Part shown: positions 1 through 64,000 of the stretch, one piece after another
How positions within the stretch are numbered: the stretch's first letter is position 1
How the letters are laid out: each line of letters starts with the position of its first letter
Origin: an uncultured Marinococcus sp.
GTDB lineage: Bacteria > Bacillota > Bacilli > Bacillales > Marinococcaceae
Direction of reading: 5' to 3'
NCBI RefSeq assembly: GCF_947493875.1
Contig: NZ_CANLSU010000003.1
Span: forward strand, 124,001 to 188,000
Length of the DNA: 64,000 nt
Position numbers and translations under genes: made by a program
The notes under the pieces: model-generated
The model's input: the letters and a program-made list of their open reading frames with translations, nothing else
Told to the model about the DNA's origin: nothing
Databases searched by the model: none

Positions 1-58
1 CCCCCTGTTCGATATGTATGAAGCAGCGGGCTTGAAGGGTTTTATCCCTGCCAAATAG
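1..58 (+). CDS. 3' end of an unidentified gene (partial)
   Basis: The first 19 codons in frame 2 run open to a TAG at 56-58 and encode a short C-terminal tail ending GLKGFIPAK. The tail is too short to assign a family. It overlaps the sigma-B type promoter of the next gene, and nothing before the window edge can be seen, so coding status rests only on the open frame and position. Confidence 0.4.
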   Translation, partial: PLFDMYEAAGLKGFIPAK

Positions 59-64
59 GGGTAA
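39..64 (+). promoter_or_regulatory. Sigma-B type promoter for the YflT-like stress gene
   Basis: GTTTTA at 39-44, a 14-nt spacer and GGGTAA at 59-64 closely match the Bacillus sigma-B consensus (GTTTAA, 12-15 nt, GGGTAT). It lies about 90 bp before a gene of a family known to belong to the general stress regulon. Confidence 0.65.
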
Positions 65-155
65 ATCACTGCCGGAGGCCCAAGCCTTCTTATATTGGCA
101 GGGACCAATAAATGCTCGGGAGAGGAGCCTATTTACGAACAGGGAGGAAGCGGAC

Positions 156-500
156 ATGAAGCCTCAGGTGCGAAAATATACGAATGACGAACAGATTCAG
201 CAGGATGTTCAGACACTTGGAAAAAAAGATATCAGCCGCAATGATATTTATATCATGAGCCATGATGACGACCGGACCGACCGGATTGCCAAAAACGTCC
301 ATGCTAATAAACCGGCAGACGATGAGTTTAATATTGATTCGGCCAACCGGTTTTCCAAAAAAGGAGATGAACTGCGCTACAAGCTCGAGGAACTCGGCTT
401 CAGCAGTGGGGAAGCCGATGACCTGGAAGATGAGCTGGATGAAGGCAGGGTACTGCTTATAGTGCAGAGCGATCAAAGCGTAGAGAATTTGATGAAGTAA
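156..500 (+). CDS. General stress protein, YflT/GsP17M family
   Basis: A 114-residue soluble, acidic protein. The first half carries a YflT-type (general stress protein 17M) fold signature with DIYIMSHDDDRTDRIAKN near residues 30-47, and the C-terminal half has the EADDLEDELDEGRVLLIV segment usual at the end of these proteins. Its biochemical role is unknown in the family. The ATG follows a good ribosome site (AGGGAGG). A sigma-B type promoter at 39-64 agrees with general-stress control. It stands alone, since the next gene on the strand is more than 400 bp away. Confidence 0.85.
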   Translation: MKPQVRKYTNDEQIQQDVQTLGKKDISRNDIYIMSHDDDRTDRIAKNVHANKPADDEFNIDSANRFSKKGDELRYKLEELGFSSGEADDLEDELDEGRVLLIVQSDQSVENLMK

Positions 501-546
501 AGCCAGTTAAGGATCGGAGCACTTGTCTTCATTTTTTACCGGACAT

Positions 547-648
547 ATGAAAAAGTTACGACAGAGATCGGGAGAGTCTTTTTTAGTGGAGAAGAGATAC
601 GGGTTGCAGGAAAGTAAAGCCGAAGCTTTAAATGAAGAAGAAGTTTAG
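547..648 (+). CDS. Possible 33-residue small ORF
   Basis: An ATG at 547 opens a 33-codon frame ending at TAG 646-648, encoding a basic N-terminus (MKKLRQRSGESF) and an acidic C-terminus. There is no convincing ribosome-binding site before it (TTTTTTACCGGACAT), and I recognise no family. It fills an otherwise empty stretch between the YflT gene and a terminator. The rest of 649-920 holds the terminator at 733-760 and nothing else I can support. Confidence 0.25.
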   Translation: MKKLRQRSGESFLVEKRYGLQESKAEALNEEEV

Positions 649-732
649 AAGTTTAATACAAGATACAAGATAATGGCAAACAGAGAGTCTAATAACTGTC
701 TGTTGATACATCATTGCCTATCTACCGTGATG

Positions 733-760
733 GTCAGTCCTCAGGGCTGACTGTTTTTTG
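733..760 (+). terminator. Rho-independent terminator
   Basis: GTCAGTCC (733-740) pairs with GGGCTGAC (744-751), with one G-T pair and a 3-nt loop, followed by a T-run at 754-759. Confidence 0.75.
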
Positions 761-920
761 TGTCCAAATCAGGAAGAGACATTTGGAAGAAAATTTTCTA
801 AATAAGATTTTACTATTCAATTCTTTTTAGAAGAGAAACGAAGAAACACTAATACTCAGTGGTTTTTAAAGACGCATCGTTGAAGCAAGAAAAACAGGCA
901 AATGAAAGGAGAGGATCTCC

Positions 921-1394
921 TTGAGGAAACAACGATTGCGTCAAGTCTACGTTCTTCTCCGTCAATGGCTGCACCGAACATTCGTCACTGTCGTTCTATC
1001 CAGCGTTCGTTTTTTGATGCATCTCTGGATAAGGAATAGAAAGAAAGCAGGACCTTCGAAACGGCGAAAAAAAGATCTTCAAACTATGAAAGTAATGGGT
1101 GTGCTTGAAGAACTGCTGGCAAACACCGATCAATTGAAAAATGACCGAACGAAAGGTGCCACTCCTGTTTACACCAGTGCAGGACAGCATGTAATCGATG
1201 CATTTGTTTCCCAAAGGCCTCGTCAGCAGGAAAGCGATTATTATATTTTTGTTGCGCAAGCCTGGGTGGAGGAGTTGGAAAGAAATGAACTCCGCACGCT
1301 GCTTATATGGGTCATGCTGCTCTCAGGAATATTTATGGGAATAGTGACGTTCATTCAGTTATGGATTCTGCTAGAGGCTTGGGACGTTGAATGA
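921..1394 (+). CDS. Unknown protein with C-terminal membrane segment
   Basis: A 157-residue protein read from a TTG start at 921, chosen because GAAAGGAGAGG lies at the right distance upstream and no better ATG exists. Residues 1-50 are strongly basic with an amphipathic or membrane-skimming stretch (about 10-37). The middle is hydrophilic, and residues 124-152 form a clear hydrophobic membrane segment. I do not recognise the family. It is followed about 75 bp later, same strand, by the TVP38-type gene, so the two may be co-transcribed. Confidence 0.7.
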   Translation: MRKQRLRQVYVLLRQWLHRTFVTVVLSSVRFLMHLWIRNRKKAGPSKRRKKDLQTMKVMGVLEELLANTDQLKNDRTKGATPVYTSAGQHVIDAFVSQRPRQQESDYYIFVAQAWVEELERNELRTLLIWVMLLSGIFMGIVTFIQLWILLEAWDVE

Positions 1395-1467
1395 GACCCG
1401 TTCGAATACTGTTTTTTGGCCAAAATAAGAGAGAAGCCGAAGAAAAGACCGAGAGGGGAGATGCTTG

Positions 1468-2166
1468 ATGAAAACCAAATTAAAACAGTATGCATTGCGG
1501 CTTTCAATCACAGTGAGTATAGCTGCTCTTCTCCTGGTACTTTCACAGTTTTATATAGATCTTCATCCAGAACACGTAAAAGAAGAGATGAGAGATATTG
1601 GAATTTTGGGGCCGTTGCTACTGCTGCTGATATTTGCAGTTCGTCCTTACCTGTTGGTTCCATTGCCCATTATCGCCGTGGCTGCCGGCTTTTTATTCGG
1701 ACAATGGCTTGGCACAGTGCTGATTTTTCTGGGCGCCGTGCTGGGCGCTTCTATTTCTTTTTTCGTAAAACGACGCAAGAAGAAACGTTTACGTTTAGAT
1801 GAAAAGAATATGGATGAAATGGAAAATATTAAAGAAGAACTCGAGAGCAATGGTTTCAAATTTTTATTAATGCTCCGGCTTATTCCGGTGCTTCATTACG
1901 ATTTACCAACTTCGCTCAGCGCCCGGATGAACGTGGGCTGGCCACAGTATCTTGGAGCTACGATGATAGGCACCCTACCGCGGGCGGTGTTACTTGGCTT
2001 TTTTGGATCAAGTCTTCTAGCCATTGATCCATGGAAGATGATAGTCCTCTGCAGTGCAGCAGCAGGAGTAGCCGGGATCGGGTACATTCTTAAACGAAAC
2101 ATGGAAAACAAATTTAATAAAAGGGAACTGAAAGAGGAAGCCAAAAAACTGCAGCCTCCCGTATGA
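1468..2166 (+). CDS. TVP38/TMEM64 family membrane protein
   Basis: A 232-residue polytopic protein of the TVP38/TMEM64 (DedA-superfamily, SNARE-associated) group. The diagnostic central block is visible: a hydrophobic stretch with FAVRPYLLVPLP and a glycine-rich FLFGQWLGTVLIFLGAVLG, then the conserved loop LRLIPVLHYDLPTSLSA. About five or six membrane segments are expected. Bacterial members are proposed to move or scramble lipids, but the substrate here is unknown. The ATG at 1468 follows GAGGGGAG; a TTG one codon upstream (1465) is a less likely start. Confidence 0.88.
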   Translation: MKTKLKQYALRLSITVSIAALLLVLSQFYIDLHPEHVKEEMRDIGILGPLLLLLIFAVRPYLLVPLPIIAVAAGFLFGQWLGTVLIFLGAVLGASISFFVKRRKKKRLRLDEKNMDEMENIKEELESNGFKFLLMLRLIPVLHYDLPTSLSARMNVGWPQYLGATMIGTLPRAVLLGFFGSSLLAIDPWKMIVLCSAAAGVAGIGYILKRNMENKFNKRELKEEAKKLQPPV

Positions 2167-2289
2167 AAGCCCCAAAGTCTGAGCCAACATTCGGGGGGGT
2201 TAGTTTTGGTGGACCTTGAGCTGAAAAAAATGACCAAAAGGTAGATAGAGTTGCGATTAATTCATTTAAATATAAAAGGAGTAAATAAT

Positions 2290-3075
2290 ATGACCAATGA
2301 ACGTCAGTTTACCATGATCACCGGGGCCTCCTCAGGATTAGGACTGGAGCTTGCAAAACTGTTCGCCCAGGATGGATATGATATTGCGATTTTGGGGTCA
2401 AGCGAACGTATTTTTGAAGCGGCGGAGACTATTAAAAGCTACGGGGTGGAGGCATATCCTCACCAGGCAGATGCATCGACGTACGAGGGTGTGGAATCCT
2501 TTTGGAAATTTGTAAAAAGTAAGGACAGAAAGCTGGATGCGGCTGTTTTAAATGTCGGTGTCAGTATCGGTGGTTCCTTTTTAGAAAACGATTTACAGGA
2601 AGAGCTGAAGCTGATAGACATTAATATTTCGGGAACGGTGCATATGGCGAAACGCATCGTACAGGATATGGTTCCAAATAAAAAGGGAGACCTTCTTATC
2701 GTCTCGTCTCTATCTGCAACATTGCCGACCCCTTACGAAACAGTATACGGACCGTCGAAGGCATTTGGTTTTATGTTTGCCGAATCCTTAAGAGAGGAGC
2801 TAAGAGACACAGGCGTCAATGTAACAGCCATGCTCCCTGGTGCTACTAATACGGATTTTCACCATAATGCCGGAATGGACTCTACTTACTTTGGCGATGA
2901 GAGAAACAAAAATGACAAAGAGCTAGTAGCGCAGCAGGGATATGACGCGTTAAAAAATAAGCTGGACCATGTGGTTTGCGGAGACGAAGCTACGAAGAAG
3001 GCAGCAGAAGAGAATAGAACAACACCTGAAGAGGTTAAAGCAGCTGAACATGCGAAAAAAGCAAAGCCACAGTAA
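2290..3075 (+). CDS. Short-chain dehydrogenase/reductase
   Basis: A 261-residue SDR. The NAD(P) loop TGASSGLG is at residues 11-18. The catalytic tyrosine and lysine lie in YGPSK near 153-157, with a serine in SSLSA upstream. The usual NAG motif is NVG (88-90). The last 40 residues are a charged Lys/Glu tail not typical of the core fold. The start at 2290 is set by AAAAGGAG 8 nt upstream; an earlier in-frame TTG has no ribosome site. The substrate cannot be told. A strong terminator follows at 3101. Confidence 0.88.
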   Translation: MTNERQFTMITGASSGLGLELAKLFAQDGYDIAILGSSERIFEAAETIKSYGVEAYPHQADASTYEGVESFWKFVKSKDRKLDAAVLNVGVSIGGSFLENDLQEELKLIDINISGTVHMAKRIVQDMVPNKKGDLLIVSSLSATLPTPYETVYGPSKAFGFMFAESLREELRDTGVNVTAMLPGATNTDFHHNAGMDSTYFGDERNKNDKELVAQQGYDALKNKLDHVVCGDEATKKAAEENRTTPEEVKAAEHAKKAKPQ

Positions 3076-3100
3076 AGAAAAACTCTTGGTGGTTATTTAT

Positions 3101-3136
3101 GCCGGTCCTGGATTCTTCCCGGGACCGGCTTTTTTA
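3101..3136 (+). terminator. Rho-independent terminator
   Basis: GCCGGTCC (3101-3108) pairs with GGACCGGC (3122-3129), followed by six T; it closes the SDR gene. Confidence 0.85.
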
Positions 3137-3338
3137 TTAATTATGCTAAAATGAACGGAAATATGATACTTACTACTTAAAAGGAAAGTACCTGATGAAG
3201 ATTTATCCAACTGAAGAATGCATCCTCGTATGAACAACGTGGGTACCGGTTTATTGAATACGGTGACTGGAACGTGAGCAGCCATCAAAGCGTCGTTATG
3301 AGTAAAACGTTGTAACGGCAAAGGAGGAAAATGCCATT

Positions 3339-3812
3339 ATGGAAGTAGTATATCTTGCCGGCGGCTGTTTATGGGGCGTGCAGGCGTTTATTAAAACGCT
3401 GCCTGGCGTGGAATTGACAGAGGCGGGAAGAGCAAATGGAAGCAGTTATATGCTGGACGGTGACTATGACGGCTACGCCGAATGCGTGAAAACGGGATTT
3501 GATCCTGCAGTAATATCAATCAGAGAGTTGATGGAATATTTATTTGAAATCATTGATCCGTACAGCTTGAATCAGCAGGGGGAGGACATAGGGGAGAAAT
3601 ACAGAACCGGCGTGTACAGTGAACAGCCGGAGCATTTAACAGAAGCGGAGGCGTTTCTTAGGGAGAGAGCAGATTACGACCGTATCATGGTGGAGGTGCT
3701 GCCTCTGACAAATTACATTAAAAGCGCCGAGGAGCACCAGGACCGACTGGATAAGCACCCCGGCGATTATTGTCACATTCCGGAAGGGTTGTTACGTAAA
3801 TATAGTAGGTGA
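3339..3812 (+). CDS. MsrA-like methionine-S-sulfoxide reductase
   Basis: A 157-residue protein related to peptide methionine-(S)-S-oxide reductase MsrA, a repair enzyme that reduces oxidised methionine. The catalytic Cys10 is in GGCLWG, where most MsrA proteins have GCFWG. The block DPYSLNQQGEDIGEKYRTGVY fits the MsrA motif around DPTSLNRQG. The usual GETGHAEVV segment is replaced by a different DGDYDGYAECV. It is somewhat shorter than typical MsrA (about 170-180 aa). This may be a divergent branch rather than a standard MsrA. The ATG follows GGAGGA. Confidence 0.75.
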   Translation: MEVVYLAGGCLWGVQAFIKTLPGVELTEAGRANGSSYMLDGDYDGYAECVKTGFDPAVISIRELMEYLFEIIDPYSLNQQGEDIGEKYRTGVYSEQPEHLTEAEAFLRERADYDRIMVEVLPLTNYIKSAEEHQDRLDKHPGDYCHIPEGLLRKYSR

Positions 3813-3838
3813 TGTATCCCCCGGGCTGGCGGGGGGAG

Positions 3839-4426
3839 CTAGAACGCTGCGTAAAAGCCTCCCAGGAACAAAGCTGCGACGACAGCAGCTATCACGGTAA
3901 AACATAAGTACGTGAAAGCGATCGTTAAGGCTTTTGGCCTGCTTGTATTTGCCGCAACCTGGATTGTGCCGACAGCAACGACAAACATCCATATAAAAGA
4001 AATCCATTCGAGCACTCTGTAAACAAACGTGAATAATGACGGAGTACTCCCCTGAGCAAAAAATAAGACCAATCCAATAAGCACGATTGGCAGTAAAAAG
4101 AGGGAAGGAATAACAGTTAAAATATTAACCCAAAAAGCTTTTTGATAGGACAAGGGACGATCGTGGATACTGCCCGCCCCTTTCAAAATCAAGGGTAATA
4201 TAAAAACAGAAATTCCCGCAAACAGGGTCTCCGACAATAGAAGCCAGAGATTATCGGAAAAGATTGGAGATTGATTAGTATTGGGGAAAATATAATTCGT
4301 AATAAACGTATGTAAAAGACTGAGTCCCAGAATAATGGCTGCCACTGTTAGAAGCGGGTAATGGTTTGTTAAAAAAGCAAATTGCTTCCGGGGCTGAAAA
4401 GGAAGCTGAAGAATGGATGTAAACAT
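3839..4426 (-). CDS. Multi-pass membrane protein, possibly Yip1-like
   Basis: A 195-residue protein with about five hydrophobic segments and short basic loops, reminiscent of Yip1/DUF1282 membrane proteins, which have no settled function. I chose ATG 4426 (MFTSILQL) because AGGAGGGC sits 6 nt upstream; the longer frame to 4450 lacks a ribosome site. It is convergent with the MsrA-like gene and divergent from a small membrane protein at 4724. Confidence 0.7.
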   Translation of the reverse strand: MFTSILQLPFQPRKQFAFLTNHYPLLTVAAIILGLSLLHTFITNYIFPNTNQSPIFSDNLWLLLSETLFAGISVFILPLILKGAGSIHDRPLSYQKAFWVNILTVIPSLFLLPIVLIGLVLFFAQGSTPSLFTFVYRVLEWISFIWMFVVAVGTIQVAANTSRPKALTIAFTYLCFTVIAAVVAALFLGGFYAAF

Positions 4427-4723
4427 AGAAGCCCTCCTGAGCTCGTACAAAGTAATAGAACAGATATAAGGCAGATCTCCACCAGTGCGGGGTATTATAT
4501 CATCTTTTTATGTAAATTAATTACATTTAAAACGATAATATACATACACTAAAGTCGCAACCCTTCATTAATAAGCGTTTACAATTTATTCAATCAGAAT
4601 TCTTTTATTTGATGATTTGGGTGGATTTCATTACTGGATAAATTTGTTAAAGTAAATCTTTGAAAGGATGTTGAACTTTTATTTTTGGCGTGCGCGAATA
4701 TTTACAAAGAAAGAAGGACTTCT

Positions 4724-5014
4724 ATGCTGGTTGCGAAGGAGAAAGCGGAGAAAAAGACAGTATTGAATCCAGCAAGCCCGGGGGCAAAAGCAGCTTTGAT
4801 CTATGGCATGCTGTTTGTGGCTCTCATGCTGGCAGCGGAAAAAACGATTACGGCAGATAATCTCGGGCTGCCTGCTGTAGCACTATTTTTAGCTGTAAAT
4901 GTCTGCAATTATATTGAACGTAAAAGCCGTAAGCATTTCCAGCAGGTCATTGTTGTAGGGTCCTTTCTTTTAGCCGTGGCTTCTGCTCTGTGTATGACGC
5001 TTTGGATGGTTTAA
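4724..5014 (+). CDS. Small membrane protein, three TM segments
   Basis: A 96-residue protein starting MLVAKEKAEKK, with a charged N-terminal cytoplasmic head and three hydrophobic segments (about 25-42, 48-64, 72-95). The start at 4724 follows GAAGGACTTCT; the earlier TTG at 4685 has nothing in front of it. I do not recognise the family. It faces the minus-strand operon of tiny membrane proteins just downstream. Confidence 0.65.
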   Translation: MLVAKEKAEKKTVLNPASPGAKAALIYGMLFVALMLAAEKTITADNLGLPAVALFLAVNVCNYIERKSRKHFQQVIVVGSFLLAVASALCMTLWMV

Positions 5015-5062
5015 CACCAAATGATAGTGACGGCGATAAAAATAACTTTTGAGCGTGTTTTT

Positions 5063-5374
5063 TTAAGGATTATTATTAATACCAAATAACAGTCCCATGA
5101 CAATAGGCACCAGTACAATATATAAAATAATTGTAGAAGGAACGAAAATTCCTATATATTTCTTTTTTCCAGGCTCTTTGTTAACGATGGCAGCAATACT
5201 GCTTACTGCGCCTAAAAGGATAAAAACAGCAGCTGAAATTACTAATACGTTGACCGCAAATAGAGTGAAGCCCTGTGGTATATCTGGAGCAATAACATAG
5301 GTGAAACCAAGAGAAGCAGCACCAAGCAAACTGGTCACCACAGACCAATAACTGTACGACTTATGAAATATCAT
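5063..5374 (-). CDS. Small membrane protein, last gene of a five-gene set
   Basis: A 103-residue protein with three hydrophobic segments (about 9-30, 39-63, 76-98) and a basic loop EPGKKK. Its ATG overlaps the stop of the preceding gene (ATGA), and GGAAGGG supplies the ribosome site, so the two are translationally coupled. No family is recognised. Confidence 0.65.
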   Translation of the reverse strand: MIFHKSYSYWSVVTSLLGAASLGFTYVIAPDIPQGFTLFAVNVLVISAAVFILLGAVSSIAAIVNKEPGKKKYIGIFVPSTIILYIVLVPIVMGLLFGINNNP

Positions 5375-5574
5375 TTTTTCCCTTCCTTCTGTTTGATCCG
5401 ATGGTCAACCCAGATGTAAATGCCGGAGCCCACGGAAGCGGATATCGCTGAAGACACAGGCACATCGATATGATGAGCACCAGATAATGTTAGTGAGCCT
5501 AATACGATAGCTGTAAGGCCGTGAATAATGAGCCAAATCATTAGTATATATTTTAACACTCTGAGCATTTTCAT
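5371..5574 (-). CDS. Small membrane protein, 67 aa
   Basis: Two hydrophobic segments (about 7-30 and 37-55) and a basic tail (DHRIKQKEGKK). AAGGAGCAG precedes the ATG at proper distance, 24 nt after the stop of the 58-residue ORF upstream. It overlaps the next gene by 4 nt. No family is recognised. Confidence 0.65.
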   Translation of the reverse strand: MKMLRVLKYILMIWLIIHGLTAIVLGSLTLSGAHHIDVPVSSAISASVGSGIYIWVDHRIKQKEGKK

Positions 5575-5598
5575 CGTGACTGCTCCTTATAGACAATT

Positions 5599-5775
5599 TC
5601 ATGAATTCTTGTTGCTGAAAACGGCATAAGCGGTTGCCATCGCAAGAAAGGAGACAACCACATTGGTGGATACCTGGAGTAGCACCGGCAGATCGGGAAG
5701 CAGAACGTCCAGGAAAAATAAAACAATAATCGTTAAAACGCCTGAGAGTATCCCTATTTTCCAGGCGAAATTCAT
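5599..5775 (-). CDS. Small membrane protein, 58 aa
   Basis: A 58-codon ORF from ATG 5775 to TGA 5599. AAGGAGGACATAGAC gives a strong ribosome site. The product (MNFAWKIGIL...) has two hydrophobic segments (about 5-24 and 35-53) separated by a short Asp-containing loop. It sits between two similar tiny membrane genes on the same strand, which supports its reality. Function is unknown. Confidence 0.65.
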   Translation of the reverse strand: MNFAWKIGILSGVLTIIVLFFLDVLLPDLPVLLQVSTNVVVSFLAMATAYAVFSNKNS

Positions 5776-5812
5776 GTCTATGTCCTCCTTATTGGCAAAT
5801 ATTCAAATCTTG

Positions 5813-6103
5813 TCAGGCAATATAACGCTGGATCATCTGCACATCGTATATTAAAGCGAATATCAGAAGCGCAAGACATCCAATGCCAATGTAAAAGTTC
5901 TGATGGTCATTTTTGGCATGAAATCGGTACAGCAGGTACAGCCACACAGAAAAAGGAATCAGAGGAATGGCTGCCATGCCAATGGTAATAAAAAATTGAT
6001 TGATGCTGCTGAAAATGCCGAGAGTGAACAGGGATACCAACCCCAGGCCGTACACTAAAAACATGCCGGATATCAGCAGCATGGCAAAATTACATTTTTT
6101 CAT
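5813..6103 (-). CDS. Small membrane protein, 96 aa
   Basis: The product starts MKKCNFAML and has three hydrophobic segments (about 7-28, 33-55, 74-92). The ATG at 6103 overlaps the stop of the upstream gene (ATGA) and follows TTGGAGGTTATTCA. The longer reading frame upstream is just overlap with the neighbour. No family is recognised. Confidence 0.65.
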   Translation of the reverse strand: MKKCNFAMLLISGMFLVYGLGLVSLFTLGIFSSINQFFITIGMAAIPLIPFSVWLYLLYRFHAKNDHQNFYIGIGCLALLIFALIYDVQMIQRYIA

Positions 6104-6372
6104 TGAATAACCTCCAATATTTTTAACCCTGAAGCGAACAGCAGGCTTACCCCAAGGGCTGTGCATACCCATAAGGCCAGACGCAGCTCCCAGCGTCCGA
6201 GGTGTAGATGGCCTACATAGCTGAGCGTCCATATGGCGCTGAAGGAAAAGAAGAAAAGAAACGTCGAAGGGTGAAGGTCAGCTGTAAAGCCCGTTCCAAA
6301 TAAACCGAACCCAATTAGTCCGCATACGAAAAAGAGCAGAATAAAATAAAGTATATGAACAGCAGTACGCAT
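6100..6372 (-). CDS. Small membrane protein, first gene of the set
   Basis: A 90-residue protein starting MRTAVHILYF with three hydrophobic segments and a conserved-looking WTLSYVGHLHLGRWELR loop. CAGGAGGGAAGCT precedes ATG 6372. It is the promoter-proximal member of five consecutive small membrane genes (6372 down to 5063) and is divergent from a PadR regulator about 240 bp away, which could control it. Confidence 0.65.
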   Translation of the reverse strand: MRTAVHILYFILLFFVCGLIGFGLFGTGFTADLHPSTFLFFFSFSAIWTLSYVGHLHLGRWELRLALWVCTALGVSLLFASGLKILEVIQ

Positions 6373-6609
6373 AGCTTCCCTCCTGAATCCAACATTAGTA
6401 ATTATTTCCATTTTTGAACATAAGAATCGAAAATACAAGGCTTTTAATGATTAAAATCATTGTTGTTTTTTGACTGAAGGTATATTAAGGTAAAACTATG
6501 TTGTTATACAAGATAGCGGAGGAATACTTATTTTAACCCGTTCTGGCGGTAATATGCACGGCGGGTATTTAATTAAATAACTAGCATGTATTGCAAGGCA
6601 GGTGACCAG

Positions 6610-6936
6610 ATGAATGAGCGAAGCCAGCTGTTAAAGGGTATTCTCGAAGGGTGTATTTTAGCTATTATTTCCCGGGAGACCGTCTACGGCTACGAGCTGG
6701 CGGTCAAGCTGCAGCAGCAGGGGATCGACGTTAAGGAAGGATCCATTTATCCGCTGCTCCTGCGGCTGCAGAAGGAAAAGCTGATTCACGGGGAAATGAA
6801 GGCTTCAGGCAGCGGGCCGAACCGGAAATACTATACGCTGACCCCGGCGGGAGAAGCTTCGCTGAAGGCGTTCCGGAAGAACTGGAAGGCCCTGAAGCAG
6901 CCCGTTGATCAATTACTGGACAAGGAGGAGTCATAG
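6610..6936 (+). CDS. PadR-family transcriptional regulator
   Basis: A 108-residue PadR regulator with the full winged-helix signature: LLKGILEGCILAIISRE, TVYGYELAVKLQ, GSIYPLLLRLQKEKLI, then the wing GPNRKYYTLTPAG. PadR proteins repress nearby transporters or membrane stress genes, often in pairs with DUF1129/DUF1700 membrane proteins, exactly as here. The start at 6610 follows AGGTGA; the GTG start of the next gene directly abuts its stop codon. Confidence 0.92.
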   Translation: MNERSQLLKGILEGCILAIISRETVYGYELAVKLQQQGIDVKEGSIYPLLLRLQKEKLIHGEMKASGSGPNRKYYTLTPAGEASLKAFRKNWKALKQPVDQLLDKEES

Positions 6937-7608
6937 GTGAGTACGTTGGTGGAGGAAAACAACGAAAAGCGAAACCAGTTAAATAAAGAAAACAAGAAGA
7001 TATATGAAGATATGATGGTGTATATCCGCCTTTCATTTAATAAAAGTGACCAGGAGACGGAAGAGGTGCTGATGGAGCTGCTGGATCATCTTCTCGTTTT
7101 GCAGGCAGAGGGGAGAGACAGTTCGGAACTGTTCGGCTCTGACCCCAGGCAATACGCGAAAGATATTATCGGCGAACTGCCTCAGACGGTGCCCAGAAAA
7201 ATGATGGCGTTGTTTGTAATGGGCATTTGTTATTTTTTAAGTGTATATATGCTGTCTACTGGATTGATACGAACGATTCTTTCGTATGGTTTTCAGCAGA
7301 TGGAGCCAACGAAATCGTACAGCCTGGGAACAACTGTGATAATTATTATCGTCTCGAGCATCATATTATCGGTCGTGGGCTACAGTGTGTTTCGTTATAT
7401 CAAGTGGTCTTGTTTCCGGGATATTTCGAAAATAAAGGAATTCCTGGTATCATGTTTTCTATTTGGAGTCGTGCCGGGAACAGTATTTTTTGCAATGTAT
7501 TACTGGCTGCCTCCGCTGGGACCAACGTTAACCGTTCCGGTATATTGGCTGGGGATAGCTGGAGCGGTGTTCCTACTGGTGGCTGAAACATTGCGTAGGA
7601 AAGCTTAG
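6937..7608 (+). CDS. DUF1129-like membrane protein paired with PadR
   Basis: A 223-residue protein from GTG 6937, immediately after the PadR stop, with AAGGAGGAG in the end of padR. Residues 1-85 are a charged cytoplasmic domain with helical segments (EVLMELLDHLLVLQAEGR), and residues 87-220 contain four membrane segments. The arrangement matches the PadR plus DUF1129/DUF1700 pairs common in Firmicutes, in which the membrane protein is thought to modulate the regulator. This is a family-level inference. Confidence 0.75.
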   Translation: MSTLVEENNEKRNQLNKENKKIYEDMMVYIRLSFNKSDQETEEVLMELLDHLLVLQAEGRDSSELFGSDPRQYAKDIIGELPQTVPRKMMALFVMGICYFLSVYMLSTGLIRTILSYGFQQMEPTKSYSLGTTVIIIIVSSIILSVVGYSVFRYIKWSCFRDISKIKEFLVSCFLFGVVPGTVFFAMYYWLPPLGPTLTVPVYWLGIAGAVFLLVAETLRRKA

Positions 7609-7719
7609 CATAAAATGAGAGGTGAATTTAATTATTTAATACGTTAATGATGCTGAGACCTAAGCGCAAAAGTGAGATTAGATATGAAACAAAGAACTTG
7701 AAAGGTGAGAAAAGAGGTA

Positions 7720-7827
7720 ATGAGAGAATTTCTTTCGTTTAAGACATTGGAGAATGAGGCGTTTCGAAAACAACGGACGAAATATTTGCTTAAAACTGCA
7801 AAAAAAACCCGAAAACAAAAAATTTGA
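7720..7827 (+). CDS. Small basic ORF overlapping the next gene
   Basis: A 35-codon frame from ATG 7720 (preceded by AAAGAGGTA) to TGA 7825-7827, encoding MREFLSFKTLENEAF followed by a Lys/Arg-rich tail. Its stop overlaps the TTG start proposed for the next gene, and an A8 run lies near its end. It may be a translationally coupled leader, or the true N-terminus of the next protein joined by slippage on the A-run. Confidence 0.4.
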   Translation: MREFLSFKTLENEAFRKQRTKYLLKTAKKTRKQKI

Positions 7828-8438
7828 ATACTTGGTTAGAAGCTATTCTGATCGCTTTAGTTTGCCTTATATTCTTGACGGGTTTTATTTTTATCTATTC
7901 TGATCGTTTTGAATTTGGATGGCTCTGTTTAATTGCTACGTTTTTAGCGATCAGCATAATATATGCAGCGGCTTCGAACTTAATGATAAAAAAAGTGATC
8001 GCAATGTATTATGGGTACCAAAGCCTTTCACTTTTATATGATAAAATTGTCATTAAAGAAATTCAGCGATGGGTGATGAATAATAGTGTTCCTACGAAGA
8101 GATTAACGAATATTTATCTCCCTCATGTTCAAACACTTTTGGAAGAACATAAAAAAGCTTCTTTAATTGAACGGTTTAAATCCCAGTGGGGAAAAATATT
8201 TTTACTGCCAAGTACATTGTTTATAGTTTTTTCATTTATATTTCAGCTACCTGGGGCAGAAGACGCATCAAGTAACGAATTATTGTACGTTGGTTTTTTA
8301 ATTTTAATGATTGGTGTTATGGTTTTAGTGATTATTGGTTTTGTAACTTTTGGAATACTTAGTTTCTCCGTTCCAGATTTTGATCGGCGTTTTCACGCCC
8401 GCCTGGAGCTGGCCTTAACCATAGCTGCGTATCGATAG
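7824..8438 (+). CDS. Unknown four-TM membrane protein
   Basis: A 204-residue protein with paired hydrophobic segments at each end (about 5-25, 31-52 and 130-146, 158-185) around a basic cytoplasmic middle (KIVIKEIQRWVMNN, EHKKASLIERFKSQ). No ATG serves as its start. The TTG at 7824 overlaps the stop of a 35-residue ORF and has no ribosome site of its own, so coupling or frameshifting is likely. Its base composition is more A+T-rich than that of its neighbours, suggesting acquisition. Family unknown. Confidence 0.6.
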   Translation: MNTWLEAILIALVCLIFLTGFIFIYSDRFEFGWLCLIATFLAISIIYAAASNLMIKKVIAMYYGYQSLSLLYDKIVIKEIQRWVMNNSVPTKRLTNIYLPHVQTLLEEHKKASLIERFKSQWGKIFLLPSTLFIVFSFIFQLPGAEDASSNELLYVGFLILMIGVMVLVIIGFVTFGILSFSVPDFDRRFHARLELALTIAAYR

Positions 8439-8477
8439 CCGAATAACTTAAAGCATATTGAAAAAACTATAATCAGT

Positions 8478-8506
8478 CCCTGCTTCCCAAAAGCAGGGGT
8501 TTTTTG
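8478..8506 (+). terminator. Rho-independent terminator
   Basis: CCCTGCTT (8478-8485) pairs with AAGCAGGG (8491-8498), followed by a T-run. Confidence 0.85.
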
Positions 8507-8561
8507 ATGGAAAGCACGGATATAATTAAAAGCCTAAGCATGAACGCTTTAGCTGTCAAAA

Positions 8562-8599
8562 AGTAAAAAAGCCGTTCTCTCCTTTTAAAAGAGAACGGC
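8562..8599 (-). terminator. Terminator of the CHRD gene
   Basis: GCCGTTCTCT (8571-8580) pairs with AGAGAACGGC (8590-8599). The A-run at 8565-8570 reads as a T-run on the minus strand. Confidence 0.85.
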
Positions 8600-8626
8600 T
8601 TCGAAATATTTTATCTGCTGGAATTT

Positions 8627-9250
8627 TTAAGCTTCACTTCTCCGGCGCATGAATAGTGCTGCTCCGCCAACTGCCAAGGCAGCAATACCTGCCCAGAGTC
8701 CGGTCATACCGCCAGTGTCACTGGTGCCTCCCATACCGGTTTGAGGCATTTCCTCCGGCATCATGGCTGCCTCCTGTGCTTCTTCATCCAGCTGGCCGCG
8801 GATCTCGCCATCCGGGTATTCTTCGGTGTGGAGATTCGCATAAACATCACCTGCGACAAGTCCCATGGAGAATTCCTCCCAGGTCATGTCGCCGACCAGG
8901 TCATCCTCGGTCAGTGTGCCGGTAGCAACCTCCCCGTCATAATCCATTGGTTCATCGTTTTCGAATAAAAACAACTCGACAGGACCGTCTTCGCCTTCAG
9001 CACCACTGTGCAGGTGTCCGGCAACAGCGTTATCCAGATCCTCAGCATGGACCGAATACATGATGGACTCGCCGTCTTCGCTCACTTCAAAGTGTGCTTC
9101 TCCCATCGCGTCGCTGTCGACGTCCTTGGTTTCCGCCTCTGGCGTTAAGTCCACCATAAATTCAAGTCCCTCGTGGTCGGCTGAAGCGGTACCGGCAAAG
9201 CTCGTAACCGCAAATACTGATGCTAATGGTACAATAACGCGTTTTTTCAT
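8627..9250 (-). CDS. CHRD-domain surface protein with MPQTG sorting signal
   Basis: A 207-residue secreted protein. Order: signal peptide (MKKRVIVPLASVF..., cleavage probably after ASA), a CHRD domain with GHLHSGAEGEDGP and NLHTEEYPDGEIRGQ, then MPQTG (about 168-172), a hydrophobic helix and an RRR tail. The last three form a sortase sorting signal with Met in place of the usual Leu. CHRD domains occur in chordin and bacterial surface proteins; the ligand is unknown. ATG 9250 is preferred over 9256 because GGGGG lies 8 nt before it. The neighbouring sortase at 11000 is the likely anchoring enzyme. Confidence 0.85.
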   Translation of the reverse strand: MKKRVIVPLASVFAVTSFAGTASADHEGLEFMVDLTPEAETKDVDSDAMGEAHFEVSEDGESIMYSVHAEDLDNAVAGHLHSGAEGEDGPVELFLFENDEPMDYDGEVATGTLTEDDLVGDMTWEEFSMGLVAGDVYANLHTEEYPDGEIRGQLDEEAQEAAMMPEEMPQTGMGGTSDTGGMTGLWAGIAALAVGGAALFMRRRSEA

Positions 9251-9524
9251 TCTCATTTCCCCCTATTTGATAATGGAATGGAACAATCGCTGACGTACCA
9301 GTCGCGCCCCCTTTGATGAATGCAGACTAAAATTAAGCACCCAATTATAAAGACTACGAGCGCTAAAAGAAAACGGATCACCAATTGATAGAATTTTTTA
9401 AAAATTATGTAAATAAGCATTTTCAATACTTGAAATAGTTCAGTGCGCGGGACTGTTAATAAGGATAAATTTGAAATTACTGTTGAGAGAATTGTAAGAA
9501 CCATTTAAAAGATATTGGTTAATT

Positions 9525-9552
9525 GTGATCCAAAACGTTTTTCTTCTCGTTA
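9525..9552 (+). promoter_or_regulatory. Promoter-like bipartite element shared with 12387-12414
   Basis: GTGATCCAA (9525-9533), 14 nt, CGTTA (9548-9552). The same two blocks with the same spacing stand at 12387-12414, and both end about 40 bp before the start codons of paralogous surface genes. CGTT-type -10 elements resemble ECF sigma promoters, but the sigma factor is unknown. The rest of 9251-9524 is A+T-rich with no gene I can support. Confidence 0.5.
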
Positions 9553-9586
9553 GCCTTTATGAATACAAAATGAGGAGGGTTTTTCC

Positions 9587-10969
9587 ATGATTGGTAAAAA
9601 ATTTATTTTAGGTGCAACAGCGGCTACCCTGATGGTGCCGACAACCGCAATGGCAGCAGACAATGGCTCCAGCGAGCAGATGCCGATGGCCGATATGCAG
9701 GAGATGAAGGACATGTCCGCCGGAGACGTCCGGGCGTCGTTTGACCAGCTGTTATCCGAACACTTCGTCTTAGCCGTGCTGTCGATGCAGAAGCAGTATG
9801 ACGATGCGCCGGATGCCGAAGAAGTTCAAATGAACCTGAACAAGAATGCCGATGACATGCAGATGGCGATTACATCGCTTTACGGTGAAGAAGCCGGCCA
9901 GCAGTTTGGCGACCTGTTCCGGGAGCATAACGAATACACCACGGATATTGTGGAAGCTACCAAAAATGATGACGAAGCCGGTCTGGAAGAAGCCGAAGCC
10001 GAAATTCAAACCTTCGCGGATGACTTAAGCACCCTGTTGTCCGACGCGACCGGTGGGGAGCTGCCGCAGGAAGCAGCCGAGGAAGCCCTGATCGCTCACG
10101 AAGATGACGTCCAGAGCGCCTTTGACAACTACGTGGCGGAGGATTATGAAGCCGCTTATACGGATTACCGGGAAGGCTATGCCCGCATGTTTGACATCGG
10201 CGAAACGGTCTCGGACGCGGTCGTGAAAGGCATGCCGGATCAGTTTGACCAGAACACGACCGATACCGCCGCAGATGATCTTCGTTCGAATCTAAACATG
10301 CTGGCTGGCGAACATTTCAGCCTCGCCGTCCTGGAAATGCAGAAGGGCGTGAACCAGCAGGACGATTATGACTTTGTCACGTGGGCCGAGGACGGCAACA
10401 CGGAAGACTTCCGGGCGGCGATCACCTCCATCTATGGCGAGGAAGCCGGGGTGCAGTTCATGGATATCTGGCAGGGCGAGCATATTGATGCCCAGAGCGA
10501 TATCGTAGCTGCTACACTGGAAGAAGACGATGAAGCGCGTCAGGCCGCTGAAGATGAATTAAAAATGTTCTCGGAAGACTTTGGTGCCTTCTTAGGCGGA
10601 GCGACGGAGGAAAACCTTCCGACTGAAGCTGCGCAGGATGCCGTATGGATGCATGAAAGCCAGGTGCTCGACACGTACGATAACTATATGAACGAAGACT
10701 ATGAAGCCACCTACGATTCCTTCCGGGAAGGCTATGCCTTTATGTTTGGCATCGGCAAAAACCTCGGAGGCGCAATCTCCACGCAAATGCCGGAGCAGTT
10801 CGGAACGGACATGATGATGGAGGACGGCGAAATGATGCCGGCGGAAATGCCGCAAACCGGCATGGGTGGTACGGCGAATGGCAATAGTCCATGGGCCTGG
10901 GTATTCGCATCTGTCGCGATGACGGCTCTTGCAGGAGCATTCATGTTCCGTAAAAACTTGGCCAAATAA
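9587..10969 (+). CDS. MPQTG-anchored protein with two helical repeat units
   Basis: A 460-residue acidic protein. Residues 1-23 are a signal peptide (cleavage after AMA). Two similar helical units of about 170 residues follow (about 46-220 and 230-402). Each unit has an E-H pair in helix 1 (58-59; 242-243), an E-H pair in helix 2 (113-114; 298-299) and H-E in helix 3 (171-172; 356-357), with LYGEEAGQQF or IYGEEAGVQF between and a REGY-FMFxIG helix at the end. The sorting signal MPQTG is at 421-425, with a hydrophobic helix and a basic tail. The conserved His/Glu pattern suggests a metal-binding four-helix bundle, but I do not recognise the family. The sortase gene follows 30 bp downstream. 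Confidence 0.8.
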   Translation: MIGKKFILGATAATLMVPTTAMAADNGSSEQMPMADMQEMKDMSAGDVRASFDQLLSEHFVLAVLSMQKQYDDAPDAEEVQMNLNKNADDMQMAITSLYGEEAGQQFGDLFREHNEYTTDIVEATKNDDEAGLEEAEAEIQTFADDLSTLLSDATGGELPQEAAEEALIAHEDDVQSAFDNYVAEDYEAAYTDYREGYARMFDIGETVSDAVVKGMPDQFDQNTTDTAADDLRSNLNMLAGEHFSLAVLEMQKGVNQQDDYDFVTWAEDGNTEDFRAAITSIYGEEAGVQFMDIWQGEHIDAQSDIVAATLEEDDEARQAAEDELKMFSEDFGAFLGGATEENLPTEAAQDAVWMHESQVLDTYDNYMNEDYEATYDSFREGYAFMFGIGKNLGGAISTQMPEQFGTDMMMEDGEMMPAEMPQTGMGGTANGNSPWAWVFASVAMTALAGAFMFRKNLAK

Positions 10970-10999
10970 TCCCACGTAAATAGAAAGGAGAGGGGAACG

Positions 11000-12007
11000 G
11001 TGACCAAACGACGAATCAAATTCCTGATACTTGCTGCGATGATGTTTGTGGCCATTGGCCTGGGGGTTCAATACGCGCAGCAGGCCCTGTTCTCCTCTCC
11101 GGCGGAAACCACGGTATTATCCGAGGGAGAGGGCGTGTCGGATCCGGAAGAAAACGAAGAACCGGGGGAAAGCTCGTCCTCGCAGAAGGTGGAAGAGTTT
11201 GTTCAGGTGACAGATAACACCGAAGCGAATGAAAAAACAGAAGAAGCAGAGGAAATGGAGCTGGCCGCTCCTTCGACGCTTTCGATTCCATCGATTGATG
11301 TGGAAGCCGACCTGGAAGGCGTGGGCGTACTGGATAACGGCCAGATGGGCGTACCGGATTCGGCGGAGGGTGTCGGCTGGTTTGAACCGGGCGTCACCCC
11401 GGGAGAAAAAGGCAATGCAGTGATGGCCGGCCATGTGGACAGTAAAAGCGGCCCGGCAGTGTTTTTCGATCTGGAGGACATGAAAGCCGGAGACGATGTG
11501 AATGTCACGAATGAGGACGGCCAGGAGCTGACCTTTACGGTGACAAAAGTGGTGAGCTATCCACGGCAGGATGCACCGATTGAGAATATTTTTGGTGCCA
11601 GCGACGGCCGGCACCTGCAGCTGATTACGTGCACCGGCACCTTTAATCAGGAGCAGGGCACGCACGATGAACGGCTGGTCGTTTATACCGAGCTCACCGA
11701 GGAGAGCGAAGAAGCCCTGATGAACGATGGCGACGAAGCATCGGAACCGCCGCCGTCCCCTGACAATGTCTCTCTCCAGGGATCGCTTGTGAAATGGCAT
11801 GCGGTGCGGGATGAGGACATTGCCGGTTACCGGGTATACCGCCAGGAAGAGGGCGGGAATGATTTCACCCGGGTGGCGAGCGTGGATGCCCATGAGCGCA
11901 AAAGCTACACGGAAACAGAGGAAGGAGTCTTCACGTACCATGTGACGGCTGTTGACGCCGAAGGAGTGGAATCGAAGCCTTCGGAAGACGTATCCGTGGA
12001 AGAGTAA
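11000..12007 (+). CDS. Class F type sortase with C-terminal fibronectin-like domain
   Basis: A 335-residue membrane-anchored transpeptidase. Residues 6-26 form an N-terminal membrane anchor, followed by an acidic linker (to about 90). The sortase domain (about 92-232) has catalytic His145 in AGHVDSKSGPAVFF, Cys211 in LITCTGTF and Arg225 in DERLVVYT. The LxIPxIDVEADLEGVGV opening and short domain resemble class F sortases. Residues 255-333 look like a fibronectin type III domain (LVKWHAVRDEDIAGYRVYR ... YHVTAVDAEGVES), unusual on a sortase. GTG 11000 follows GAAAGGAGAGG. Flanking M-P-x-T-G proteins are its likely substrates, which it would join to the cell wall. Confidence 0.88.
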   Translation: MTKRRIKFLILAAMMFVAIGLGVQYAQQALFSSPAETTVLSEGEGVSDPEENEEPGESSSSQKVEEFVQVTDNTEANEKTEEAEEMELAAPSTLSIPSIDVEADLEGVGVLDNGQMGVPDSAEGVGWFEPGVTPGEKGNAVMAGHVDSKSGPAVFFDLEDMKAGDDVNVTNEDGQELTFTVTKVVSYPRQDAPIENIFGASDGRHLQLITCTGTFNQEQGTHDERLVVYTELTEESEEALMNDGDEASEPPPSPDNVSLQGSLVKWHAVRDEDIAGYRVYRQEEGGNDFTRVASVDAHERKSYTETEEGVFTYHVTAVDAEGVESKPSEDVSVEE

Positions 12008-12038
12008 AGACAGAGAAAGAGCTATAGATCAACGACAG

Positions 12039-12074
12039 GACGATGAACGTATAATGCGGCATCGTCTTTGTTGT
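12039..12074 (+). terminator. Possible terminator after the sortase gene
   Basis: GACGATG (12039-12045) pairs with CATCGTC (12060-12066), followed by TTTGTTGTT. The T-tract is imperfect, so termination may be partial. Confidence 0.45.
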
Positions 12075-12111
12075 TCCATCATAGGGATAAAGGCATGAAC
12101 AGGGGGAGGCG

Positions 12112-12309
12112 ATGGCCATAAATGTAAGAAAGTGGGGGACGGAAGTAAATAAACAGACAAAAAACAAAAAATACGCTGACGGCTCTGGAACGCACAGCGA
12201 TAGCTTTTTACCTTCTGAGGAAAAACAAACCTGCTGTACGCCTCCTGCAGGGATGAAAGAACGAGTGCTTCAATACGTTTTTGGAGAAACAAGTCTTACG
12301 CAGGATTAA
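12112..12309 (+). CDS. Possible 65-residue hypothetical protein
   Basis: ATG 12112 follows GGGGGAGG, but only 2 nt separate them, which is close for initiation. The product is hydrophilic with a Cys-Cys pair (QTCCTPPAG) and no recognisable domain. It lies between the sortase and the second helical-repeat substrate. It could equally be untranslated spacer. Confidence 0.3.
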   Translation: MAINVRKWGTEVNKQTKNKKYADGSGTHSDSFLPSEEKQTCCTPPAGMKERVLQYVFGETSLTQD

Positions 12310-12386
12310 CCCTGCCAGGCATCCGTTTATGATAAAAATTCATATATGGAATAATAATCAATTTATTCAATAAATTGTAACAAATG

Positions 12387-12414
12387 GTGATCCAATTGCT
12401 GATCGATTTCGTTA
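12387..12414 (+). promoter_or_regulatory. Promoter-like bipartite element, second copy
   Basis: GTGATCCAA (12387-12395), 14 nt, CGTTA (12410-12414), placed 40 bp before the ATG at 12450. This is the same layout as 9525-9552 in front of the paralogue. Confidence 0.5.
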
Positions 12415-12449
12415 ACTGGGTGTAACAAACCATGAAGGAGGATTATCAC

Positions 12450-13832
12450 ATGAATATGAATATCAACTGGAAACGTACGGCGCTGGCACTGCCATTATCT
12501 GCAGCTGTCGTGATCCCGACAGCACCGGGAGTTGCATCCGCCGACAGCCATGAAGGCGAAAGTAATACGGAAATGTCCGAAGATATGATGGCCTCGGTAT
12601 CGACGCCGGCGGGCGATCTTCGTGCCCAGCTGGATCATTATTTATCTGAGCATGCCTACCTTGCCGTTACCACGATGCAAAAAGGCGCAGATGGTGCAGA
12701 GGATTTTGAAGAATCTGCCGCCGCTCTGGAGGCTAATACGAAAGACCTTTCCAATACGATTGCGTCGGTTTACGGTGAAGAAGCCGGTCAGCAGTTTGAA
12801 GAGATGTGGAGCGAGCATATCGGTTATTTCGTTGATTATGTTAACGCAACCGATGCGGGAGACGAAGCTGCCAAGCAGGAAGCACTCGACAACCTGAAGG
12901 ATTACCGCGAAGAATTTTCGCAGTTCCTGGATGATGCTACAAATGGCGGTGTGGATGCTGAGGCTGCCTCCGAAGGGCTGGAAATGCACGTCAATCAGCT
13001 GATCGGCTCGTTTGACAGCTACGTGGCCGGAGACTATGAAGAAGCTTATGCGCTGGCCAGTGACGCGATGGAGCATATGTACGGGGTAAGTGAAAACCTG
13101 TCAGTCGCGATTGCGGATCAGTTTCCAGAAAAATATAACAACACCAATCCGGATACCCCGGCTGTCGATCTGCGTTCTGATATGAACTTCCTGTTTTCTG
13201 AGCATGCGGCCCTTGCGGTAACTGCGATGCAAAAAGGCGGTGCAGGCGCGGAGGATTTCGGCGCTGCAGCTGGAATCCTGAACCAGAATACCCAGGAGCT
13301 TTCGGACGAAATTGAGTCTGTGTACGGCGAAGAAGCCGGGCAGCAGTTTGAAGACATGTGGAGCGAACACATCGGCTATTTCGTGGATTACGTGGAAGCG
13401 ACCGGTGCAGAAGATGAAGCAGCCCAGCAGGAAGCTTTGGATAACCTCGATAGCTATCGGATGGAATTCTCCAAATTTATGGAAGAAGCGACCGGCGGGG
13501 AGCTGCAATCCGATGCCCTGGCAGAAGGTCTGCAAATGCATGTGAACCAATTGATTGGTGCCTTTGACAGCTATACTATGGAAGAGTATGACATGGCCTA
13601 TGAAGATGTCCGTGAAGCCTATGGACATATGTTTGGTGTAGGGGAAGGCGTTTCGGGAGCTATTGTGGCCCAGTATCCGGAGCAGTTTGAAGGTGACATG
13701 ATGCCCGAAGAAATGCCGAAAACCGGCATGGGCGGCACAGCACAGAATGTTAGTCCATGGGGCATCGCTGCGGGAAGCATGGCGCTTGTGATGGCAGGTA
13801 TTGCACTCATGAAGCGCCGCAGAGAAGCCTAG
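12450..13832 (+). CDS. MPKTG-anchored protein, paralogue of the 9587 gene
   Basis: A 460-residue acidic secreted protein with the same architecture as its neighbour: signal peptide (cleavage after ASA, about 31), two helical units (about 56-228 and 238-412), and MPKTG at 422-426 before a hydrophobic helix and KRRREA tail. The His/Glu positions are kept: E67-H68, E122-H123, H180; E251-H252, E306-H307, H364. The two units here are nearly alike (YGEEAGQQFE, MWSEHIGYFVDYV in both), so the duplication within this gene looks more recent than the one in 9587. ATG 12450 is used because AAGGAGG lies 8 nt before it, inside the longer frame from 12432. Confidence 0.8.
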   Translation: MNMNINWKRTALALPLSAAVVIPTAPGVASADSHEGESNTEMSEDMMASVSTPAGDLRAQLDHYLSEHAYLAVTTMQKGADGAEDFEESAAALEANTKDLSNTIASVYGEEAGQQFEEMWSEHIGYFVDYVNATDAGDEAAKQEALDNLKDYREEFSQFLDDATNGGVDAEAASEGLEMHVNQLIGSFDSYVAGDYEEAYALASDAMEHMYGVSENLSVAIADQFPEKYNNTNPDTPAVDLRSDMNFLFSEHAALAVTAMQKGGAGAEDFGAAAGILNQNTQELSDEIESVYGEEAGQQFEDMWSEHIGYFVDYVEATGAEDEAAQQEALDNLDSYRMEFSKFMEEATGGELQSDALAEGLQMHVNQLIGAFDSYTMEEYDMAYEDVREAYGHMFGVGEGVSGAIVAQYPEQFEGDMMPEEMPKTGMGGTAQNVSPWGIAAGSMALVMAGIALMKRRREA

Positions 13833-13870
13833 GAACGTGTTGAAAATAAAATAATAGGCATACTGGAAAA

Positions 13871-13906
13871 AGAGCCGGCGTTTATTCATAAAACGCCGGC
13901 TCTTTT
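13871..13906. terminator. Bidirectional terminator
   Basis: AGAGCCGGCGTTT (13871-13883) pairs with AAACGCCGGCTCT (13891-13903), flanked by an A-run and a T-run. It serves the surface gene and the convergent ABC operon. Confidence 0.85.
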
Positions 13907-13931
13907 CGTGCGGCCAGACCAGGGCCCTGTA

Positions 13932-14864
13932 TTAGATTGCTACATCTCTCTGGGTAAAGCTGATGAAAGCTGTTACTGCAAATAACAGGGTGTAGCAGCT
14001 TAAGACCGCAATTGAAAACCACGGGCCGACATCAATGAGCTGTCGGACGTTATCGCTGATAAATACTGTGAGGTCATTGTTGGCAAAAAGGCTGTAGGAC
14101 GCGAGCGGTTCATTGAGCTGCGCCAGCAAAGCGGTGGCGGTGGTTCCGAAAAACATGCTGAACACGCTGAGGCCGATAGCCATGGCGTTGCTGCGAAACA
14201 GGGAGGCAAGCATCACAGCAAAAAGCGTCATGACGGCTGTTTGGATAAAGCCCAGGCCAAACATGCTGAGCATATGAACCGCTATGCTTCGTTCCAGCAG
14301 GTCTTCGCTGCTGTAAAGATAAGGGGCGTCGAGCGGAGAAAATCCAAACACCAGGCCTCCTGTAATGTATACGAGAGCGAGAGTGAACATAGTGAGAAGC
14401 GCTGCAAACGTCATCCCGGAAAGGTATTTGCCCAAGAACAGCTTCCATCTCGCGACCGGCCGGATAAACAACAGCTTTACCGAGCCCGACTGGAATTCGC
14501 CGGCGACCAGCGTTGATGTAACGATAATGGAAAACATGGTAATAAACGAAACCATTATCGTCATTTCGTCCATATAGTTCCACTGGCCGTAGGCAGCAAT
14601 AGGAGGGATATTTTCTTGCAGCCGGTATTCATATTCAGCGGCAAGCTCCGGCGTTAAGGAGGCGGCTGTCTGCTCTCCGCCTTCCTCATACTGGGCAAGC
14701 GCCTGTTCATAATCGGCACGCCACTGCGATTCTTCTTCCACTCCGTTCCATTTCCCAAGCAGCGCAGCTCCAACGATCATTGCCGTTACCAGACCGGCGA
14801 TGATCCAGGTGCTCGTTTTATGCATCCATTTCATATTTTCATTTTTCCAGATAGCCGTAAGCAT
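13932..14864 (-). CDS. ABC-2 type transporter permease
   Basis: A 310-residue membrane subunit of the ABC exporter encoded just upstream. It has an N-terminal membrane helix, an extracytoplasmic domain (about 45-100, EESQWRADYEQALAQYEEGG), then five membrane segments including the ABC-2 signature around VAGEFQSGSVKLLFIRPV. The ATG at 14864 lies 2 nt after the stop of the ATPase gene, so the two are coupled. Substrate unknown; such permeases often carry antibiotics or lipids. Confidence 0.85.
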   Translation of the reverse strand: MLTAIWKNENMKWMHKTSTWIIAGLVTAMIVGAALLGKWNGVEEESQWRADYEQALAQYEEGGEQTAASLTPELAAEYEYRLQENIPPIAAYGQWNYMDEMTIMVSFITMFSIIVTSTLVAGEFQSGSVKLLFIRPVARWKLFLGKYLSGMTFAALLTMFTLALVYITGGLVFGFSPLDAPYLYSSEDLLERSIAVHMLSMFGLGFIQTAVMTLFAVMLASLFRSNAMAIGLSVFSMFFGTTATALLAQLNEPLASYSLFANNDLTVFISDNVRQLIDVGPWFSIAVLSCYTLLFAVTAFISFTQRDVAI

Positions 14865-14866
14865 AC

Positions 14867-15790
14867 TCAAGCACCCCCGTTGGTTACTTTTAAAAACTGG
14901 TCTTCGAGCGAATGGTGGTGAGCGGAGACTTCGTATATACGGATGCCATGCTCGACCAGTGTAGCGATGCATTGGGGCACATCGTCAGGCGAAAGAGACA
15001 CCCGGACAGAGGAAGCGTCCATCACTGCCGTCTGCTCCTGTGTAAATGGTTTTAACGCCGTGGAAGCCTCGAGGGGCTGGTCGGTGACAATGGTGACAGC
15101 CTGCTTTTGACGGTCTCCCTGCACAAAGGACTGGACCGACTGCACATCCACCAGACGTCCCTGATGAATGATACCGATACGGTCGCACATCTGCTCCATA
15201 TCTGAGAGCTGATGGCTGGAGATGAACACCGCCATTTGCTCCTGTTCTGCGAGCTGGCGCAGGTAATGCCGGAGCTCCCGGATGCCTGCAGGGTCCAGGC
15301 CGTTGGTCGGTTCATCCAGTATTAACAGCTTTGGCTGGTGGAGCAGGGCCTGCGCAAGTCCCAGGCGCTGCTTCATGCCTAGGGAATAGGTCTTCAATTT
15401 TTGTTTCAGGGCGTGGGAAATGCCCGTTCGTTCGGCTGCATCCCAGATGCTGTTTTCTGAAACGCTCCCGGCAAGCCGGGCGTAATGCTTCAGGTTCTGT
15501 TCGCCGGTTAAGTAATCATACATTTCAGGATTTTCGATAATGCCTCCGACGCGAGAAATAGCGGTTAAAAAGTTGGTTTGTACATTCTCGCCGGCGATAT
15601 AAACATTTCCGCCGGTGGCTTTTACGAGCCCGAGAATCATGCGGATGGTGGTCGTTTTACCAGCGCCATTCGGGCCGATAAAACCGAATACTTCTCCGGC
15701 ATGAACCTGTAAATGAAGAGGATGGACGATGGTGGTTTTCCGGATGGACTTTGTGAGGCCTTCAAGCTCCAGGACCGCATGCTGTGTCAT
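14867..15790 (-). CDS. ABC transporter ATPase, BcrA/YtrE-like layout
   Basis: A 307-residue ATPase with Walker A GPNGAGKTT (about 39-47), Q-loop region, signature YSLGMKQRLGLAQALL, Walker B LLILDEPTNGLDP and the H-loop SSHQLSDM. The C-terminal 90 residues are the accessory domain seen in bacitracin-type (BcrA) exporters. It starts at ATG 15790, overlapping the stop of the upstream ATPase by 1 nt (TGATG), and is followed by its permease. Confidence 0.9.
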   Translation of the reverse strand: MTQHAVLELEGLTKSIRKTTIVHPLHLQVHAGEVFGFIGPNGAGKTTTIRMILGLVKATGGNVYIAGENVQTNFLTAISRVGGIIENPEMYDYLTGEQNLKHYARLAGSVSENSIWDAAERTGISHALKQKLKTYSLGMKQRLGLAQALLHQPKLLILDEPTNGLDPAGIRELRHYLRQLAEQEQMAVFISSHQLSDMEQMCDRIGIIHQGRLVDVQSVQSFVQGDRQKQAVTIVTDQPLEASTALKPFTQEQTAVMDASSVRVSLSPDDVPQCIATLVEHGIRIYEVSAHHHSLEDQFLKVTNGGA

Positions 15791-16497
15791 CAGTAAACAT
15801 TCCTTTCCCTGGCATAGATGTGCTCCATCCAGCCTGCTGTATCAACTCCGAATTGTTCGCGGATCGCTTCGCTGTCCTCCATATCCAGAACGTGCTGCTG
15901 CCGGAGGACGAGCACCCGGTCGAGCAGAGGGTCCATTTCACTGACTTCATGCGTACTGATCAAAACACCCTGGGCTTCGACATCCACAAACGAGACGAGA
16001 CTCTGAATGATGGAACGCCGTACGATGGGGTCCAGTCCGGATAACGGTTCGTCGAGCAGAAGCAGCTCGGCTTCCCGGGCCAGCGTGACAACAATTTTTA
16101 CCCGGCCGCGGTTGCCTTTGGAGAGCGTTTTGATCCTTTGGGCAGGATCCAGATTCATGAAGTCCAGCATGTCATAGGCGCGCTGTTTGTTGAAATCAGG
16201 AAACTGGGAGGCCTGATAATTAATCAATTCGTCGATGCGGAAAAAAGCATATATGTGGTCGTTTTCTGATAGATAGGCGATTCGGGAGCTGTCCTTCCGG
16301 GAGACCGGCGCTCCTTTGTAGGTGACCTCCCCTTTATCCGGTCGCAGCAGCCCGCCGGCAAGCTTAAGAAGGGTGGACTTGCCGCTGCCGTTTTCGCCGA
16401 CGACCCCTGTCACTCCTTTGGCAGGGATTTCGATCGTCACGTTTTCGAGAGCGGTATGGTTTAAAAATTTCTTCGTTACCCCGTCAAAGGTTATCAT
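15790..16497 (-). CDS. ABC transporter ATPase, YtrB-like
   Basis: A 235-residue ATPase similar in length and motifs to YtrB of Bacillus: Walker A GENGSGKST, signature LSKGNRGRVKIVVTL, Walker B LLLLDEPLSGLDP, H-loop STHEVSEM. The signature is LSKGN rather than LSGGQ, as in several YtrB-type proteins. ATG 16497 follows AAAGGATGATGACC and overlaps the GntR gene by 14 nt. The permease partner is probably the 16869-17669 product. Confidence 0.88.
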   Translation of the reverse strand: MITFDGVTKKFLNHTALENVTIEIPAKGVTGVVGENGSGKSTLLKLAGGLLRPDKGEVTYKGAPVSRKDSSRIAYLSENDHIYAFFRIDELINYQASQFPDFNKQRAYDMLDFMNLDPAQRIKTLSKGNRGRVKIVVTLAREAELLLLDEPLSGLDPIVRRSIIQSLVSFVDVEAQGVLISTHEVSEMDPLLDRVLVLRQQHVLDMEDSEAIREQFGVDTAGWMEHIYARERNVY

Positions 16498-16864
16498 GGT
16501 CATCATCCTTTCGGTAGGTATCAATGCCCTGGCGGATTTCTGCTTTGCTCATGCCGAGGCTTTCCATTTCGTTCATAAATTCCTTAATCCGCTGATGCAT
16601 CAGCTGCTGTTTTAGCTGCTGAATGGTTGCTTCGTTTTCGGTCACAAAGGTTCCCTGTCCTCGTTTCATTTCCAACACTCCTGTCCGTTCTAATTCACTG
16701 TATGTCCGGGAGACGGTATTCGGATTGACGCCAAAATCGACAGCCAGTGCCCGGACGGAAGGAAGCTTCGTCCCCGGCGGCCATTCGCCCCGAATGATAT
16801 TGCCATGAATCGTATCAATGATTTGCTGATAAATGGGCCTGGAGTTATCAAATGTGTAAGCCAT
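16484..16864 (-). CDS. GntR-family regulator, YtrA subfamily
   Basis: A 126-residue repressor. Residues 1-75 carry the GntR winged helix (PIYQQIIDTIHGNIIRGEW, GTKLPSVRALAVDFGVNPN, TVSRTYSELERTGVLEMKRGQG), followed by the short two-helix dimer tail typical of YtrA. In B. subtilis YtrA represses cell-envelope ABC operons that respond to some peptidoglycan-synthesis inhibitors. The start at 16864 follows GGAGGT. It is the second gene of the five-gene operon it probably controls through the inverted repeat at 17691-17714. Confidence 0.9.
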   Translation of the reverse strand: MAYTFDNSRPIYQQIIDTIHGNIIRGEWPPGTKLPSVRALAVDFGVNPNTVSRTYSELERTGVLEMKRGQGTFVTENEATIQQLKQQLMHQRIKEFMNEMESLGMSKAEIRQGIDTYRKDDDHDNL

Positions 16865-16868
16865 GAGC

Positions 16869-17669
16869 TTATACCTCCGCTTTCTTATCAATCAACTGAG
16901 CAGACAGGATAAAGAGAATAGTACCAATTACGGCATGAAAAACAATGACGCCGGCATATAGATTGAGGTTAAAAAATTCTACATTTACCAGTCCGGTGAG
17001 CGAAAACTGGCCCCAGCTGGTAATCGCCTGATACACATCACCAAGCCCTAAATTGGCAAGAATGCTCAGAAGAACAACAGCGGCAATCGCCAGCACGATT
17101 TGAAGCCCTTTGCCCAGGGTGTGCCGATATGCAAAGTCAAACGCGTAAATAAACAGCAGATAGACACTGAAATAAAGAGAAACGAGAAGCACAAAAACAG
17201 CACAGAGCAAGCATAAAGCGAGCAGCTGCATCCATGTTACCCCCTTCTCGAGCAGTCCGAAAAAGGGAGGGAGCCCCGGTGTCATCCAGGAGGCAAGAAG
17301 CAGCAGAAGGCCGTTAATAAAAAGCGAAATCGAAGCGCAGGTGAGCCCGCTTGCATATTTGGCGCTGAGCATTTTAGCCAGCGGCTGCGGCTGATACAGC
17401 CATAGGTGCATCTGGCGGCGTTCGAGCTCCAGGCTGACAATCATGTAGATCGGAAGATAAACAAAATGTGCAAAAATACCAGCGCTGAGAGAACCGAGCA
17501 CCACGCTTCCCACCCTCTGGGCGGGATTGTTCGCATTGACGGAGAGAAAATTTCCGCTGTTCATGACCACGGCGAAAATAACGACAAAGAATATCAGCGC
17601 GAGGCACCAATAAAAAACGGACCGCGTCAGCGCAAACTCTTTTTTCCATAATTGTAACCAGCTTGTCAT
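16869..17669 (-). CDS. ABC transporter permease, first gene of YtrA operon
   Basis: A 266-residue protein with six predicted membrane segments and an extracytoplasmic loop after segment 1. Its layout is that of YtrC/D-type permeases. ATG 17669 follows AAGGAGCTGTGCTTT. It heads the minus-strand operon permease-GntR-ATPase-ATPase-permease. No transported substrate can be inferred from sequence. Confidence 0.8.
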   Translation of the reverse strand: MTSWLQLWKKEFALTRSVFYWCLALIFFVVIFAVVMNSGNFLSVNANNPAQRVGSVVLGSLSAGIFAHFVYLPIYMIVSLELERRQMHLWLYQPQPLAKMLSAKYASGLTCASISLFINGLLLLLASWMTPGLPPFFGLLEKGVTWMQLLALCLLCAVFVLLVSLYFSVYLLFIYAFDFAYRHTLGKGLQIVLAIAAVVLLSILANLGLGDVYQAITSWGQFSLTGLVNVEFFNLNLYAGVIVFHAVIGTILFILSAQLIDKKAEV

Positions 17670-17690
17670 AAAGCACAGCTCCTTTGTATT

Positions 17691-17728
17691 AGTGTATTAA
17701 TTAAATAGTACACTGGTACAAAAGAAAC
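17691..17728 (-). promoter_or_regulatory. YtrA-type operator and promoter
   Basis: An inverted repeat AGTGTA (17691-17696), 12 nt, TACACT (17709-17714) resembles the B. subtilis YtrA site (AGTGTA and TACACT arms, about 13 nt apart as I recall it). On the minus strand TTGTAC, 16 nt, TAATAC form a plausible -35/-10 pair that the repeat overlaps, which fits repression by the encoded GntR protein. Confidence 0.65.
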
Positions 17729-17845
17729 GTCAACAACATTTATGACGGATTAAAATCATTTGAATAAAGTTCATTTCTAACGATTTACCCGAAATGGGGA
17801 AGGGAACAGGAAAAGGTCAGCAAAACTAACCGATGGAGGGGTTGG

Positions 17846-18037
17846 ATGAAAAGTACAAAGTCCGTTCTTTATTTGTATGGAATATTTTTATTTATTACAT
17901 GGAATCTGGTGCTTTTATTGGACCAGAGCCACTACGACGCAACCTATAGGATAGAAGGTATTCTATTTATGAGCGCGGTCGTGGCAATGCTTTTTATATG
18001 TAATTTCTTTTATCACCGGAAGCGGACGGAAGAATAG
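17846..18037 (+). CDS. Small membrane protein, two TM segments
   Basis: A 63-residue protein with hydrophobic segments at about 7-25 and 38-55 and a basic C-terminus (YHRKRTEE). ATGGAGGGGTTGG supplies a strong ribosome site. It is monocistronic with a terminator just after it. Family unknown. Confidence 0.65.
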   Translation: MKSTKSVLYLYGIFLFITWNLVLLLDQSHYDATYRIEGILFMSAVVAMLFICNFFYHRKRTEE

Positions 18038-18045
18038 CAGCGAAG

Positions 18046-18092
18046 CATGGCCAAGCGGTGATCCCCCGAAGGAGGCAGGGGGCCATTTTTTT
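18046..18092 (+). terminator. Rho-independent terminator
   Basis: The inner stem CCCCC (18063-18067) with GGGGG (18078-18082) and an outer ATGG/CCAT pairing are followed by a T7 run. Confidence 0.7.
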
Positions 18093-18160
18093 GATATATC
18101 AGGGAAACGGCCAGGGGAGGAGGTGTGCGAGAATAAATAAACTATTAAGTAAAACCGGGG

Positions 18161-18189
18161 TTGCTAAATACTTAGGAAAGCCTTATCAT
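18161..18189 (+). promoter_or_regulatory. Sigma-A promoter of the GH31/TRAP operon
   Basis: TTGCTA (18161-18166), 17-nt spacer, TATCAT (18184-18189). The start point would fall at the left edge of the inverted repeat at 18197, so a bound repressor would block it. Confidence 0.6.
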
Positions 18190-18196
18190 AAAAACC

Positions 18197-18231
18197 AATA
18201 ATTAATTTGTTTACACTACAAATTAATTATT
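18197..18231 (+). promoter_or_regulatory. Operator, probably for the ROK repressor
   Basis: A perfect inverted repeat: AATAATTAATTTGT (18197-18210), 7 nt, ACAAATTAATTATT (18218-18231). The TTTG-9 nt-CAAA core resembles xyl-type operators bound by ROK repressors. A related site with identical core spacing lies before uxaC. Confidence 0.7.
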
Positions 18232-18264
18232 TGGGCAAGTGATTAATCCAAAGAGGGTGAACAT

Positions 18265-20619
18265 ATGTTGACGAAAAAAGACCAGTTTTATTTATCAGCT
18301 CAGAAGAATAACGTGCTGGTTTTTGAATCGGGTATGCAGGAAATGTACTTTTGTGTTTATGTACTCGAAGAAAAATTATTCCGCATCACGCTGACGAAGG
18401 AACGCCCGGAAATGGATATACATACGTGGGCGGTAGCCCCCGGGGACACGGAAGTGCCGTTTGAAGGACTGAACCGGAATCATCTGACCGATCTTTTTTC
18501 GCTGCCGGCTTATGAAGCATCAGAAACGCCGGAGGATGTCACGGTGGAAACCGCATCGCTCAAGCTGAACATCAACATGGCCAAGCTCCACTGCAGCTGG
18601 TATGACAAAACAGGCGGCGCGGACGTGTTAATTGCTGAAGACCGCAGCACCCAGGCCTACGCGTTCCAGATTGCAGAAAACGCGCCAACGGCCCACTATT
18701 TAAAGCGAAACGACACGGACCGTTTTTACGGCTTCGGGGAAAAAACGGGCAAGGTTAACAAACACGGCGACCGCTTCCGGATGCTCAATATTGATGCGAT
18801 GGGCTATGACGCGGAAAAAACCGATCCACTCTACAAGCATATTCCGTACTATATTACGTACTCCCCGGAAACCAATGCGGCTTACGGACTGTATTACGAT
18901 GACTATAATGAATGCGCTTTCGACATGGGGCGGGAAAAGGACAACTACCACGGGAAATACCGGTACTTTCAAAGTAATTCGCCGTTTTTGGACTTTTATT
19001 TTATTCTTGGCCCGACGGTTGCCGAGGTTACCCGCCGGTTTTCGTGGATGACCGGGCGCCCGGCGCTGATGCCAAAATGGAGCATCGGCTACTCCGGGTC
19101 GACGATGACCTACACGGATGAAGAAAAATCGCAGGAGCGGCTGATGAACTTTGTGGCAGATACCGAAAAGTATGATATCCCGTGCGAGTCCTTTCATTTG
19201 TCCTCCGGGTATACCTCGATCAACCATAAACGCTACGTCTTTAACTGGAACTACGATAAGTTCCCGGATCCGGTAAAGTTTACTGGGGATTTTCATGCAA
19301 GCGGTATTAAAATTATCGCCAACATTAAGCCGAGCCTGCTGATAGATCACCCGAAGCATGAGGAGGTACTGGATAACGATCTTATTCTTCTGGATAAAAA
19401 CGGCCGGCCGCTCCTGCAGCAGTTCTGGGATGACATGGGCGTGTACCTGGATTTCACCAACGAAGAGACAATTGACTGGTGGAAGAAAAACGTGAAAACG
19501 GAGCTGCTTGCAAACGGCATCGACGCCACCTGGAATGACAACAATGAATTCGAAATCTGGGATCCGGAGGCGGACGTTCATTTGTTCGGCCGCGGCGGCA
19601 AATTCCAGGATTACCGGGCGATTTTTCCGATGCTGATGACCAAGAGTTCCCTGGAAGCACAGCTTGAATTCAATGAAGAAAAACGGCCGTATTTGATCAG
19701 CCGGGCAGGGAGCGCGGGACTCAGCAGGTACGCCCAGACGTGGACCGGGGACAACTACTCCAACTGGGAAACGCTCCAGTACAACATTAAAATGGCGATC
19801 GGCTTAAGCCTTTCCGGCATCTACAATTTCGGGCATGACACGGGCGGCTTTTCCGGCAACGCACCGGAGCCGGAGCTGTTTCTGCGCTGGATTCAGAGCA
19901 ACATCTACTACCCGCGGTTTACGATTCATTCCTGGAACGACGATCAGACAGTCAACGAACCGTGGATGTACCCGGAAATTGTAGGTAAGGTATCGGAGAC
20001 GATTCACTGGCACCAGCAGCTGTCCGGCTATATTTTCTCACTGCTGCACAAGTCGTCAGCTGACTACGAGCCCGTGATCAAGCCGACCTTCTTCGACTTT
20101 GGCGAGGACGCAGCGACGCACGCTGAAAACGACGAATTCATGCTCGGCGAAGAGCTGCTCGTCTGCACGATCGTGCGTCCGGGTGAGCGTGAGCGCACCG
20201 TGTACCTGCCTGAACATCCGCACGGCTGGTACGACATGTATACCGAACAGTGGTACGAGGGGGGACGTAAGGTGACAGTTCCTGCTCCGCTTGAGTATAC
20301 GCCGGTCATGGTAAAGGGCGGCAGTCTGCTGCCGGTGGAAAACAAATCCGAAGGCCGGATCGACATGTGCGCGTACCCGGGTCAAAACGGCGCACGGACA
20401 TCGTTTACGTATTACGACGATAACGACAAACCGCGGGATTCCGAAGTGCTTTCCATTACGTGTGCGATGACAGCCGATGAAAGCGGCATCTATATTGAAG
20501 CCCATCAGGAGGGTGCGTACGACAACGGACTTACATCGATGCAGCTCCAGCTGCCGAAGGATGAAAGCAGACAGGTCTTTATCAACGGAGAGGCAGGTGC
20601 GTGGTTTTCGTGGAAGTGA
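18265..20619 (+). CDS. GH31 family alpha-glycosidase
   Basis: A 784-residue intracellular (no signal peptide) glycoside hydrolase of family 31. It has an N-terminal beta domain (to about 250), the barrel with PKWSIGYSGSTMTYTD, the nucleophile Asp425 in TWNDNNEFEIWD and the acid/base Asp496 in TWTGDNYSNW, then C-terminal beta domains. Known GH31 activities include alpha-glucosidase, alpha-xylosidase, alpha-galactosidase and sulfoquinovosidase. The nucleophile motif WNDNNEF differs from the common WxDMNEP. Its place at the head of a hexuronate operon suggests it frees a sugar from an imported uronate-containing oligosaccharide. Start ATG follows AAAGAGGGTGAAC. Confidence 0.9.
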   Translation: MLTKKDQFYLSAQKNNVLVFESGMQEMYFCVYVLEEKLFRITLTKERPEMDIHTWAVAPGDTEVPFEGLNRNHLTDLFSLPAYEASETPEDVTVETASLKLNINMAKLHCSWYDKTGGADVLIAEDRSTQAYAFQIAENAPTAHYLKRNDTDRFYGFGEKTGKVNKHGDRFRMLNIDAMGYDAEKTDPLYKHIPYYITYSPETNAAYGLYYDDYNECAFDMGREKDNYHGKYRYFQSNSPFLDFYFILGPTVAEVTRRFSWMTGRPALMPKWSIGYSGSTMTYTDEEKSQERLMNFVADTEKYDIPCESFHLSSGYTSINHKRYVFNWNYDKFPDPVKFTGDFHASGIKIIANIKPSLLIDHPKHEEVLDNDLILLDKNGRPLLQQFWDDMGVYLDFTNEETIDWWKKNVKTELLANGIDATWNDNNEFEIWDPEADVHLFGRGGKFQDYRAIFPMLMTKSSLEAQLEFNEEKRPYLISRAGSAGLSRYAQTWTGDNYSNWETLQYNIKMAIGLSLSGIYNFGHDTGGFSGNAPEPELFLRWIQSNIYYPRFTIHSWNDDQTVNEPWMYPEIVGKVSETIHWHQQLSGYIFSLLHKSSADYEPVIKPTFFDFGEDAATHAENDEFMLGEELLVCTIVRPGERERTVYLPEHPHGWYDMYTEQWYEGGRKVTVPAPLEYTPVMVKGGSLLPVENKSEGRIDMCAYPGQNGARTSFTYYDDNDKPRDSEVLSITCAMTADESGIYIEAHQEGAYDNGLTSMQLQLPKDESRQVFINGEAGAWFSWK

Positions 20620-20653
20620 GTGTACTGAAAGCTAATTAAAGGAGGAAACCACA

Positions 20654-21643
20654 GTGAAAAAATGGATCAGCCTTGTCACGATTATAGCTCTGATTGCTTT
20701 AACGGGCTGCCAGAGTGCAAGCGGCGAAGAAGAAAAGACCTTTACGCTCGCACACAACCAGCCGACGGATCACCCGGTGCACCAGTCGCTTGAACGATTT
20801 GCTGAGCTCGTGGAGGAAAAATCAGATGGAGCCATGAGCATTAAGATTTACCCGAACGGCGAGCTTGGAAGCGAGCGCGAAGTGATTGAAGGAACCCAGA
20901 CCGGCGCCGTTGATTTCAGTAAGGTGAGCGGGAGTGCTCTGGAAAGCTTTGAGCCGGCCTATTCTGTTTTCAGCCTGCCGTATTTGTTTGAAAGCCAGGA
21001 AAGCTTTAAGCGTGTCATGAATAACGAGGACGTGACGGACGACATCTATATGGAATCCGCAGATAAAGGATTCCGCGGCCTGACGTATTACGACGCTGGG
21101 GTCCGCAACGTTTACACGAAAAGCAGAATGATCGAAACAAGTGAAGACATGAGCGGCTTAAAAACGAGAGTACAGCCGAGCCAGACGAGCGTGCAGATGA
21201 TCGAAGCGATGGGGGGCACACCGACGCCGATGAGCTATGGTGAAGTGTATACTGCGCTGCAGTCGGGCGTTATCGACGCCGCCGAAAACAACGCCACGGC
21301 GCTTACGAACAGCAACCACGGGGAAGTGGCGAAAAACTATTTCTACACCGAGCATGCCATTGTTCCCGACATGCTGATCGCCAATGAAAATATCATGGAA
21401 AGCCTGTCCGACAGTGAACGGCAAATCATCGAAGAAGCTGCCGAAGAATCGACCAGCTATCACGAGGATCTGTGGAACGAGACGGTGAACGAAGCCAAGG
21501 CGACAGCCAAAGAGGAAATGAACGTGGAATTTTATGAAGTGGACAAGCAGTCGTTTATTGATGCAGTGCAGCCGCTGCATGAAGAGTTCCAAAACGACCC
21601 GGACACCTCTGATATTTACAACAAAATAAAGGAGGCCGAGTAG
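20654..21643 (+). CDS. dctP: TRAP transporter substrate-binding lipoprotein
   Basis: A 329-residue extracytoplasmic DctP-type binding protein. Lipobox LTGC near residues 16-19 shows it is lipid anchored. The TRAP signature is clear: VKTRVQPS-type KTRVQPSQT with the conserved carboxylate-binding Arg, then AMGGTPTPMSYGEVYTALQSGVIDAAENN. The carboxylate ligand is probably a hexuronate given the neighbours. GTG start follows AAAGGAGGAAACCACA. It is followed immediately by the two permease genes. Confidence 0.93.
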   Translation: MKKWISLVTIIALIALTGCQSASGEEEKTFTLAHNQPTDHPVHQSLERFAELVEEKSDGAMSIKIYPNGELGSEREVIEGTQTGAVDFSKVSGSALESFEPAYSVFSLPYLFESQESFKRVMNNEDVTDDIYMESADKGFRGLTYYDAGVRNVYTKSRMIETSEDMSGLKTRVQPSQTSVQMIEAMGGTPTPMSYGEVYTALQSGVIDAAENNATALTNSNHGEVAKNYFYTEHAIVPDMLIANENIMESLSDSERQIIEEAAEESTSYHEDLWNETVNEAKATAKEEMNVEFYEVDKQSFIDAVQPLHEEFQNDPDTSDIYNKIKEAE

Positions 21644-21644
21644 G

Positions 21645-22139
21645 ATGCAAAAGGTCAAAATGATTCTCGACCGTGCGCTATTAATTGTTAATTCCGTATT
21701 AATTACCTGCATGGCCCTGCTTTCGATCTGGCAGGTGTTTACCCGGTACGTTCTGGATGCGCCGAGTACCACAAGTGAAGAAATTATCCGCTTTATGCTC
21801 ATCTGGTTCACGCTGCTTACAGCCGCCTACGTCTTCGGACAGAAAAAGCATATCGCCATTGTGTTTCTGATTGAAAAGTTCCGGGAACGCTCGCAGCGCT
21901 TCATCGGGCTTGCCATTAACATTTTATGGGTGTTTTTAGGAATAGTACCAATGATTATCGGCGGCATCATTCTGCTGTCGTATACATACTCGGAAACGGC
22001 CCCGGCAACGGGCATGTCCATGCTGTTTGTCTACAGCGCTATGCCGGCCTCAGGTGTATGTATCGTGCTGTATGCCGTAATTGATATGGTTCGGGGCAGC
22101 AGCCGGATCGGCACTGCCGGTGAGGGGGAAAAAGGATGA
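21645..22139 (+). CDS. dctQ: TRAP transporter small permease
   Basis: A 164-residue DctQ-type four-helix membrane subunit (TSEEIIRFMLIWFTLLTAAYVFGQKKHIAI is the typical block). The ribosome site AAGGAGG lies in the end of dctP, one nucleotide separates the genes, and the stop overlaps dctM by 4 nt. Confidence 0.92.
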   Translation: MQKVKMILDRALLIVNSVLITCMALLSIWQVFTRYVLDAPSTTSEEIIRFMLIWFTLLTAAYVFGQKKHIAIVFLIEKFRERSQRFIGLAINILWVFLGIVPMIIGGIILLSYTYSETAPATGMSMLFVYSAMPASGVCIVLYAVIDMVRGSSRIGTAGEGEKG

Positions 22140-23434
22140 CAGTTACAGCAGGAATTTTATTATTCGCATTGCTTGGCATACTGCTCGTGTTCGGGGTGCC
22201 GATTGCACTCGCCATACTGCTGAGTGCGATGGTTACCATTTCACTTGTGATTCCGTTTGATGTAAGCATCATTATTACCGCGCAGCGGCTTGCGACTGGC
22301 GTGGACAATTTCACGATTCTGGCGATTCCGCTGTTTGTGCTTGCAGGTATTATTATGAACAACGGCGGTATTGCCTTCCGGCTTATTAACCTGGCAAAAA
22401 TTATTGTCGGCAGACTGCCGGGTTCTCTTGCACATACAAACGTCGTCGGCAACATGCTGTTCGGCTCCATTTCGGGGTCGAGTGTTGCAGCGGCTGCTGC
22501 GATGGGCAAAATCATGACTCCGATGGAAATGAGACAGAAATACTCTCTCAGCTACTCGGCCGCTACCAATATCGCGTCGGCGCCGGCAGGACTTCTAATT
22601 CCGCCAAGCTCCATGCTGATTGTGTATTCCCTTGTCAGCGGCGGCACCTCGATTGCAGCGCTGTTTATGGCGGGATACATTCCGGGGATTTTGTGGGGCC
22701 TTTCCGTGATGGCCGTTGCTTACGTGTATGCCAGAAAGCATAAATATCCGGTGTCCGAGAAGGTCAGCTGGAAGGATAAACTGTTTATCGTATTTGATGC
22801 GATTCCTAGTCTGCTTTTAATCATTATCGTTATCGGCGGGATCGTCGCCGGCATTTTTACCGCTACGGAAGGCGCAGCGGTTGCCGTCATTTATGCGCTT
22901 TTGCTGTCACTGATCTACAGACAGCTGAAAAAAGAGGAATTTAAAAACATTTTCAAGGAAACCATCGAAATCACGGGCATGATTCTGCTTTTGATTACAG
23001 CATCCTCGCTGTTTTCCCTCGTGATGAGCTATACCGAAATTCCGGCAGGTATCAGCAATGCGCTTCTTTCGATCAGCGCGAACACGATCGTGATTCTGCT
23101 GCTTATCAACCTGATCCTGCTTGTAATGGGGACCTTTATGGACATTACGCCGGCCGTGCTCATTTTCACGCCGATCTTTTTCCCGGTGGTGACCGAGCTT
23201 GGCATCGATCCTGTTCACTTTGGCATTATTATTGCCTTCAACCTTTGTATCGGAAATATCACACCTCCGGTCGGAAGCGTGCTGTTTGTCGGTACAAGTG
23301 TAGCCAATGCAAGACTCGAAAGCGTGATCAAAACGCTGGTGCCGTATTTCATTGTTTTAATTGTCATGGTGCTTGCCATTACCTTTATTCCTCAGCTCAG
23401 CCTGTTCCTTCCACAGCTGTTTGATCTGATGTAG
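22136..23434 (+). CDS. dctM: TRAP transporter large permease
   Basis: A 432-residue DctM-type transporter with about 11-12 membrane segments. Family blocks are present: FGSISGSSVAAAAAMGKIMTP, SAPAGLLIPPSSMLIVYS, and near the end NLCIGNITPPVGSVLFVGTSVA. With DctPQ it forms a Na+-driven high-affinity carboxylate importer, well suited to a salt-rich habitat. The ATGA overlap with dctQ shows coupling. The end lies only 7 nt from the convergent ROK gene stop. Confidence 0.94.
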   Translation: MTVTAGILLFALLGILLVFGVPIALAILLSAMVTISLVIPFDVSIIITAQRLATGVDNFTILAIPLFVLAGIIMNNGGIAFRLINLAKIIVGRLPGSLAHTNVVGNMLFGSISGSSVAAAAAMGKIMTPMEMRQKYSLSYSAATNIASAPAGLLIPPSSMLIVYSLVSGGTSIAALFMAGYIPGILWGLSVMAVAYVYARKHKYPVSEKVSWKDKLFIVFDAIPSLLLIIIVIGGIVAGIFTATEGAAVAVIYALLLSLIYRQLKKEEFKNIFKETIEITGMILLLITASSLFSLVMSYTEIPAGISNALLSISANTIVILLLINLILLVMGTFMDITPAVLIFTPIFFPVVTELGIDPVHFGIIIAFNLCIGNITPPVGSVLFVGTSVANARLESVIKTLVPYFIVLIVMVLAITFIPQLSLFLPQLFDLM

Positions 23435-23441
23435 CTGCGGA

Positions 23442-24614
23442 TTACTGCGGGGAGGGGAAGGAGGCGGAGTGGTCCACATGATGAACGCCGAGAAACTTTT
23501 TGAATGCAAGTGCCGCGGCTCCGAGGGCGCAGGCGTCTTCGTTCAGGCCCGAGATTTTCAGCTCATCGTAGTTGTTAAACTTGGACTGCAGCGACGCCTC
23601 GACCCGGTCCAAAAGCTCCGGCATGGAGGCAAACAGCGGACTGTTAATGATGATGCGCTCTGGATTGAAAATGTTAATGACATTATTCACGCCAATTGAC
23701 AGGTAGAAAATATATTCGTCAATCTGCTGTCCGGCATCCATCGTTTCGAGGTGCTTGCGCACCTGCTCCTGGGTATGGAACTCGTCACCGCTTTCGTGAA
23801 GCAGCTTAAAAAATGCTTTGTTGGAGGCATACAGCTCCCAGCAGCCGTGGTTGCCGCACGGACAGGGCTTGCCGTCCGGCTCAATGATCATATGGCCGAT
23901 TTCACCGGCAAACCCCTGATGGCCGCGGTAAATGACCGAATCCTTCACCATGCCGAGCCCAATGCCCGAGTATAGAGTCAGGCAGAACAGGTCGGACCCA
24001 TGCTTTGCGTAAACGTGTTCGGCATACACTGACAGGTTGGCGCTGTTATCCACATGCACGGGAGCATCAAACGCTTGTTCGAGACGGGTCTTTACATCCA
24101 GGTCGACCCATTGTTGTTTCGGGGTATACACGATCTGGCTCTCGTTGTTTACGATCCCATGAATACCGACCCCGATGCCGGCTAGAGGCGGGATGGAGGA
24201 GCCGTTCTGGAAGACGCCGATTTCTGTCTGCAGCTGTTGAATTAACTCGTCAAGCATGCTTTCAAAATGGTACGTATCCAGATGCAGCTGCTTTTGATGA
24301 AGGCGGCGGCCCTTCAGGTCACAAAAAATGATATTCGTGCTGAGCTCGTCAATATCAATGCCGACCGTAAAGCCGGCGTTTTCATTCATTTCAATAATAA
24401 TTGGCTTCCGGCCCGGAGTATCGAGCGCCTCGGTCCTCGTTTCAATTACGAGTCCCTGCTCAAGCAGGTCATTCACCTGCGTGGAAATGGTCGCTTTATT
24501 TAAGCCGGTAATTCTCGCCAGCTCACTTCGGGACAGGGAAGCGTTTTTCACAATTTCCTCGAGAATCACCCGACGGTTTAAGTTTCGTATATAGTTCCAG
24601 TCACCTTTATGCAA
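23442..24614 (-). CDS. ROK-family repressor of the hexuronate genes
   Basis: A 390-residue ROK/XylR-type regulator. The N-terminal winged helix contains LSRSELARITGLNKATIS; the sugar-kinase-like domain follows with GIGVGIHGIVN and the zinc-binding signature GHMIIEPDGKPCPCGNHGCWE. ROK repressors bind xyl-type inverted repeats and are released by a sugar. The gene sits between, and divergent from, the uxaC operon, and convergent with the GH31/TRAP operon. Matching operators occur before both. The inducer is probably a uronate or pathway intermediate. Confidence 0.9.
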   Translation of the reverse strand: MHKGDWNYIRNLNRRVILEEIVKNASLSRSELARITGLNKATISTQVNDLLEQGLVIETRTEALDTPGRKPIIIEMNENAGFTVGIDIDELSTNIIFCDLKGRRLHQKQLHLDTYHFESMLDELIQQLQTEIGVFQNGSSIPPLAGIGVGIHGIVNNESQIVYTPKQQWVDLDVKTRLEQAFDAPVHVDNSANLSVYAEHVYAKHGSDLFCLTLYSGIGLGMVKDSVIYRGHQGFAGEIGHMIIEPDGKPCPCGNHGCWELYASNKAFFKLLHESGDEFHTQEQVRKHLETMDAGQQIDEYIFYLSIGVNNVINIFNPERIIINSPLFASMPELLDRVEASLQSKFNNYDELKISGLNEDACALGAAALAFKKFLGVHHVDHSASFPSPQ

Positions 24615-24677
24615 GGAGGATCCCTCTTTCTACCTGTATTGCGTATGTTAGTAATATGAATGCTGCTGTGTTAAAAG

Positions 24678-24715
24678 TATAAATTTAATAGTTTGCATAG
24701 TAAACAAATTAATTA
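24678..24715 (+). promoter_or_regulatory. Second ROK operator, with -10 of the uxaC operon
   Basis: GTAAACAAATTAATTA (24700-24715) is the exact reverse complement of 16 nt of the 18197-18231 operator. The opposing half TTTAATAGTTTG (24684-24695) is imperfect, but the TTTG-9 nt-CAAA core spacing is the same. TATAAA at 24678-24683 is a plausible -10 box just before it. Confidence 0.6.
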
Positions 24716-24727
24716 GGAGATGACAAC

Positions 24728-26125
24728 ATGACTGCTTTTATTCACGATAATTTTCTGCTTCAGTCGCAGGTGGCGCGCACGCTGTATCATGATTATGCGA
24801 AGCATCTGCCGCTCATCGACTATCACAATCACCTGCCGCCAAGCGAAATTTTAAACGACAAAAACTTCGATAACCTGGCCCAGATCTGGCTGAGCGGCGA
24901 TCACTACAAGTGGAGAGCCATGCGGGCAAACGGAATCGCGGAAGAATACATTACGGGAAACAAAAGCGACTACGAAAAGTTTCTGGCATGGGCGGAAACG
25001 GTGCCGAACACCATCGGGAATCCGCTCTATCACTGGACGCACCTGGAGCTGTCGTCGTACTTTGGCATCGATACGCTGTTAAACAGAGACACGGCAGAGG
25101 CCATCTGGAAGGAAACCGGGGAAAAGCTGCAGTCCCCGGAGTTTTCCACCCAGTCGCTGCTCAAGAAAGACAGCGTCGTGTTTCTGGGAACGACCGATGA
25201 CCCGGCAGACGCGTTAACAACCCACGAGCAGCTGGGGCAAAGCAATCTGCCGTTTGACGTGTCACCCTCCTACCGGCCGGACCAGGCGCTGCATCTGGAA
25301 AAGGACAGCTTCTCCGGCTGGGTCAGGCAGCTGGCAGAGCTGACAGGACGGAGCATTTCCTCCTATGGGGAGCTTTTAGCGGCATTGGATGAACGAATCG
25401 AGGCGTTTGATGCGCTCGGCACCCGCAGCTCCGATCATGGCATGACAGACATGGTGTATGAACCAGCCAGTGAAGCGGAAGCTGCGGCCGTTTTCCAAAA
25501 ACGAATGAGCGGAGAAACGGTTACGGCGGAGGAAGCAGCCAAATACAAAACGTATACACTGCTGCACCTGGCCGAAAGGTACGCAGCAAAGAACTGGGTG
25601 ATGCAGCTGCACCTGCATCCGCTCCGCAACACAAATACCGCGATGTTTCAGAGGCTTGGCGGAGACTCGGGATTTGATGCGATCCACGACCAGCTGCCCG
25701 CCCGTCCGCTTGCTGCGTTTCTCGATCAGCTTGAACAACATGGTGCGCTCCCAAAAACGGTGCTGTACAGCGTAAATCCCAACAACAACAATACGCTCGC
25801 GGCTATTGCCGGAAGCTTCCAAAGCAGCGAAATTCCCGGTAAGGTACAGGTAGGCACCGCCTGGTGGTTCAATGACCACATTGACGGAATGGAAAGCCAG
25901 ATGAAATCTCTGGCCAGTATTGGCCTGATCAGCAATTTCATCGGGATGCTGACTGATTCGAGAAGCTTTTTATCATTTTCACGGCATGAATATTTCCGGC
26001 GCATCCTCTGCAACCTGATTGGCACATGGGTGGAGGAAGGAAAAGCGCCAAACGACTTGAAGCTGTTAAGTACGTACGTCGAAAATATCTGCTATTACAA
26101 CGCGAAAAAATATTTTTCAATTTAA
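24728..26125 (+). CDS. uxaC: Uronate isomerase
   Basis: A 465-residue enzyme that interconverts D-glucuronate with D-fructuronate and D-galacturonate with D-tagaturonate, the entry step of hexuronate breakdown. The amidohydrolase-type start LIDYHNHLPPSEI carries the first metal or catalytic histidines, followed by SGDHYKWRAMRANG, and the C-terminal part has GTAWWFNDHIDGMESQM and SFLSFSRHEYFRRILC, all typical of UxaC. Length is normal. ATG follows AGGAGATGACAAC. First gene of the five-gene catabolic operon. Confidence 0.95.
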   Translation: MTAFIHDNFLLQSQVARTLYHDYAKHLPLIDYHNHLPPSEILNDKNFDNLAQIWLSGDHYKWRAMRANGIAEEYITGNKSDYEKFLAWAETVPNTIGNPLYHWTHLELSSYFGIDTLLNRDTAEAIWKETGEKLQSPEFSTQSLLKKDSVVFLGTTDDPADALTTHEQLGQSNLPFDVSPSYRPDQALHLEKDSFSGWVRQLAELTGRSISSYGELLAALDERIEAFDALGTRSSDHGMTDMVYEPASEAEAAAVFQKRMSGETVTAEEAAKYKTYTLLHLAERYAAKNWVMQLHLHPLRNTNTAMFQRLGGDSGFDAIHDQLPARPLAAFLDQLEQHGALPKTVLYSVNPNNNNTLAAIAGSFQSSEIPGKVQVGTAWWFNDHIDGMESQMKSLASIGLISNFIGMLTDSRSFLSFSRHEYFRRILCNLIGTWVEEGKAPNDLKLLSTYVENICYYNAKKYFSI

Positions 26126-26139
26126 AGGAGGACTAGTCG

Positions 26140-27177
26140 ATGGAGATGAGCTTTCGCTGGTACGGGACTGAAGACCCCGTCAAGCTTGAACAAATTAAAC
26201 AGATTCCTGCGATGAAGGGAATTGTATCTGCTATCTATGAGCTGCCGCCGGGCGAAACGTGGCCGCGGGAGACGATCAGGAGCATGAAGGCTGAAATCGA
26301 GCAGCGAGGTCTTGTGTGGAACGTAGTGGAAAGCGTACCGGTACACGAAGACATTAAAATGGGCAAAGGAACGAGGGACAGCTGGATTGCAAAGTATCAG
26401 GAAACAATCCGCAACCTTTCCCGGGAGGGCATTAAAACCATCTGCTACAACTTCATGCCCGTGTTTGACTGGACCCGCTCCAAGCTCGATGCCCCGCTTC
26501 CGGACGGCTCGCATTCCCTTATGTATGACGAGGATTTGATTCAGCAGATTGACCCGCTTGACGGAAGCCTGACGCTTCCCGGATGGGACCTGTCCTATCA
26601 GAAGGATGACCTGCGGGTTATCATGGAGGAGTATAAAGAAATATCGAAAGAAGATCTGATGGAGAACCTGATTTACTTTCTGGAGCGGATTATTCCGGTT
26701 GCCGAGGAAGAGGATGTGCTAATGGCCATCCATCCCGACGATCCGCCATGGGACATTTTCGGCCTGCCGCGCATTATCACAAATGAAGCCAACGTTATGA
26801 CGATGCTGAAGCGGGTCAACAGCAGGCACAACGGGATTACCTTCTGCACCGGCTCCTACGGGGCGGACCAGGATAATGATTTAATCGGCATGATCGAACA
26901 TATGCAGGACCGCATTCACTTTGTGCACGCAAGAAACGTGCGATGGACAAGCGAAAAATCATTTCAGGAAACGTCGCATTCTGTGCACGAGGGCTCCCTC
27001 GATATGGTCGGCATTATCCAGAAGCTGATCGAGGTGGGCTACGAAGGTCCGATCCGCCCGGACCACGGTCGGATGATCTGGGGCGAAGAAGGCCGGCCGG
27101 GCTACGGCTTGTACGACCGCGCACTCGGCGCGGTATATCTTAACGGCATTATCGATGCTGAGCGGGAAAGGAGGTAG
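26140..27177 (+). CDS. uxuA: Mannonate dehydratase
   Basis: A 345-residue UxuA enzyme, which dehydrates D-mannonate to 2-keto-3-deoxygluconate using a divalent metal. Visible motifs are FRWYGTEDPVKLEQIKQIP at the N-terminus, CYNFMPVFDWTR, and the metal-site histidines in MAIHPDDPPWDIFGLPRI and PDHGRMIWGE. Length is normal for the Firmicute form. ATG follows AAAGGAGGACTAGTCG, 14 nt after uxaC. Confidence 0.95.
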   Translation: MEMSFRWYGTEDPVKLEQIKQIPAMKGIVSAIYELPPGETWPRETIRSMKAEIEQRGLVWNVVESVPVHEDIKMGKGTRDSWIAKYQETIRNLSREGIKTICYNFMPVFDWTRSKLDAPLPDGSHSLMYDEDLIQQIDPLDGSLTLPGWDLSYQKDDLRVIMEEYKEISKEDLMENLIYFLERIIPVAEEEDVLMAIHPDDPPWDIFGLPRIITNEANVMTMLKRVNSRHNGITFCTGSYGADQDNDLIGMIEHMQDRIHFVHARNVRWTSEKSFQETSHSVHEGSLDMVGIIQKLIEVGYEGPIRPDHGRMIWGEEGRPGYGLYDRALGAVYLNGIIDAERERR

Positions 27178-27180
27178 ACA

Positions 27181-28026
27181 ATGCAGACACCATTTCAAAT
27201 TCCACTGGAGGATAAAGTCGTCGTTATCACTGGCGGAAGCGGCGTGCTCGGTTCGGTGATGGCCGAGGCGCTCGCCGCCAACGGGGCCAAGGTGGCGATC
27301 GTTGCCCGCAGCAGGGAAAAGGTCGATCAGGTGGCCAGGCGGATCAGCGAAAGCGGGGGAGAAGCCGCCGGCTACAGCGGCGATGTCACGGACAAGCAGG
27401 CCATGGAAGCAATCTATGAGGATGTGAAAAGCCGGTTCGGGCCGTGCGATATTCTCGTCAACGGCGCGGGCGGCAACAATCCGAAGGCCACGACCGGGGA
27501 GGAATACTTCGATCCGGAAGCACCCGACAGCGGTGGCACCTTTTTTGACCTGGACCCTGCCGCGGTGGATCAGCTGTTCTCCCTGAACTTTCTCGGTGCG
27601 CTGATTCCGTCGCAGGTATTCACCCGCGACATGGTGTACGACCGGCCGGGCTCGATCATTAATATTTCCTCAATGAATGCGTACCGGCCACTGACGAAAA
27701 TCCCTGCCTACAGCGGGGCCAAGGCGGCTGTCAGCAACTTCACCCAGTGGCTGGCCGTTTACTTCTCCAAATCCGGGGTAAGGGTAAATGCGATGGCGCC
27801 GGGCTTTTTCCTCACGGATCAGAACCGGGAGCTGATGTTTTCGGAGGAGGGCGTGCTTAGTGCGAGAGCGGAAAAAATACTTTCCCAGACCCCGCAGGAG
27901 CGCTTCGGGGAGCCGGAGGAGCTGGTGGGAACGCTGCTGTGGCTCGTGGATGAAAAATCCTCAGGCTTTGTGAACGGCATTGTCGTACCGATTGACGGCG
28001 GATTTTCCGCCTATTCTGGAGTGTAA
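27181..28026 (+). CDS. SDR oxidoreductase, probable fructuronate/mannonate dehydrogenase
   Basis: A 281-residue SDR with GGSGVLGS for the nucleotide loop, NGAGGNNP, catalytic serine in ISSMNAY and YSGAK. It corresponds in position and family to YjmF of B. subtilis, which replaces UxuB and reduces D-fructuronate to D-mannonate. With UxaC and UxuA this closes the glucuronate branch. The pathway assignment is by context; the fold assignment is by sequence. ATG is preceded by AAAGGAGGTAGACA overlapping the uxuA stop. Confidence 0.88.
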   Translation: MQTPFQIPLEDKVVVITGGSGVLGSVMAEALAANGAKVAIVARSREKVDQVARRISESGGEAAGYSGDVTDKQAMEAIYEDVKSRFGPCDILVNGAGGNNPKATTGEEYFDPEAPDSGGTFFDLDPAAVDQLFSLNFLGALIPSQVFTRDMVYDRPGSIINISSMNAYRPLTKIPAYSGAKAAVSNFTQWLAVYFSKSGVRVNAMAPGFFLTDQNRELMFSEEGVLSARAEKILSQTPQERFGEPEELVGTLLWLVDEKSSGFVNGIVVPIDGGFSAYSGV

Positions 28027-28037
28027 AGGAGAAAACG

Positions 28038-28667
28038 ATGAGAGTATTTCATATTCTGAATCACATGATCGAAAACAAGGTGGCCGTGGTCATTCGCGGG
28101 GAGACCCCGGAGCAGGCGGTGAAGACCGCCGATGCCTGCGTGAAGGGCGGCTCTAAAACGCTCGAGGTTACCTTCACCGTGCCGGATGCCGACGACGTGC
28201 TGAAGACGCTAGTCCAGAAGTATCCGGAGGCGGTGGTCGGGGCGGGCACCGTGCTCGACAGCGAAACGGCCCGGCTGGCGATTATCCGGGGGGCATCCTT
28301 TATTGTGAGCCCGTCCTTTGACCCGGAGGTCGCGAAGCTGTGCAACCGCTATGCGGTGCCGTATCTTCCGGGGATCATGACCGTCCGGGAAGCGACCGAA
28401 GCGCTCGCCTACGGCGCCCAGGTGGTCAAGCTGTTCCCCGGGGAGATGTACGCCCCTTCCTTTATTAAAACGCTGCGCGGCCCGCTGCCGCACCTTCAGC
28501 TGATGCCAACTGGCGGTGTGGACCTGGATAACGTGCAGGAATGGCTGCAGGCCGGGGCCATCATGATTGGCGCCGGCGGGTCGATCACCGGCCCGGCCAA
28601 AGCCGGTGATTATGAGGAAGTTACCCGGCTGGCGGGCGAATTCCAGCGGCTCGCCGAGGAGGTGTAG
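28038..28667 (+). CDS. kdgA: KHG/KDPG aldolase
   Basis: A 209-residue class I aldolase that splits 2-keto-3-deoxy-6-phosphogluconate into pyruvate and glyceraldehyde 3-phosphate. The Schiff-base Lys131 is in VVKLFPGE, catalytic Glu43 in LEVTF, and GAGTVL and PTGGV are the other family blocks. AAAGGAGAAAACG precedes the start, 11 nt after the SDR gene. It acts last, after the kinase encoded downstream. Confidence 0.95.
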   Translation: MRVFHILNHMIENKVAVVIRGETPEQAVKTADACVKGGSKTLEVTFTVPDADDVLKTLVQKYPEAVVGAGTVLDSETARLAIIRGASFIVSPSFDPEVAKLCNRYAVPYLPGIMTVREATEALAYGAQVVKLFPGEMYAPSFIKTLRGPLPHLQLMPTGGVDLDNVQEWLQAGAIMIGAGGSITGPAKAGDYEEVTRLAGEFQRLAEEV

Positions 28668-28670
28668 GCG

Positions 28671-29675
28671 ATGGCGCACATCCTGACGATGGGCGAAATC
28701 ATGATGCGGCTTACCCCGCCGTCTCACCAGCGGCTGGTGCAGACGAACGATTTTCACGCTTATTTTGGCGGAGCGGAGGCCAACGTGGCTATGAATATGA
28801 GCCAGTTCGGGCACGACGCTTCGTTTTTAACAGCGCTGCCGGCAAATGCGATGGGCGAGGCTGCCAAGCGCCGGCTGCGGGCGGCTGGCGTCCATACGAA
28901 TACGATCGTGGACCAGGGCCGCCGGCTCGGCCTGTATTATGTGGAAGAAGGCTATTCCGTTAAGCCGGCGGAGGTCATCTACGACCGGGCGGATGCCTCG
29001 GTATGGGAGCTTGTGGACACTGTGCTCGACTGGGAGCAGCTGCTTGCCGGCGTGGAGGTGTTCCACGTGAGCGGTATTACGCCCGCCCTAGGTCCGGAGA
29101 TGCATAAACTTACGATGAGAGCCCTGAAGGAGGCCGCCAGCCGCGGGATTTATGTGAGCTTTGACTGTAATTACCGCGCGAAGCTGTGGTCACCGGAGGA
29201 AGCCAAAGCGTCGTTTGAGGAAATTCTTCCATACGTGGATGTCTGTTTCATCGGGCACAAGGACTTTGTGTATCTGCTCGGGATGGACGGGGACGAAGTG
29301 TTTTCCCCGGAGCAGCTGGAACGGTTGTATGACCAGGCGGCCCGGAAGTACCAGATCTCTACGATGGCGAGCACGCACCGGACCGCGGCGTCGGCGAGCT
29401 CGAACAGTCTGACCGGCTACTACTATGACGGCAGCCGGCTCCATGCGAGCAGCACTGTTTCATTTGATCTGCTGGAGCGGGTCGGCGGCGGGGACAGCTT
29501 TGCCTCCGGCATCCTGCACGGGGTCCTGCAGGAAAACTGGGAGCCGCAGCAGATCGTCGAGTTTGCGACCGGGTCGAGCGTCCTGAAGCACATGGTGGTC
29601 GGCGACAGCAACCAGTTTGACGAAGCGTACGTGCTTCAGTTTGTTGAAAATCAGGACAACGATGTGAAACGATAA
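28671..29675 (+). CDS. kdgK: 2-keto-3-deoxygluconate kinase
   Basis: A 334-residue PfkB-family sugar kinase that phosphorylates KDG to KDPG. GGAEANVAMNMSQFG lies near the start, and the anion hole and base are in GGGDSFASG with Asp275. The context (uxaC-uxuA-SDR-kdgA-kdgK) fixes the substrate. The start is 3 nt after the kdgA stop, and the ribosome site GAGGAGG lies inside kdgA. Last gene of the operon; a terminator follows. Confidence 0.92.
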   Translation: MAHILTMGEIMMRLTPPSHQRLVQTNDFHAYFGGAEANVAMNMSQFGHDASFLTALPANAMGEAAKRRLRAAGVHTNTIVDQGRRLGLYYVEEGYSVKPAEVIYDRADASVWELVDTVLDWEQLLAGVEVFHVSGITPALGPEMHKLTMRALKEAASRGIYVSFDCNYRAKLWSPEEAKASFEEILPYVDVCFIGHKDFVYLLGMDGDEVFSPEQLERLYDQAARKYQISTMASTHRTAASASSNSLTGYYYDGSRLHASSTVSFDLLERVGGGDSFASGILHGVLQENWEPQQIVEFATGSSVLKHMVVGDSNQFDEAYVLQFVENQDNDVKR

Positions 29676-29690
29676 AGAATACTTATTTGT

Positions 29691-29717
29691 CCGGCTGGAT
29701 GAACAGCCGGGCTTTTT
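29691..29717 (+). terminator. Terminator of the uxaC operon
   Basis: CCGGCTG (29691-29697) pairs with CAGCCGG (29704-29710), followed by a T-run. Confidence 0.8.
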
Positions 29718-29934
29718 GGTTTTTCGGGGTACAGCTTTTAGTTTAAAGCTGGTCGCTGTGTTTGTTTCTAAGCTCAATTATTATTTAATGTATAAATATT
29801 TTTAGAAAATTATGAAATTAACGTTTATTTTTTATAATTTAAGGTATAATATTATTAACTATGATTATATAGTTGGTTGTTCATTCATTACCCGCCCCGG
29901 AGAAACACATCCTTTTTAGAAAGAAGGCGGAGAA

Positions 29935-30771
29935 ATGAAGAAGCTTGCTGGCTCCATGTTAACTGGTGCGCTGGTGTTTAGTTTCGCTGGGGGAGGCACA
30001 GCGTTGGCCGACAGTCACGATACGGAGGACGGTGCATCGGAAGACAGCGGGATGGTAAGGATTGTACACGCCTCTCCTGATGCACCCGAGGTTGATGTGT
30101 ACGTTGATGGAGAGGCTGTAGTCGAAGGGGCGGCCTTCAAGGATGCAACTGATTATATGGAAGTACCGGAAGGGGAACGTGAGGTAGAAATATTTGCCGC
30201 AGGTGAAGAAGGCGAAGGAGAGCCTGTGCTTTCAGGAACACTTGATGTGGAAGAGGGCGAAGCGTATACAGCTGCAGCCATAAACACGCTCGACGACATT
30301 GAGCTGAGCGTGCTGGAGGACAATCAGGAAGCAGCAGAAGGAATGGCGAATGTCAGAGTAGCCCACTTCTCTCCTGACGCTCCAAATGTTGATGTCGCGG
30401 TAACAGACGGAGATATTTTGTTTGAAGATGCTCCGTTCACCGGAGTAACGGACTATATGGAAGTGGAAGCCGGATCCTATGACCTGGAAGTGCGGCCGAC
30501 TGGCACCGAGGACGTAGTACTTGATCTGGCCGGTACGGAGCTTGAGGAAGGCATGAATTATTCTGTACTTGCAGTTGGTTTTGCCGAAGGTGACCCTGCA
30601 CTCGACGCTATTGTACTGGCAGCCCCTTCGAGTGACAGTATGCCATCGGAGATGCCGCAGACTGGAGCAGCCGGAACAGATAATACAATGATGTATGTAT
30701 TGGCTGGCCTGTTAGCAGCCGGTCTTGGGGCTGGATACTATGTACGCCGCCGCGCGGACGCTACTTCATAG
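29935..30771 (+). CDS. DUF4397 surface protein with MPQTG sorting signal
   Basis: A 278-residue acidic secreted protein. A signal peptide (cleavage after ALA, about 25) is followed by two DUF4397 repeats, marked by RIVHASPDAPEVDVYVDG and RVAHFSPDAPNVDVAV, each with a DYMEV turn. The C-terminus has MPQTG at 240-244, a hydrophobic helix and YVRRRA. DUF4397 is a beta-sandwich domain of unknown role in bacterial surface proteins. AGAAGGCGGAGAA precedes ATG. The following sortase gene overlaps its last 32 nt, which points to a dedicated enzyme-substrate pair. Confidence 0.87.
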   Translation: MKKLAGSMLTGALVFSFAGGGTALADSHDTEDGASEDSGMVRIVHASPDAPEVDVYVDGEAVVEGAAFKDATDYMEVPEGEREVEIFAAGEEGEGEPVLSGTLDVEEGEAYTAAAINTLDDIELSVLEDNQEAAEGMANVRVAHFSPDAPNVDVAVTDGDILFEDAPFTGVTDYMEVEAGSYDLEVRPTGTEDVVLDLAGTELEEGMNYSVLAVGFAEGDPALDAIVLAAPSSDSMPSEMPQTGAAGTDNTMMYVLAGLLAAGLGAGYYVRRRADATS

Positions 30772-31369
30772 TATTCTTTTCGCTATCCTGATTCTTTTTT
30801 TAACCGGAAGCTCCGAAGAATTCACGGAAGCGGAAACGGCTTATTCGAAACCGTCAATAGAAGGGGCGGACGCTCCGGAGATAGAGGAGCGGCCAGAGAC
30901 ACCAACAGCTTCATCGCCTGAGTCTATTTCACCGGCAGCAATCAGGATGAGCTCGATTGGTGTGGAAGCGGAAGTGGACGATATGGGATATACGGATAAC
31001 GGGGGAATGGAGGTACCGGATAACGGGGAGGACACCGGCTGGTTTTCGCCGGGATTTAAGCCGGGACAGCAGGGGAATGCGGTCATCGCAGGCCATGTGA
31101 ATGACCGCTCCGGTCCTGCGGTATTTTACCACCTGGATAAACTCAAAAAGGGAGATTTGATTGAAGTAACCGGTGAATCCGGGGAAACGATCACCTTTGA
31201 AATGGAATCCGCAGCATCTTATCCGTATGACGATGCTCCGATTCAGCAGATTTTCGGCGCCTCCAGCGAGCGTTCGCTGCAGTTGATCACATGTACCGGA
31301 GAGTTTGACAACGATGCCGGTACTCACAGGGAAAGATTGGTGGTTACCGCCTCGGCTGTGGAAAGGTAA
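30740..31369 (+). CDS. Second class F type sortase
   Basis: A 209-residue sortase read from ATG 30740, inside the end of the substrate gene; the ribosome site (GGGGCTGG) is weak, so translation is probably coupled. A membrane anchor covers 7-23, an acidic linker follows, and the catalytic domain covers about 65-207 with His119 in AGHVNDRSGPAVFY, Cys185 in LITCTGEF and Arg199 in RERLVV. It lacks the C-terminal fibronectin-like domain of the 11000 paralogue. It would anchor the DUF4397 protein to peptidoglycan. Confidence 0.87.
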   Translation: MYAAARTLLHSILFAILILFLTGSSEEFTEAETAYSKPSIEGADAPEIEERPETPTASSPESISPAAIRMSSIGVEAEVDDMGYTDNGGMEVPDNGEDTGWFSPGFKPGQQGNAVIAGHVNDRSGPAVFYHLDKLKKGDLIEVTGESGETITFEMESAASYPYDDAPIQQIFGASSERSLQLITCTGEFDNDAGTHRERLVVTASAVER

Positions 31370-31394
31370 TGAAGACCTGCTTTTGGATGATGAA

Positions 31395-31447
31395 AACCTG
31401 AATCCTGGACACAGAAACAAGTGTTCACGGTTCAGGTTTTTTTATTT
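31395..31447 (+). terminator. Terminator of the second sortase locus
   Basis: AACCTGAA (31395-31402) pairs with TTCAGGTT (31431-31438), with a longer internal hairpin and a T-rich run after it. Confidence 0.7.
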
Positions 31448-31605
31448 TTTTGGGGAAGCGTTGGTTAGGATGGTACCGGCAGATAAAAAAAGCTAGTGAA
31501 ACACGTGGGTTTTTTGTATGATAGAAAAAACAGAAGGAATATTTTTCAAGCCAAAAATGATTCCTCATCCGCAGTACTAACCTTTGCAGAATCGAGCGAT
31601 GTGTA

Positions 31606-32934
31606 ATGACTTTTCTATCATGGTTGATGCGGAGCATGACGCCTCCGCAGATTCTTGCTTCCGGTTTTATCATCGTTATAGCCATCGGCACGGCTCTTCT
31701 GATGCTCCCTGTTTCCGTAACGGGTCCGATCAGTTTCATTGATGCGCTGTTTACAGCAGCATCCGCCACGACTGTGACCGGTCTGGTGACGGTCAGCCCG
31801 GGAAACGGCTTCACGGTGTTCGGCCAGACAGTAATTATGGTTATGATACAGCTCGGCGGGCTCGGGTTTATGGTAGTTACGGTATTTATTGTACTTCTGC
31901 TCGGTAAACGCATCGGCCTCCGCAGCCGGCTTCTCGTGCAGGAGTCGCTGAACCAGCCGGCGATGGGCGGCGTCGTGAAGCTGGTAAAGATTCTGGTGAT
32001 TTTTTCCCTCATGGTGGAATCGGCAGCCGCAGCCGCACTTGCCACCCAGTGGGTGCCGGAGTACGGATGGAGCGAGGGCCTGTTCTACAGCGTGTTTCAC
32101 GCGGTATCTGCCTTTAATAATGCCGGGTTTGCACTCTGGGACAGCAACCTGATGCAGTATGCCGGCAATCCGGCGGTGAATATTGCGATCTCCTCTTCGT
32201 TCATTATTGGCGGCATCGGCTTCACAGTATTGTACGACGTGTGGGAAAAACGGAAATTCCGCACGCTGACGCTGCATTCGAAATTGATGATCGTCGGCAC
32301 GCTTGTGCTGAATGCTGCAGCTGTGACTATCGTATTTTTGTTTGAATATATTAATCCGCAGACTACGACCTCGCTTTCGCTTGGGGAGCAGCTGTGGACC
32401 TCCTATTTTCAGGCGGTGTCGCCGAGGACGGCCGGTTTTAATACCGTCAACATTGCCGATATGCAGATTCAGACGATCGTATTTATTATGATGCTCATGT
32501 TCATTGGCGCCGGCAGTGCTTCGACGGCAAGCGGGATTAAACTGACAACGTTTCTGGTGATCGTGCTGGCCGCGGTGAAATACATTAAACGCGAAGAAGA
32601 TTTAACAGCCTTTCGCCGCCGCATCGCGCCAGCCATTATTGAACGGGCGCTTGCGATTACGGTGCTCGGTTTTGCCGTCGTCTTCTCGGGAATATTTATT
32701 TTGTCGCTGACCGAGCAGGCCCCGTTTGAGCAAATTGTGTTCGAGGTATTTTCAGCATTCGGAACGGTCGGCCTCACGATGGGACTCACTGAAGCCTTAA
32801 GCACGATTGGAAAAGTCGTGATTATCGGCATTATGTTTGTCGGCCGGGTAGGCTCAGTAACGCTCGCCTTTTCCCTGGCCAAGCCGAAAAAAACGCACGT
32901 GCGCTACCCGCAGGGCGATATCTTTACAGGATGA
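31606..32934 (+). CDS. K+ uptake protein, TrkH/KtrB family
   Basis: A 442-residue ion translocating subunit with four pore repeats; the selectivity segments are visible as TVTGLVTV, AFNNAGFALWD, SPRTAGFNTV and AFGTVGLTMG. KtrB/KtrD proteins work with a cytoplasmic KtrA/C gating protein, whose gene is not in this window. K+ uptake is the first response to osmotic upshift. ATG 31606 has only a weak ribosome site. Monocistronic by context. Confidence 0.92.
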   Translation: MTFLSWLMRSMTPPQILASGFIIVIAIGTALLMLPVSVTGPISFIDALFTAASATTVTGLVTVSPGNGFTVFGQTVIMVMIQLGGLGFMVVTVFIVLLLGKRIGLRSRLLVQESLNQPAMGGVVKLVKILVIFSLMVESAAAAALATQWVPEYGWSEGLFYSVFHAVSAFNNAGFALWDSNLMQYAGNPAVNIAISSSFIIGGIGFTVLYDVWEKRKFRTLTLHSKLMIVGTLVLNAAAVTIVFLFEYINPQTTTSLSLGEQLWTSYFQAVSPRTAGFNTVNIADMQIQTIVFIMMLMFIGAGSASTASGIKLTTFLVIVLAAVKYIKREEDLTAFRRRIAPAIIERALAITVLGFAVVFSGIFILSLTEQAPFEQIVFEVFSAFGTVGLTMGLTEALSTIGKVVIIGIMFVGRVGSVTLAFSLAKPKKTHVRYPQGDIFTG

Positions 32935-32952
32935 CCCCTGCAGCTTAAGAGG

Positions 32953-33001
32953 GCAAAAACAAAAAGCAGCTATTTTCTGTGCTATACAGAGAATGGCTGC
33001 T
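32953..33001 (-). terminator. Terminator of the VOC gene
   Basis: AGCAGCTATT (32965-32974) pairs with AATGGCTGCT (32992-33001) with one G-T pair. The A-rich flank at 32956-32964 gives a T-rich tail on the minus strand. Confidence 0.65.
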
Positions 33002-33007
33002 TCAATG

Positions 33008-33442
33008 TTAATTCGCCCGTTTTTCCTCCCAGAGCCGCTTGCGCTCCTCAAAGCTCACTTCCAGGTACACCTGATGCAGCATCCAGATGTAACCAAAGGG
33101 ATCCATAAAAATAGCGTTCGACACGCCGTGATCAGGAAGGTCCGTAACCGGCTGTATTTCATGGCAGCCTGCGTCGATGGCTTTGGCATAGGTCTCCACG
33201 ATGTCAGGAACCGTGATGTTGAACCAGAGTGTTTTCGGGTCGTCCGGGGTGGGGGCGGTCAAATGGAAGGCCGGGTTTTCATCCAGCAGATGGAACGGGA
33301 CATCGTAGAGCGTGAAAATAGCTTCGTTTTCGCCCCGGGGGAAGTCTGAAGCCTCTACTGTCTCGATCTCAAATATTTTTTTATACAGCTCCAGGGCTTT
33401 TAAACTGTCGGTCACTACCATATCGATTTCGACACCAGCCAT
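33008..33442 (-). CDS. VOC-family (glyoxalase/PhnB-like) protein
   Basis: A 144-residue vicinal oxygen chelate protein. Two beta-alpha-beta modules are seen: VEIDMVVTDSLKALELYKKIF and LWFNITVPDIVETYAKAIDAG, ending with the typical MDPFGYIWMLHQV. PhnB-like members have no settled activity. Start MAGVEID at 33442 follows GAGGGGTGTG. Confidence 0.85.
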   Translation of the reverse strand: MAGVEIDMVVTDSLKALELYKKIFEIETVEASDFPRGENEAIFTLYDVPFHLLDENPAFHLTAPTPDDPKTLWFNITVPDIVETYAKAIDAGCHEIQPVTDLPDHGVSNAIFMDPFGYIWMLHQVYLEVSFEERKRLWEEKRAN

Positions 33443-33685
33443 AATACACACACCCCTCTACAGCTTAATTAAATAGCTTCTTCAAGTGGGCAATATAAGC
33501 ATATTACTGATTTCTACTCTAGAGAGGGAAAATCCTTTTTACCATTATAATAGGCCTCCTAATTAATTAGATGCTGTTTTCCAAATATTTCTTCAGCGTA
33601 TGTTACGATGAATTTATCCTCAGGATCAGTCAGAAAACAGACCAATTCGCGCACAAAAGACGAAAATAGATGCAGGTGATACATA

Positions 33686-34903
33686 ATGAAAAAGCGAGCG
33701 GCGTTGCTCGGTATTATGACTGGGATATTGGTTTTAGGCGGGTGCCGGCAGAGTGATTTGACGGAGCTGGAGCAGACACTTGCGGCACAGAAGGCGAACC
33801 GGGGAATAGAGGGATCGGCGGAGGCTGGAGCGGGAGGTTCAGGCCCCTTTATTTACGATGAAGACGGGGAGCCGTTTTTCCGGATAGAAGCGCCGGAAGG
33901 GTTTTATATTAACGAGCGTTACTACGTTTCAAACGAGAACCTCGAATTTGAATACAGCCCGGAGGATATGGATTATGTGTATCAGTCGTCCATGAGCGAG
34001 AACCGAACAGAAAATATCAGTACGTTCAGCGTGTCGGGAAATAAGAAGGTAGAGAACAAACAGGATGCAGACGAGTCGCTCGAACGGATCAGGGAGACCC
34101 GGGTTTCCTCCTACAGGGAGGAGGGGAGACCGTATTCAGTTTACACCGAAGACGATAAGGACCTGGGCCCCTTTTCGTTTGTTCTTCGATCCACGAGAGA
34201 AGGATATGAACAATACTTGTTTTACGGCGTACAGAAGAAACGCCTGATTACAGCGATGCTGACCGTGCCGGAGGAGACCGGGGAGCAGGAAGCTATCTTC
34301 GACCGGACGCTTGAAGCAGTCCGCACGATGACTTTTAAAAATCCTGAGGAGTGGGAGGAGCCAGCGGATCAGACGCAAAAGGCACAGACGATCCAATACG
34401 TGCCCTACGAAAAAAGCAGCACGGTGATCCCGGAGAAATCCTACTCCTTTACCGTGCCGGCGCTTCCCCAAGGGTTTCAGCTGCGTAATGCTGATGCGCT
34501 GGGATATACCGTATCAAAGAATTACCCGGAGCTGGAAAAGCCGGGGAGCCTCCAACGTTCTGAAACGGCCCTGCATTTTTTCGCTCTTGAAAAGGACATG
34601 GGCTACTTTCGTGAAGACGAGCTGCGAAGCCGTCCGAAGAATGAATTTGAAAACAATATGGGGGAGCAGGCTGAGGAGGTGGAGTACCTGCATAATAATA
34701 ATCAGGCAGACCTCGGGGACTTTACGACTGGCGTCCGGACGTCCTACAAAAATTATGAACGGTACCTGTTTGTTGCCGAGACAGAGAAGCACGTTCTGTT
34801 CGGCCGGTACTTTCTTCCGAAAAAAATAGAAAATCGCCAGGAGATTAAAGAAATTTATGAAGATGCGGTTTCAAGCTTTGATATCGAGGAGGAAACGCAG
34901 TAA
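33686..34903 (+). CDS. Lipoprotein of unknown function
   Basis: A 405-residue secreted lipoprotein with lipobox LGGC (Cys near 20) and a long acidic, mixed alpha/beta body. Two similar parts can be seen, about 50-225 and 245-400, each with an FxVPxGF- or FRIEAPEGFY-type opening and an ERYLF or EQYLFYG strand (YEQYLFYGVQ, YERYLFVAET), suggesting an internal duplication. I do not recognise the family. It is convergent with another lipoprotein gene 8 nt away. Confidence 0.75.
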   Translation: MKKRAALLGIMTGILVLGGCRQSDLTELEQTLAAQKANRGIEGSAEAGAGGSGPFIYDEDGEPFFRIEAPEGFYINERYYVSNENLEFEYSPEDMDYVYQSSMSENRTENISTFSVSGNKKVENKQDADESLERIRETRVSSYREEGRPYSVYTEDDKDLGPFSFVLRSTREGYEQYLFYGVQKKRLITAMLTVPEETGEQEAIFDRTLEAVRTMTFKNPEEWEEPADQTQKAQTIQYVPYEKSSTVIPEKSYSFTVPALPQGFQLRNADALGYTVSKNYPELEKPGSLQRSETALHFFALEKDMGYFREDELRSRPKNEFENNMGEQAEEVEYLHNNNQADLGDFTTGVRTSYKNYERYLFVAETEKHVLFGRYFLPKKIENRQEIKEIYEDAVSSFDIEEETQ

Positions 34904-34910
34904 TCATAAA

Positions 34911-36002
34911 TTATTTCTGTTGGTCCAGCTCCTCCGTCTTCACGTAGGCATGAGTAACCGCCTCTGCTACTCCGCTGCTTTCGTCGTATGGAAAGGTGGT
35001 GACATCGAGCCGGTAGTTAAGGGTGCCAAGCGGACGAATCGATTGTTCGGGTACCTCTGCTTCAAGCCCGATAAAGTCGCCTTTGGCATTATAAAACAGG
35101 GTGTACAGCTGAATGTCGCTGTAGGCCTCCTGGTTTTCATTTTCAATTGCTGCGTTTACATGCAGCGGCTCATCCCCGGTGGACCGGTTCAGCTGTTCAT
35201 TTTCAACATTCAGCTGGGAGGGCCGGTTTTCGGATACTACCGGGGATAAAGCTGCTTCAACCTCCACTGGGGAAGCCGTGCTGGTTATTTTGGAGGAGAC
35301 GTAGCCGGTTTCGCCGGGCGGGATGATCTCTGGGTACACCTGCACCTCGTTTCCTGCTGTCGAAGCAGCTTCGCTGCCGCCCGCATCATACCATGTGGCA
35401 GAAGGCGAGTCTGGAGTAATATATTCATCGCTGTTATTCACAAAGGCCTCGTAGTAATGGTAGGCCTCTTCGCCGGAATAAACATAATCTCCAAGAAATG
35501 TGAGTGAATCCCGGGAAACTTCTTTGCCTGCCTTGCCGGCGTCGGGCTCTGTCGTTTCAGAGTAATAGCCGGTGATTTTCGGCGTTCCTGTATCGGTGGT
35601 GCCGGTGAACCGGCCGAACACGGTCACCTGGTCGTTTCGTTTAATATTGTCCTGATCACTAATAGTCGTAAACAAATCCCGCTGATCAGGGGAATAGTAG
35701 GTGAGTGAGTAAGCCTGCCGGCCGAAGGGATTTCCAGGCTGGTCTTCGGGAAGCACCTGCGAGACGGTGCCTTCAACTTTTACGATAGTGTCCGGATCCA
35801 GGTCTTTTTTGTAGGCCACAGCTTCCTTCTTGAACGCTTCTTCGCTCAGCTTCTCGTTGGAGGAGCTGTCAGCACTTTCGGTTTCGCTGGAATTGGTGCT
35901 GCTGGACGTTTCCTCTTCGGATTCGGTGCCGCTGCTTCCGCAGGCACTTACGAGCGTCAATACAGAGAAGCCGGCGATAAGGGCGCAGGTATTTTTCTTC
36001 AT
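34911..36002 (-). CDS. Lipoprotein with OB-like and FxLYD-like parts
   Basis: A 363-residue lipoprotein (lipobox VSAC, Cys near 21), with a Ser/Glu-rich linker to about 50. Residues 70-150 look like an OB-type fold (IVKVEGTVSQVL ... NDQVTVFGRFTG), 165-250 resemble a beta-sandwich, and 270-355 carry an FxLYD-like pattern (NAAIENENQEAYSDIQLYTLFYNAKGD is the start). These are fold-level guesses and function is unknown. The ATG is at 36002, after AGGAGGCTTATTA. Confidence 0.72.
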   Translation of the reverse strand: MKKNTCALIAGFSVLTLVSACGSSGTESEEETSSSTNSSETESADSSSNEKLSEEAFKKEAVAYKKDLDPDTIVKVEGTVSQVLPEDQPGNPFGRQAYSLTYYSPDQRDLFTTISDQDNIKRNDQVTVFGRFTGTTDTGTPKITGYYSETTEPDAGKAGKEVSRDSLTFLGDYVYSGEEAYHYYEAFVNNSDEYITPDSPSATWYDAGGSEAASTAGNEVQVYPEIIPPGETGYVSSKITSTASPVEVEAALSPVVSENRPSQLNVENEQLNRSTGDEPLHVNAAIENENQEAYSDIQLYTLFYNAKGDFIGLEAEVPEQSIRPLGTLNYRLDVTTFPYDESSGVAEAVTHAYVKTEELDQQK

Positions 36003-36087
36003 TAATAAGCCTCCTAAAACATTACGGTGAAAATAACGCCTGAACCCAAAGAACGAGGGCTCTGGCTTGTAGAAGCGGGATGCTGAG

Positions 36088-36641
36088 TTATGTCCGTGCT
36101 GCAGTTTTATGCTGGTAATCCCATGCCAGCCACAAAATCAAAACGATTAGCAGAACGACCATGGCGGCGGGCACGGGCCATTGGCTGCTTTCCTTCTGAA
36201 CTGCAGCCAGAACGGTTACGCTGACAGCGATAACGGGAGCCATTACATAATAGGGAAGGCTGCTGTAAAACCAACCGTACGGGAAAAGTGGGCGCCGGTA
36301 ATGACAGCAAAAAACAGCACGGCATCCACGGGACTCGCAGCGATGGCCCAGAGGAGGAGCGGAAAATAAGCCAGCTGCGTAAGGTTCAGGCTGAGGCCGA
36401 GGCTGCCGAGCGGATTGTCGTCAAATTTCCATTCCACCCGCAGCAGCCGGGAAAAAAGGATTGCCAGTGGCAGCATCAGCCCCGAAGAACAGAGCATGAG
36501 TATGTTTTGGGTATACAGATCTAAGGAAAGCAGAAAAACTCCCGTTATCAACACCCAGATCAGCACTGCGGCCATTAAAAAAGCAATGCCGTTTTTGCCC
36601 TTTACCGACAATTCCCTTCTCCATGCATGTATCTCCACCAT
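36088..36641 (-). pseudogene. DUF7010-like membrane protein gene, frameshifted
   Basis: The first frame (ATG 36641 after GGAGG) gives a membrane protein to ...VITGAHF, then runs off into a stop at 36243. One extra T in the T4 run (36284-36287 on the plus strand reads AAAA) would restore the frame to FPYGWFYSSLPYYVMAPVI and on to a TAA at 36088, giving about 184 residues with six membrane segments, the size of DUF7010 proteins. The downstream part keeps good coding character, so the lesion is recent, a sequencing error, or slippage. Function unknown. Confidence 0.75.
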
Positions 36642-36753
36642 TGCCACCTCCGTTGCGACGATTCATGAATTAAGCGTACCATAAAATCTCATTTATGGGA
36701 GGCATGTACTGCGGCCGATTTACAAGATTTTTTATGTGAAAATACTATTGGAT

Positions 36754-36779
36754 GTTTCATTTTTTTATGAAATGGCAAT
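36754..36779 (+). promoter_or_regulatory. Possible sigma-B promoter of the SDR gene
   Basis: GTTTCA (36754-36759), 14 nt, GGCAAT (36774-36779): a partial match to the sigma-B consensus with ideal spacing, 46 bp before the start codon. The B. subtilis relative YdaD is a general stress protein. Confidence 0.4.
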
Positions 36780-36824
36780 ATAGAAGCACGTAATTAAATT
36801 ATGTAAACAAAGGAGATTTTCAGC

Positions 36825-37712
36825 ATGACCCAGGATCCACGCAACCAGTATTATCATGACGATTATCCAAAGCAGTACCAGGATCCGCCTGGTGTGCAAA
36901 AATATATGAATCCTCAGCCGGACTGCGGCGAAAGCAGCTATGAAGGCACCGGCCAATTAAAGGGACGAAAAGCACTCGTTACCGGCGGCGATTCCGGTAT
37001 CGGCCGGGCCGCGGCTATTGCGTACGCCCGTGAAGGCGCGGATGTGGCGATCAACTATCTTCCGGACGAGGAGCCGGACGCCCAGGACGTAAAAGAAATG
37101 ATTGAACAGGCCGGGCGTAAAGCAGTGCTTCTGCCGGGAGATCTGAGAAGCGAAACGTTCTCCCGTGAACTCGTGCAGTCGGCCGTGGACGAGCTCGGCG
37201 GTCTGGACATTCTGGCACTTGTCGCCGGTAAACAGCAGGCCGTTAAGGATATTGCTGACCTTACGACCGAACAGATTGTTTCCACGTTTGAAACGAACGT
37301 GTTTTCCATGTACTGGATGACCCAGGAAGCACTGCCGCATATGCCGGAGGGCGGATCGATCATAACAACGACGTCCGTTGAAGGCTATGATCCATCGCCG
37401 ATGCTTCTGGACTATGCCGCAACCAAAAGCACTATCATCGGATTTACGAAGGCACTTGCCAAGCAGGTAGCCTCCCAGGGTATCCGGGTAAATTCGGTAG
37501 CACCGGGGCCATTCTGGTCTCCGCTGCAGATTTCCGGTGGTCAGCCGGGCGAAAACATCCCGAAATTCGGGGAGGAAACGCCGGAGACACCGCTTGGGCG
37601 TGCCGGCCAGCCGGTCGAGCTTTCCGGAGTCTACGTATTTCTTGCCTCCGACCAGGCAAGCTACGTAACCGGTCACGTTTACAGCGCGACCGGCGGCTTA
37701 AACGCCAATTAA
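36825..37712 (+). CDS. SDR oxidoreductase, YdaD/YhxC-like
   Basis: A 295-residue classical SDR of the stress-associated group with a 45-residue N-terminal extension ([20 protein letters not shown]) characteristic of YdaD/YhxC. NAD(P) loop [10 protein letters not shown] near 52-61, catalytic Tyr in [10 protein letters not shown], and [10 protein letters not shown] after it. Substrate unknown; the B. subtilis homologue belongs to the sigma-B regulon. ATG follows AAAGGAGATTTTCAGC. Confidence 0.92.
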
Positions 37713-37727
37713 TTGAGACAGACGAAA

Positions 37728-37771
37728 AGCACCCATCTCCCGGATTAACGGGAGATGGGTGCTTAATTTTT
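37728..37771. terminator. Bidirectional terminator
   Basis: AAGCACCCATCTCC (37728-37741) pairs with GGAGATGGGTGCTT (37751-37764), with a T-run after it. It separates the SDR and HxlR genes. Confidence 0.85.
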
Positions 37772-38129
37772 AGGACAGCTTTTCTTCCTGTGCCTCGGGT
37801 TCCTCTGCCTGCTTTCGTGCAACGTGGGAGCTTCCCCACTCGTGCATCGCTTCGAGTATCGGCTCCAGGCTCCGGCCATATTCAGTAATGGAATATTCCA
37901 CCTTGGGCGGAATTTCCGGGTAAATGACGCGCTGAATAATATCCTCATCCTCAAGCTCGCGCAACTGCTTGGTGAGCATGCGCTGGGTGATGCCCGGCAT
38001 TTTCCGTTTTAATACGCTGAAGCGCTGCGTGCCGTCATTTAACAGATGCACAAGGATGACAGGCTTCCATTTGCCGACAAGGATACCGAGCGCCTCCTGA
38101 AACTGACAGAATTCGACTTCTTTTTTCAT
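37770..38129 (-). CDS. HxlR-family regulator, probably redox-sensing
   Basis: A 119-residue winged-helix protein with the HxlR signature ILVGKWKPVILVHLLNDGTQRF and PGITQRMLTKQLRELE. A single Cys8 at the N-terminus (EFCQFQ) is placed like the quinone/diamide-sensing cysteine of YodB-type HxlR repressors. It is divergent from an azoreductase gene, the classic YodB-AzoR arrangement, so it likely represses that gene until modified by electrophiles. The start at 38129 follows AAGGAG. Confidence 0.9.
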   Translation of the reverse strand: MKKEVEFCQFQEALGILVGKWKPVILVHLLNDGTQRFSVLKRKMPGITQRMLTKQLRELEDEDIIQRVIYPEIPPKVEYSITEYGRSLEPILEAMHEWGSSHVARKQAEEPEAQEEKLS

Positions 38130-38192
38130 TAATGCCACTCCTTAGTATGATTTTATAAAGCAAGTATGTAGTCATTTGCTTGCATGCAATTC

Positions 38193-38206
38193 AGTATGTA
38201 CATACT
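38193..38206. promoter_or_regulatory. Likely HxlR operator
   Basis: A perfect 14-bp palindrome AGTATGTACATACT between the divergent HxlR and azoreductase genes. Single AGTATG half-sites recur at 38144 and 38163, closer to the HxlR start. Confidence 0.55.
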
Positions 38207-38302
38207 ACCACGTTCCACCTGTAAAACGAACTGTTTTGCTTACACTCTTCGAAAGCCGCCATTGGTACCCTCAAGGGAACTATACCACTTTTAAGTGCGT
38301 AC

Positions 38303-38330
38303 TTGTTTTCACGGGCGGAGCGGCTAAAAT
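38303..38330 (+). promoter_or_regulatory. Candidate promoter of the azoreductase gene
   Basis: TTGTTT (38303-38308), 16-nt spacer, TAAAAT (38325-38330), about 50 bp before the GTG start. Confidence 0.45.
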
Positions 38331-38377
38331 AATAGGGGCAGAGAAAAATTAAACATTTAAGAAAAAGAGGGATAGCT

Positions 38378-39013
38378 GTGAACGTATTACTAGTAAAAGC
38401 AAATAACCGCCCGGATGGCATTTCCACGAAAATGTACGAAACGTTTCTGGAAAACGTCCAGGACGCAGGCGCATTAAACGTCCAGACCTACGACGTATTT
38501 GAAGAGGATACACCGTACTTCGGCCAGGACTTCTTTGACGCCTTCGGCCGCCTTGCGACAGACGGCGAGCCAACCGAGATGGACCGCCGGGTGCTTGCCG
38601 CCAAGCAGAAAGCAAAGGATGCGTTCAGCGCTGCTGATCTGGTCGTGTTTGCCTTCCCGCTGTGGAACCTGACGATTCCGGCCAAGCTGCAGACCTTTAT
38701 TGACTATATCGCTGAAGCCGGCTACACGTTTAAATACAGCCCGGAGGGTGCGCTTGTGCCGCTCATGCCGGAGAAAAAAGTGATCTTTCTGAACGCCCGC
38801 GGCGGGGTATATTCCGCTCCGGAAATGGCTGGCATGGACATGGCGCTTACGTACATGCAGAACATTTTTGGCGGTCTGTACGGCATGGATATTGTAGATG
38901 AAGTGGTAATCGAAGGCCATAACGCCAATCCGGACCAGGCAGAGGAAATCATCGAAGCCGGCCTGAAGGAAGTTGCGGAAGCCGCTTCCCGCGTTGCCTA
39001 CCAAAAGGTATAA
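38378..39013 (+). CDS. azoR: FMN-dependent NADH-azoreductase
   Basis: A 211-residue flavodoxin-like enzyme of the AzoR family, which reduces azo compounds and quinones by two-electron transfer and so limits thiol depletion. Motifs: MNVLLVKANNRP at the N-terminus, VVFAFPLWNLTIPAKLQTFIDY in the middle and FLNARGGVYS for FMN binding. GTG start follows GAGGGATAGCT. A terminator follows. Likely regulated by the divergent HxlR protein. Confidence 0.93.
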   Translation: MNVLLVKANNRPDGISTKMYETFLENVQDAGALNVQTYDVFEEDTPYFGQDFFDAFGRLATDGEPTEMDRRVLAAKQKAKDAFSAADLVVFAFPLWNLTIPAKLQTFIDYIAEAGYTFKYSPEGALVPLMPEKKVIFLNARGGVYSAPEMAGMDMALTYMQNIFGGLYGMDIVDEVVIEGHNANPDQAEEIIEAGLKEVAEAASRVAYQKV

Positions 39014-39028
39014 CGAAACAAATCGATC

Positions 39029-39065
39029 AACCCGTTCGGCAGGAAACTGCCGGCGGGTTTTTTAT
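39029..39065 (+). terminator. Rho-independent terminator
   Basis: AACCCG..CGGCAG pairs with CTGCCG..CGGGTT (39029-39060), followed by T6. Confidence 0.85.
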
Positions 39066-39152
39066 TGGGAAAACGTAGGAGCGTAGGACATAAAAGATGA
39101 TTTCTGGTACAATTCATTTGTAATATTTTAGGAGGGGGGAGGAGAAAAGCGC

Positions 39153-39446
39153 ATGGAGGAAGCAGGCCAAAATCGAATACGTACGACACTGATATTTCTG
39201 TTGAACGGTCTGATTTTTATATGGGTTTTTATCTTGAACATTATGGCTTTCACCGGGCAAAGCTACCTGGGAAACACCGTCCTGTCCTTCCCGCTATTAT
39301 TGATAGTTAACGTTTGTCTCATATGGAATTACAACAGCGGGGCAAAGGAAAGCATCAACCGTAATGAAGCGGGATTTTTCAGGATACTGGCGGCGCTTCT
39401 GCTTATGAGCACGATAAGCTTCGTGCTTGCGGAGGTACTTAATTGA
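39153..39446 (+). CDS. Small membrane protein, 97 aa
   Basis: Three hydrophobic segments (about 11-32, 41-58, 73-95) behind a short hydrophilic head MEEAGQNRIRTT. AGGAGGGGGGAGGAG precedes the ATG. It is followed 19 nt later by a DUF4181-like gene, probably in one transcript. Family unknown. Confidence 0.65.
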   Translation: MEEAGQNRIRTTLIFLLNGLIFIWVFILNIMAFTGQSYLGNTVLSFPLLLIVNVCLIWNYNSGAKESINRNEAGFFRILAALLLMSTISFVLAEVLN

Positions 39447-39465
39447 TTTAAAGAAAGGTGATGGC

Positions 39466-39816
39466 ATGCCGGAATTTTTTCCTATCGCAGGAGTTCTCGG
39501 TCTTCTGATGCGTTTTCTGCTGGAGATATGGATCGTACCAAAAGGAGCAGTATCGATCAAACAAACTAAAGGGCAATACTGGTCCTACGGCCTGCTGACC
39601 GCTGCAATTGTGATGATAGCTGTGATAACTTTTACAATGGATATGTATGCACAAGGCTATTTTTCTCTGTTTCTAATTTCTTTTATGGCAGTATTTGGAG
39701 CTGCTGAAGCATGGCTCGAATGGCATTTTGCCCGTGAGGCAAGGGAATATATTGTAACGGGCATCACCTTTTCTTATTTGACGGTTAGTCTCCTAATATT
39801 AGAATTTTTATTTTAA
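39466..39816 (+). CDS. DUF4181-like membrane protein
   Basis: A 116-residue protein with four hydrophobic segments and the C-terminal pattern AEAWLEWHFAREAREYIV found in DUF4181 proteins (typically ...FMEWKY..ESKEYI). The start at MPEFFPIAG (39466) follows AAAGGTGATGGC. A close relative is encoded at 48064 (MPDFFPFIA ... EWFFAKQSKEYIV). Function of the family is unknown. Confidence 0.72.
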   Translation: MPEFFPIAGVLGLLMRFLLEIWIVPKGAVSIKQTKGQYWSYGLLTAAIVMIAVITFTMDMYAQGYFSLFLISFMAVFGAAEAWLEWHFAREAREYIVTGITFSYLTVSLLILEFLF

Positions 39817-39828
39817 TATAGATGGTAT

Positions 39829-40212
39829 TCAAAAAAGCGTCAGATTCGCCAGGGCTGCTGCGCCGATTAGGGCGGAAGCCACGCTGATTAGAATGGAATG
39901 CCAGTGCTTTCGTTCGTTGGGAACATTGCGCTTTTCCTCTACGGCGTCAAGCAGGGCCTGAAGGGCAAAGTGGAAACCCAGTACTGGGAAAACCCACGGC
40001 GTTTTTCCGGTACCGATGAAAAGAATGAAAAGAAAAAGCGTAAAAACAGTTGTATAAATCTTAGCCCCCAGAAACTTCTCCTCCTGCATTCGGTAGTTAT
40101 TTCTCCGATAAGGAATTCGCGTTTTCTTTCGCAGCCTTTTATCAATCATAAGTGTAAGAAGAAAAATAATAAGAATGATAATTGCTGTGGTCAATACAAT
40201 TGCTCCTTTCAA
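39829..40212 (-). CDS. DUF4181-like membrane protein
   Basis: A 127-residue protein. An N-terminal membrane segment precedes a basic DKRLRKKTRIPYRRNNY linker, then three more segments; ALQALLDAVEEKRN occupies the place of the DUF4181 EW..ES motif. ATG 40212 follows GAAAGGAGCAATTGT. It is convergent with the other DUF4181-like gene. Assignment is weaker than for its two relatives. Confidence 0.62.
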   Translation of the reverse strand: MKGAIVLTTAIIILIIFLLTLMIDKRLRKKTRIPYRRNNYRMQEEKFLGAKIYTTVFTLFLFILFIGTGKTPWVFPVLGFHFALQALLDAVEEKRNVPNERKHWHSILISVASALIGAAALANLTLF

Positions 40213-40298
40213 TACTGTTTCACATTATACATATATCCCCTTAACCGTATGAAAGGTCAACATAACAGCTTATTTATTTTCTGAAGGGAGATTTTCCG

Positions 40299-40481
40299 AT
40301 GAGTATCCGGCAAATCATGATTCTCAGTGCGCTCATTATATCGATCGCCGGCATTTTCGGCATGAATTATTTTGAAAAGGAAGTACTCCCCGTCATGATA
40401 CTGCTCGCGGTCGTAGCTGTAATAGGATCAGGCTCGCTTACAGCCGATGTTATTAAAATGAGGCGGCTGCGGAAAAATTGA
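40299..40481 (+). CDS. Small membrane protein, 60 aa
   Basis: Two hydrophobic segments (about 6-22 and 30-48) and a basic tail (KMRRLRKN). GAAGGGAGATTTTCCG precedes the ATG. Its TGA overlaps the next start (TGATG). Family unknown. Confidence 0.62.
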   Translation: MSIRQIMILSALIISIAGIFGMNYFEKEVLPVMILLAVVAVIGSGSLTADVIKMRRLRKN

Positions 40482-40747
40482 TGATTCCGCTGTTGCTGTT
40501 AATTCCGGTCGTGCTTGTATCCATCGCGCTTAATGCAGTGCTTGAGCCGAGGAACTGGAAAATGCATGCGCTGTATACGCTTGGATATGTGCTTATTACG
40601 GGCGTAGTGTCTCTGATAAGCGCAGCCATTTCGGGGTGGCGGGACGGAGCATTTGAAGCAGGGGACGTAATTTACACATTTACCACGATTACTTTTTGTA
40701 TGACGGTCGGCCTTGGCGGCTATTCTTTGTTTCGGCCATATTTGTAG
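40481..40747 (+). CDS. Small membrane protein, 88 aa
   Basis: Three hydrophobic segments with a Trp/Asp-containing loop (SGWRDGAFEAGD). The ATG shares one base with the stop of the 60-residue gene before it, so translation is coupled. Family unknown. Confidence 0.62.
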   Translation: MIPLLLLIPVVLVSIALNAVLEPRNWKMHALYTLGYVLITGVVSLISAAISGWRDGAFEAGDVIYTFTTITFCMTVGLGGYSLFRPYL

Positions 40748-40758
40748 TGGCCGGCCTG

Positions 40759-41262
40759 TTATGACAAACGAAAAGCTCGTATCAAAAACGGCAGCATCAC
40801 GGCAAATATTCCAGCTATCAGGCTCATTATTAACAGGTGGGGCGGCTCAGAGCCGTTGATATTTACGACAAAGGATGCGTTTAAACCGATAAACATGACC
40901 AGCATATAGTTTTTTGTCGTATTCAAAAGAAGAATGCTGTTGCGGTATTGAGCATGGATATTGCCACTGTGAATTTTTCTCGGGTAATTATGTATATGTG
41001 GCACCCGTTCCAACAGGGACATGAACACCCATAATACGAAAGCGATAGCTGTCAGAAGCCAAATGGCCGCTTTGTTGCCATATTCATTTACTTCCCCGTT
41101 CATACTGAAATGAACGGGAACTTCCTCCGGAAATGTATTGTACATAAAAGCAAAATAGACGATTCCCGTAAGAAATAACACGACCCCCGCAGCATCCAGC
41201 CAGAAGCAAACCTTTGGCCGCGAAACGCGACCCCTTTCTATCGGCGTGTTTACTGAGTTCAT
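40759..41262 (-). CDS. DUF1648-like membrane protein
   Basis: A 167-residue protein with four membrane segments. The first loop has the DUF1648 pattern FPEEVPVHFSMNGEVNEYGNK. Such proteins (SdpI-related) are of mostly unknown role. Start at 41262 (MNSVNTP) follows GGGGTG; the longer frame begins at a GTG inside that ribosome site. Confidence 0.75.
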   Translation of the reverse strand: MNSVNTPIERGRVSRPKVCFWLDAAGVVLFLTGIVYFAFMYNTFPEEVPVHFSMNGEVNEYGNKAAIWLLTAIAFVLWVFMSLLERVPHIHNYPRKIHSGNIHAQYRNSILLLNTTKNYMLVMFIGLNASFVVNINGSEPPHLLIMSLIAGIFAVMLPFLIRAFRLS

Positions 41263-41550
41263 ATTAAAAAACACCCCATTTAATTTCCTTTTACTTCCTA
41301 TTTTAGCAAATATATTTTTAAAAAGCAGTTGAAGGTGTAGGGGTTAGCTGCAGCCCTGGCTGTAAAAAATTAAAAAATATCTATAATTATGTGTGATTTA
41401 GAAGCACAAAAAGCATTTTATAATAAAAATTTGTTTGAAATATTAATAGTTCGGAAAAGATATGTGTATGAGCATGGATAGGTTAAACAGAACTATCGAT
41501 TCAGCGAACTAACATCCGTAGCTGAGTGAACCATCAAAGGAGATGATGAT

Positions 41551-41832
41551 ATGGCAGATGAAAACAAGAACAGCAAGGAAAATAAGGGATACGGCTGGGC
41601 AGCCACAGGCAGCCTGGTCGGCGGCACGCTTCCGCTTATTACACGTAAAATCACAAAAAGCCTGACGCCGGACGGCGATGATAAGGGCAAGAAAAAGGAT
41701 AAAAAGAAAAAATCGAAAAAACCACGCTACATTTTAAACAAAAAGAAAAGCACGCCGAAGAAGCTGGCTAAAAAGAAAAAGAAACTCAAGAAAAAGGCGA
41801 AGGGCAAGCTGCCGAAAAAGCTGAAAAAGTAA
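41551..41832 (+). CDS. Lysine-rich basic protein, 93 aa
   Basis: Residues 1-45 are ordinary (KGYGWAATGSLVGGTLPLI), while the C-terminal half is an extreme lysine-rich tail made of KKK and KPKK-type runs with almost no acidic residues. Such tails resemble histone H1-like or ribosome/nucleic-acid-binding tails. In an organism with very acidic proteins it stands out. AAAGGAGATGATGAT precedes the ATG, and a terminator follows 14 nt after the stop. Function unknown; DNA, RNA or wall-polymer binding is a guess. Confidence 0.75.
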   Translation: MADENKNSKENKGYGWAATGSLVGGTLPLITRKITKSLTPDGDDKGKKKDKKKKSKKPRYILNKKKSTPKKLAKKKKKLKKKAKGKLPKKLKK

Positions 41833-41846
41833 CAGTAGTGTAACCC

Positions 41847-41872
41847 CCTCCAGTTTTCTGGAGGTTTTTTTT
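41847..41872 (+). terminator. Rho-independent terminator
   Basis: CCTCCAG (41847-41853), TTTT loop, CTGGAGG (41858-41864), then T8. Confidence 0.9.
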
Positions 41873-41931
41873 AGAAATTTTATAGAAAAAGTTTTAAAGC
41901 CGAAATGAACGTTTATAATAGATAATGAATT

Positions 41932-42153
41932 AAGCTGGGCGTTCGCAAAGAAGATCTCCGTGTCGAATATGAAGCGCTGGTGCCCCGGGAAGCGCAAAAC
42001 GGAACATTGCCCATGACGACTGCGGGCACCGGGAACGCAGGCTACGGTGAATTGCGCCGGCACACAGCGCTTGAACATATAAACGGCGTGTTAAAGCTGA
42101 GGCTCCCAAAAGAGAAAAAACGATCTGTGAATAAAAAACAAATCGATATTTAA
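41932..42153 (+). pseudogene. Remnant of a small heat-shock (Hsp20) gene
   Basis: An open frame of 73 codons with no start, preceded by an in-frame TGA. It reads LGVRKEDLRVEYE, which matches the Hsp20 PGVxKEDIxVEVE strand, and near the end HINGVLKLRLPKEKK then KKQIDI, matching the NGVLxLxLPK and final IxI of alpha-crystallin domains. The middle is shorter than in working proteins. It appears to be an N-terminally truncated, internally deleted relic. Confidence 0.6.
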
Positions 42154-42169
42154 TAGAAATATTACAGTC

Positions 42170-42345
42170 AGACTGTAAAAATGCTTTTTTGTACTTGAAT
42201 GTGCGGGAGATACTGATATCACCGCATTGAACGCCTGGAATCAAGAGGAAGTACCTGCCTGCATTTTGAAGGTGGTAATCTGATTGTAATATTTAATGAC
42301 AAATTCTGGTGGATAAAACACTGTTTATATTGTTTTAAAGCTTTG
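42170..42345 (+). other. Possible decayed coding sequence, otherwise empty
   Basis: Two overlapping frames look protein-like but are out of register (DITALNAWNQEEVP in one; HFEGGNLIVIFNDKFWW in the other). They lack a start and I cannot identify them. The rest of 42374-42624 holds only the leader of the 3D-domain gene; I see no riboswitch or second gene there. Confidence 0.25.
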
Positions 42346-42347
42346 AA

Positions 42348-42373
42348 GCAGGCCATTAGGCCTGCTTTTTTTA
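42348..42373 (+). terminator. Rho-independent terminator
   Basis: AGCAGGCC (42348-42355), ATTA, GGCCTGCT (42360-42367), then T-run. It closes the relic region, suggesting a functional operon once ended here. Confidence 0.85.
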
Positions 42374-42624
42374 CATGAAAAGAAAGTTTATTAAGAGGAG
42401 GTTACAACTAAATTAATGCTGTTGATATTTTCAACCCCCCACGTCATAATCGGTAGCGTTGTGTTAAAGAGAAAGCACATAAGTAATTCAGCAATCAACT
42501 ACATTAAACAATCAACCTATCTAAGCATTAGTGACGTAAAGGTAAGTAATCATATAGGCAAACAGTTCATTGGGCATCGTCATTAGGACGAAAAAAATAT
42601 CTTTACCTCGGAGGTTGAATCAAT

Positions 42625-43293
42625 ATGATGAAAAAAACATTATTTGGAACAGCAATTACAGCAGGCGTAGTATTTGGAGCACCACAGGCAGCGGACGCAT
42701 CGATCAGCGACCACGGCCAAATGGAAAGAGGAGACGTTAACTCTTCTGTTGCGGAGCTTCAGGACACGCTGAAAGAAAAAGGCTATTTCCACGGCTATAC
42801 TGGTTCCACTTTTGGACCAAGAACAGAAAGTGCTGTTAAAGAATTTCAGGCTGACAACGGCATTTCTTCTTCTGCAGGCGACTACTTCGGCGTAGCTGGC
42901 CCGGAAACACAGGCAGCTCTCGGTGGATCCAGCTCTTCTGATTCTTCTGATGAAGAAGTAGCAGGCGCGTCGACTTCCGAGTCCTCCGACAGCACTAGCG
43001 GCGGCGACACCATGACCATGGAAGCTACCGCATACACCGCTGATTGTGCAGGCTGCAGCGGTATCACGGCGACAGGCGTTAACCTGAACAACGACCGTGA
43101 CGCTAACGTCATCGCCGTAGACCCGGACGTGATCCCACTCGGTTCCACAGTAGAAGTGGAAGGCATGGGCACGTACGAAGCAGCTGATACCGGCGGCGCC
43201 ATTAACGGCAACCGTATCGACGTTCACGTACCAACCAACTCCGAAGCACTTTCCTTCGGCCGTCAGAACGTTGAAGTAACAGTAGTCGACTAA
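42625..43293 (+). CDS. YocH-like cell wall protein: PG-binding plus 3D domain
   Basis: A 222-residue secreted protein. Signal peptide to about 25; peptidoglycan-binding domain type 1 (about 35-98: GDVNSSVAELQDTLKEKGYF, FGPRTESAVKEFQ); Ser-rich linker; C-terminal 3D domain with the three conserved Asp residues in ATAYTADCAGCSG, VIAVDPDVIPLGS and ADTGGAINGNRIDVHV. 3D domains have an MltA-like fold and YocH-type proteins act as wall-degrading autolysins. GGAGGTTGAATCAAT precedes the start. Confidence 0.9.
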   Translation: MMKKTLFGTAITAGVVFGAPQAADASISDHGQMERGDVNSSVAELQDTLKEKGYFHGYTGSTFGPRTESAVKEFQADNGISSSAGDYFGVAGPETQAALGGSSSSDSSDEEVAGASTSESSDSTSGGDTMTMEATAYTADCAGCSGITATGVNLNNDRDANVIAVDPDVIPLGSTVEVEGMGTYEAADTGGAINGNRIDVHVPTNSEALSFGRQNVEVTVVD

Positions 43294-43310
43294 TCAACAG
43301 CACCTAACAA

Positions 43311-43342
43311 AAATCCTCTCCAGAGCTGGAGGGGATTTTTTT
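43311..43342 (+). terminator. Rho-independent terminator
   Basis: AATCCTCTCCAG (43312-43323) pairs with CTGGAGGGGATT, followed by T7. Confidence 0.85.
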
Positions 43343-43437
43343 ATATTGCCGGAGTTCGATAGGTTTGTATGATAGGAAATTTCTGTTAACGAAAGTATAA
43401 TATTTTATACTACAAATATTATACTGGAGGTACTAAT

Positions 43438-44571
43438 GTGAGTGAGTTGTGTAAAATCATGTGCGTTGTCGGCACCCGGCCGGAGGTTATAAAAATGGCC
43501 CCGCTGGTACATAAAATTTCACAAAGCAGCCAATTTGAATTGTGCCTGGTAACGACCGGTCAGCATAAAGAAATGGTCGGACAGGCGATGGAATTGTTCC
43601 AGCTGAAGGCGGATGTTGATCTAAAGGTAATGAAAGCAGGGCAGACGCTCACAAGCATCACGTCCAGAGTATTGGAGCGGCTGGAGCCGGTCATGCAGGC
43701 CGAACAGCCTTCTGTTGTGCTGGTGCACGGGGACACCACGACGACATTGGCTGCCAGTCTGGCAGCCTTTTATCAAAAAGTGGATATTGGCCATGTGGAG
43801 GCCGGGCTGCGAACATATGATAAATACGCACCGTACCCGGAGGAAATGAACCGTCAGCTGGTATCGCGATTAGCAGATTGGCACTTTGCGCCGACGGAAC
43901 TGGCCAGACAGAATTTACTGGCGGAAAATATTGACGCTAAAAGCATTCAGGTGACCGGCAACACAGCAATTGACTGCCTGAATCTGACGCTGAAACAGCA
44001 CTACAGCCATGAGCTGCTGGAGCGGATGAACGGGCATGAATTTATACTGGTTACCGTACACCGCAGAGAAAACCTGGGTGTTAATATGGAACATATTTTC
44101 TCAGCCCTGCTGGATATTCTCGATTACTTTCCGAATATTCATATACTGTTTCCGGTTCATAAAAATCCTGTCGTTCGTGAGCTGGCTGAACAAATGCTTC
44201 AAAATCATCCGCGAATTCATTTATCCGAGCCGTTAAACACGGTGGACTTTCATAACATTGCATATCGTTCGTTACTTATTCTCACAGATTCCGGGGGTGT
44301 GCAGGAAGAGGCGCCGTCTTTGCATAAGCCGGTGCTTGTACTCAGAAACCAGACCGAACGTCCGGAAGGCGTGGACGCAGGAGTGCTAAAGCTTGTGGGA
44401 ACGGATCGCGAAACAATTGTCCAAAGCGTGACGGCGCTTTTAACCGATGAGCGAAGCTATCAGCAGATGGCATCCGGCATCAATCCGTATGGAGACGGCC
44501 AAGCTGCAGAACGAATCATCCGCGTGCTGGAGGAGCACTACGCTTCCGCGCAGGCTGCAGGGAGAGAATAA
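43438..44571 (+). CDS. wecB: UDP-GlcNAc 2-epimerase (non-hydrolysing)
   Basis: A 377-residue enzyme making UDP-N-acetylmannosamine from UDP-GlcNAc. Blocks: VVGTRPEVIKMAPL at the start, VHGDTTTTLAASLAAFY, GHVEAGLRTYDKYAPYPEEMNR, VTVHRRENLG and DSGGVQEEAPSLHKPVLVLR. GTG start follows TGGAGGTACTAAT. First gene of a four-gene polysaccharide operon; UDP-ManNAc would be the sugar donor for the synthase encoded two genes on. Confidence 0.95.
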   Translation: MSELCKIMCVVGTRPEVIKMAPLVHKISQSSQFELCLVTTGQHKEMVGQAMELFQLKADVDLKVMKAGQTLTSITSRVLERLEPVMQAEQPSVVLVHGDTTTTLAASLAAFYQKVDIGHVEAGLRTYDKYAPYPEEMNRQLVSRLADWHFAPTELARQNLLAENIDAKSIQVTGNTAIDCLNLTLKQHYSHELLERMNGHEFILVTVHRRENLGVNMEHIFSALLDILDYFPNIHILFPVHKNPVVRELAEQMLQNHPRIHLSEPLNTVDFHNIAYRSLLILTDSGGVQEEAPSLHKPVLVLRNQTERPEGVDAGVLKLVGTDRETIVQSVTALLTDERSYQQMASGINPYGDGQAAERIIRVLEEHYASAQAAGRE

Positions 44572-44572
44572 T

Positions 44573-45349
44573 ATGCGGATTATTCAGTCGATGGTGCTTT
44601 TGTCCGGTCTTATGGCTCTGGCCATGCTGGCGCTGATATGGTTCAGCGGGCCGGTGCTTAGCTTGATGGTGACGGCTGTGATCGGCCTGCTGCTGGCAAT
44701 AGTCATTTTGCTTCCGACACGGTTGATTTTTCCGGCGGCTCTCGTGTCCGTGCTCGTGTATGGATTTTTTCTTACAGGGTGGAGCATGTTTTTTGCTTCA
44801 GCGCCTCCCCAGGAGGAATTAATTCTTCATCATATTCTCTTCAGCATCTTTGTAATTTCGTTTTGGCTGTTCTTTGTTTCGGTGAAAACAGCTGTAGAGG
44901 AAAACAATACGCTGCGCCAAAAAGTGAGGGAGCTCGAAAAATATCAGGGAGAGCTGATGATGCTGTCAAACAGCGAATTTAACAATCAGGCGGAATTGTT
45001 TTTAACAGGTATGCGGCGGCGCCGTGAACAGGGATTTCTCGTGGAGGTCATGCTGCGGAATTCTTCCTATACGCAGGAAGCGCTCCAGGAGGTCATGAGC
45101 AGCGTGTTAATTGATTCGATCCGGAGCCAGTTTGACCTGGTAACCAATAACGGGGACCGAAGCTTCACGATGTTTTTGCAGAACACGGATGAGAAGGGGC
45201 TTGGCATTGTGCTCGAGCGTATTAACGAAAACTGCAGGGAAAGGGTATCGATGATAGAACCGCCGTATGAGCTGCACTATGCCGAAGTACAGAATTACAG
45301 TCTGGAAGCAACGCGGGAGTATTTACAGCAGCAGAGGACGGGGGCCTGA
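44573..45349 (+). CDS. Membrane protein with degenerate GGDEF-like domain
   Basis: A 258-residue protein. Four membrane segments (about 5-24, 29-47, 50-68, 83-104), a coiled linker (107-130), then a cytoplasmic domain shaped like GGDEF: SNSEFNNQAELFLTGMRRRRE, SIRSQFDLVTNNGDRSFTMFLQNTDEKG. The GGDEF motif is reduced to NNGDRSF (192-198), so it cannot make c-di-GMP. The nearby RSQFD (184-188) is one residue off a canonical RxxD inhibitory site. It parallels YdaK/PssE receptors of Bacillus and Listeria EPS systems. It starts 2 nt after wecB and ends 1 nt before the synthase. Confidence 0.72.
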   Translation: MRIIQSMVLLSGLMALAMLALIWFSGPVLSLMVTAVIGLLLAIVILLPTRLIFPAALVSVLVYGFFLTGWSMFFASAPPQEELILHHILFSIFVISFWLFFVSVKTAVEENNTLRQKVRELEKYQGELMMLSNSEFNNQAELFLTGMRRRREQGFLVEVMLRNSSYTQEALQEVMSSVLIDSIRSQFDLVTNNGDRSFTMFLQNTDEKGLGIVLERINENCRERVSMIEPPYELHYAEVQNYSLEATREYLQQQRTGA

Positions 45350-45350
45350 A

Positions 45351-46580
45351 ATGACGATATTTTTTATATGTGTGATGAGCTTTTTCTGGGCGCTTTTGCT
45401 GTATTATTCCTGGCTTGCGGTAGGCGGGGTTATTCATAGGCGGCGGCTGTACCCCTATAACGAACTGAATCACTACCCTTCCGTGTCGATATTTATTCCG
45501 GCACATAATGAAGGGGTGGTCATGAAGGAAACGCTGCAGGCGATGAATGCGCTGGACTATCCGGGGGAGCTTCGTGTCTTTCTGCTCGATGACAATTCAT
45601 CTGATGAAACGGAAGCGATCGGACTGGCCTTCAGCCGGATGTTTTCCCGAATTCATTACATTCAGGTGCCGCCCGGGGAGCCAAAGGGAAAATCCCGGGT
45701 GCTGAATTACGGCCTGAGCTTTATCGATACGAAATATTTTCTGGTTTATGATGCCGACAACCAGCCGGAGCCCGGCGCTGTTAAACAGCTGGTGGAAGCT
45801 GCGGAACAAACCGACAGGGCGGTAGGGGCGGTAGGCTACGTGAAAACGATCAATGCCAGAAAAAATTTACTGACGCGCATGATCGCCCTTGAGTTTCAGG
45901 TGTTTCAGCTGTTGATGCAGAGCGGCCGCTGGTACTGGTGGAAGATGGGGTCGCTGGCTGGCACGAATATGCTGCTCGAGGTGGAGGCGATGCAGGAGCT
46001 TGGCGGCTACGATGAATACGCTCTGGCAGAGGATGCGGAGTTAACGATCCGGGTGGCGGCGAAGGGATGGAGGCTGCCGGTCGTGCCGGAAGCTAAAACA
46101 TGGGAACAGGAGCCTGAGACGATCTCGATTTTTCTGCGTCAGCGCACGCGCTGGCTGATTGGCAACATTTATCTGCTGGAAAAATCGTTCAAGGATTTTT
46201 CCTTCTGGAACAGAACAACCATGCTGCACTCGGTTCAGCATATTACCACTTACCTGTTTTTTGTGGTTCTGTTGTTTTTGTCCAATATTTTATTTGTGCT
46301 CAGTCTTTTCGATGTGTTTACTACGGCGATTACCGTTCCGCTTTTGATGATCTGGTTTATGAGCTACATAGTTTACACGAGCCAGATCTTCAGTGCCCAG
46401 GTGCTGGAGCGGGATGTAACGACCAGGCAGGTCGCCGTGGGAAGCGTTATGTATTTCACCTATGCCCAGCTGTTTTTGATTTTACTCGCTAAAAGCCTTT
46501 ACGCCTATACCGGAAGCCGTCTGCGCCGGAAGGTCATTAAATGGGACAAAACGGAGCGATTTAAAGGCGGGAGCTCGTGA
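45351..46580 (+). CDS. Processive GT2 glycosyltransferase (EPS synthase)
   Basis: A 409-residue inner membrane polysaccharide synthase. One N-terminal membrane segment is followed by the GT-A domain with DD (80-81), DAD (134-136), ED (227-228) and QRTRW (264-268), the D,D,D,QxxRW set of cellulose/hyaluronan/PNAG-type synthases, and then three or four C-terminal membrane segments that would form the export channel. With UDP-ManNAc made by the first gene, a ManNAc-containing polymer is a reasonable guess. Start ATG 45351 is 1 nt after the preceding stop. Confidence 0.9.
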   Translation: MTIFFICVMSFFWALLLYYSWLAVGGVIHRRRLYPYNELNHYPSVSIFIPAHNEGVVMKETLQAMNALDYPGELRVFLLDDNSSDETEAIGLAFSRMFSRIHYIQVPPGEPKGKSRVLNYGLSFIDTKYFLVYDADNQPEPGAVKQLVEAAEQTDRAVGAVGYVKTINARKNLLTRMIALEFQVFQLLMQSGRWYWWKMGSLAGTNMLLEVEAMQELGGYDEYALAEDAELTIRVAAKGWRLPVVPEAKTWEQEPETISIFLRQRTRWLIGNIYLLEKSFKDFSFWNRTTMLHSVQHITTYLFFVVLLFLSNILFVLSLFDVFTTAITVPLLMIWFMSYIVYTSQIFSAQVLERDVTTRQVAVGSVMYFTYAQLFLILLAKSLYAYTGSRLRRKVIKWDKTERFKGGSS

Positions 46581-47593
46581 CACGAAAACAATTAATTATA
46601 GGAATAGTCAGTATTGTGATCGCCGCAGCTGTGTTTGTTTTCATCAACGCATACAGCCAGACTGATCCGGTGGTAGATACGGTGGAGAAGGAGTACCGGG
46701 GCGACCATGGCTTAATTCAAAATTATCCCGGGGCCGCTGGAGAGGCAGAATATTTATCGGAAGCTGAAGGCCTGTATTTGGAGTATCTGCTGCTGACCGG
46801 CCGAAAAGAGCTTTTTCGGGACGAAGTGGAACGGCTGGAGCCGCTTCTGCAGAAGGTTCCGTCCGGGAAGCTGGTCCAGTGGAAGGAAGGCAGCAATACT
46901 TCCACCAATGCACTGATTGATGATATCCGTATTGCCTCAGCGCTTGACCGGGCCGGCGCCCAGTTTAATGACCACAGCTATACCGAGCTGTCCAAATCTA
47001 TTCAGGACGGCCTGAGGGCCAACAATTTTGTGGAAGGAAGCTGGAGGGACTATTACGACTGGCAGCAGGACGAGGCATCGCCGGAAATTCATTTCAGCTA
47101 TTTTTCCAGTGAAAAATGGAAGCAGTTTGGCTGGTCGCAGAAGGAACTGCAGATCATTCAACGTGCAAAGGATAGCGGCAGCGTGTTTTATCTGGAGTCA
47201 TATAATGCTGTAAAGCGGCAGCCGGAGGCGTACAATCTCCAGGAGGTTAATATGATTGACCAGGTGCTGATTATGCAGCAGATGAACACGGAAGCCCCGG
47301 AAACGGAGGCACTGGCGCAGTGGATTGATAAGAAATACGAAGAAGAAGGCAAAATTTACGGCCGTTACCACCGGACCTCAGAAAAAGCGTCCGTGAATTA
47401 TGAAGCAGCAAGCGTTTACGCCCTGCTTTTGATCCAGGAGATTGATGATGGAAATATCCAGGAGGCAGAGAAATGGGCGGAGCCGCTGAGGGGGCTGCAC
47501 GAGGCCGCAGACCCTTCAGAGGACACCCACTTTTTTGATTACATGCTGGCAGCCATTGCGCTCGAACGGCTGGAGCAGGCGAAAAACAGCTGA
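46577..47593 (+). CDS. GH8-like glycan hydrolase of the EPS operon
   Basis: A 338-residue protein with a membrane anchor (5-24) and an (alpha/alpha)6-type body. EYLSEAEGLYLEYLLLTG carries Glu62 where GH8 enzymes have the SEGxxYGM acid, STNALIDDIRIASAL matches the second conserved Asp segment, and VNYEAASVYALLL the late helix. BcsZ, PssZ and YdaJ play this role beside EPS synthases, trimming the polymer. GTG 46577 overlaps the synthase stop by 4 nt. Last gene; a terminator follows. Confidence 0.78.
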   Translation: MTRKQLIIGIVSIVIAAAVFVFINAYSQTDPVVDTVEKEYRGDHGLIQNYPGAAGEAEYLSEAEGLYLEYLLLTGRKELFRDEVERLEPLLQKVPSGKLVQWKEGSNTSTNALIDDIRIASALDRAGAQFNDHSYTELSKSIQDGLRANNFVEGSWRDYYDWQQDEASPEIHFSYFSSEKWKQFGWSQKELQIIQRAKDSGSVFYLESYNAVKRQPEAYNLQEVNMIDQVLIMQQMNTEAPETEALAQWIDKKYEEEGKIYGRYHRTSEKASVNYEAASVYALLLIQEIDDGNIQEAEKWAEPLRGLHEAADPSEDTHFFDYMLAAIALERLEQAKNS

Positions 47594-47613
47594 TGAGAAA
47601 AAATATTGAACTA

Positions 47614-47647
47614 CCCCTGACGGATGCTGCTCCGTCGGGGGTTTTTT
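47614..47647 (+). terminator. Terminator of the EPS operon
   Basis: CCCC and GACGGA (47614-47624) pair with TCCGTC and GGGG (47631-47640), followed by T6. Confidence 0.85.
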
Positions 47648-47819
47648 ATGGCCGGTAATTCTTGTTGTATAGAAGCACGAAAATTTTTAGAAGGGCATAT
47701 TTCTCCAGGCTGTCGTGACTTCGTGCCAGCATATGTTATTATGTCTTTGCGATATTCAAAATAATGGAAATGATGGAACGCTGAAACGTGTGCTTTAATA
47801 TACAAAGGAGGTCCTTGGT

Positions 47820-47948
47820 GTGAAATTTTCACGAAAAAGAAGGGAGCGGAGAGCAAATACTCCTGATTGGGTGACATTTTTAATTGAGGCAGCGGATATT
47901 ATCATCATCGGTCTACGGTACATGGTGAAATCAATATTTCACTTGTAA
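47820..47948 (+). CDS. 42-residue small protein
   Basis: GTG 47820 follows AAAGGAGG with 8-9 nt spacing and opens a 42-codon frame. The product has a strongly basic head (KFSRKRRERR) and an amphipathic or hydrophobic second half (FLIEAADIIIIGLRYMV). Basic-head small membrane peptides of this form are common in Bacillaceae. Function unknown. Confidence 0.55.
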   Translation: MKFSRKRRERRANTPDWVTFLIEAADIIIIGLRYMVKSIFHL

Positions 47949-48063
47949 AGCATGTGTATACTGAAACGAAAGTTTTGCCGGGAAAAATAATTAACCGGTA
48001 AGGCGATCGTTTTTGGTCGGGAATGATAACATTAAGCTATGCAACGATGAGGAGGCAGAGATA

Positions 48064-48417
48064 ATGCCTGATTTTTTTCCCTTTATCGCTCTCTCTATTC
48101 CTGTAGTCCGATTGATTCTATTGGCAGTTATCGTGCCAAAAAATGCAAGGCTTTTGAGGGAAACAAGAGGCGGCTTATGGTCCAATATTTTTTTAGGAGT
48201 CGTTATTTTCGGAATAGCGGCTGTTGTTTTCACCACCCCGCTTCCGCTTGAAAAATATTTTATTGCAATTACTTTACCCTCTGTATGCTTTATAATCGGG
48301 TTGCAGGGGTTTTTAGAGTGGTTCTTTGCAAAACAATCCAAAGAGTATATCGTAACGATAGTCTTGGGGGTTTATACAATTGCAGCGCTGCTTATCACTA
48401 GCTTCATAATTGGATAA
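48064..48417 (+). CDS. DUF4181 family membrane protein
   Basis: A 117-residue protein with four membrane segments. The DUF4181 end motif is clear: LQGFLEWFFAKQSKEYIVT. The start MPDFFPF at 48064 follows GAGGAGGCAGAGATA. Paralogous to 39466-39816. Its end overlaps the long frame, but not the real start, of the GNAT gene. Confidence 0.78.
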   Translation: MPDFFPFIALSIPVVRLILLAVIVPKNARLLRETRGGLWSNIFLGVVIFGIAAVVFTTPLPLEKYFIAITLPSVCFIIGLQGFLEWFFAKQSKEYIVTIVLGVYTIAALLITSFIIG

Positions 48418-48490
48418 AAGTTTGATTGAAAACAAAAATCCTGACAGAATTTACATGCAGATATTAAAATCGCTACGCCGGAGGGAAAAA

Positions 48491-48997
48491 ATGATACATA
48501 TCGAACAGGCCGGGCCGTCGCACGTTTCCGGCATTATTTCTGTCTGTACGGCAGCTACGTGGACTACGTACCGTGGGCTTTGCAGTGATGATTACCTCGA
48601 GCGGGTGTGCCGGGAGTTTTATAATGTTCCGAGAGTACTCGATGAGGTGAAGCATACAAGCCTCGACTGGGGCGGATACTTTGCAGCGATGGAAAATGAA
48701 ACAGTAATAGGAGCTGCGGGCGGTGGTATGACAGGGGAAAAGGAATCCGAGCTGTACGTGCTGTATCTGGATCCGGCACGCCGAAACGAAGGGATCGGCA
48801 CGATGCTGCTCGGTGCGGTGACGAGCCAGCAGCAGAGCTGGGGTTCGTCAGAGCAGTGGGCGTCTGTCCAGAAGGGCAACCAGCTGGCGATTCCTTTCTA
48901 TGAAGCGAAAGGCTTTACGTACGAAGGAGAGCGCATCGGGTATGCGAACACGGAAGACGAGGATTATGTATCACTCCGGTACAGGCGCGCCATTTAA
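48491..48997 (+). CDS. GNAT N-acetyltransferase
   Basis: A 168-residue acetyl-CoA dependent acetyltransferase. The acetyl-CoA loop is in LYLDPARRNEGIGTMLL, followed by the helix and NQLAIPFYEAKGFTYEGER. The acceptor is unknown. ATG 48491 follows CGGAGGGA; the longer frame to 48410 overlaps DUF4181 and is not used. Confidence 0.9.
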   Translation: MIHIEQAGPSHVSGIISVCTAATWTTYRGLCSDDYLERVCREFYNVPRVLDEVKHTSLDWGGYFAAMENETVIGAAGGGMTGEKESELYVLYLDPARRNEGIGTMLLGAVTSQQQSWGSSEQWASVQKGNQLAIPFYEAKGFTYEGERIGYANTEDEDYVSLRYRRAI

Positions 48998-49043
48998 ATA
49001 GAAGAAAAACAGCTGCGAACCGGGCAGCCCGAGGAGGAAGACA

Positions 49044-49187
49044 ATGCTTATCATGCTCATGGTGCTGGGCTTGGCCGGTATGTTAACAGCGGTCAGCTTT
49101 ATTCCAAGCAGCCGGTTAAGGAGGATTGCCGCCTTCAGCAGCTACGCGTTGTTTCTCGCAGCGTTCGCTGTTTTAACATTGGGATAG
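49044..49187 (+). CDS. 47-residue small membrane protein
   Basis: ATG 49044 follows GAGGAGGAAGACA. Two hydrophobic segments (about 2-20 and 29-46) are joined by a basic loop (SSRLRR). It lies 46 nt after the GNAT gene, possibly in the same transcript. Family unknown. Confidence 0.55.
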   Translation: MLIMLMVLGLAGMLTAVSFIPSSRLRRIAAFSSYALFLAAFAVLTLG

Positions 49188-49222
49188 CTGCGCCAAAATG
49201 GAACAAGGCCAGTCGTTTTGTT

Positions 49223-49251
49223 GTACTACATGTAACTGTTTTGGTTATAAT
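49223..49251 (+). promoter_or_regulatory. Candidate promoter of the NmrA-type gene
   Basis: A perfect -10 TATAAT (49246-49251) 27 bp before the start codon with only a weak -35. An 8-bp palindrome TACATGTA (49227-49234) lies in the spacer and could be an operator. Confidence 0.4.
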
Positions 49252-49277
49252 TAACAATAGAAATGGAGGAATGACAA

Positions 49278-50150
49278 ATGAAAGCACTAGTAACCGGAGC
49301 AACAGGCAAATTAGGATCTCAGGTCATGGAGTCGCTTCTGAAAAAAATGCCGGCCGACCAGCTGGCCGTGAGCGTCCGGAACCCGGACAAGGCAAACGAT
49401 CTGAAGGAAGCGGGTGTGGAGGTGCGCCGCGGCGATTTTGACGAACCGGACAGTCTGGACGAGGCGTTTGCCGGCGTGGACCGCCTGCTGATTATTTCAA
49501 CCGACGGGGACAATGACACAAGAATCCGCCAGCATACAAACGCGGTGGAGGCAGCGGCCCGGGCGGGTGTTTCCTTTATCGCCTACACCAGCATCGGCCA
49601 TGCAGAAAGCAGCACGATGTTTCTGGCTCCGCCGCATCGAGCCGCCGAAAATGCGATCATTGAAACCGGCATACCATATGCATTTCTGCGCAACAACTGG
49701 TACCTCGAAAACGAAGTGCCGGGCATTCAGGGAGCCATGAACGATGCGCCGTGGATTACTGCCGCTGGAACCGGCCGGGTCGGATGGGCACTGCAGCTCG
49801 ATTACGCGGAAGCAGCGGCCGCCGCCCTCGCAGGAGAGGGAACACAGCAGTCGGTCTATGAGCTTTCCGGCCGCCCGTACACCCAGGACGAACTTGTAAG
49901 CGTGCTTGGAGACGTGCTTGGAAAAGAGATTCCGGTGCAGCACGTGGACGACGATGAATATGCGACAATTATGAAGGAAGCCGGCATGCCGGAGGCCGTG
50001 GTACCGATGCTTGTAAGCATTCAGCAGGGCATCCGCAGCGGCTCCCTCGACATTGAAAGCAATGATTTTGAAAAGCTGCTCGGCCGTCCAGCCACACCGA
50101 TGCATGACGCGCTTGAACATCTCGTGCGGACAATTCCGGACGAATCGTAA
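49278..50150 (+). CDS. NmrA/QorB-type NAD(P)H oxidoreductase
   Basis: A 290-residue atypical SDR. The nucleotide loop is VTGATGKLGSQV, and then LIISTDGD, YTSIGHAESSTMFLA and FLRNNWYLEN match the QorB/YtfG quinone oxidoreductase group. It would reduce quinones with NAD(P)H; the substrate is by family. AATGGAGGAATGACAA precedes ATG. Confidence 0.88.
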   Translation: MKALVTGATGKLGSQVMESLLKKMPADQLAVSVRNPDKANDLKEAGVEVRRGDFDEPDSLDEAFAGVDRLLIISTDGDNDTRIRQHTNAVEAAARAGVSFIAYTSIGHAESSTMFLAPPHRAAENAIIETGIPYAFLRNNWYLENEVPGIQGAMNDAPWITAAGTGRVGWALQLDYAEAAAAALAGEGTQQSVYELSGRPYTQDELVSVLGDVLGKEIPVQHVDDDEYATIMKEAGMPEAVVPMLVSIQQGIRSGSLDIESNDFEKLLGRPATPMHDALEHLVRTIPDES

Positions 50151-50163
50151 TTACCACAACGCC

Positions 50164-51066
50164 TTAAGCGGTGCGCTTTTGAAGCGCGGGAGCTGATCGC
50201 AGCCTCCCGCGTTTTTTCGTGAGCAGGGAAAATGCTACGCATCCGCCGATGACAATCGCACTGCCGGCCGCCTGCGGCCAGGTGAGGTGTTCCCCGAAAA
50301 GCACAAAGGCCAGCAGAGCGGTAAACAGCGGATTAAAGTTTAAAAACAGCCCGGAGGTTGTCGCTCCCAGGTGCTTCACGCCGATCCCCCAGAGCACCAT
50401 GCAGACGATTGTTGCGATGATGCTAAGAAACAGCATTGATCCGATAAATGTGGCATCGATCTGGTGCACGGGTATTCGAAAGCCGTTGACCGGAAGCAGC
50501 AGAAGTACACCGAACAGGCCGGAATAACAGACGGACATCATTGGGGATACCATGGTGGTGGCCCAGCGGCTGCAGATCGAATAGAGGCCGAAGACAAGCA
50601 CCGCCAAAAGCATCCACCCATCGCCGGAGGCAAACGAGAAGCCTGCCAGGCTGCCGCCGGTCACGACGAGCAATACGCCGGCGGTGGAGATGAGCATGGC
50701 TGTGATCTGTGCGCCGCGCAGCCGTTCACGAAGAAGAAGCGCTGAAAACAGGGCGATCGATAGCGTATTCATCGTCGAGATAATGCTCACGTTCGTAGCG
50801 CTCGACGACGTGAGCGCGGTAAACTGCAGAATATTAAACAGGGCAACGCCTGTGATTCCCATCAGAAAGAGCGGCATGATCGCTTTTCTGTCGGGAAGCA
50901 GGCGTTTTTCTGTGACCTGGATGATAGGCAGGAGGCAGAGTACAGCGATGCCGTAGCGCAGAATCGTCAGCGTCACAGGGGAAGCGTATGCGGTCAGGCC
51001 CTCCCCGACGATGAAATTGCTTCCCCAGCACAGGCTTGCGAGCAGCAGCAGTCCGATGTATTTCAT
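50164..51066 (-). CDS. EamA/DMT-superfamily transporter
   Basis: A 300-residue protein with ten membrane segments arranged as two EamA repeats (ASLCWGSNFIVGEGL; GWMLLAVLVFGLYSICSRWA). EamA proteins export amino acids or small metabolites. It is divergent from an Lrp/AsnC regulator, a frequent pairing, so amino acid export is likely. Start at 51066 follows GGGAGGGAAAACAC. Confidence 0.9.
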   Translation of the reverse strand: MKYIGLLLLASLCWGSNFIVGEGLTAYASPVTLTILRYGIAVLCLLPIIQVTEKRLLPDRKAIMPLFLMGITGVALFNILQFTALTSSSATNVSIISTMNTLSIALFSALLLRERLRGAQITAMLISTAGVLLVVTGGSLAGFSFASGDGWMLLAVLVFGLYSICSRWATTMVSPMMSVCYSGLFGVLLLLPVNGFRIPVHQIDATFIGSMLFLSIIATIVCMVLWGIGVKHLGATTSGLFLNFNPLFTALLAFVLFGEHLTWPQAAGSAIVIGGCVAFSLLTKKRGRLRSAPALQKRTA

Positions 51067-51125
51067 GTGTTTTCCCTCCCGTCGTGTTGTACGGAATAAA
51101 TGTATCATGTAAAATAATTATATAA

Positions 51126-51237
51126 AATAATATTCTCTATAATCCCATTAATTCAAAATATTATTCTTTAAGTGAAATTAAAACAGAATTTACTTTTGTT
51201 CAGGGTGAAAAATGCGCGTTGCGAACGAATATTATTC
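51126..51237. promoter_or_regulatory. Repeated AATATTATT elements between EamA and Lrp genes
   Basis: AATAATATT (51126-51134) and AATATTATT (51157-51165, and again at 51229-51237) lie in the divergent intergenic region. The first two are inverted with centres 31 bp apart (about three helical turns). Lrp-type octamers bind such phased A+T-rich sites. Confidence 0.4.
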
Positions 51238-51250
51238 GGGAGGGAAATGC

Positions 51251-51706
51251 ATGCTTGATGACGTAGACATACATATTCTCGATTTACTGCAGACGGAAAC
51301 GAGGCTCAGCAACCTGGAGCTGTCGCAGCGGGTGAATCTCTCCGCGCCGGCTACCCATGCCCGGGTGAAACGGCTCGAACAGGAGGGCTATATTGATTCC
51401 TATACGGCGATCCTGAATCAGGAAAAGCTCGGGTATGACCTGCTGTGCACGGTATTTATGAGCACGAGCATTCACCAGACGCAGGAGTTAAATGAGCTCG
51501 AACGCCATTTGTCGGAGATGCCGGAGGTTATGGAGTGCTACTGCATGACCGGGTCGTTTGATTATATGCTGAAAACGATTCACCGCAGCCGTAAGGAGCT
51601 GGAGGCATTTATCCGGGAGCTGAATCAGCTCGGCGTCTCCCAGCTGCAGACGAGCATCGTGCTCCGTGAGGTCAAGGCTTCAACAGTGCTGCCGCTATGG
51701 AAGTAG
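51251..51706 (+). CDS. Lrp/AsnC-family regulator
   Basis: A 151-residue regulator. N-terminal HTH: DDVDIHILDLLQTETRLSN and APATHARVKRLEQEGYI; C-terminal RAM/ligand domain with CYCMTGSFDYMLKTIHRS. These proteins sense amino acids. The divergent EamA exporter is its probable target. Start at 51251 (MLDDVDI) follows GGGAGGGAAATGC. Confidence 0.92.
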   Translation: MLDDVDIHILDLLQTETRLSNLELSQRVNLSAPATHARVKRLEQEGYIDSYTAILNQEKLGYDLLCTVFMSTSIHQTQELNELERHLSEMPEVMECYCMTGSFDYMLKTIHRSRKELEAFIRELNQLGVSQLQTSIVLREVKASTVLPLWK

Positions 51707-51781
51707 CGCGTCGGAGACAGCTGAAGCGCTGCATCCGTAGAGAGCACTTCGTATAACGGGGGAACAGGGAGGGAGAGCATA

Positions 51782-52693
51782 ATGATACCCGATGGTTTTC
51801 AGGAATATGATCCGGTGAAATACGCTTCAACAATTCGGCCAATTCAAAAGGGTTTTTCCGGGAACGGGAAATTTATTCTAGACGATACATATGTGCTGAA
51901 GACTTTTCCCGTCGCCGAGCTTGAGGAACGAATGCATGTGTTCCATGTGCTAAACAGGCTTGAAGAGTATTCACGGCGCATTCCCCGTGCGATAGATATC
52001 GGAAAGCGGAGGTCAGACGGGGGAGATGAACAGGCGTTTATGCTGATGACATATCTGCCGGGAGACGATGCAGAAGCAGTGCTTTCCTCTCTTTCTCAAA
52101 AGCATCAATACGAAGCGGGAGTTGATGCTTCTAAAGAGCTGGCCAGGCTGCATGAGCTTGAAGCACCTCCTGCTTATCCGGACTGGAAAACAGTAAAAAC
52201 AAAAAAGATCGACCGGTACTTCGGGCAGCTGAACAACACCGGGGTGGATGAGGAAACGGTGCATCTGCTGCAAACTTATATTAAAAAGAACGAGTATTTA
52301 ATGGCAGGCCGCCCAAACAGGTTTCAGCACGATGATTTTCATCCGTCCAATCTATTGATAGCAGAGGAACGCTTCCAGGGAATTATAGATTTCGACCGGA
52401 TGGATTGGGGAGACCCGGTGCACGACCTGCAGAAAACCGGGTTTTTCACAAAAAACGTGAGTCGGGCGTTCAGCAGGGGATGTATCGATGGCTATCTGGA
52501 GGCCACAGATTTTGACGAGGGTCTTTTCTGGAGGCTGTATGCATTGTATTCAGCCGTTCATATCGTATCAGCGATAGCATGGGCATACCGGGAAAGCAAT
52601 GTACAATACCAGAAGCTGCTCAGGTACAGTAAAGAAGCTATTTGGGATCACGATTATTTTAATAAAAGTATACCGGAATGGTATTGGAAATAG
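51782..52693 (+). CDS. Aminoglycoside phosphotransferase-fold kinase
   Basis: A 303-residue APH/choline-kinase fold protein. Catalytic loop FQHDDFHPSNLL and metal site GIIDFDRMDWGDP are intact, with MLMTYLPGDDAEAV as hinge region. Many such proteins phosphorylate small hydroxy compounds rather than antibiotics, so resistance should not be assumed. GAGGGAGAGCATA precedes the start. Confidence 0.85.
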   Translation: MIPDGFQEYDPVKYASTIRPIQKGFSGNGKFILDDTYVLKTFPVAELEERMHVFHVLNRLEEYSRRIPRAIDIGKRRSDGGDEQAFMLMTYLPGDDAEAVLSSLSQKHQYEAGVDASKELARLHELEAPPAYPDWKTVKTKKIDRYFGQLNNTGVDEETVHLLQTYIKKNEYLMAGRPNRFQHDDFHPSNLLIAEERFQGIIDFDRMDWGDPVHDLQKTGFFTKNVSRAFSRGCIDGYLEATDFDEGLFWRLYALYSAVHIVSAIAWAYRESNVQYQKLLRYSKEAIWDHDYFNKSIPEWYWK

Positions 52694-52757
52694 AGACTGT
52701 GAAGTGCCCGCTGTAATTTTTCTTTTCAAATCCATCAACACCACGGAGGACATGCCG

Positions 52758-53195
52758 ATGCATACCGAGGATTTTATCAGCATTTTGATTCACCAGACCG
52801 ATTTGAAATTAACCAGCTTTATTAAAGAAGAGCTGCGGATGTTTAACCTTACCCCGGAGCAGAACCTTATTATGATGCTGCTGTGGGAGGAAGACGGCCG
52901 AACCCAGAATGATATTGCCCGGAGGCTGCAGAAGGATAAAACCAATATCGCCCGGATGGCTGCCCAGCTTGAAAACAAGCAGTTTGTGCGGCGTGCGGCA
53001 GGGACTGAAGACCAGCGGGCGATGCAGCTGTTTGTGACAGACGAAGGCAGGCAGCTGCAGGAAAAGGTGCGTCCGGCAGCCGAGCGGTTCAACGCTGCCG
53101 TGACAAGGGGGATCAGCACCGAAGAGCTCACAGCGCTTGAACAGACGCTCGCCAAAATAAATAGAAATGTTTCCGAGAATGTCCGGGAGGAGTGA
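52758..53195 (+). CDS. MarR-family regulator
   Basis: A 145-residue winged-helix regulator: NLTPEQNLIMMLLWEEDGRTQNDIARRL, DKTNIARMAAQLENKQFV, then the wing RAAGTEDQRAMQLFVTDEG. No N-terminal cysteine is evident, so a ligand rather than thiol redox may be sensed. GGAGG lies 8 nt before ATG 52758. It precedes pirin and nitroreductase genes on the same strand. Confidence 0.9.
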   Translation: MHTEDFISILIHQTDLKLTSFIKEELRMFNLTPEQNLIMMLLWEEDGRTQNDIARRLQKDKTNIARMAAQLENKQFVRRAAGTEDQRAMQLFVTDEGRQLQEKVRPAAERFNAAVTRGISTEELTALEQTLAKINRNVSENVREE

Positions 53196-53276
53196 AGACC
53201 CTCTGAGTAGATTCGTTGCAGCGCCTGAAAAAATATGTTGTACTGAAGCTGTATATTAGATGAAGGAAATATATTT

Positions 53277-53304
53277 TTGGAGAAATAGTTGCTACGCATA
53301 CTAA
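53277..53304 (+). promoter_or_regulatory. Candidate promoter of the pirin gene
   Basis: TTGGAG (53277-53282), 16 nt, TACTAA (53299-53304), 23 bp before the ATG. Confidence 0.35.
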
Positions 53305-53326
53305 AATGAAAAGTGAGGGATTATCC

Positions 53327-54193
53327 ATGGAACATCAACAGGAGTTGCTTCAGCGCCGTATCCGCGATAAATGGACGGTACAGTACGAGGAGTTCGGTTT
53401 TCCGTCCATTCAAAAGGGCTGGGTGCTGCCGGTCGACCGCTGGAAGGATTTCGATCCGTTTATTTTAATGGCCGAGGACTGGTTCAAAAAGGGTACCTTC
53501 CCGGACCATCCGCACCGGGGCTTTCAAACCGTGACGTATGTGGTGGACGGACGGCTTGAGCACATTGACAACGGCGGCGGCCGCGATATTCTCGAGCCCG
53601 GCGACGTGCAGTATATGAACGCCGGCTGGGCGGCCCGCCACGCCGAAGATGGGGTGGAAAATGACATCGCCCACACGCTGCAGCTGTGGCTGAACCTGCC
53701 GAAGGACCAGCGAAACACCGATACTATCTATCAGAACGTTTACGGGGAAGAAGCACCGACCGTCCAGATCGAAGGCGGGTATTTAAAGGTATTTTCCGGA
53801 ACCATTGCCGGGAAAGAGGGACCACTGAACTCGCTCGTCCCGATCACGCTGACCGAAATTAATTTATCGGAGGGCGCCGAATACGTGCATCATCTGCCGG
53901 AGAATCACAATGCCTTTTTATACACGCTCGCCGGGGGTGCTGATGTGGCCGATGGGACCGTCAATAAGCACGACGTCGCGACGCTCACCTTTGAGGAGGA
54001 CGGGGACCCGGAGGCACTCTCCACACTACACATTAAAGCCCACAAGCGCCGGACCCGGCTGCTCGTGTATTCCGGAGAGCCGATCCGTGAAGAGATCGTA
54101 CCGTACGGCCCGTTTGTGATGAGCAGTATGCAAGAAATCAGGCAGGCGTACCGGGACTTTCACCAGGGAAAATTCGGACCGCCCGCAGAATAA
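53327..54193 (+). CDS. Pirin-family protein
   Basis: A 288-residue bicupin. The N-terminal metal site FPDHPHRGFQTVTYV with the later His and Glu (LEHIDNGGGRD, NAGWAARHAE) and the C-terminal cupin are typical of pirins; bacterial members can cleave quercetin. Start at 53327 follows GTGAGGGAT. The following nitroreductase begins 37 nt later, so the two are co-transcribed. Confidence 0.92.
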   Translation: MEHQQELLQRRIRDKWTVQYEEFGFPSIQKGWVLPVDRWKDFDPFILMAEDWFKKGTFPDHPHRGFQTVTYVVDGRLEHIDNGGGRDILEPGDVQYMNAGWAARHAEDGVENDIAHTLQLWLNLPKDQRNTDTIYQNVYGEEAPTVQIEGGYLKVFSGTIAGKEGPLNSLVPITLTEINLSEGAEYVHHLPENHNAFLYTLAGGADVADGTVNKHDVATLTFEEDGDPEALSTLHIKAHKRRTRLLVYSGEPIREEIVPYGPFVMSSMQEIRQAYRDFHQGKFGPPAE

Positions 54194-54230
54194 GGCAGGC
54201 CGTCATCTAATATGAAGGAGATGAAGCAGA

Positions 54231-54806
54231 GTGGATGTACTCACAGCAATTCATTCACGCCGCAGTAACGGGCTTGTGGACGACACTGAAGTGCCGGAGG
54301 ATGTCATTTCTCAGGTGCTTGAAGCCGGCACCTGGGCACCGTCGCATCACAAAACAGAGCCGTGGCGGTATTTCGTCATGACCGGCGACGGGCGCAGGCG
54401 GCTCGGGGAAGCGATGGCGGCCATTGCCGCCGAAGAAATGACCCCGGAGGAACAGGTGGAAAAGCAGAAAAATCTTGATAAACAAAAGGAGAAGCCAATG
54501 CGGGCGCCGGTTGTAATCGCCGTGGCGGCGGAGCCATCCGAGGAAGAGCGGGTGGAGACACTCGAGGAATACGGAGCAGTCTACGCGTCGATTCAAAACA
54601 TGCTGCTGGCCGCGCATGCGCTTGGACTGGCGGCTTTCTGGCGCACCGGATCGCACTGCTATCATCCGAAAATGAACGAGCAGTTCGGTCTCGGGGAGCA
54701 GGGCAAAGTGCTTGGATTGATTTATATCGGCTACCCGATGCGGGAGATGAAGGAAGGCAGAAGGAGACCGGTGGAGCAGGTAACCACCTGGATTACCGAA
54801 GCGTAG
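54231..54806 (+). CDS. Nitroreductase family protein (YdjA-like)
   Basis: A 191-residue FMN-dependent nitroreductase. HSRRSNGLVDDTEVP at the N-terminus, LEAGTWAPSHHKTEPW and LGLAAFWRTGSHCYHP bind the flavin, and LGLIYIGYPM is the late strand. It reduces nitro compounds or quinones. GTG start follows AAGGAGATGAAGCAGA. With MarR and pirin it forms a likely aromatic-compound response module. Confidence 0.9.
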   Translation: MDVLTAIHSRRSNGLVDDTEVPEDVISQVLEAGTWAPSHHKTEPWRYFVMTGDGRRRLGEAMAAIAAEEMTPEEQVEKQKNLDKQKEKPMRAPVVIAVAAEPSEEERVETLEEYGAVYASIQNMLLAAHALGLAAFWRTGSHCYHPKMNEQFGLGEQGKVLGLIYIGYPMREMKEGRRRPVEQVTTWITEA

Positions 54807-54815
54807 ATGTTAAAA

Positions 54816-54856
54816 AAACCAGGCAGCGGGGGCGGATCCGCTGCCTGGTTTTGGCT
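54816..54856. terminator. Bidirectional terminator
   Basis: AAACCAGGCAGCGG (from 54816) pairs with CCGCTGCCTGGTTT (to 54851). An A-run lies on the left and a T-run on the right, so it serves both flanking genes. Confidence 0.85.
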
Positions 54857-54992
54857 ATTTTTCATCATGTTTTTTATTCAGCTGCTGGCGCAGGTTCAAA
54901 CGCTGCTGCAGGTATTCCCGCAGGGAAATTTCTTTTTGGGTCCATTGCTGCTTTAAAGCATGAAGCTGGTTTAAAAGATGATGTTTATTCAT
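54855..54992 (-). CDS. 45-residue hydrophilic small protein
   Basis: ATG 54992 follows GCAGGAGGATCGT. The product MNKHHLLNQLHALKQQW... is predicted to be one or two amphipathic helices rich in Gln, Leu and Lys. The terminator hairpin directly after the stop supports a real gene. Family unknown. Confidence 0.6.
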   Translation of the reverse strand: MNKHHLLNQLHALKQQWTQKEISLREYLQQRLNLRQQLNKKHDEK

Positions 54993-55100
54993 ACGATCCT
55001 CCTGCAATCTATTTCTAATACTTCATACCCGACTGGAAACTGGTTGAAACCTCAAATTGCATGTGAAAATGAACGAAAATTGTAAAAATTGGACATTTTA

Positions 55101-55127
55101 GTTTGAGTATCCAACGCGGTTGGGAAT
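55101..55127 (+). promoter_or_regulatory. Sigma-B type promoter
   Basis: GTTTGA (55101-55106), 15 nt, GGGAAT (55122-55127). A TATAAT just downstream (55127-55132) could serve sigma-A. Transcription would begin near 55135. Confidence 0.5.
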
Positions 55128-55187
55128 ATAATAAATAGATACAAGCCAATATGGCGGAAATGTCAGGAATCCATAAGCCTGCAGCAT

Positions 55188-55237
55188 AAGCCAAAAAGCA
55201 CTGGAAAAGGGAGACCTTTGTGCTTTTTGGCTTTTAT
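55188..55237 (+). terminator. Terminator-like hairpin in the leader of the usp gene
   Basis: AAGCCAAAAAGCAC (55188-55201) pairs perfectly with GTGCTTTTTGGCTT (55220-55233), then TTATTAT. It lies between the promoter at 55101-55127 and the start codon at 55265, so it would end or attenuate the transcript. Confidence 0.65.
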
Positions 55238-55264
55238 TATAAAATAATAAGAAGGTGAAATGGA

Positions 55265-55747
55265 ATGAAACAATATACTCATATCCTGGCCGCGCTTGAC
55301 GTTCTAAATAACCCGAGTGTCGATGCCTTTGACGAAGCCTGCCGCGTCGCCGCCAAACACGGAGCCGATTTAACGCTCGCCTACGTGTTTCATTATAACG
55401 AATATTCGTCGCTTGGATGGATGGATCCGATCGGTATCAAACGCCTGTATGCAGAAGCCGAATACCAGCTCGAAGCGTACCGGAAAAACGCTAAAGAAAA
55501 AGGTGTATCTAAAGTAAAAGCCGTTCTGGACAACGGGGTTCCCAAAAAACGCCTGGTGAACCAATTATGTGAACGGCTGGAACCAGATCTTATCGTTGTC
55601 GGCCAGTCCGGAGGTAATGTACTCGAGCAGGCCATGCAGGGTAACACTGTTACCAAAAAGGTACAAAAGCATGCGCCGTGTGATGTACATGTCGTCGACC
55701 CGGCCATTGCTTCGATCCAGCGGGCCCATACCGCACCGCTCCAATAA
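55265..55747 (+). CDS. Universal stress protein (UspA family)
   Basis: A 160-residue Rossmann-like protein. HILAALDVLNNP at the N-terminus and VVGQSGGNVLEQAMQGNTVTKK at the C-terminus give the ATP-loop pattern G-2x-G-9x-G. The variant GQSGG...GNT suggests nucleotide binding is possible but not certain. GAAGGTGAAATGGA precedes ATG. A sigma-B type promoter and a leader hairpin lie upstream. Confidence 0.9.
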   Translation: MKQYTHILAALDVLNNPSVDAFDEACRVAAKHGADLTLAYVFHYNEYSSLGWMDPIGIKRLYAEAEYQLEAYRKNAKEKGVSKVKAVLDNGVPKKRLVNQLCERLEPDLIVVGQSGGNVLEQAMQGNTVTKKVQKHAPCDVHVVDPAIASIQRAHTAPLQ

Positions 55748-55751
55748 TTCA

Positions 55752-55793
55752 AAAACACTCCGGCCGATTTTAACAATCAGCCGGAGCGTTTTA
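55752..55793 (+). terminator. Rho-independent terminator
   Basis: AAAACACTCCGGC pairs with GCCGGAGCGTTTT, running into a short T-tract. Confidence 0.75.
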
Positions 55794-55800
55794 CGTGCAG

Positions 55801-56031
55801 TTATAAAGTGTAATGATTTTTATCGTCCCATTTTTGCTTAATCACGGGAAGGTCACTGAGGGTAGTGATGATAAGTTCTTCATTCCGAAACGCGTTTAAA
55901 CTGTCGAGCAACTCATCCTCCGAACAAAAATAAACGGGCTCCTGGCTGCCGAACCGTGAACGGATATCGGCGGCTGTTCCTATGTATACCTGGTTTTTGG
56001 GGCGTTGAAGTACGTATGCAAAATGGTCGAT
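55801..56031 (-). CDS. 76-codon gene without a standard start codon
   Basis: A minus-strand frame with clear coding character (DHFAYVLQRPKNQVYIG, RSRFGSQEPVYFCSEDELLD) ends at TAA 55801-55803. The strong site AAAGGAGG stands 8 nt before an ATC codon (56031-56029), exactly where an ATG is expected; ATT at 56037 is only 2 nt away. An in-frame TAA lies just upstream. Either a rare start is used, or a start codon has been lost by mutation. I do not recognise the product. Confidence 0.5.
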   Translation of the reverse strand: MDHFAYVLQRPKNQVYIGTAADIRSRFGSQEPVYFCSEDELLDSLNAFRNEELIITTLSDLPVIKQKWDDKNHYTL

Positions 56032-56170
56032 GACAATGACCTCCTTTGAAGAAACTTATACTAAGAATAGCATGATAGAGGTAAAACAGAAAGCAGAATG
56101 CCTGAAATTAGAATCAGGCCGGAGTATACATCATAAATTGAGCCTGATTCTGGTTGAATTGCCCAAAGCC

Positions 56171-56311
56171 TTACGCTTTACCTGGCCTTGGGGAAATAAA
56201 GCAGAAAATGCCTAAAAGAAGGGCAGAAACGGCTATGGCCCAATACATAAACAGAATACTGACGAGAGTAAGAGTGCCAAACCAGAGTTGAAAAAAACGG
56301 CGTTCATTCAT
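56171..56311 (-). CDS. 46-residue small membrane protein
   Basis: ATG 56311 follows AAGGAGTGAAGCT. The head MNERRFFQLW is followed by one long hydrophobic stretch (about 12-40) and a PRPGKA tail. It lies 27 nt after the sdaAA stop and may be co-transcribed with it. Family unknown. Confidence 0.6.
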   Translation of the reverse strand: MNERRFFQLWFGTLTLVSILFMYWAIAVSALLLGIFCFISPRPGKA

Positions 56312-56338
56312 AGCTTCACTCCTTGGATAAAAGTAGAT

Positions 56339-57223
56339 TCACAAGCTGCAGGGGCGCTGATACAGTCTCCGGGTGGCTTCTTTTCCCGTCGGGGTCTGGG
56401 CAAGCCCTCCCTCAGCGGTTTCTTTCAGGCTGCCGGGCATGTCGCGCCCGATGGTGTGCATTGTCTGAATCACTTCATCACACGGAATACGGCTGGTAAT
56501 GCCGGCCAATGCCATGTCGGCTGCCGAAAAGGCGATGGACGTACCGATGACGTTTCTTTTCACGCACGGCACTTCAACGAGTCCCGCGACCGGGTCACAC
56601 ACGAGACCAAGAAGCGACTTCATCGCCATCGCTGTCGCGTGGGCCGACTGCTCCGGCGTGCCCTGCTGCAGCTCCGTGATCGTTCCAGCAGCCATCGCCG
56701 TCGCTGAGCCGATTTCTGCCTGGCAGCCGCCGGCGGCTCCGGAAATAAAGGCATGGTTCGCAAAAACGTAGCCGATGGCGCTTGCTGCGAACAGCCCCAT
56801 GGTGAGAGTATCATCATCGAGGCCACGGTTATCCTGGAGTGAGACGAGCACGCCCGGCAGAATACCGGCGGATCCGGCTGTAGGCGTCGCTACAATGAGC
56901 CCCATTTTGGCGTTGCTCTCGGAGGTCGCCATGGCAGCCGTCATCGCTGTGCTGATGACCGGCCCGGATAACGGGGCGATGCTTTGGCTATACTGGCGCA
57001 TCCGATAGGCATCTCCGCCCGAGAGCCTGCTTTCTGTTTCCGTTAGATCGTCCAATCCGTCCCGGACGGCCTGCTTCATTACCTGCAGCCGCTCCTGCAT
57101 AAGTCCGAAAATATGCCCGCGGGACGAGCCGGAGCGGTCCACTTCGCGGCGCAGCATCCACTCCCCAATGGAAACGTCTTGAGCCGTGCATTCCTGGACG
57201 ATGCTTTGCATAGTATCCTTCAT
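56339..57223 (-). CDS. sdaAA: L-serine dehydratase, iron-sulfur, alpha subunit
   Basis: A 294-residue catalytic subunit that deaminates L-serine to pyruvate and ammonia with a [4Fe-4S] cluster. FISGAAGGCQAEIGSATAMA, LVCDPVAGLVEVPCVKRN and SRIPCDEVI contain the cluster-binding cysteines. Length is normal. The ATG overlaps the beta-subunit stop by 4 nt. Expression depends on the glycine riboswitch upstream. Confidence 0.95.
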   Translation of the reverse strand: MKDTMQSIVQECTAQDVSIGEWMLRREVDRSGSSRGHIFGLMQERLQVMKQAVRDGLDDLTETESRLSGGDAYRMRQYSQSIAPLSGPVISTAMTAAMATSESNAKMGLIVATPTAGSAGILPGVLVSLQDNRGLDDDTLTMGLFAASAIGYVFANHAFISGAAGGCQAEIGSATAMAAGTITELQQGTPEQSAHATAMAMKSLLGLVCDPVAGLVEVPCVKRNVIGTSIAFSAADMALAGITSRIPCDEVIQTMHTIGRDMPGSLKETAEGGLAQTPTGKEATRRLYQRPCSL

Positions 57224-57717
57224 CTAAATGATGCCTCCTTTTTTGTGCGGGCGGTAATGGATAAAATATCCGCGCCCGTTCCCAGATTAATAGCTGTGGA
57301 ATGCCCGTTGATTTCATAAATGTAGGCAACGCCGCCCCCGATGGAAGCGCCGGATGCATGGACGCGTTCCGCGCCGGATGAGGCCTGCAGATCCACAGTG
57401 TTCGGGTGGCAGCCGTCAGGGGTGTCCGGGCAGAACCGGAAGTCGTAACGAAGCCCCTTGTCCTTTGCCAGGGCATACGCACTCCGGACGTTGATGTCAT
57501 GCGCGGATAACCCAAGCAGGCCGCCGAGTATGGCTTTATCCGAGCCGTGTCCCTGATAGGTGGAGGCGAGAGAGCCGTAGAACGTGATTGTCACATCGGT
57601 AACCTCCCCGAGCCACTCATGCACAAATTTCCCGATCGATACCACCCCGGCAGTATGAGAGCTAGAAGGGCCAACCATAATGGGGCCGATAATATCAAAG
57701 CAGCTGTCAAACTCCAT
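57220..57717 (-). CDS. sdaAB: L-serine dehydratase beta subunit, lacking ACT domain
   Basis: A 165-residue protein with the conserved FDIIGPIMVGPSSSHTAG start, GSLASTYQGHGSDKAILGGL and ISGISIGGG-like ASGASIGGGVAYIYEING. B. subtilis SdaAB is about 220 residues because of a C-terminal ACT domain; here the protein stops after LGTGADILSITARTKKEA, so that domain is absent. There is no sign of frameshift, since the stop overlaps the alpha-subunit start as in an intact operon. The start at 57717 follows GGAGGAATTGCT. Confidence 0.92.
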   Translation of the reverse strand: MEFDSCFDIIGPIMVGPSSSHTAGVVSIGKFVHEWLGEVTDVTITFYGSLASTYQGHGSDKAILGGLLGLSAHDINVRSAYALAKDKGLRYDFRFCPDTPDGCHPNTVDLQASSGAERVHASGASIGGGVAYIYEINGHSTAINLGTGADILSITARTKKEASFR

Positions 57718-57754
57718 AGCAATTCCTCCATATCTTAATTGAAAGCGATTACAA

Positions 57755-57801
57755 AAATGAAAAAAAGACAGAGAAGCGGCCTCATGCGCCGTTTCTCTGT
57801 C
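57755..57801 (-). terminator. Riboswitch expression-platform terminator
   Basis: On the minus strand GACAGAGAAACGGC pairs with GCCGCTTCTCTGTC and is followed by T7. Its 5' arm (57801-57788) overlaps the closing stem of the second glycine aptamer, so glycine binding should prevent termination. Confidence 0.8.
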
Positions 57802-57980
57802 TGTGTGCCTGAAAGATTTCATTCTTTCACAAGAATTTTCTTCTTCGGCAGGTACGTATACCTTCTCCAGAGGTGCATCCTGTACTGGTCCTGGTACCTG
57901 AGAGTTTTTTCTTCCCGGCTGGTGGGAAGAATTGCTCCTTCGGTGCTGTAAAACAATCTACAGGCTCTCCCAATACGTTC
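57790..57980 (-). ncRNA. Tandem glycine riboswitch
   Basis: On the minus strand the first aptamer shows GGGAGAGCC, the conserved CACCGAAGGAGCAA (57944-57931) and ACTCTCAGGTACC closing GGACCAGTACAGG. After a short linker the second has CTCTGGAGAAGG, GCCGAAGAAGAAAA and TTTCAGGCACACAGACAGAG. These are the usual landmarks of paired glycine aptamers. It precedes sdaAB-sdaAA instead of the more familiar gcv genes, so excess glycine would turn on serine breakdown. Confidence 0.88.
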
Positions 57981-58010
57981 ATCTGCAAAACCATTATTTG
58001 TATTAACTTC

Positions 58011-58039
58011 AGTTTAAACATGCCCGTCAGAAAAGTAAA
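58011..58039 (-). promoter_or_regulatory. Candidate promoter of the riboswitch transcript
   Basis: TTTACT (58039-58034), 17 nt, TAAACT (58016-58011) on the minus strand. It would start RNA about 20 nt before the first aptamer. Confidence 0.45.
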
Positions 58040-58138
58040 CCTATTTTTTGACAGCTGGAACGAAAACGATATACTGGATGCAGCCTGACGATTTGTCATA
58101 ATAAACCAATTCATTATCAGGCAGGAAAGGATAAGACG

Positions 58139-58648
58139 ATGGATGCCCAAATCATTCTGCGCCCGGTCGAAGCGGAAGATGAAAAAGATATTAACATTCT
58201 CCGGCGCCAGCCCTCCGTCATGCATTATACGCTCGGGCTTCCTTCAGAACGAAGAGCCTCCAATCAGTCTTTTATCAAAGGGCTGACAGAAAACGATCAT
58301 GTAATTGTGGCAGAGTACGACGGCCGTGTCGTCGGTATCGGCTTGGAGGTGCTTGGCGGCAGGCTGCACTACTACGGTACGGCCGCCATGGCGGTGCACG
58401 ATGAGTTTCAGAACCAGGGCATCGGCAGCCGTCTGCTTGATTATCTGATTGATATTGCCGACAATTATTTAGGCTTACTCCGGCTGGAGCTGGGCGTGGT
58501 GGAAGGGAACATGCGCGCCGTACAGCTGTATAAAAGCCGTGGATTTGAAACAGAGGGCACGCTTCGCAAAGCCCATTTTGCTCGGGGCGCATTCTACAAC
58601 GTGCTGGTGATGGGCCGGCTGAACACCGCGCTGCTCCCCAAAGACTGA
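58139..58648 (+). CDS. GNAT N-acetyltransferase
   Basis: A 169-residue acetyltransferase. ILRPVEAEDEKDI is the opening strand, AVHDEFQNQGIGSRLL the acetyl-CoA loop, and NMRAVQLYKSRGFETEGTLR the C-terminal pattern of the RimJ/YhhY-like group. Acceptor unknown. GAAAGGATAAGACG precedes the ATG. Confidence 0.92.
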   Translation: MDAQIILRPVEAEDEKDINILRRQPSVMHYTLGLPSERRASNQSFIKGLTENDHVIVAEYDGRVVGIGLEVLGGRLHYYGTAAMAVHDEFQNQGIGSRLLDYLIDIADNYLGLLRLELGVVEGNMRAVQLYKSRGFETEGTLRKAHFARGAFYNVLVMGRLNTALLPKD

Positions 58649-58812
58649 CTGCCTCGCTTAATAAAAGAGCATCCAGCAAATTATAATTTCCAAAAAATAT
58701 TTTATTATGAAAAAATAGAAAAAAGCGTTTATGTTCATCAGGATGTCCGGAGAAAACGGGGTATCGGGGCAATGCTGTTGTAATGACAATCATGCGAGCG
58801 GGGGAAAACATA

Positions 58813-59376
58813 ATGAAAAAGATCCTTTCTGCCGGAGCGGCCGGTATGCTCATTCTTTTAAGCGGTTGTTCGGTTCCTTCTTACTATACGGAGGAAGAGA
58901 AGGATGTGCCCGGAAATATAGAATCGGAATGGGGAGAGGAAGTGCAGCTGCCGTCCTTTAACGAGTCTTCCATTTCGAGGGCACAGATCAACGAAGATGA
59001 TGAGGGGGAGCCCGAAGAGCTTGAAATTTGGTACAGCGACGAAGAGCAGGATGAACTGCTGCCTTATTTTCAGGATGCAGGCAACCGGCACCGGTATGAA
59101 GAGGACTACAGTACACGCCTGGTATACGGAATTTACAGCAACGACATTCACATTATTTTAGATTACGAAGAGGGTGACCAGATGGTCTACGGAGCTCATG
59201 ACGAGGTGCTCAGTATTGGCGGGCGCCCGGTGGGACGGGACATTCAAAGCGGTCCGATGATTTATACGTTTCAGGCGAACGGGGGCACCTATGCCATTTC
59301 ATACTCGGAGGAGGCGAGGGCGGACACCGACGTGCACCGCGAGCAGATTAAAGCCTTTTTACAGAACAGCGGGTAG
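58813..59376 (+). CDS. Lipoprotein of unknown function
   Basis: A 187-residue acidic lipoprotein with lipobox LLSGC (Cys near 19). The body is mostly beta, with VYGIYSNDIHIILDYEEGDQMVYG and a C-terminal IYTFQANGGTYAISYS. Start ATG 58813 follows GGGGGAAAACATA; the longer frame from 58783 begins before the ribosome site. Family not recognised. Confidence 0.75.
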   Translation: MKKILSAGAAGMLILLSGCSVPSYYTEEEKDVPGNIESEWGEEVQLPSFNESSISRAQINEDDEGEPEELEIWYSDEEQDELLPYFQDAGNRHRYEEDYSTRLVYGIYSNDIHIILDYEEGDQMVYGAHDEVLSIGGRPVGRDIQSGPMIYTFQANGGTYAISYSEEARADTDVHREQIKAFLQNSG

Positions 59377-59410
59377 ATAGAAGCTGTGCGTGCACGGGAG
59401 CATTAACAAG

Positions 59411-59439
59411 GGCAGGAACCTCCGGGGACCTGCCTTTTT
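59411..59439 (+). terminator. Rho-independent terminator
   Basis: GGCAGG (59411-59416) pairs with CCTGCC (59429-59434), extended inside by a CC/GG pair, then T5. Confidence 0.65.
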
Positions 59440-59593
59440 GGTGCCGTTAAATGACTAATTTTCTGGACGCGTGCCTTAGTCTGTTTTTACAAAAAGGTGC
59501 GGGGCGGGCTTTTCTTTTAAGCAGTTATGGTTCATGATTTATAGGAGAGAGATTGAACACTTTGTAAGTTCACGGAGAAAGAAGGAAGAGTCT

Positions 59594-61327
59594 ATGCCTC
59601 GGAGAATAAAAAACTTACTGAGTATGCCGCAGGAGTACAACAGCCAGTCACTGAAAAAGGATGTGGCCGCAGGCTTTACGATTTTTATTATGATCGTGCC
59701 GCAGGGAATGGCCTACGCCGTGCTGGCCGGCCTCCCGCCGGTGATGGGACTGTATGCCTCGCTGCTTCCGCTCTTAATCTACGCGCTGTTCGGGGGATCG
59801 AAGCATCTGGCTATCGGGCCGGTGGCGATGGCGTCCATTCTTGTATTTTCCGGCGTATCGCTGTATGCCGAACCGGCAACGCCGGATTATGTGGCGCTTG
59901 TGCTGCTGCTTACGGTCATGGTTGGGGTCATGCAGGTGGCGCTCGGCCTGCTGAATGCCGCCGCGTTTGTGAAATTCATTTCGCCGAACGTGATCAGCGG
60001 CTTCACGTCAGCGGTGGCGATTGCGATAGGCATGAGCCAGCTCGGGCAGTTTATGGGCATCAGTGTAGGCAGCCAGACGCAGATTATACCGCTGCTCCGG
60101 GATGTGATCGTCCATCTGCCACAGCTACATATCCCGACCCTGCTCGTAGGAATCGCGAGTCTGCTGGTGCTGATCGGGGGCCGGAAAATAAAACGGAATC
60201 TGCCGGTTTCCCTTATTGTCGTCGTGCTGAGCATTGCGGCGGTGGGGCTTTTCCGTCTCGACAACCAGGGAGTGAGCGTCGTCGGGCAGGTGCCCCAGGG
60301 CCTTCCGGATTTTACCGTGCCGGGCTTTAACCTGGCGGATGTGCAGGTGCTGATTCCGACAGCGCTCACGATTGCGTTGATTGCCATGATGGAGACGCTT
60401 GCGATTACAAAAACGCTGAGTGATAAAAACGACGCCGGCGTCGATCTGAACAAAGAGATCCGGGCGATCGGGTATGCCAATATTGCCGGCCCGTTTTTCT
60501 CCTCCTATGCGGTGACCGGAAGCTTTTCAAGAAGTGCCGTCAGCTACCGCTCGGGAGCAGCATCCCAGGCGGCGATGATTATTACCGCTGCCGGGGTGCT
60601 TGTTACGCTCCTCTTTTTCACGTCGTTATTCTACTTTCTGCCGTACGCGGTGCTCGCAGCGATTATTCTCGTGTCGGTCACCGGGCTGATTAACATCCGC
60701 TCATTAAAGGACGCCTTCCGGGTGAAGCCGGAGGACGGCTGGGTATGGATCGTGACGTTTGCTGCGACCCTTCTTGTCGGCATCCAGTGGGGGCTTTTAA
60801 TTGGAATCGGCTTTTCCATCCTGCTGCTGTTGCGCCACATTGCCCGCCCGAATATTGTGGAGATCGGCTATGAGGAGGATACGCACAGCTATCTGGACCT
60901 GCAGCGGTTCCCACACGCGAGGCGGGTGCCGGGGACGGTGCTCGTGCGGGCGGATACGCGCATTCATTTTTCGAACGTCGGCTATTTTGTGAAAATGGTG
61001 GAAAAAACGATTCAGGACCGCCGCAAAACAGAAGGCGGCGGGCTGAAGGCCGCGATTGATATGTCCGGGGTAAACGACATTGACACGACCGGCATCGGCG
61101 CTCTCGAGCAGATTATTGAAATGTACCGCCGGGACCCGGACGTGAAAGTATGGTTTGTCGAGCTGAAGGGCCCGGTCCGGGACCTGCTGCTTCGGGCCGG
61201 ATGGGAGGAAAAATACGCGGAAGCGATCAGGTATCAGACTCTCGAAGGCTTTCTTGAACATGAGGGCAACGTTCCGTTTAAAACGCCTACAGAGCCGAAG
61301 CAGGATTCCTGGGATTACATGATTTAG
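59594..61327 (+). CDS. SulP-family anion transporter with STAS domain
   Basis: A 577-residue secondary transporter. About 11-14 membrane segments (to about 415), with DVAAGFTIFIMIVPQGMAYA and ISPNVISGFTSAVAIAIGMSQ typical of SulP, then a cytoplasmic STAS domain (about 445-545) with AAIDMSGVNDIDTTGIGAL. Members move sulfate, bicarbonate or other anions; the substrate cannot be read from sequence. Start at 59594 (MPRRIKNLL) follows GAAGGAAGAG. Confidence 0.93.
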   Translation: MPRRIKNLLSMPQEYNSQSLKKDVAAGFTIFIMIVPQGMAYAVLAGLPPVMGLYASLLPLLIYALFGGSKHLAIGPVAMASILVFSGVSLYAEPATPDYVALVLLLTVMVGVMQVALGLLNAAAFVKFISPNVISGFTSAVAIAIGMSQLGQFMGISVGSQTQIIPLLRDVIVHLPQLHIPTLLVGIASLLVLIGGRKIKRNLPVSLIVVVLSIAAVGLFRLDNQGVSVVGQVPQGLPDFTVPGFNLADVQVLIPTALTIALIAMMETLAITKTLSDKNDAGVDLNKEIRAIGYANIAGPFFSSYAVTGSFSRSAVSYRSGAASQAAMIITAAGVLVTLLFFTSLFYFLPYAVLAAIILVSVTGLINIRSLKDAFRVKPEDGWVWIVTFAATLLVGIQWGLLIGIGFSILLLLRHIARPNIVEIGYEEDTHSYLDLQRFPHARRVPGTVLVRADTRIHFSNVGYFVKMVEKTIQDRRKTEGGGLKAAIDMSGVNDIDTTGIGALEQIIEMYRRDPDVKVWFVELKGPVRDLLLRAGWEEKYAEAIRYQTLEGFLEHEGNVPFKTPTEPKQDSWDYMI

Positions 61328-61348
61328 CATGCGTATAGTAACGAACGA

Positions 61349-61378
61349 GGCCGGGCGGGAATTTCCCGCCGGCCTTTT
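61349..61378 (+). terminator. Rho-independent terminator
   Basis: GGCCGGGCGGGA (61349-61360) pairs with TCCCGCCGGCC, followed by T4. Confidence 0.8.
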
Positions 61379-61425
61379 CTGTATTTCCTAAGCATAAAAG
61401 CGTAACCCTTGAAAAGCTGCTGTGA

Positions 61426-61449
61426 CAAGGTATATAGCTATATACCTTG
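61426..61449. promoter_or_regulatory. 24-bp perfect palindrome before the catalase gene
   Basis: CAAGGTATATAG (61426-61437) is followed directly by its reverse complement CTATATACCTTG (61438-61449). It lies 23 bp before the -35 box of the sigma-B promoter. It may be a repressor or activator site; with no T-run it is not a terminator. Confidence 0.6.
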
Positions 61450-61472
61450 AATTTAAAAAATTCGGAAAAATC

Positions 61473-61498
61473 GTTTAAACCGTTATTAACCCGGGTAA
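61473..61498 (+). promoter_or_regulatory. Sigma-B (or sigma-F) promoter of the catalase gene
   Basis: GTTTAA (61473-61478), 14 nt, GGGTAA (61493-61498): nearly the full consensus. B. subtilis katX is under sigma-B and sigma-F control. Confidence 0.8.
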
Positions 61499-61531
61499 AA
61501 ACGAATAGATTTCCTAAAGGAGGTAACAGCA

Positions 61532-63175
61532 TTGAGTAAAGATCGCGACAACGAACGTGAACACGATGAAGAAAAAAACGACGACAAGCAATATAGGAAT
61601 GAAGACGGCACGCTGACGACGAGACAGGGACATCCTGTCCGGGACAACCAGAACTCGAAAACCGTAGGCAATCGCGGGCCGACAACGCTTGAAAATTATG
61701 AGTTTCTCGAAAAGATCAGCCACTTTGACCGCGAACGTGTACCGGAGCGGGTTGTACACGCCCGCGGCGCAGGCGCTCACGGCTATTTTGAAGCGTATGG
61801 TTCCTTTGGCGATGAGCCGATTTCCAAATATACACGGGCGAAAATCTTCCAGGAGGAAGGAAAGCGAACCCCTGCATTTGTACGCTTTTCCACCGTTATC
61901 CACGGCGGGACTTCTCCGGAAACGCTCCGGGACCCGCGCGGATTTGCCGTAAAATTTTATACCGAGGACGGCAACTGGGACCTTGTAGGAAACAACCTGA
62001 AGGTATTTTTCATCCGGGACGCCATCAAATTTCCGGACGTTATTCACGCGCTGAAGCCGGACCCGGTAACGAACGTGCAGGACAGTGAACGGATCTTCGA
62101 CTTTATGTCGCAGACACCGGAATCGATGCACATGCTGACGTTTTTATTCTCCCCGTGGGGCATTCCGGCCAATTACCGGCAGATGCAGGGCTCCGGAGTA
62201 AATACGTACAAATGGGTGAACGAAGACGGCGAAGCGGTGCTTGTGAAGTACCACTTTGAACCGGTTCAGGGCATCCGCAACCTGACCCAGGAGGAAGCGG
62301 ACAGCATCCAGAGCAAAAACTTCAACCACGCCACCCAGGATCTGTACGAAGCCATTGAAGAAGGCAACTATCCGGAGTGGGAGCTTTGCGTGCAGGTGAT
62401 GAGTGACGACGAGCACTTGGAGCTCGACTTTGACCCGCTTGATGATACGAAGCTGTGGCCGAAGGACCAGTTCCCGTGGATCCCGGTCGGCAAGCTCGTG
62501 CTTGACCGTAATCCAGAGGACTATTTCAACGAAGTCGAACAGGTGGCCTTTGGTACCGGCGTCCTTGTCGACGGCATGGATTTCTCCGATGATAAAATGC
62601 TGCAGGGCCGTACGTTCTCGTACTCCGATACGCAGCGGTACCGCGTCGGAGCCAACTATCTGCAGCTGCCGATCAACCAGGCGAAGAAAAAGGTCGCGAC
62701 GAACCAGCGCGGCGGACAGATGTCGTATAAAGTCGATAACGACGAAGGACAGAATCCGCACGTAAACTACGAGCCTTCCACGATGAATAACCTGAAGGAA
62801 GCGGAGATGAGCGGCAAGCCTCACACTCCTTATACCGAAGGGGAAGTGAAAAAAGAAGCCATCGACCGCCAGAATCCTTACCGGCAGGCGGGGGAAACAT
62901 TCCGCAAGTTTAAGGAATGGGAAAAAGACGAATTGATCAAAAACCTCGTCGACAACCTGATTCCATGTAAAAAGGAAATCCAGGAAGAAATGATTGCCCA
63001 CTTTAAGAAGTGTGATGAAGAATACGGCCGCCGGGTCGAAGAAGGGCTGAAAAACAGCAGCTCCGATGACGGCGCAGACCAGGATTCCACCCACGGCGGG
63101 CCTGCAGGCGCCACGAAAACAGAAGAAGGCGTCCAACAGGCTGAAGAGCACGGCATCCCATCGGATCCTTATTAA
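61532..63175 (+). CDS. katX: Heme catalase, KatX-like
   Basis: A 547-residue monofunctional catalase that breaks down hydrogen peroxide. Catalytic His in [14 protein letters not shown], Asn in [14 protein letters not shown], and the heme-ligand Tyr in [17 protein letters not shown] are intact. A charged N-terminal extension (about 30 residues, [15 protein letters not shown]) and a Ser/Asp-rich tail make it as long as KatX of B. subtilis, longer than KatA. TTG start follows AGGAGGTAACAGCA. The name rests on length and promoter type. Confidence 0.92.
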
Positions 63176-63199
63176 TAAAAGCACAGCCTGAAACAATAA

Positions 63200-63238
63200 A
63201 AGCTGAAGCTGGAGAGCGCTCTCCGGCTTCAGCTTTTT
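63200..63238 (+). terminator. Terminator of the catalase gene
   Basis: AAGCTGAAGCTGGAG pairs with CTCCGGCTTCAGCTT (63200-63235), followed by T's. Confidence 0.85.
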
Positions 63239-63250
63239 ACTTGGTTTTCC

Positions 63251-63526
63251 TTACGTATTAAATGCATTGTGCAAGTGAAAGCATTGAGGCGTCTTTAAAT
63301 CGTGGCCTAAATCATAGGAGGCCCATGGAGCCTTCAACAAACGGGCATCAGCAAGGAAGCATATCGCGGTGCCGTTTACTGCGAACGGATGAAGAGTCTG
63401 AAACAATTTGTCGATGCTGTCGAACATTTTTGCTTTTTGTCCCTGAAGATATGGTTCTAAGCTGGCCCGAGTTCCGACAAGCAGTTCTTTACCATAAAAA
63501 ATATAACCAAACACGATGGAAGACAT
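63251..63526 (-). CDS. Hypothetical protein, 91 aa
   Basis: A soluble protein starting MSSIVFGYIFYGKELLVG, with a Leu/Lys-rich middle and a His/Cys-containing end (PQCFHLHNAFNT). TAAAGGAGTAATTTATTT precedes the ATG. A plus-strand frame covers the same bases but lacks a ribosome site. Family not recognised. The stretch 63541-63750 beyond it holds no gene I can support. Confidence 0.65.
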   Translation of the reverse strand: MSSIVFGYIFYGKELLVGTRASLEPYLQGQKAKMFDSIDKLFQTLHPFAVNGTAICFLADARLLKAPWASYDLGHDLKTPQCFHLHNAFNT

Positions 63527-63750
63527 AAATAAATTACTCCTTTACATGAAACAAAAGAGGCTGCTTCTGCCCGGAAGACAGAAGCCACCGGAAAGCATTT
63601 TTCCTGAATCTAGCGTGTATAAAGCTTGTTCGGGCTGGCTGTGATAACTGAAGTTTAAAGAGAAGGGTAAATACCCATAACTGTATGGATACCCCTTTGT
63701 TCTAATAATTACTCATGCCAAAAGGCTTAATTTAATCTGTAGGTTATGCT

Positions 63751-64000
63751 CTAAGTAGTAATTGAGTAAACCGCTGAGTTTATTAAACGGCTTCCATCCG
63801 CGGAGCGTTCATCATTTTTAAATATGCCGTCCAGTTGAAAGCCGGCTCTTGCAAGCATAGCTGTGCTTGGGTCGTTCCGTTCATCCGTCCACGCTTCGAT
63901 CCGGTTCATGCCCAGATCCTCCAGGCTGTACCGGACAATTTCGGTAACAGCTTCCAGTGCATATCCTCTGCGCTGAAAGGGATCCAGGATCCAGTAGCCC
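63751..64000 (-). CDS. GNAT acetyltransferase, RimJ/RimL-like (partial)
   Basis: The C-terminal 82 residues of a GNAT protein cut by the window edge. DPFQRRGYALEAVTEIV is the acetyl-CoA loop, and GMNRIEAWTDERNDPSTAMLARAGF is the RimJ/RimL-type ending, then a stop at 63751-63753. The start lies outside the window. Confidence 0.85.
   Translation of the reverse strand, partial: GYWILDPFQRRGYALEAVTEIVRYSLEDLGMNRIEAWTDERNDPSTAMLARAGFQLDGIFKNDERSADGSRLINSAVYSITT

Follow-up and report, generated by a model that had tools for sequence, protein, structure and literature searches.

A predicted minimal Pss/Yda-like exopolysaccharide operon with a linked UDP-GlcNAc 2-epimerase in an uncultured Marinococcus

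Described systems and the layout of the locus

In Listeria monocytogenes, the pssA-E operon encodes a GT2 synthase together with a degenerate GGDEF receptor that is essential for exopolysaccharide production (PMC4125290), and the hydrolase PssZ cleaves a polymer of ManNAc and Gal in a 2:1 ratio (PMC7479077). NfrA/NfrB of Escherichia coli, described as the N4 glycan receptor, includes a c-di-GMP-controlled GT2 synthase that needs WecB, and its product was postulated to be a ManNAc polymer (PMC8669472). An operon of C. difficile 630 combines a BcsA/BcsB-like pair with a GH113 enzyme, WecB and a deacetylase; a ManNAc-rich polymer was proposed from the linked epimerase (PMC7710045). In the Pel system, PelD has four transmembrane (TM) helices and a degenerate GGDEF domain that gates polymer synthesis via an RxxD motif (PMC8461298).

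The window analyzed here, a 64-kb stretch of DNA from an uncultured Marinococcus sp., encodes an operon of four co-directional genes (43438-47593, + strand) for an epimerase, a regulator, a synthase and a hydrolase. The intergenic gaps are 1 nt and 1 nt, followed by a 4-nt overlap; these coordinates bear out the tight linkage reported in the original prediction, and the pairing of the middle genes is kept across relatives. Two other genera show the identical order of all four genes, and the middle pair is adjacent in 79/80 named loci (best 80 of 359 matches), so the grouping is not a chance one. Terminator-like hairpins, found by consensus scan only, mark the left boundary (43309..43340, +, that of the preceding gene) and the right boundary (47613..47642, +). 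Each alone is weak evidence, given that 13 such sites occur in the window versus 5.4 expected. A perfect inverted repeat with 12-nt arms and an 8-nt spacer (43394..43425, not assigned to a strand) lies just upstream of the epimerase ribosome-binding site and is a possible operator; exact copies are confined to loci of the window's species. The single Rfam match in the leader (E 1.1, far under the gathering score) was attributed to chance, and a riboswitch was rejected.

Like ydaJKLMN of Bacillus subtilis, the operon has a PssZ-like hydrolase, a four-TM degenerate GGDEF receptor and a GT2 synthase. It differs in lacking YdaL and YdaN, in its added epimerase, in its gene order, in a regulator with RxxxD rather than RxxD and in a synthase from a separate clade. 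The Listeria system shares the GT2/degenerate-GGDEF pair and a similar hydrolase, but has a BcsB-like PssD, RxxD in PssE, and a PssZ whose gene lies apart, within an operon for c-di-GMP turnover; PssZ was compared by sequence and the other Pss proteins by description. The E. coli system also pairs a GT2 synthase with a UDP-GlcNAc 2-epimerase, but the window synthase is only 22% identical to NfrB (295 residues), and NfrA/NfrB have another regulator and Gram-negative export. The C. difficile locus, compared by description only, likewise links an epimerase to synthase genes; it differs in its BcsB-like subunit, GH113 enzyme and deacetylase, and the portion of the account available mentions no GGDEF-like protein. 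PelD resembles the window regulator in its four TM helices and degenerate GGDEF domain, but also carries a GAF domain, and the Pel glycosyltransferase is a soluble GT4 enzyme. Judged from sequence, the operon stands as a separate, minimal variant of the Pss/Yda type. The resemblance to these two systems that was first proposed thus stands for the YdaK-homologous regulator, the Yda-nearer synthase and the PssZ-like hydrolase, and gives way at the separate synthase clade, the RxxxD motif and the GH126 assignment.

Synthase, regulator and hydrolase

The third gene (45351..46580, +, 409 aa) encodes a processive-type membrane GT2 synthase. All residues of the anticipated D,D,D,QxxRW signature are present, and D81, D134, D136, E227-D228 and Q264-R265-T266-R267-W268 show no variation in either of two alignments, of 23 and 33 relatives. 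The fold is hyaluronan-synthase-like along the full length (Z about 30, 363-380 residues). Identity to ten Yda-type synthases is 37-39% (403-417 residues). The synthase is nearer to these than to PgaC or BcsA and does not group with PNAG or cellulose synthases, which agrees with the original prediction. A position inside the Yda clade was not recovered: the synthase falls in its own clade, parted from the YdaM clade by a long 100/100 branch, in a tree that excludes Listeria PssC and has no resolved root, its PgaC and BcsA outgroup branches both being saturated. Annotation as a cellulose synthase (BcsA) was rejected (TIGR03030, 74 bits versus a cut-off of 699; no BcsB-like partner in the operon), as was annotation as a PNAG synthase (PgaC/IcaA; TIGR03937, 122 bits versus a cut-off of 422).

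The synthase might instead make a GlcNAc polymer, PNAG- or chitin-like, with the epimerase merely co-transcribed and serving another wall or capsule polymer. PgaC_IcaA is its best NCBIfam match, albeit at the low score just given, and its nearest fold is that of hyaluronan synthase, which uses UDP-GlcNAc. Yet identity to E. coli PgaC is only 27% over 292 residues, less and over a shorter span than to the Yda-type enzymes.

The second gene (44573..45349, +, 258 aa) encodes the regulator. The expectation of a four-TM GGDEF-like protein was confirmed by an AlphaFold2 model (mean pLDDT 93.1) that has four long helices at the N-terminus, followed by an alpha/beta domain matching GGDEF structures, and by remote full-length homology to YdaK spanning 221 columns. 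An alignment of the genome's own GGDEF proteins gave 68% probability, but only 3 of its 8 rows are true GGDEF proteins, and the assignment rests on the other comparisons. The GGDEF motif itself is absent from 90/90 regulator copies. A Pss/Yda-type receptor with a canonical I-site is not what the sequence encodes: the binding I-site of YdaK and PssE is RxxD, present in 7/7 YdaK-type receptors, and the window regulator has a different site, RxxxD (R184-D188), with both residues kept in 63/63 aligned copies. A third arginine, R216, is kept in 62/63. These differences would also fit a regulator that senses no c-di-GMP and acts as a structural partner of the synthase, in assembly or stability, or binds another nucleotide. 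We consider this rather unlikely: the arginine, the aspartate and the third arginine are near-invariant in a domain that is otherwise variable (mean column identity 31%), and a mere scaffold would not need them. With 13 PF00990 matches above the cut-off in the genome, c-di-GMP signaling is likely present.

The fourth gene (46577..47593, +, GTG start, 338 aa) encodes a hydrolase with an N-terminal hydrophobic stretch. It had been described as GH8-like, a label that we withdraw, as no GH8 Pfam match was found at E values up to 1. Its two PDB relatives are 6R2M (E 5e-34) and 3REN (E 1.9e-9), which are PssZ and CPF_2247, both assigned by CAZy to GH126 (PMC7479077); GH126 is therefore the better name. 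The putative catalytic or functional residues Glu84, Asp136, Arg139 and Tyr194 of CPF_2247 correspond in the alignment to E62, D115, R118 and Y175, kept in 116, 116, 113 and 114 of 116 hydrolases (some organisms counted twice). The counterpart of Tyr307 was not located in this alignment.

UDP-ManNAc supply and the distribution of the epimerase

Epimerases of the MnaA/WecB type convert UDP-GlcNAc to UDP-ManNAc. The first gene (43438..44571, +, GTG start, 377 aa) matches PF02350 (E 1.4e-118) and scores 508 bits against TIGR00236 (cut-off 210), as expected of a non-hydrolysing UDP-GlcNAc 2-epimerase; the hydrolysing-type NeuC_NnaA model gives 122 bits, under its cut-off of 236. In the window's genome this is the sole PF02350 match, PF03808 (the TagA/WecG-type ManNAc transferase) has no match, and no dehydrogenase scores best as a UDP-ManNAc dehydrogenase. 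A local supply of UDP-ManNAc by this enzyme is credible, given that the genome has one PF02350 gene and no PF03808. G015, another strain of the species, carries one more epimerase elsewhere in its genome.

Among the best 80 named loci of 359 matches, YdaL (DUF2334) occurs in 19, the BcsB-like YdaN in none and an epimerase within the cluster in two. The regulator lies beside the synthase in 26/26 loci of the window clade in the gene-order sample; by BLAST, a basal relative (G094, 47% identity) has none there. With the regulator-synthase pair widespread and the epimerase rare, the epimerase is, as far as these loci indicate, a lineage-specific addition, and the epimerase tree points to at least two separate recruitments. 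The earlier idea of a reduced system with its own UDP-ManNAc supply thus fits the window's species and two other genera, but not the wider class.

Loss of YdaL and YdaN could alternatively mean a decayed operon whose function is gone. A congener (G013) retains only a deletion relic of the operon, and genes are broken in several relatives (e.g., L021, L082 and L266). Decay here is nonetheless very improbable, since the YdaN-less gene set is conserved across many genera, no motif is broken and a second strain has a synthase of 99.5% identity.

Linkage of an epimerase to such a synthase is seen in 9/14 TagA-negative versus 0/37 TagA-positive genomes; the PF03808-negative genomes were partly inferred by subtraction, the listing of misses stopping after 20 of 109. 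In five TagA-negative genomes (G059, G142, G148, G229 and G314), the synthase stands without an epimerase linked to it. When kinship is allowed for, linkage coincides with TagA absence in only 1-2 of the 6 independent pairs; no pair disagrees, and the association is not significant. Other counts concern epimerase presence anywhere in the genome, with p values that ignore kinship: 51/53 synthase-bearing versus 216/246 other genomes (p 0.087), 49/49 versus 216/246 once genomes with fragmentary synthases (G013, G232, G131 and G044) are removed (p 0.007), and 10/10 versus 11/19 at family level (p 0.027). Split by TagA, co-occurrence gives p 0.12 among TagA-negative genomes and 0.13 among TagA-positive ones. 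Within the family, 11 of the 18 genomes in which no hydrolase match occurs still carry an epimerase. The attempt to argue for ManNAc statistically from epimerase presence at large was dropped, as the kinship-aware test is not significant. The linkage pattern favors a ManNAc polymer, yet the association loses significance once kinship is allowed for.

Most relatives (78/80 of the best named loci) manage without a linked epimerase, as would be expected if the synthase used GlcNAc. Within the genus the evidence runs the other way. Congeners G012 and G014, which lack the operon, also lack PF02350, as does G013, and epimerase and synthase are thus lost together; the window's genome has no other recognized consumer of UDP-ManNAc. 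A GlcNAc product is accordingly judged unlikely, and a ManNAc-containing one is preferred.

Proposed mechanism and implications

With middling confidence, we propose that this minimal operon encodes an exopolysaccharide synthase gated after translation, acts in a Pss/Yda-like manner and most likely yields a product with ManNAc in it. What was obtained here is the content, order and conservation of the genes, the predicted folds and the conserved residues; from them we infer the sugar, the ligand and the gating. The epimerase would supply UDP-ManNAc from UDP-GlcNAc, as its family does, and the GT2 enzyme would polymerize the sugar and thread the chain across the membrane via its own helices, as its hyaluronan-synthase-like fold suggests. 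The adjacent four-TM protein may activate the synthase when a nucleotide, most likely c-di-GMP, occupies its modified I-site. By analogy with PssZ, the GH126 enzyme would trim or release the polymer outside the membrane.

More broadly, the pair may represent a two-gene class widespread in Bacillota, a self-contained hyaluronan-synthase-like polymerase with a four-TM RxxxD gate and no BcsB-like subunit, that polymerizes ManNAc and recruited an epimerase where teichoic-acid ManNAc metabolism is absent. This extension is possible but doubtful. We did not recognize a description of such a class in the open-access literature consulted, mostly titles and abstract openings, and do not claim its absence from print.

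For the B. subtilis yda operon, one account terms the polymer unknown (PMC7064775) and another knows it through a lectin only (PMC13274460). Should UDP-ManNAc be the substrate of synthases in this superfamily, the composition of the yda polymer could be tested via epimerase dependence. In the window's organism such a test should be easy, because the only UDP-ManNAc-making gene found in the genome lies within the operon. The genus offers a natural test, with operon and epimerase jointly present or jointly absent. The conserved RxxxD regulator would broaden the range of c-di-GMP receptors, and the regulator-synthase pair would give biochemists a gated synthase of very small size.

Operon layout and polymer enzymes

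The operon comprises four genes on the forward strand, separated by 1 nt and 1 nt and then overlapping by 4 nt, and is flanked by terminator-like hairpins (43309-43340 and 47613-47642). A profile match identifies the first gene (43438-44571) as a non-hydrolysing UDP-GlcNAc 2-epimerase. The leader contains a perfect inverted repeat with 12-nt arms (43394-43425), and across 282 loci exact copies were found in five, each belonging to this species. Possibly, the repeat is an operator for some regulator.

The third gene (45351-46580) encodes a GT2 synthase whose catalytic motifs are invariant in alignments of 23 and 33 sequences. Its structural model (pLDDT 86.6) aligns with hyaluronan synthases over 363-380 residues (Z 28-31) and with the mannosyltransferase PcManGT over 333 residues (Z 31). 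By BLAST, identity is 37-39% to ten Yda-type synthases (403-417 residues), 27% to Escherichia coli PgaC (292 residues), 22% to NfrB (295 residues) and 21% to BcsA (327 residues). In an unrooted 53-row tree, a long branch (support 100/100) parts the clade of this synthase from the Yda-type and YdaL-type synthases.

The last gene (46577-47593) encodes a hydrolase for which no Pfam family scored above its cut-off. Its relatives in the PDB are 6R2M (E 5e-34) and 3REN (E 1.9e-9), described as Listeria PssZ and CPF_2247, respectively (PMC7479077). According to the same source, PssZ was originally named GH8 and belongs to CAZy family GH126, and it degrades a 2:1 ManNAc:galactose polymer. We therefore refer to the hydrolase, through its relation to these structures, as GH126.

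A degenerate GGDEF partner with an RxxxD site

The second gene (44573-45349) encodes a degenerate GGDEF protein, here called the regulator. It matched no curated family above cut-off. With E values up to 1, PF00990 (GGDEF) was detected in 7 of 24 relatives (best 3e-6), and the window's own protein was absent among the matches listed. A profile of the 24 relatives retrieved diguanylate cyclases from the PDB (best E 8e-4). The structural model, built from 63 sequences (mean pLDDT 93.1), has four long helices at its N terminus, followed by a C-terminal alpha/beta domain. Foldseek returned 48 PDB matches at E <=0.001, and each of the 50 matches listed, DosP and ImcA included, is either a diguanylate cyclase or another protein that bears a GGDEF domain. 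VIA-align superimposed the model on isolated GGDEF domains over 130-139 residues (Z 15-16, about 2.6-2.8 A).

Kinship to YdaK extends to the membrane part. Compared with seven YdaK-type receptors, so labelled from gene order, the regulator profile aligned over 221 columns, transmembrane part included (96.8% probability, E 2.2e-10); five unrelated families gave at most 1.5%. Two of these receptors (from loci L096 and L099) are 283 aa long with the RxxD arginine at 202, as described for Bacillus subtilis YdaK (PMC7064775).

None of 90 regulator copies from named loci retains a GGDEF motif. A strict RxxxD pattern is present in 77, and three more (L125, L153, L155) were read by eye as RxxxD with a different following residue. 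Second copies in Planococcus-type loci account for the remaining 10, and 8 of these 10 read RxxD by eye. Second copies in such loci lie downstream of a YdaL-like gene (e.g., L130:10032-10805 and L133:10041-10814). In an alignment of the window's protein with 62 of the 90 copies, second copies and near duplicates excluded, R184 and D188 occur in 63 of 63 and R216 in 62 of 63. The PleD I-site is described as R359, D362 and R390, plus R313 of the neighbour (PMC7288161). A HMMER alignment places R184 and D188 opposite the RxxD of a GGDEF protein of known structure, with one residue extra; judging from alignment and spacing, R216 may correspond to PleD R390.

Distribution and epimerase linkage

Within the order, 53 of 299 genomes have a synthase match (E 1e-40 or better), and 26 of these 53 carry the window's clade, invariably with an adjacent regulator gene. 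BLAST found no adjacent regulator in a basal relative, G094 (47% identity). Among the best 80 of 359 named synthase matches, a set that shares members with the order sample, the regulator lies directly upstream in 79; in the exception, L142, the contig starts at the synthase. A GH126 gene is next after the synthase in 51 and elsewhere in the flank in 4 more. YdaL-like genes are present in 19, YdaN-like genes in none, and an epimerase gene in two (Alkalicoccobacillus murimartini and Sinobaca qinghaiensis). A second cluster type, consisting of YdaL-like (DUF2334), synthase, epimerase and GH126 genes, was identified in the window's family and in genome G230; one genome, G027, has both types. Loci of the second type (L017-L024, L095) pair the GT2 synthase with DUF2334 and lack a GGDEF-like gene.

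The operon epimerase is the single PF02350 match in the window genome, where no PF03808 (TagA/WecG) protein was found. Two nucleotide-sugar dehydrogenases exceed the Pfam cut-off; their best scores, TviB-like and TuaD-like, lie below those equivalog cut-offs, and neither scores best as UDP-ManNAc dehydrogenase. The genome also has a separate polysaccharide cluster (L276, contig C5) with TviB-like, TviC-like and flippase-like genes.

Linkage was counted in 51 of the 53 synthase-bearing genomes, excluding G013 (a relic) and G232 (62% complete, 3.2-kb contig). The epimerase lies in or beside the synthase cluster in 9 of 14 genomes without PF03808 versus 0 of 37 with it (Fisher 6.6e-7). The five negative genomes without linkage are G059, G142, G148, G229 and G314; in G131, whose synthase is fragmented, the linked epimerase is a divergent neighbour. 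On the 53-row synthase tree (G006 and G022 added from a family search, G131 omitted), the association is not significant: of six independent pairs, TagA absence agrees with linkage in 1-2, is opposed in 0, and shows no difference in 4-5. In the epimerase tree, whose details are uncertain because of long branches, epimerases from clusters of the window's type group in one clade (99/98), a separate clade (93/98) holds nine from the second cluster type, and the G131 gene pairs with a stand-alone gene (97/93); the starred branches require at least two changes.

Congeners provide a natural experiment. G012 and G014 have no regulator or hydrolase match and no PF02350. G013 has a deletion corresponding to window 43377-46301, by which the leader, epimerase, regulator and most of the synthase are lost and the hydrolase frame stays intact; no PF02350 was found elsewhere in its genome. 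The relic lies at about 7270-8651 of L015, and the promoter region is also gone. Two observations count against a strict link between operon and epimerase: a second strain of the species (G015) has another epimerase elsewhere, and an epimerase is present in 11 of the 18 family genomes that gave no hydrolase match.

Proposed role of the operon

An open-access literature search, mostly of titles and abstract openings, found no description of a separate regulator-synthase class, of its RxxxD site and lack of a BcsB-like partner, or of the epimerase linkage pattern; we do not claim absence from print. Genetic precedent for an epimerase feeding a c-di-GMP-controlled synthase is described in E. coli (PMC8669472), and a ManNAc polymer has been proposed from a linked epimerase in Clostridioides difficile (PMC7710045). 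The best-supported reading of the operon is a hyaluronan-synthase-like membrane polymerase, putatively gated in response to a putative ligand, in which the YdaK-like regulator would gate the polymerase, the GH126 enzyme would edit the polymer, and the epimerase would furnish UDP-ManNAc, the putative sugar donor, locally.
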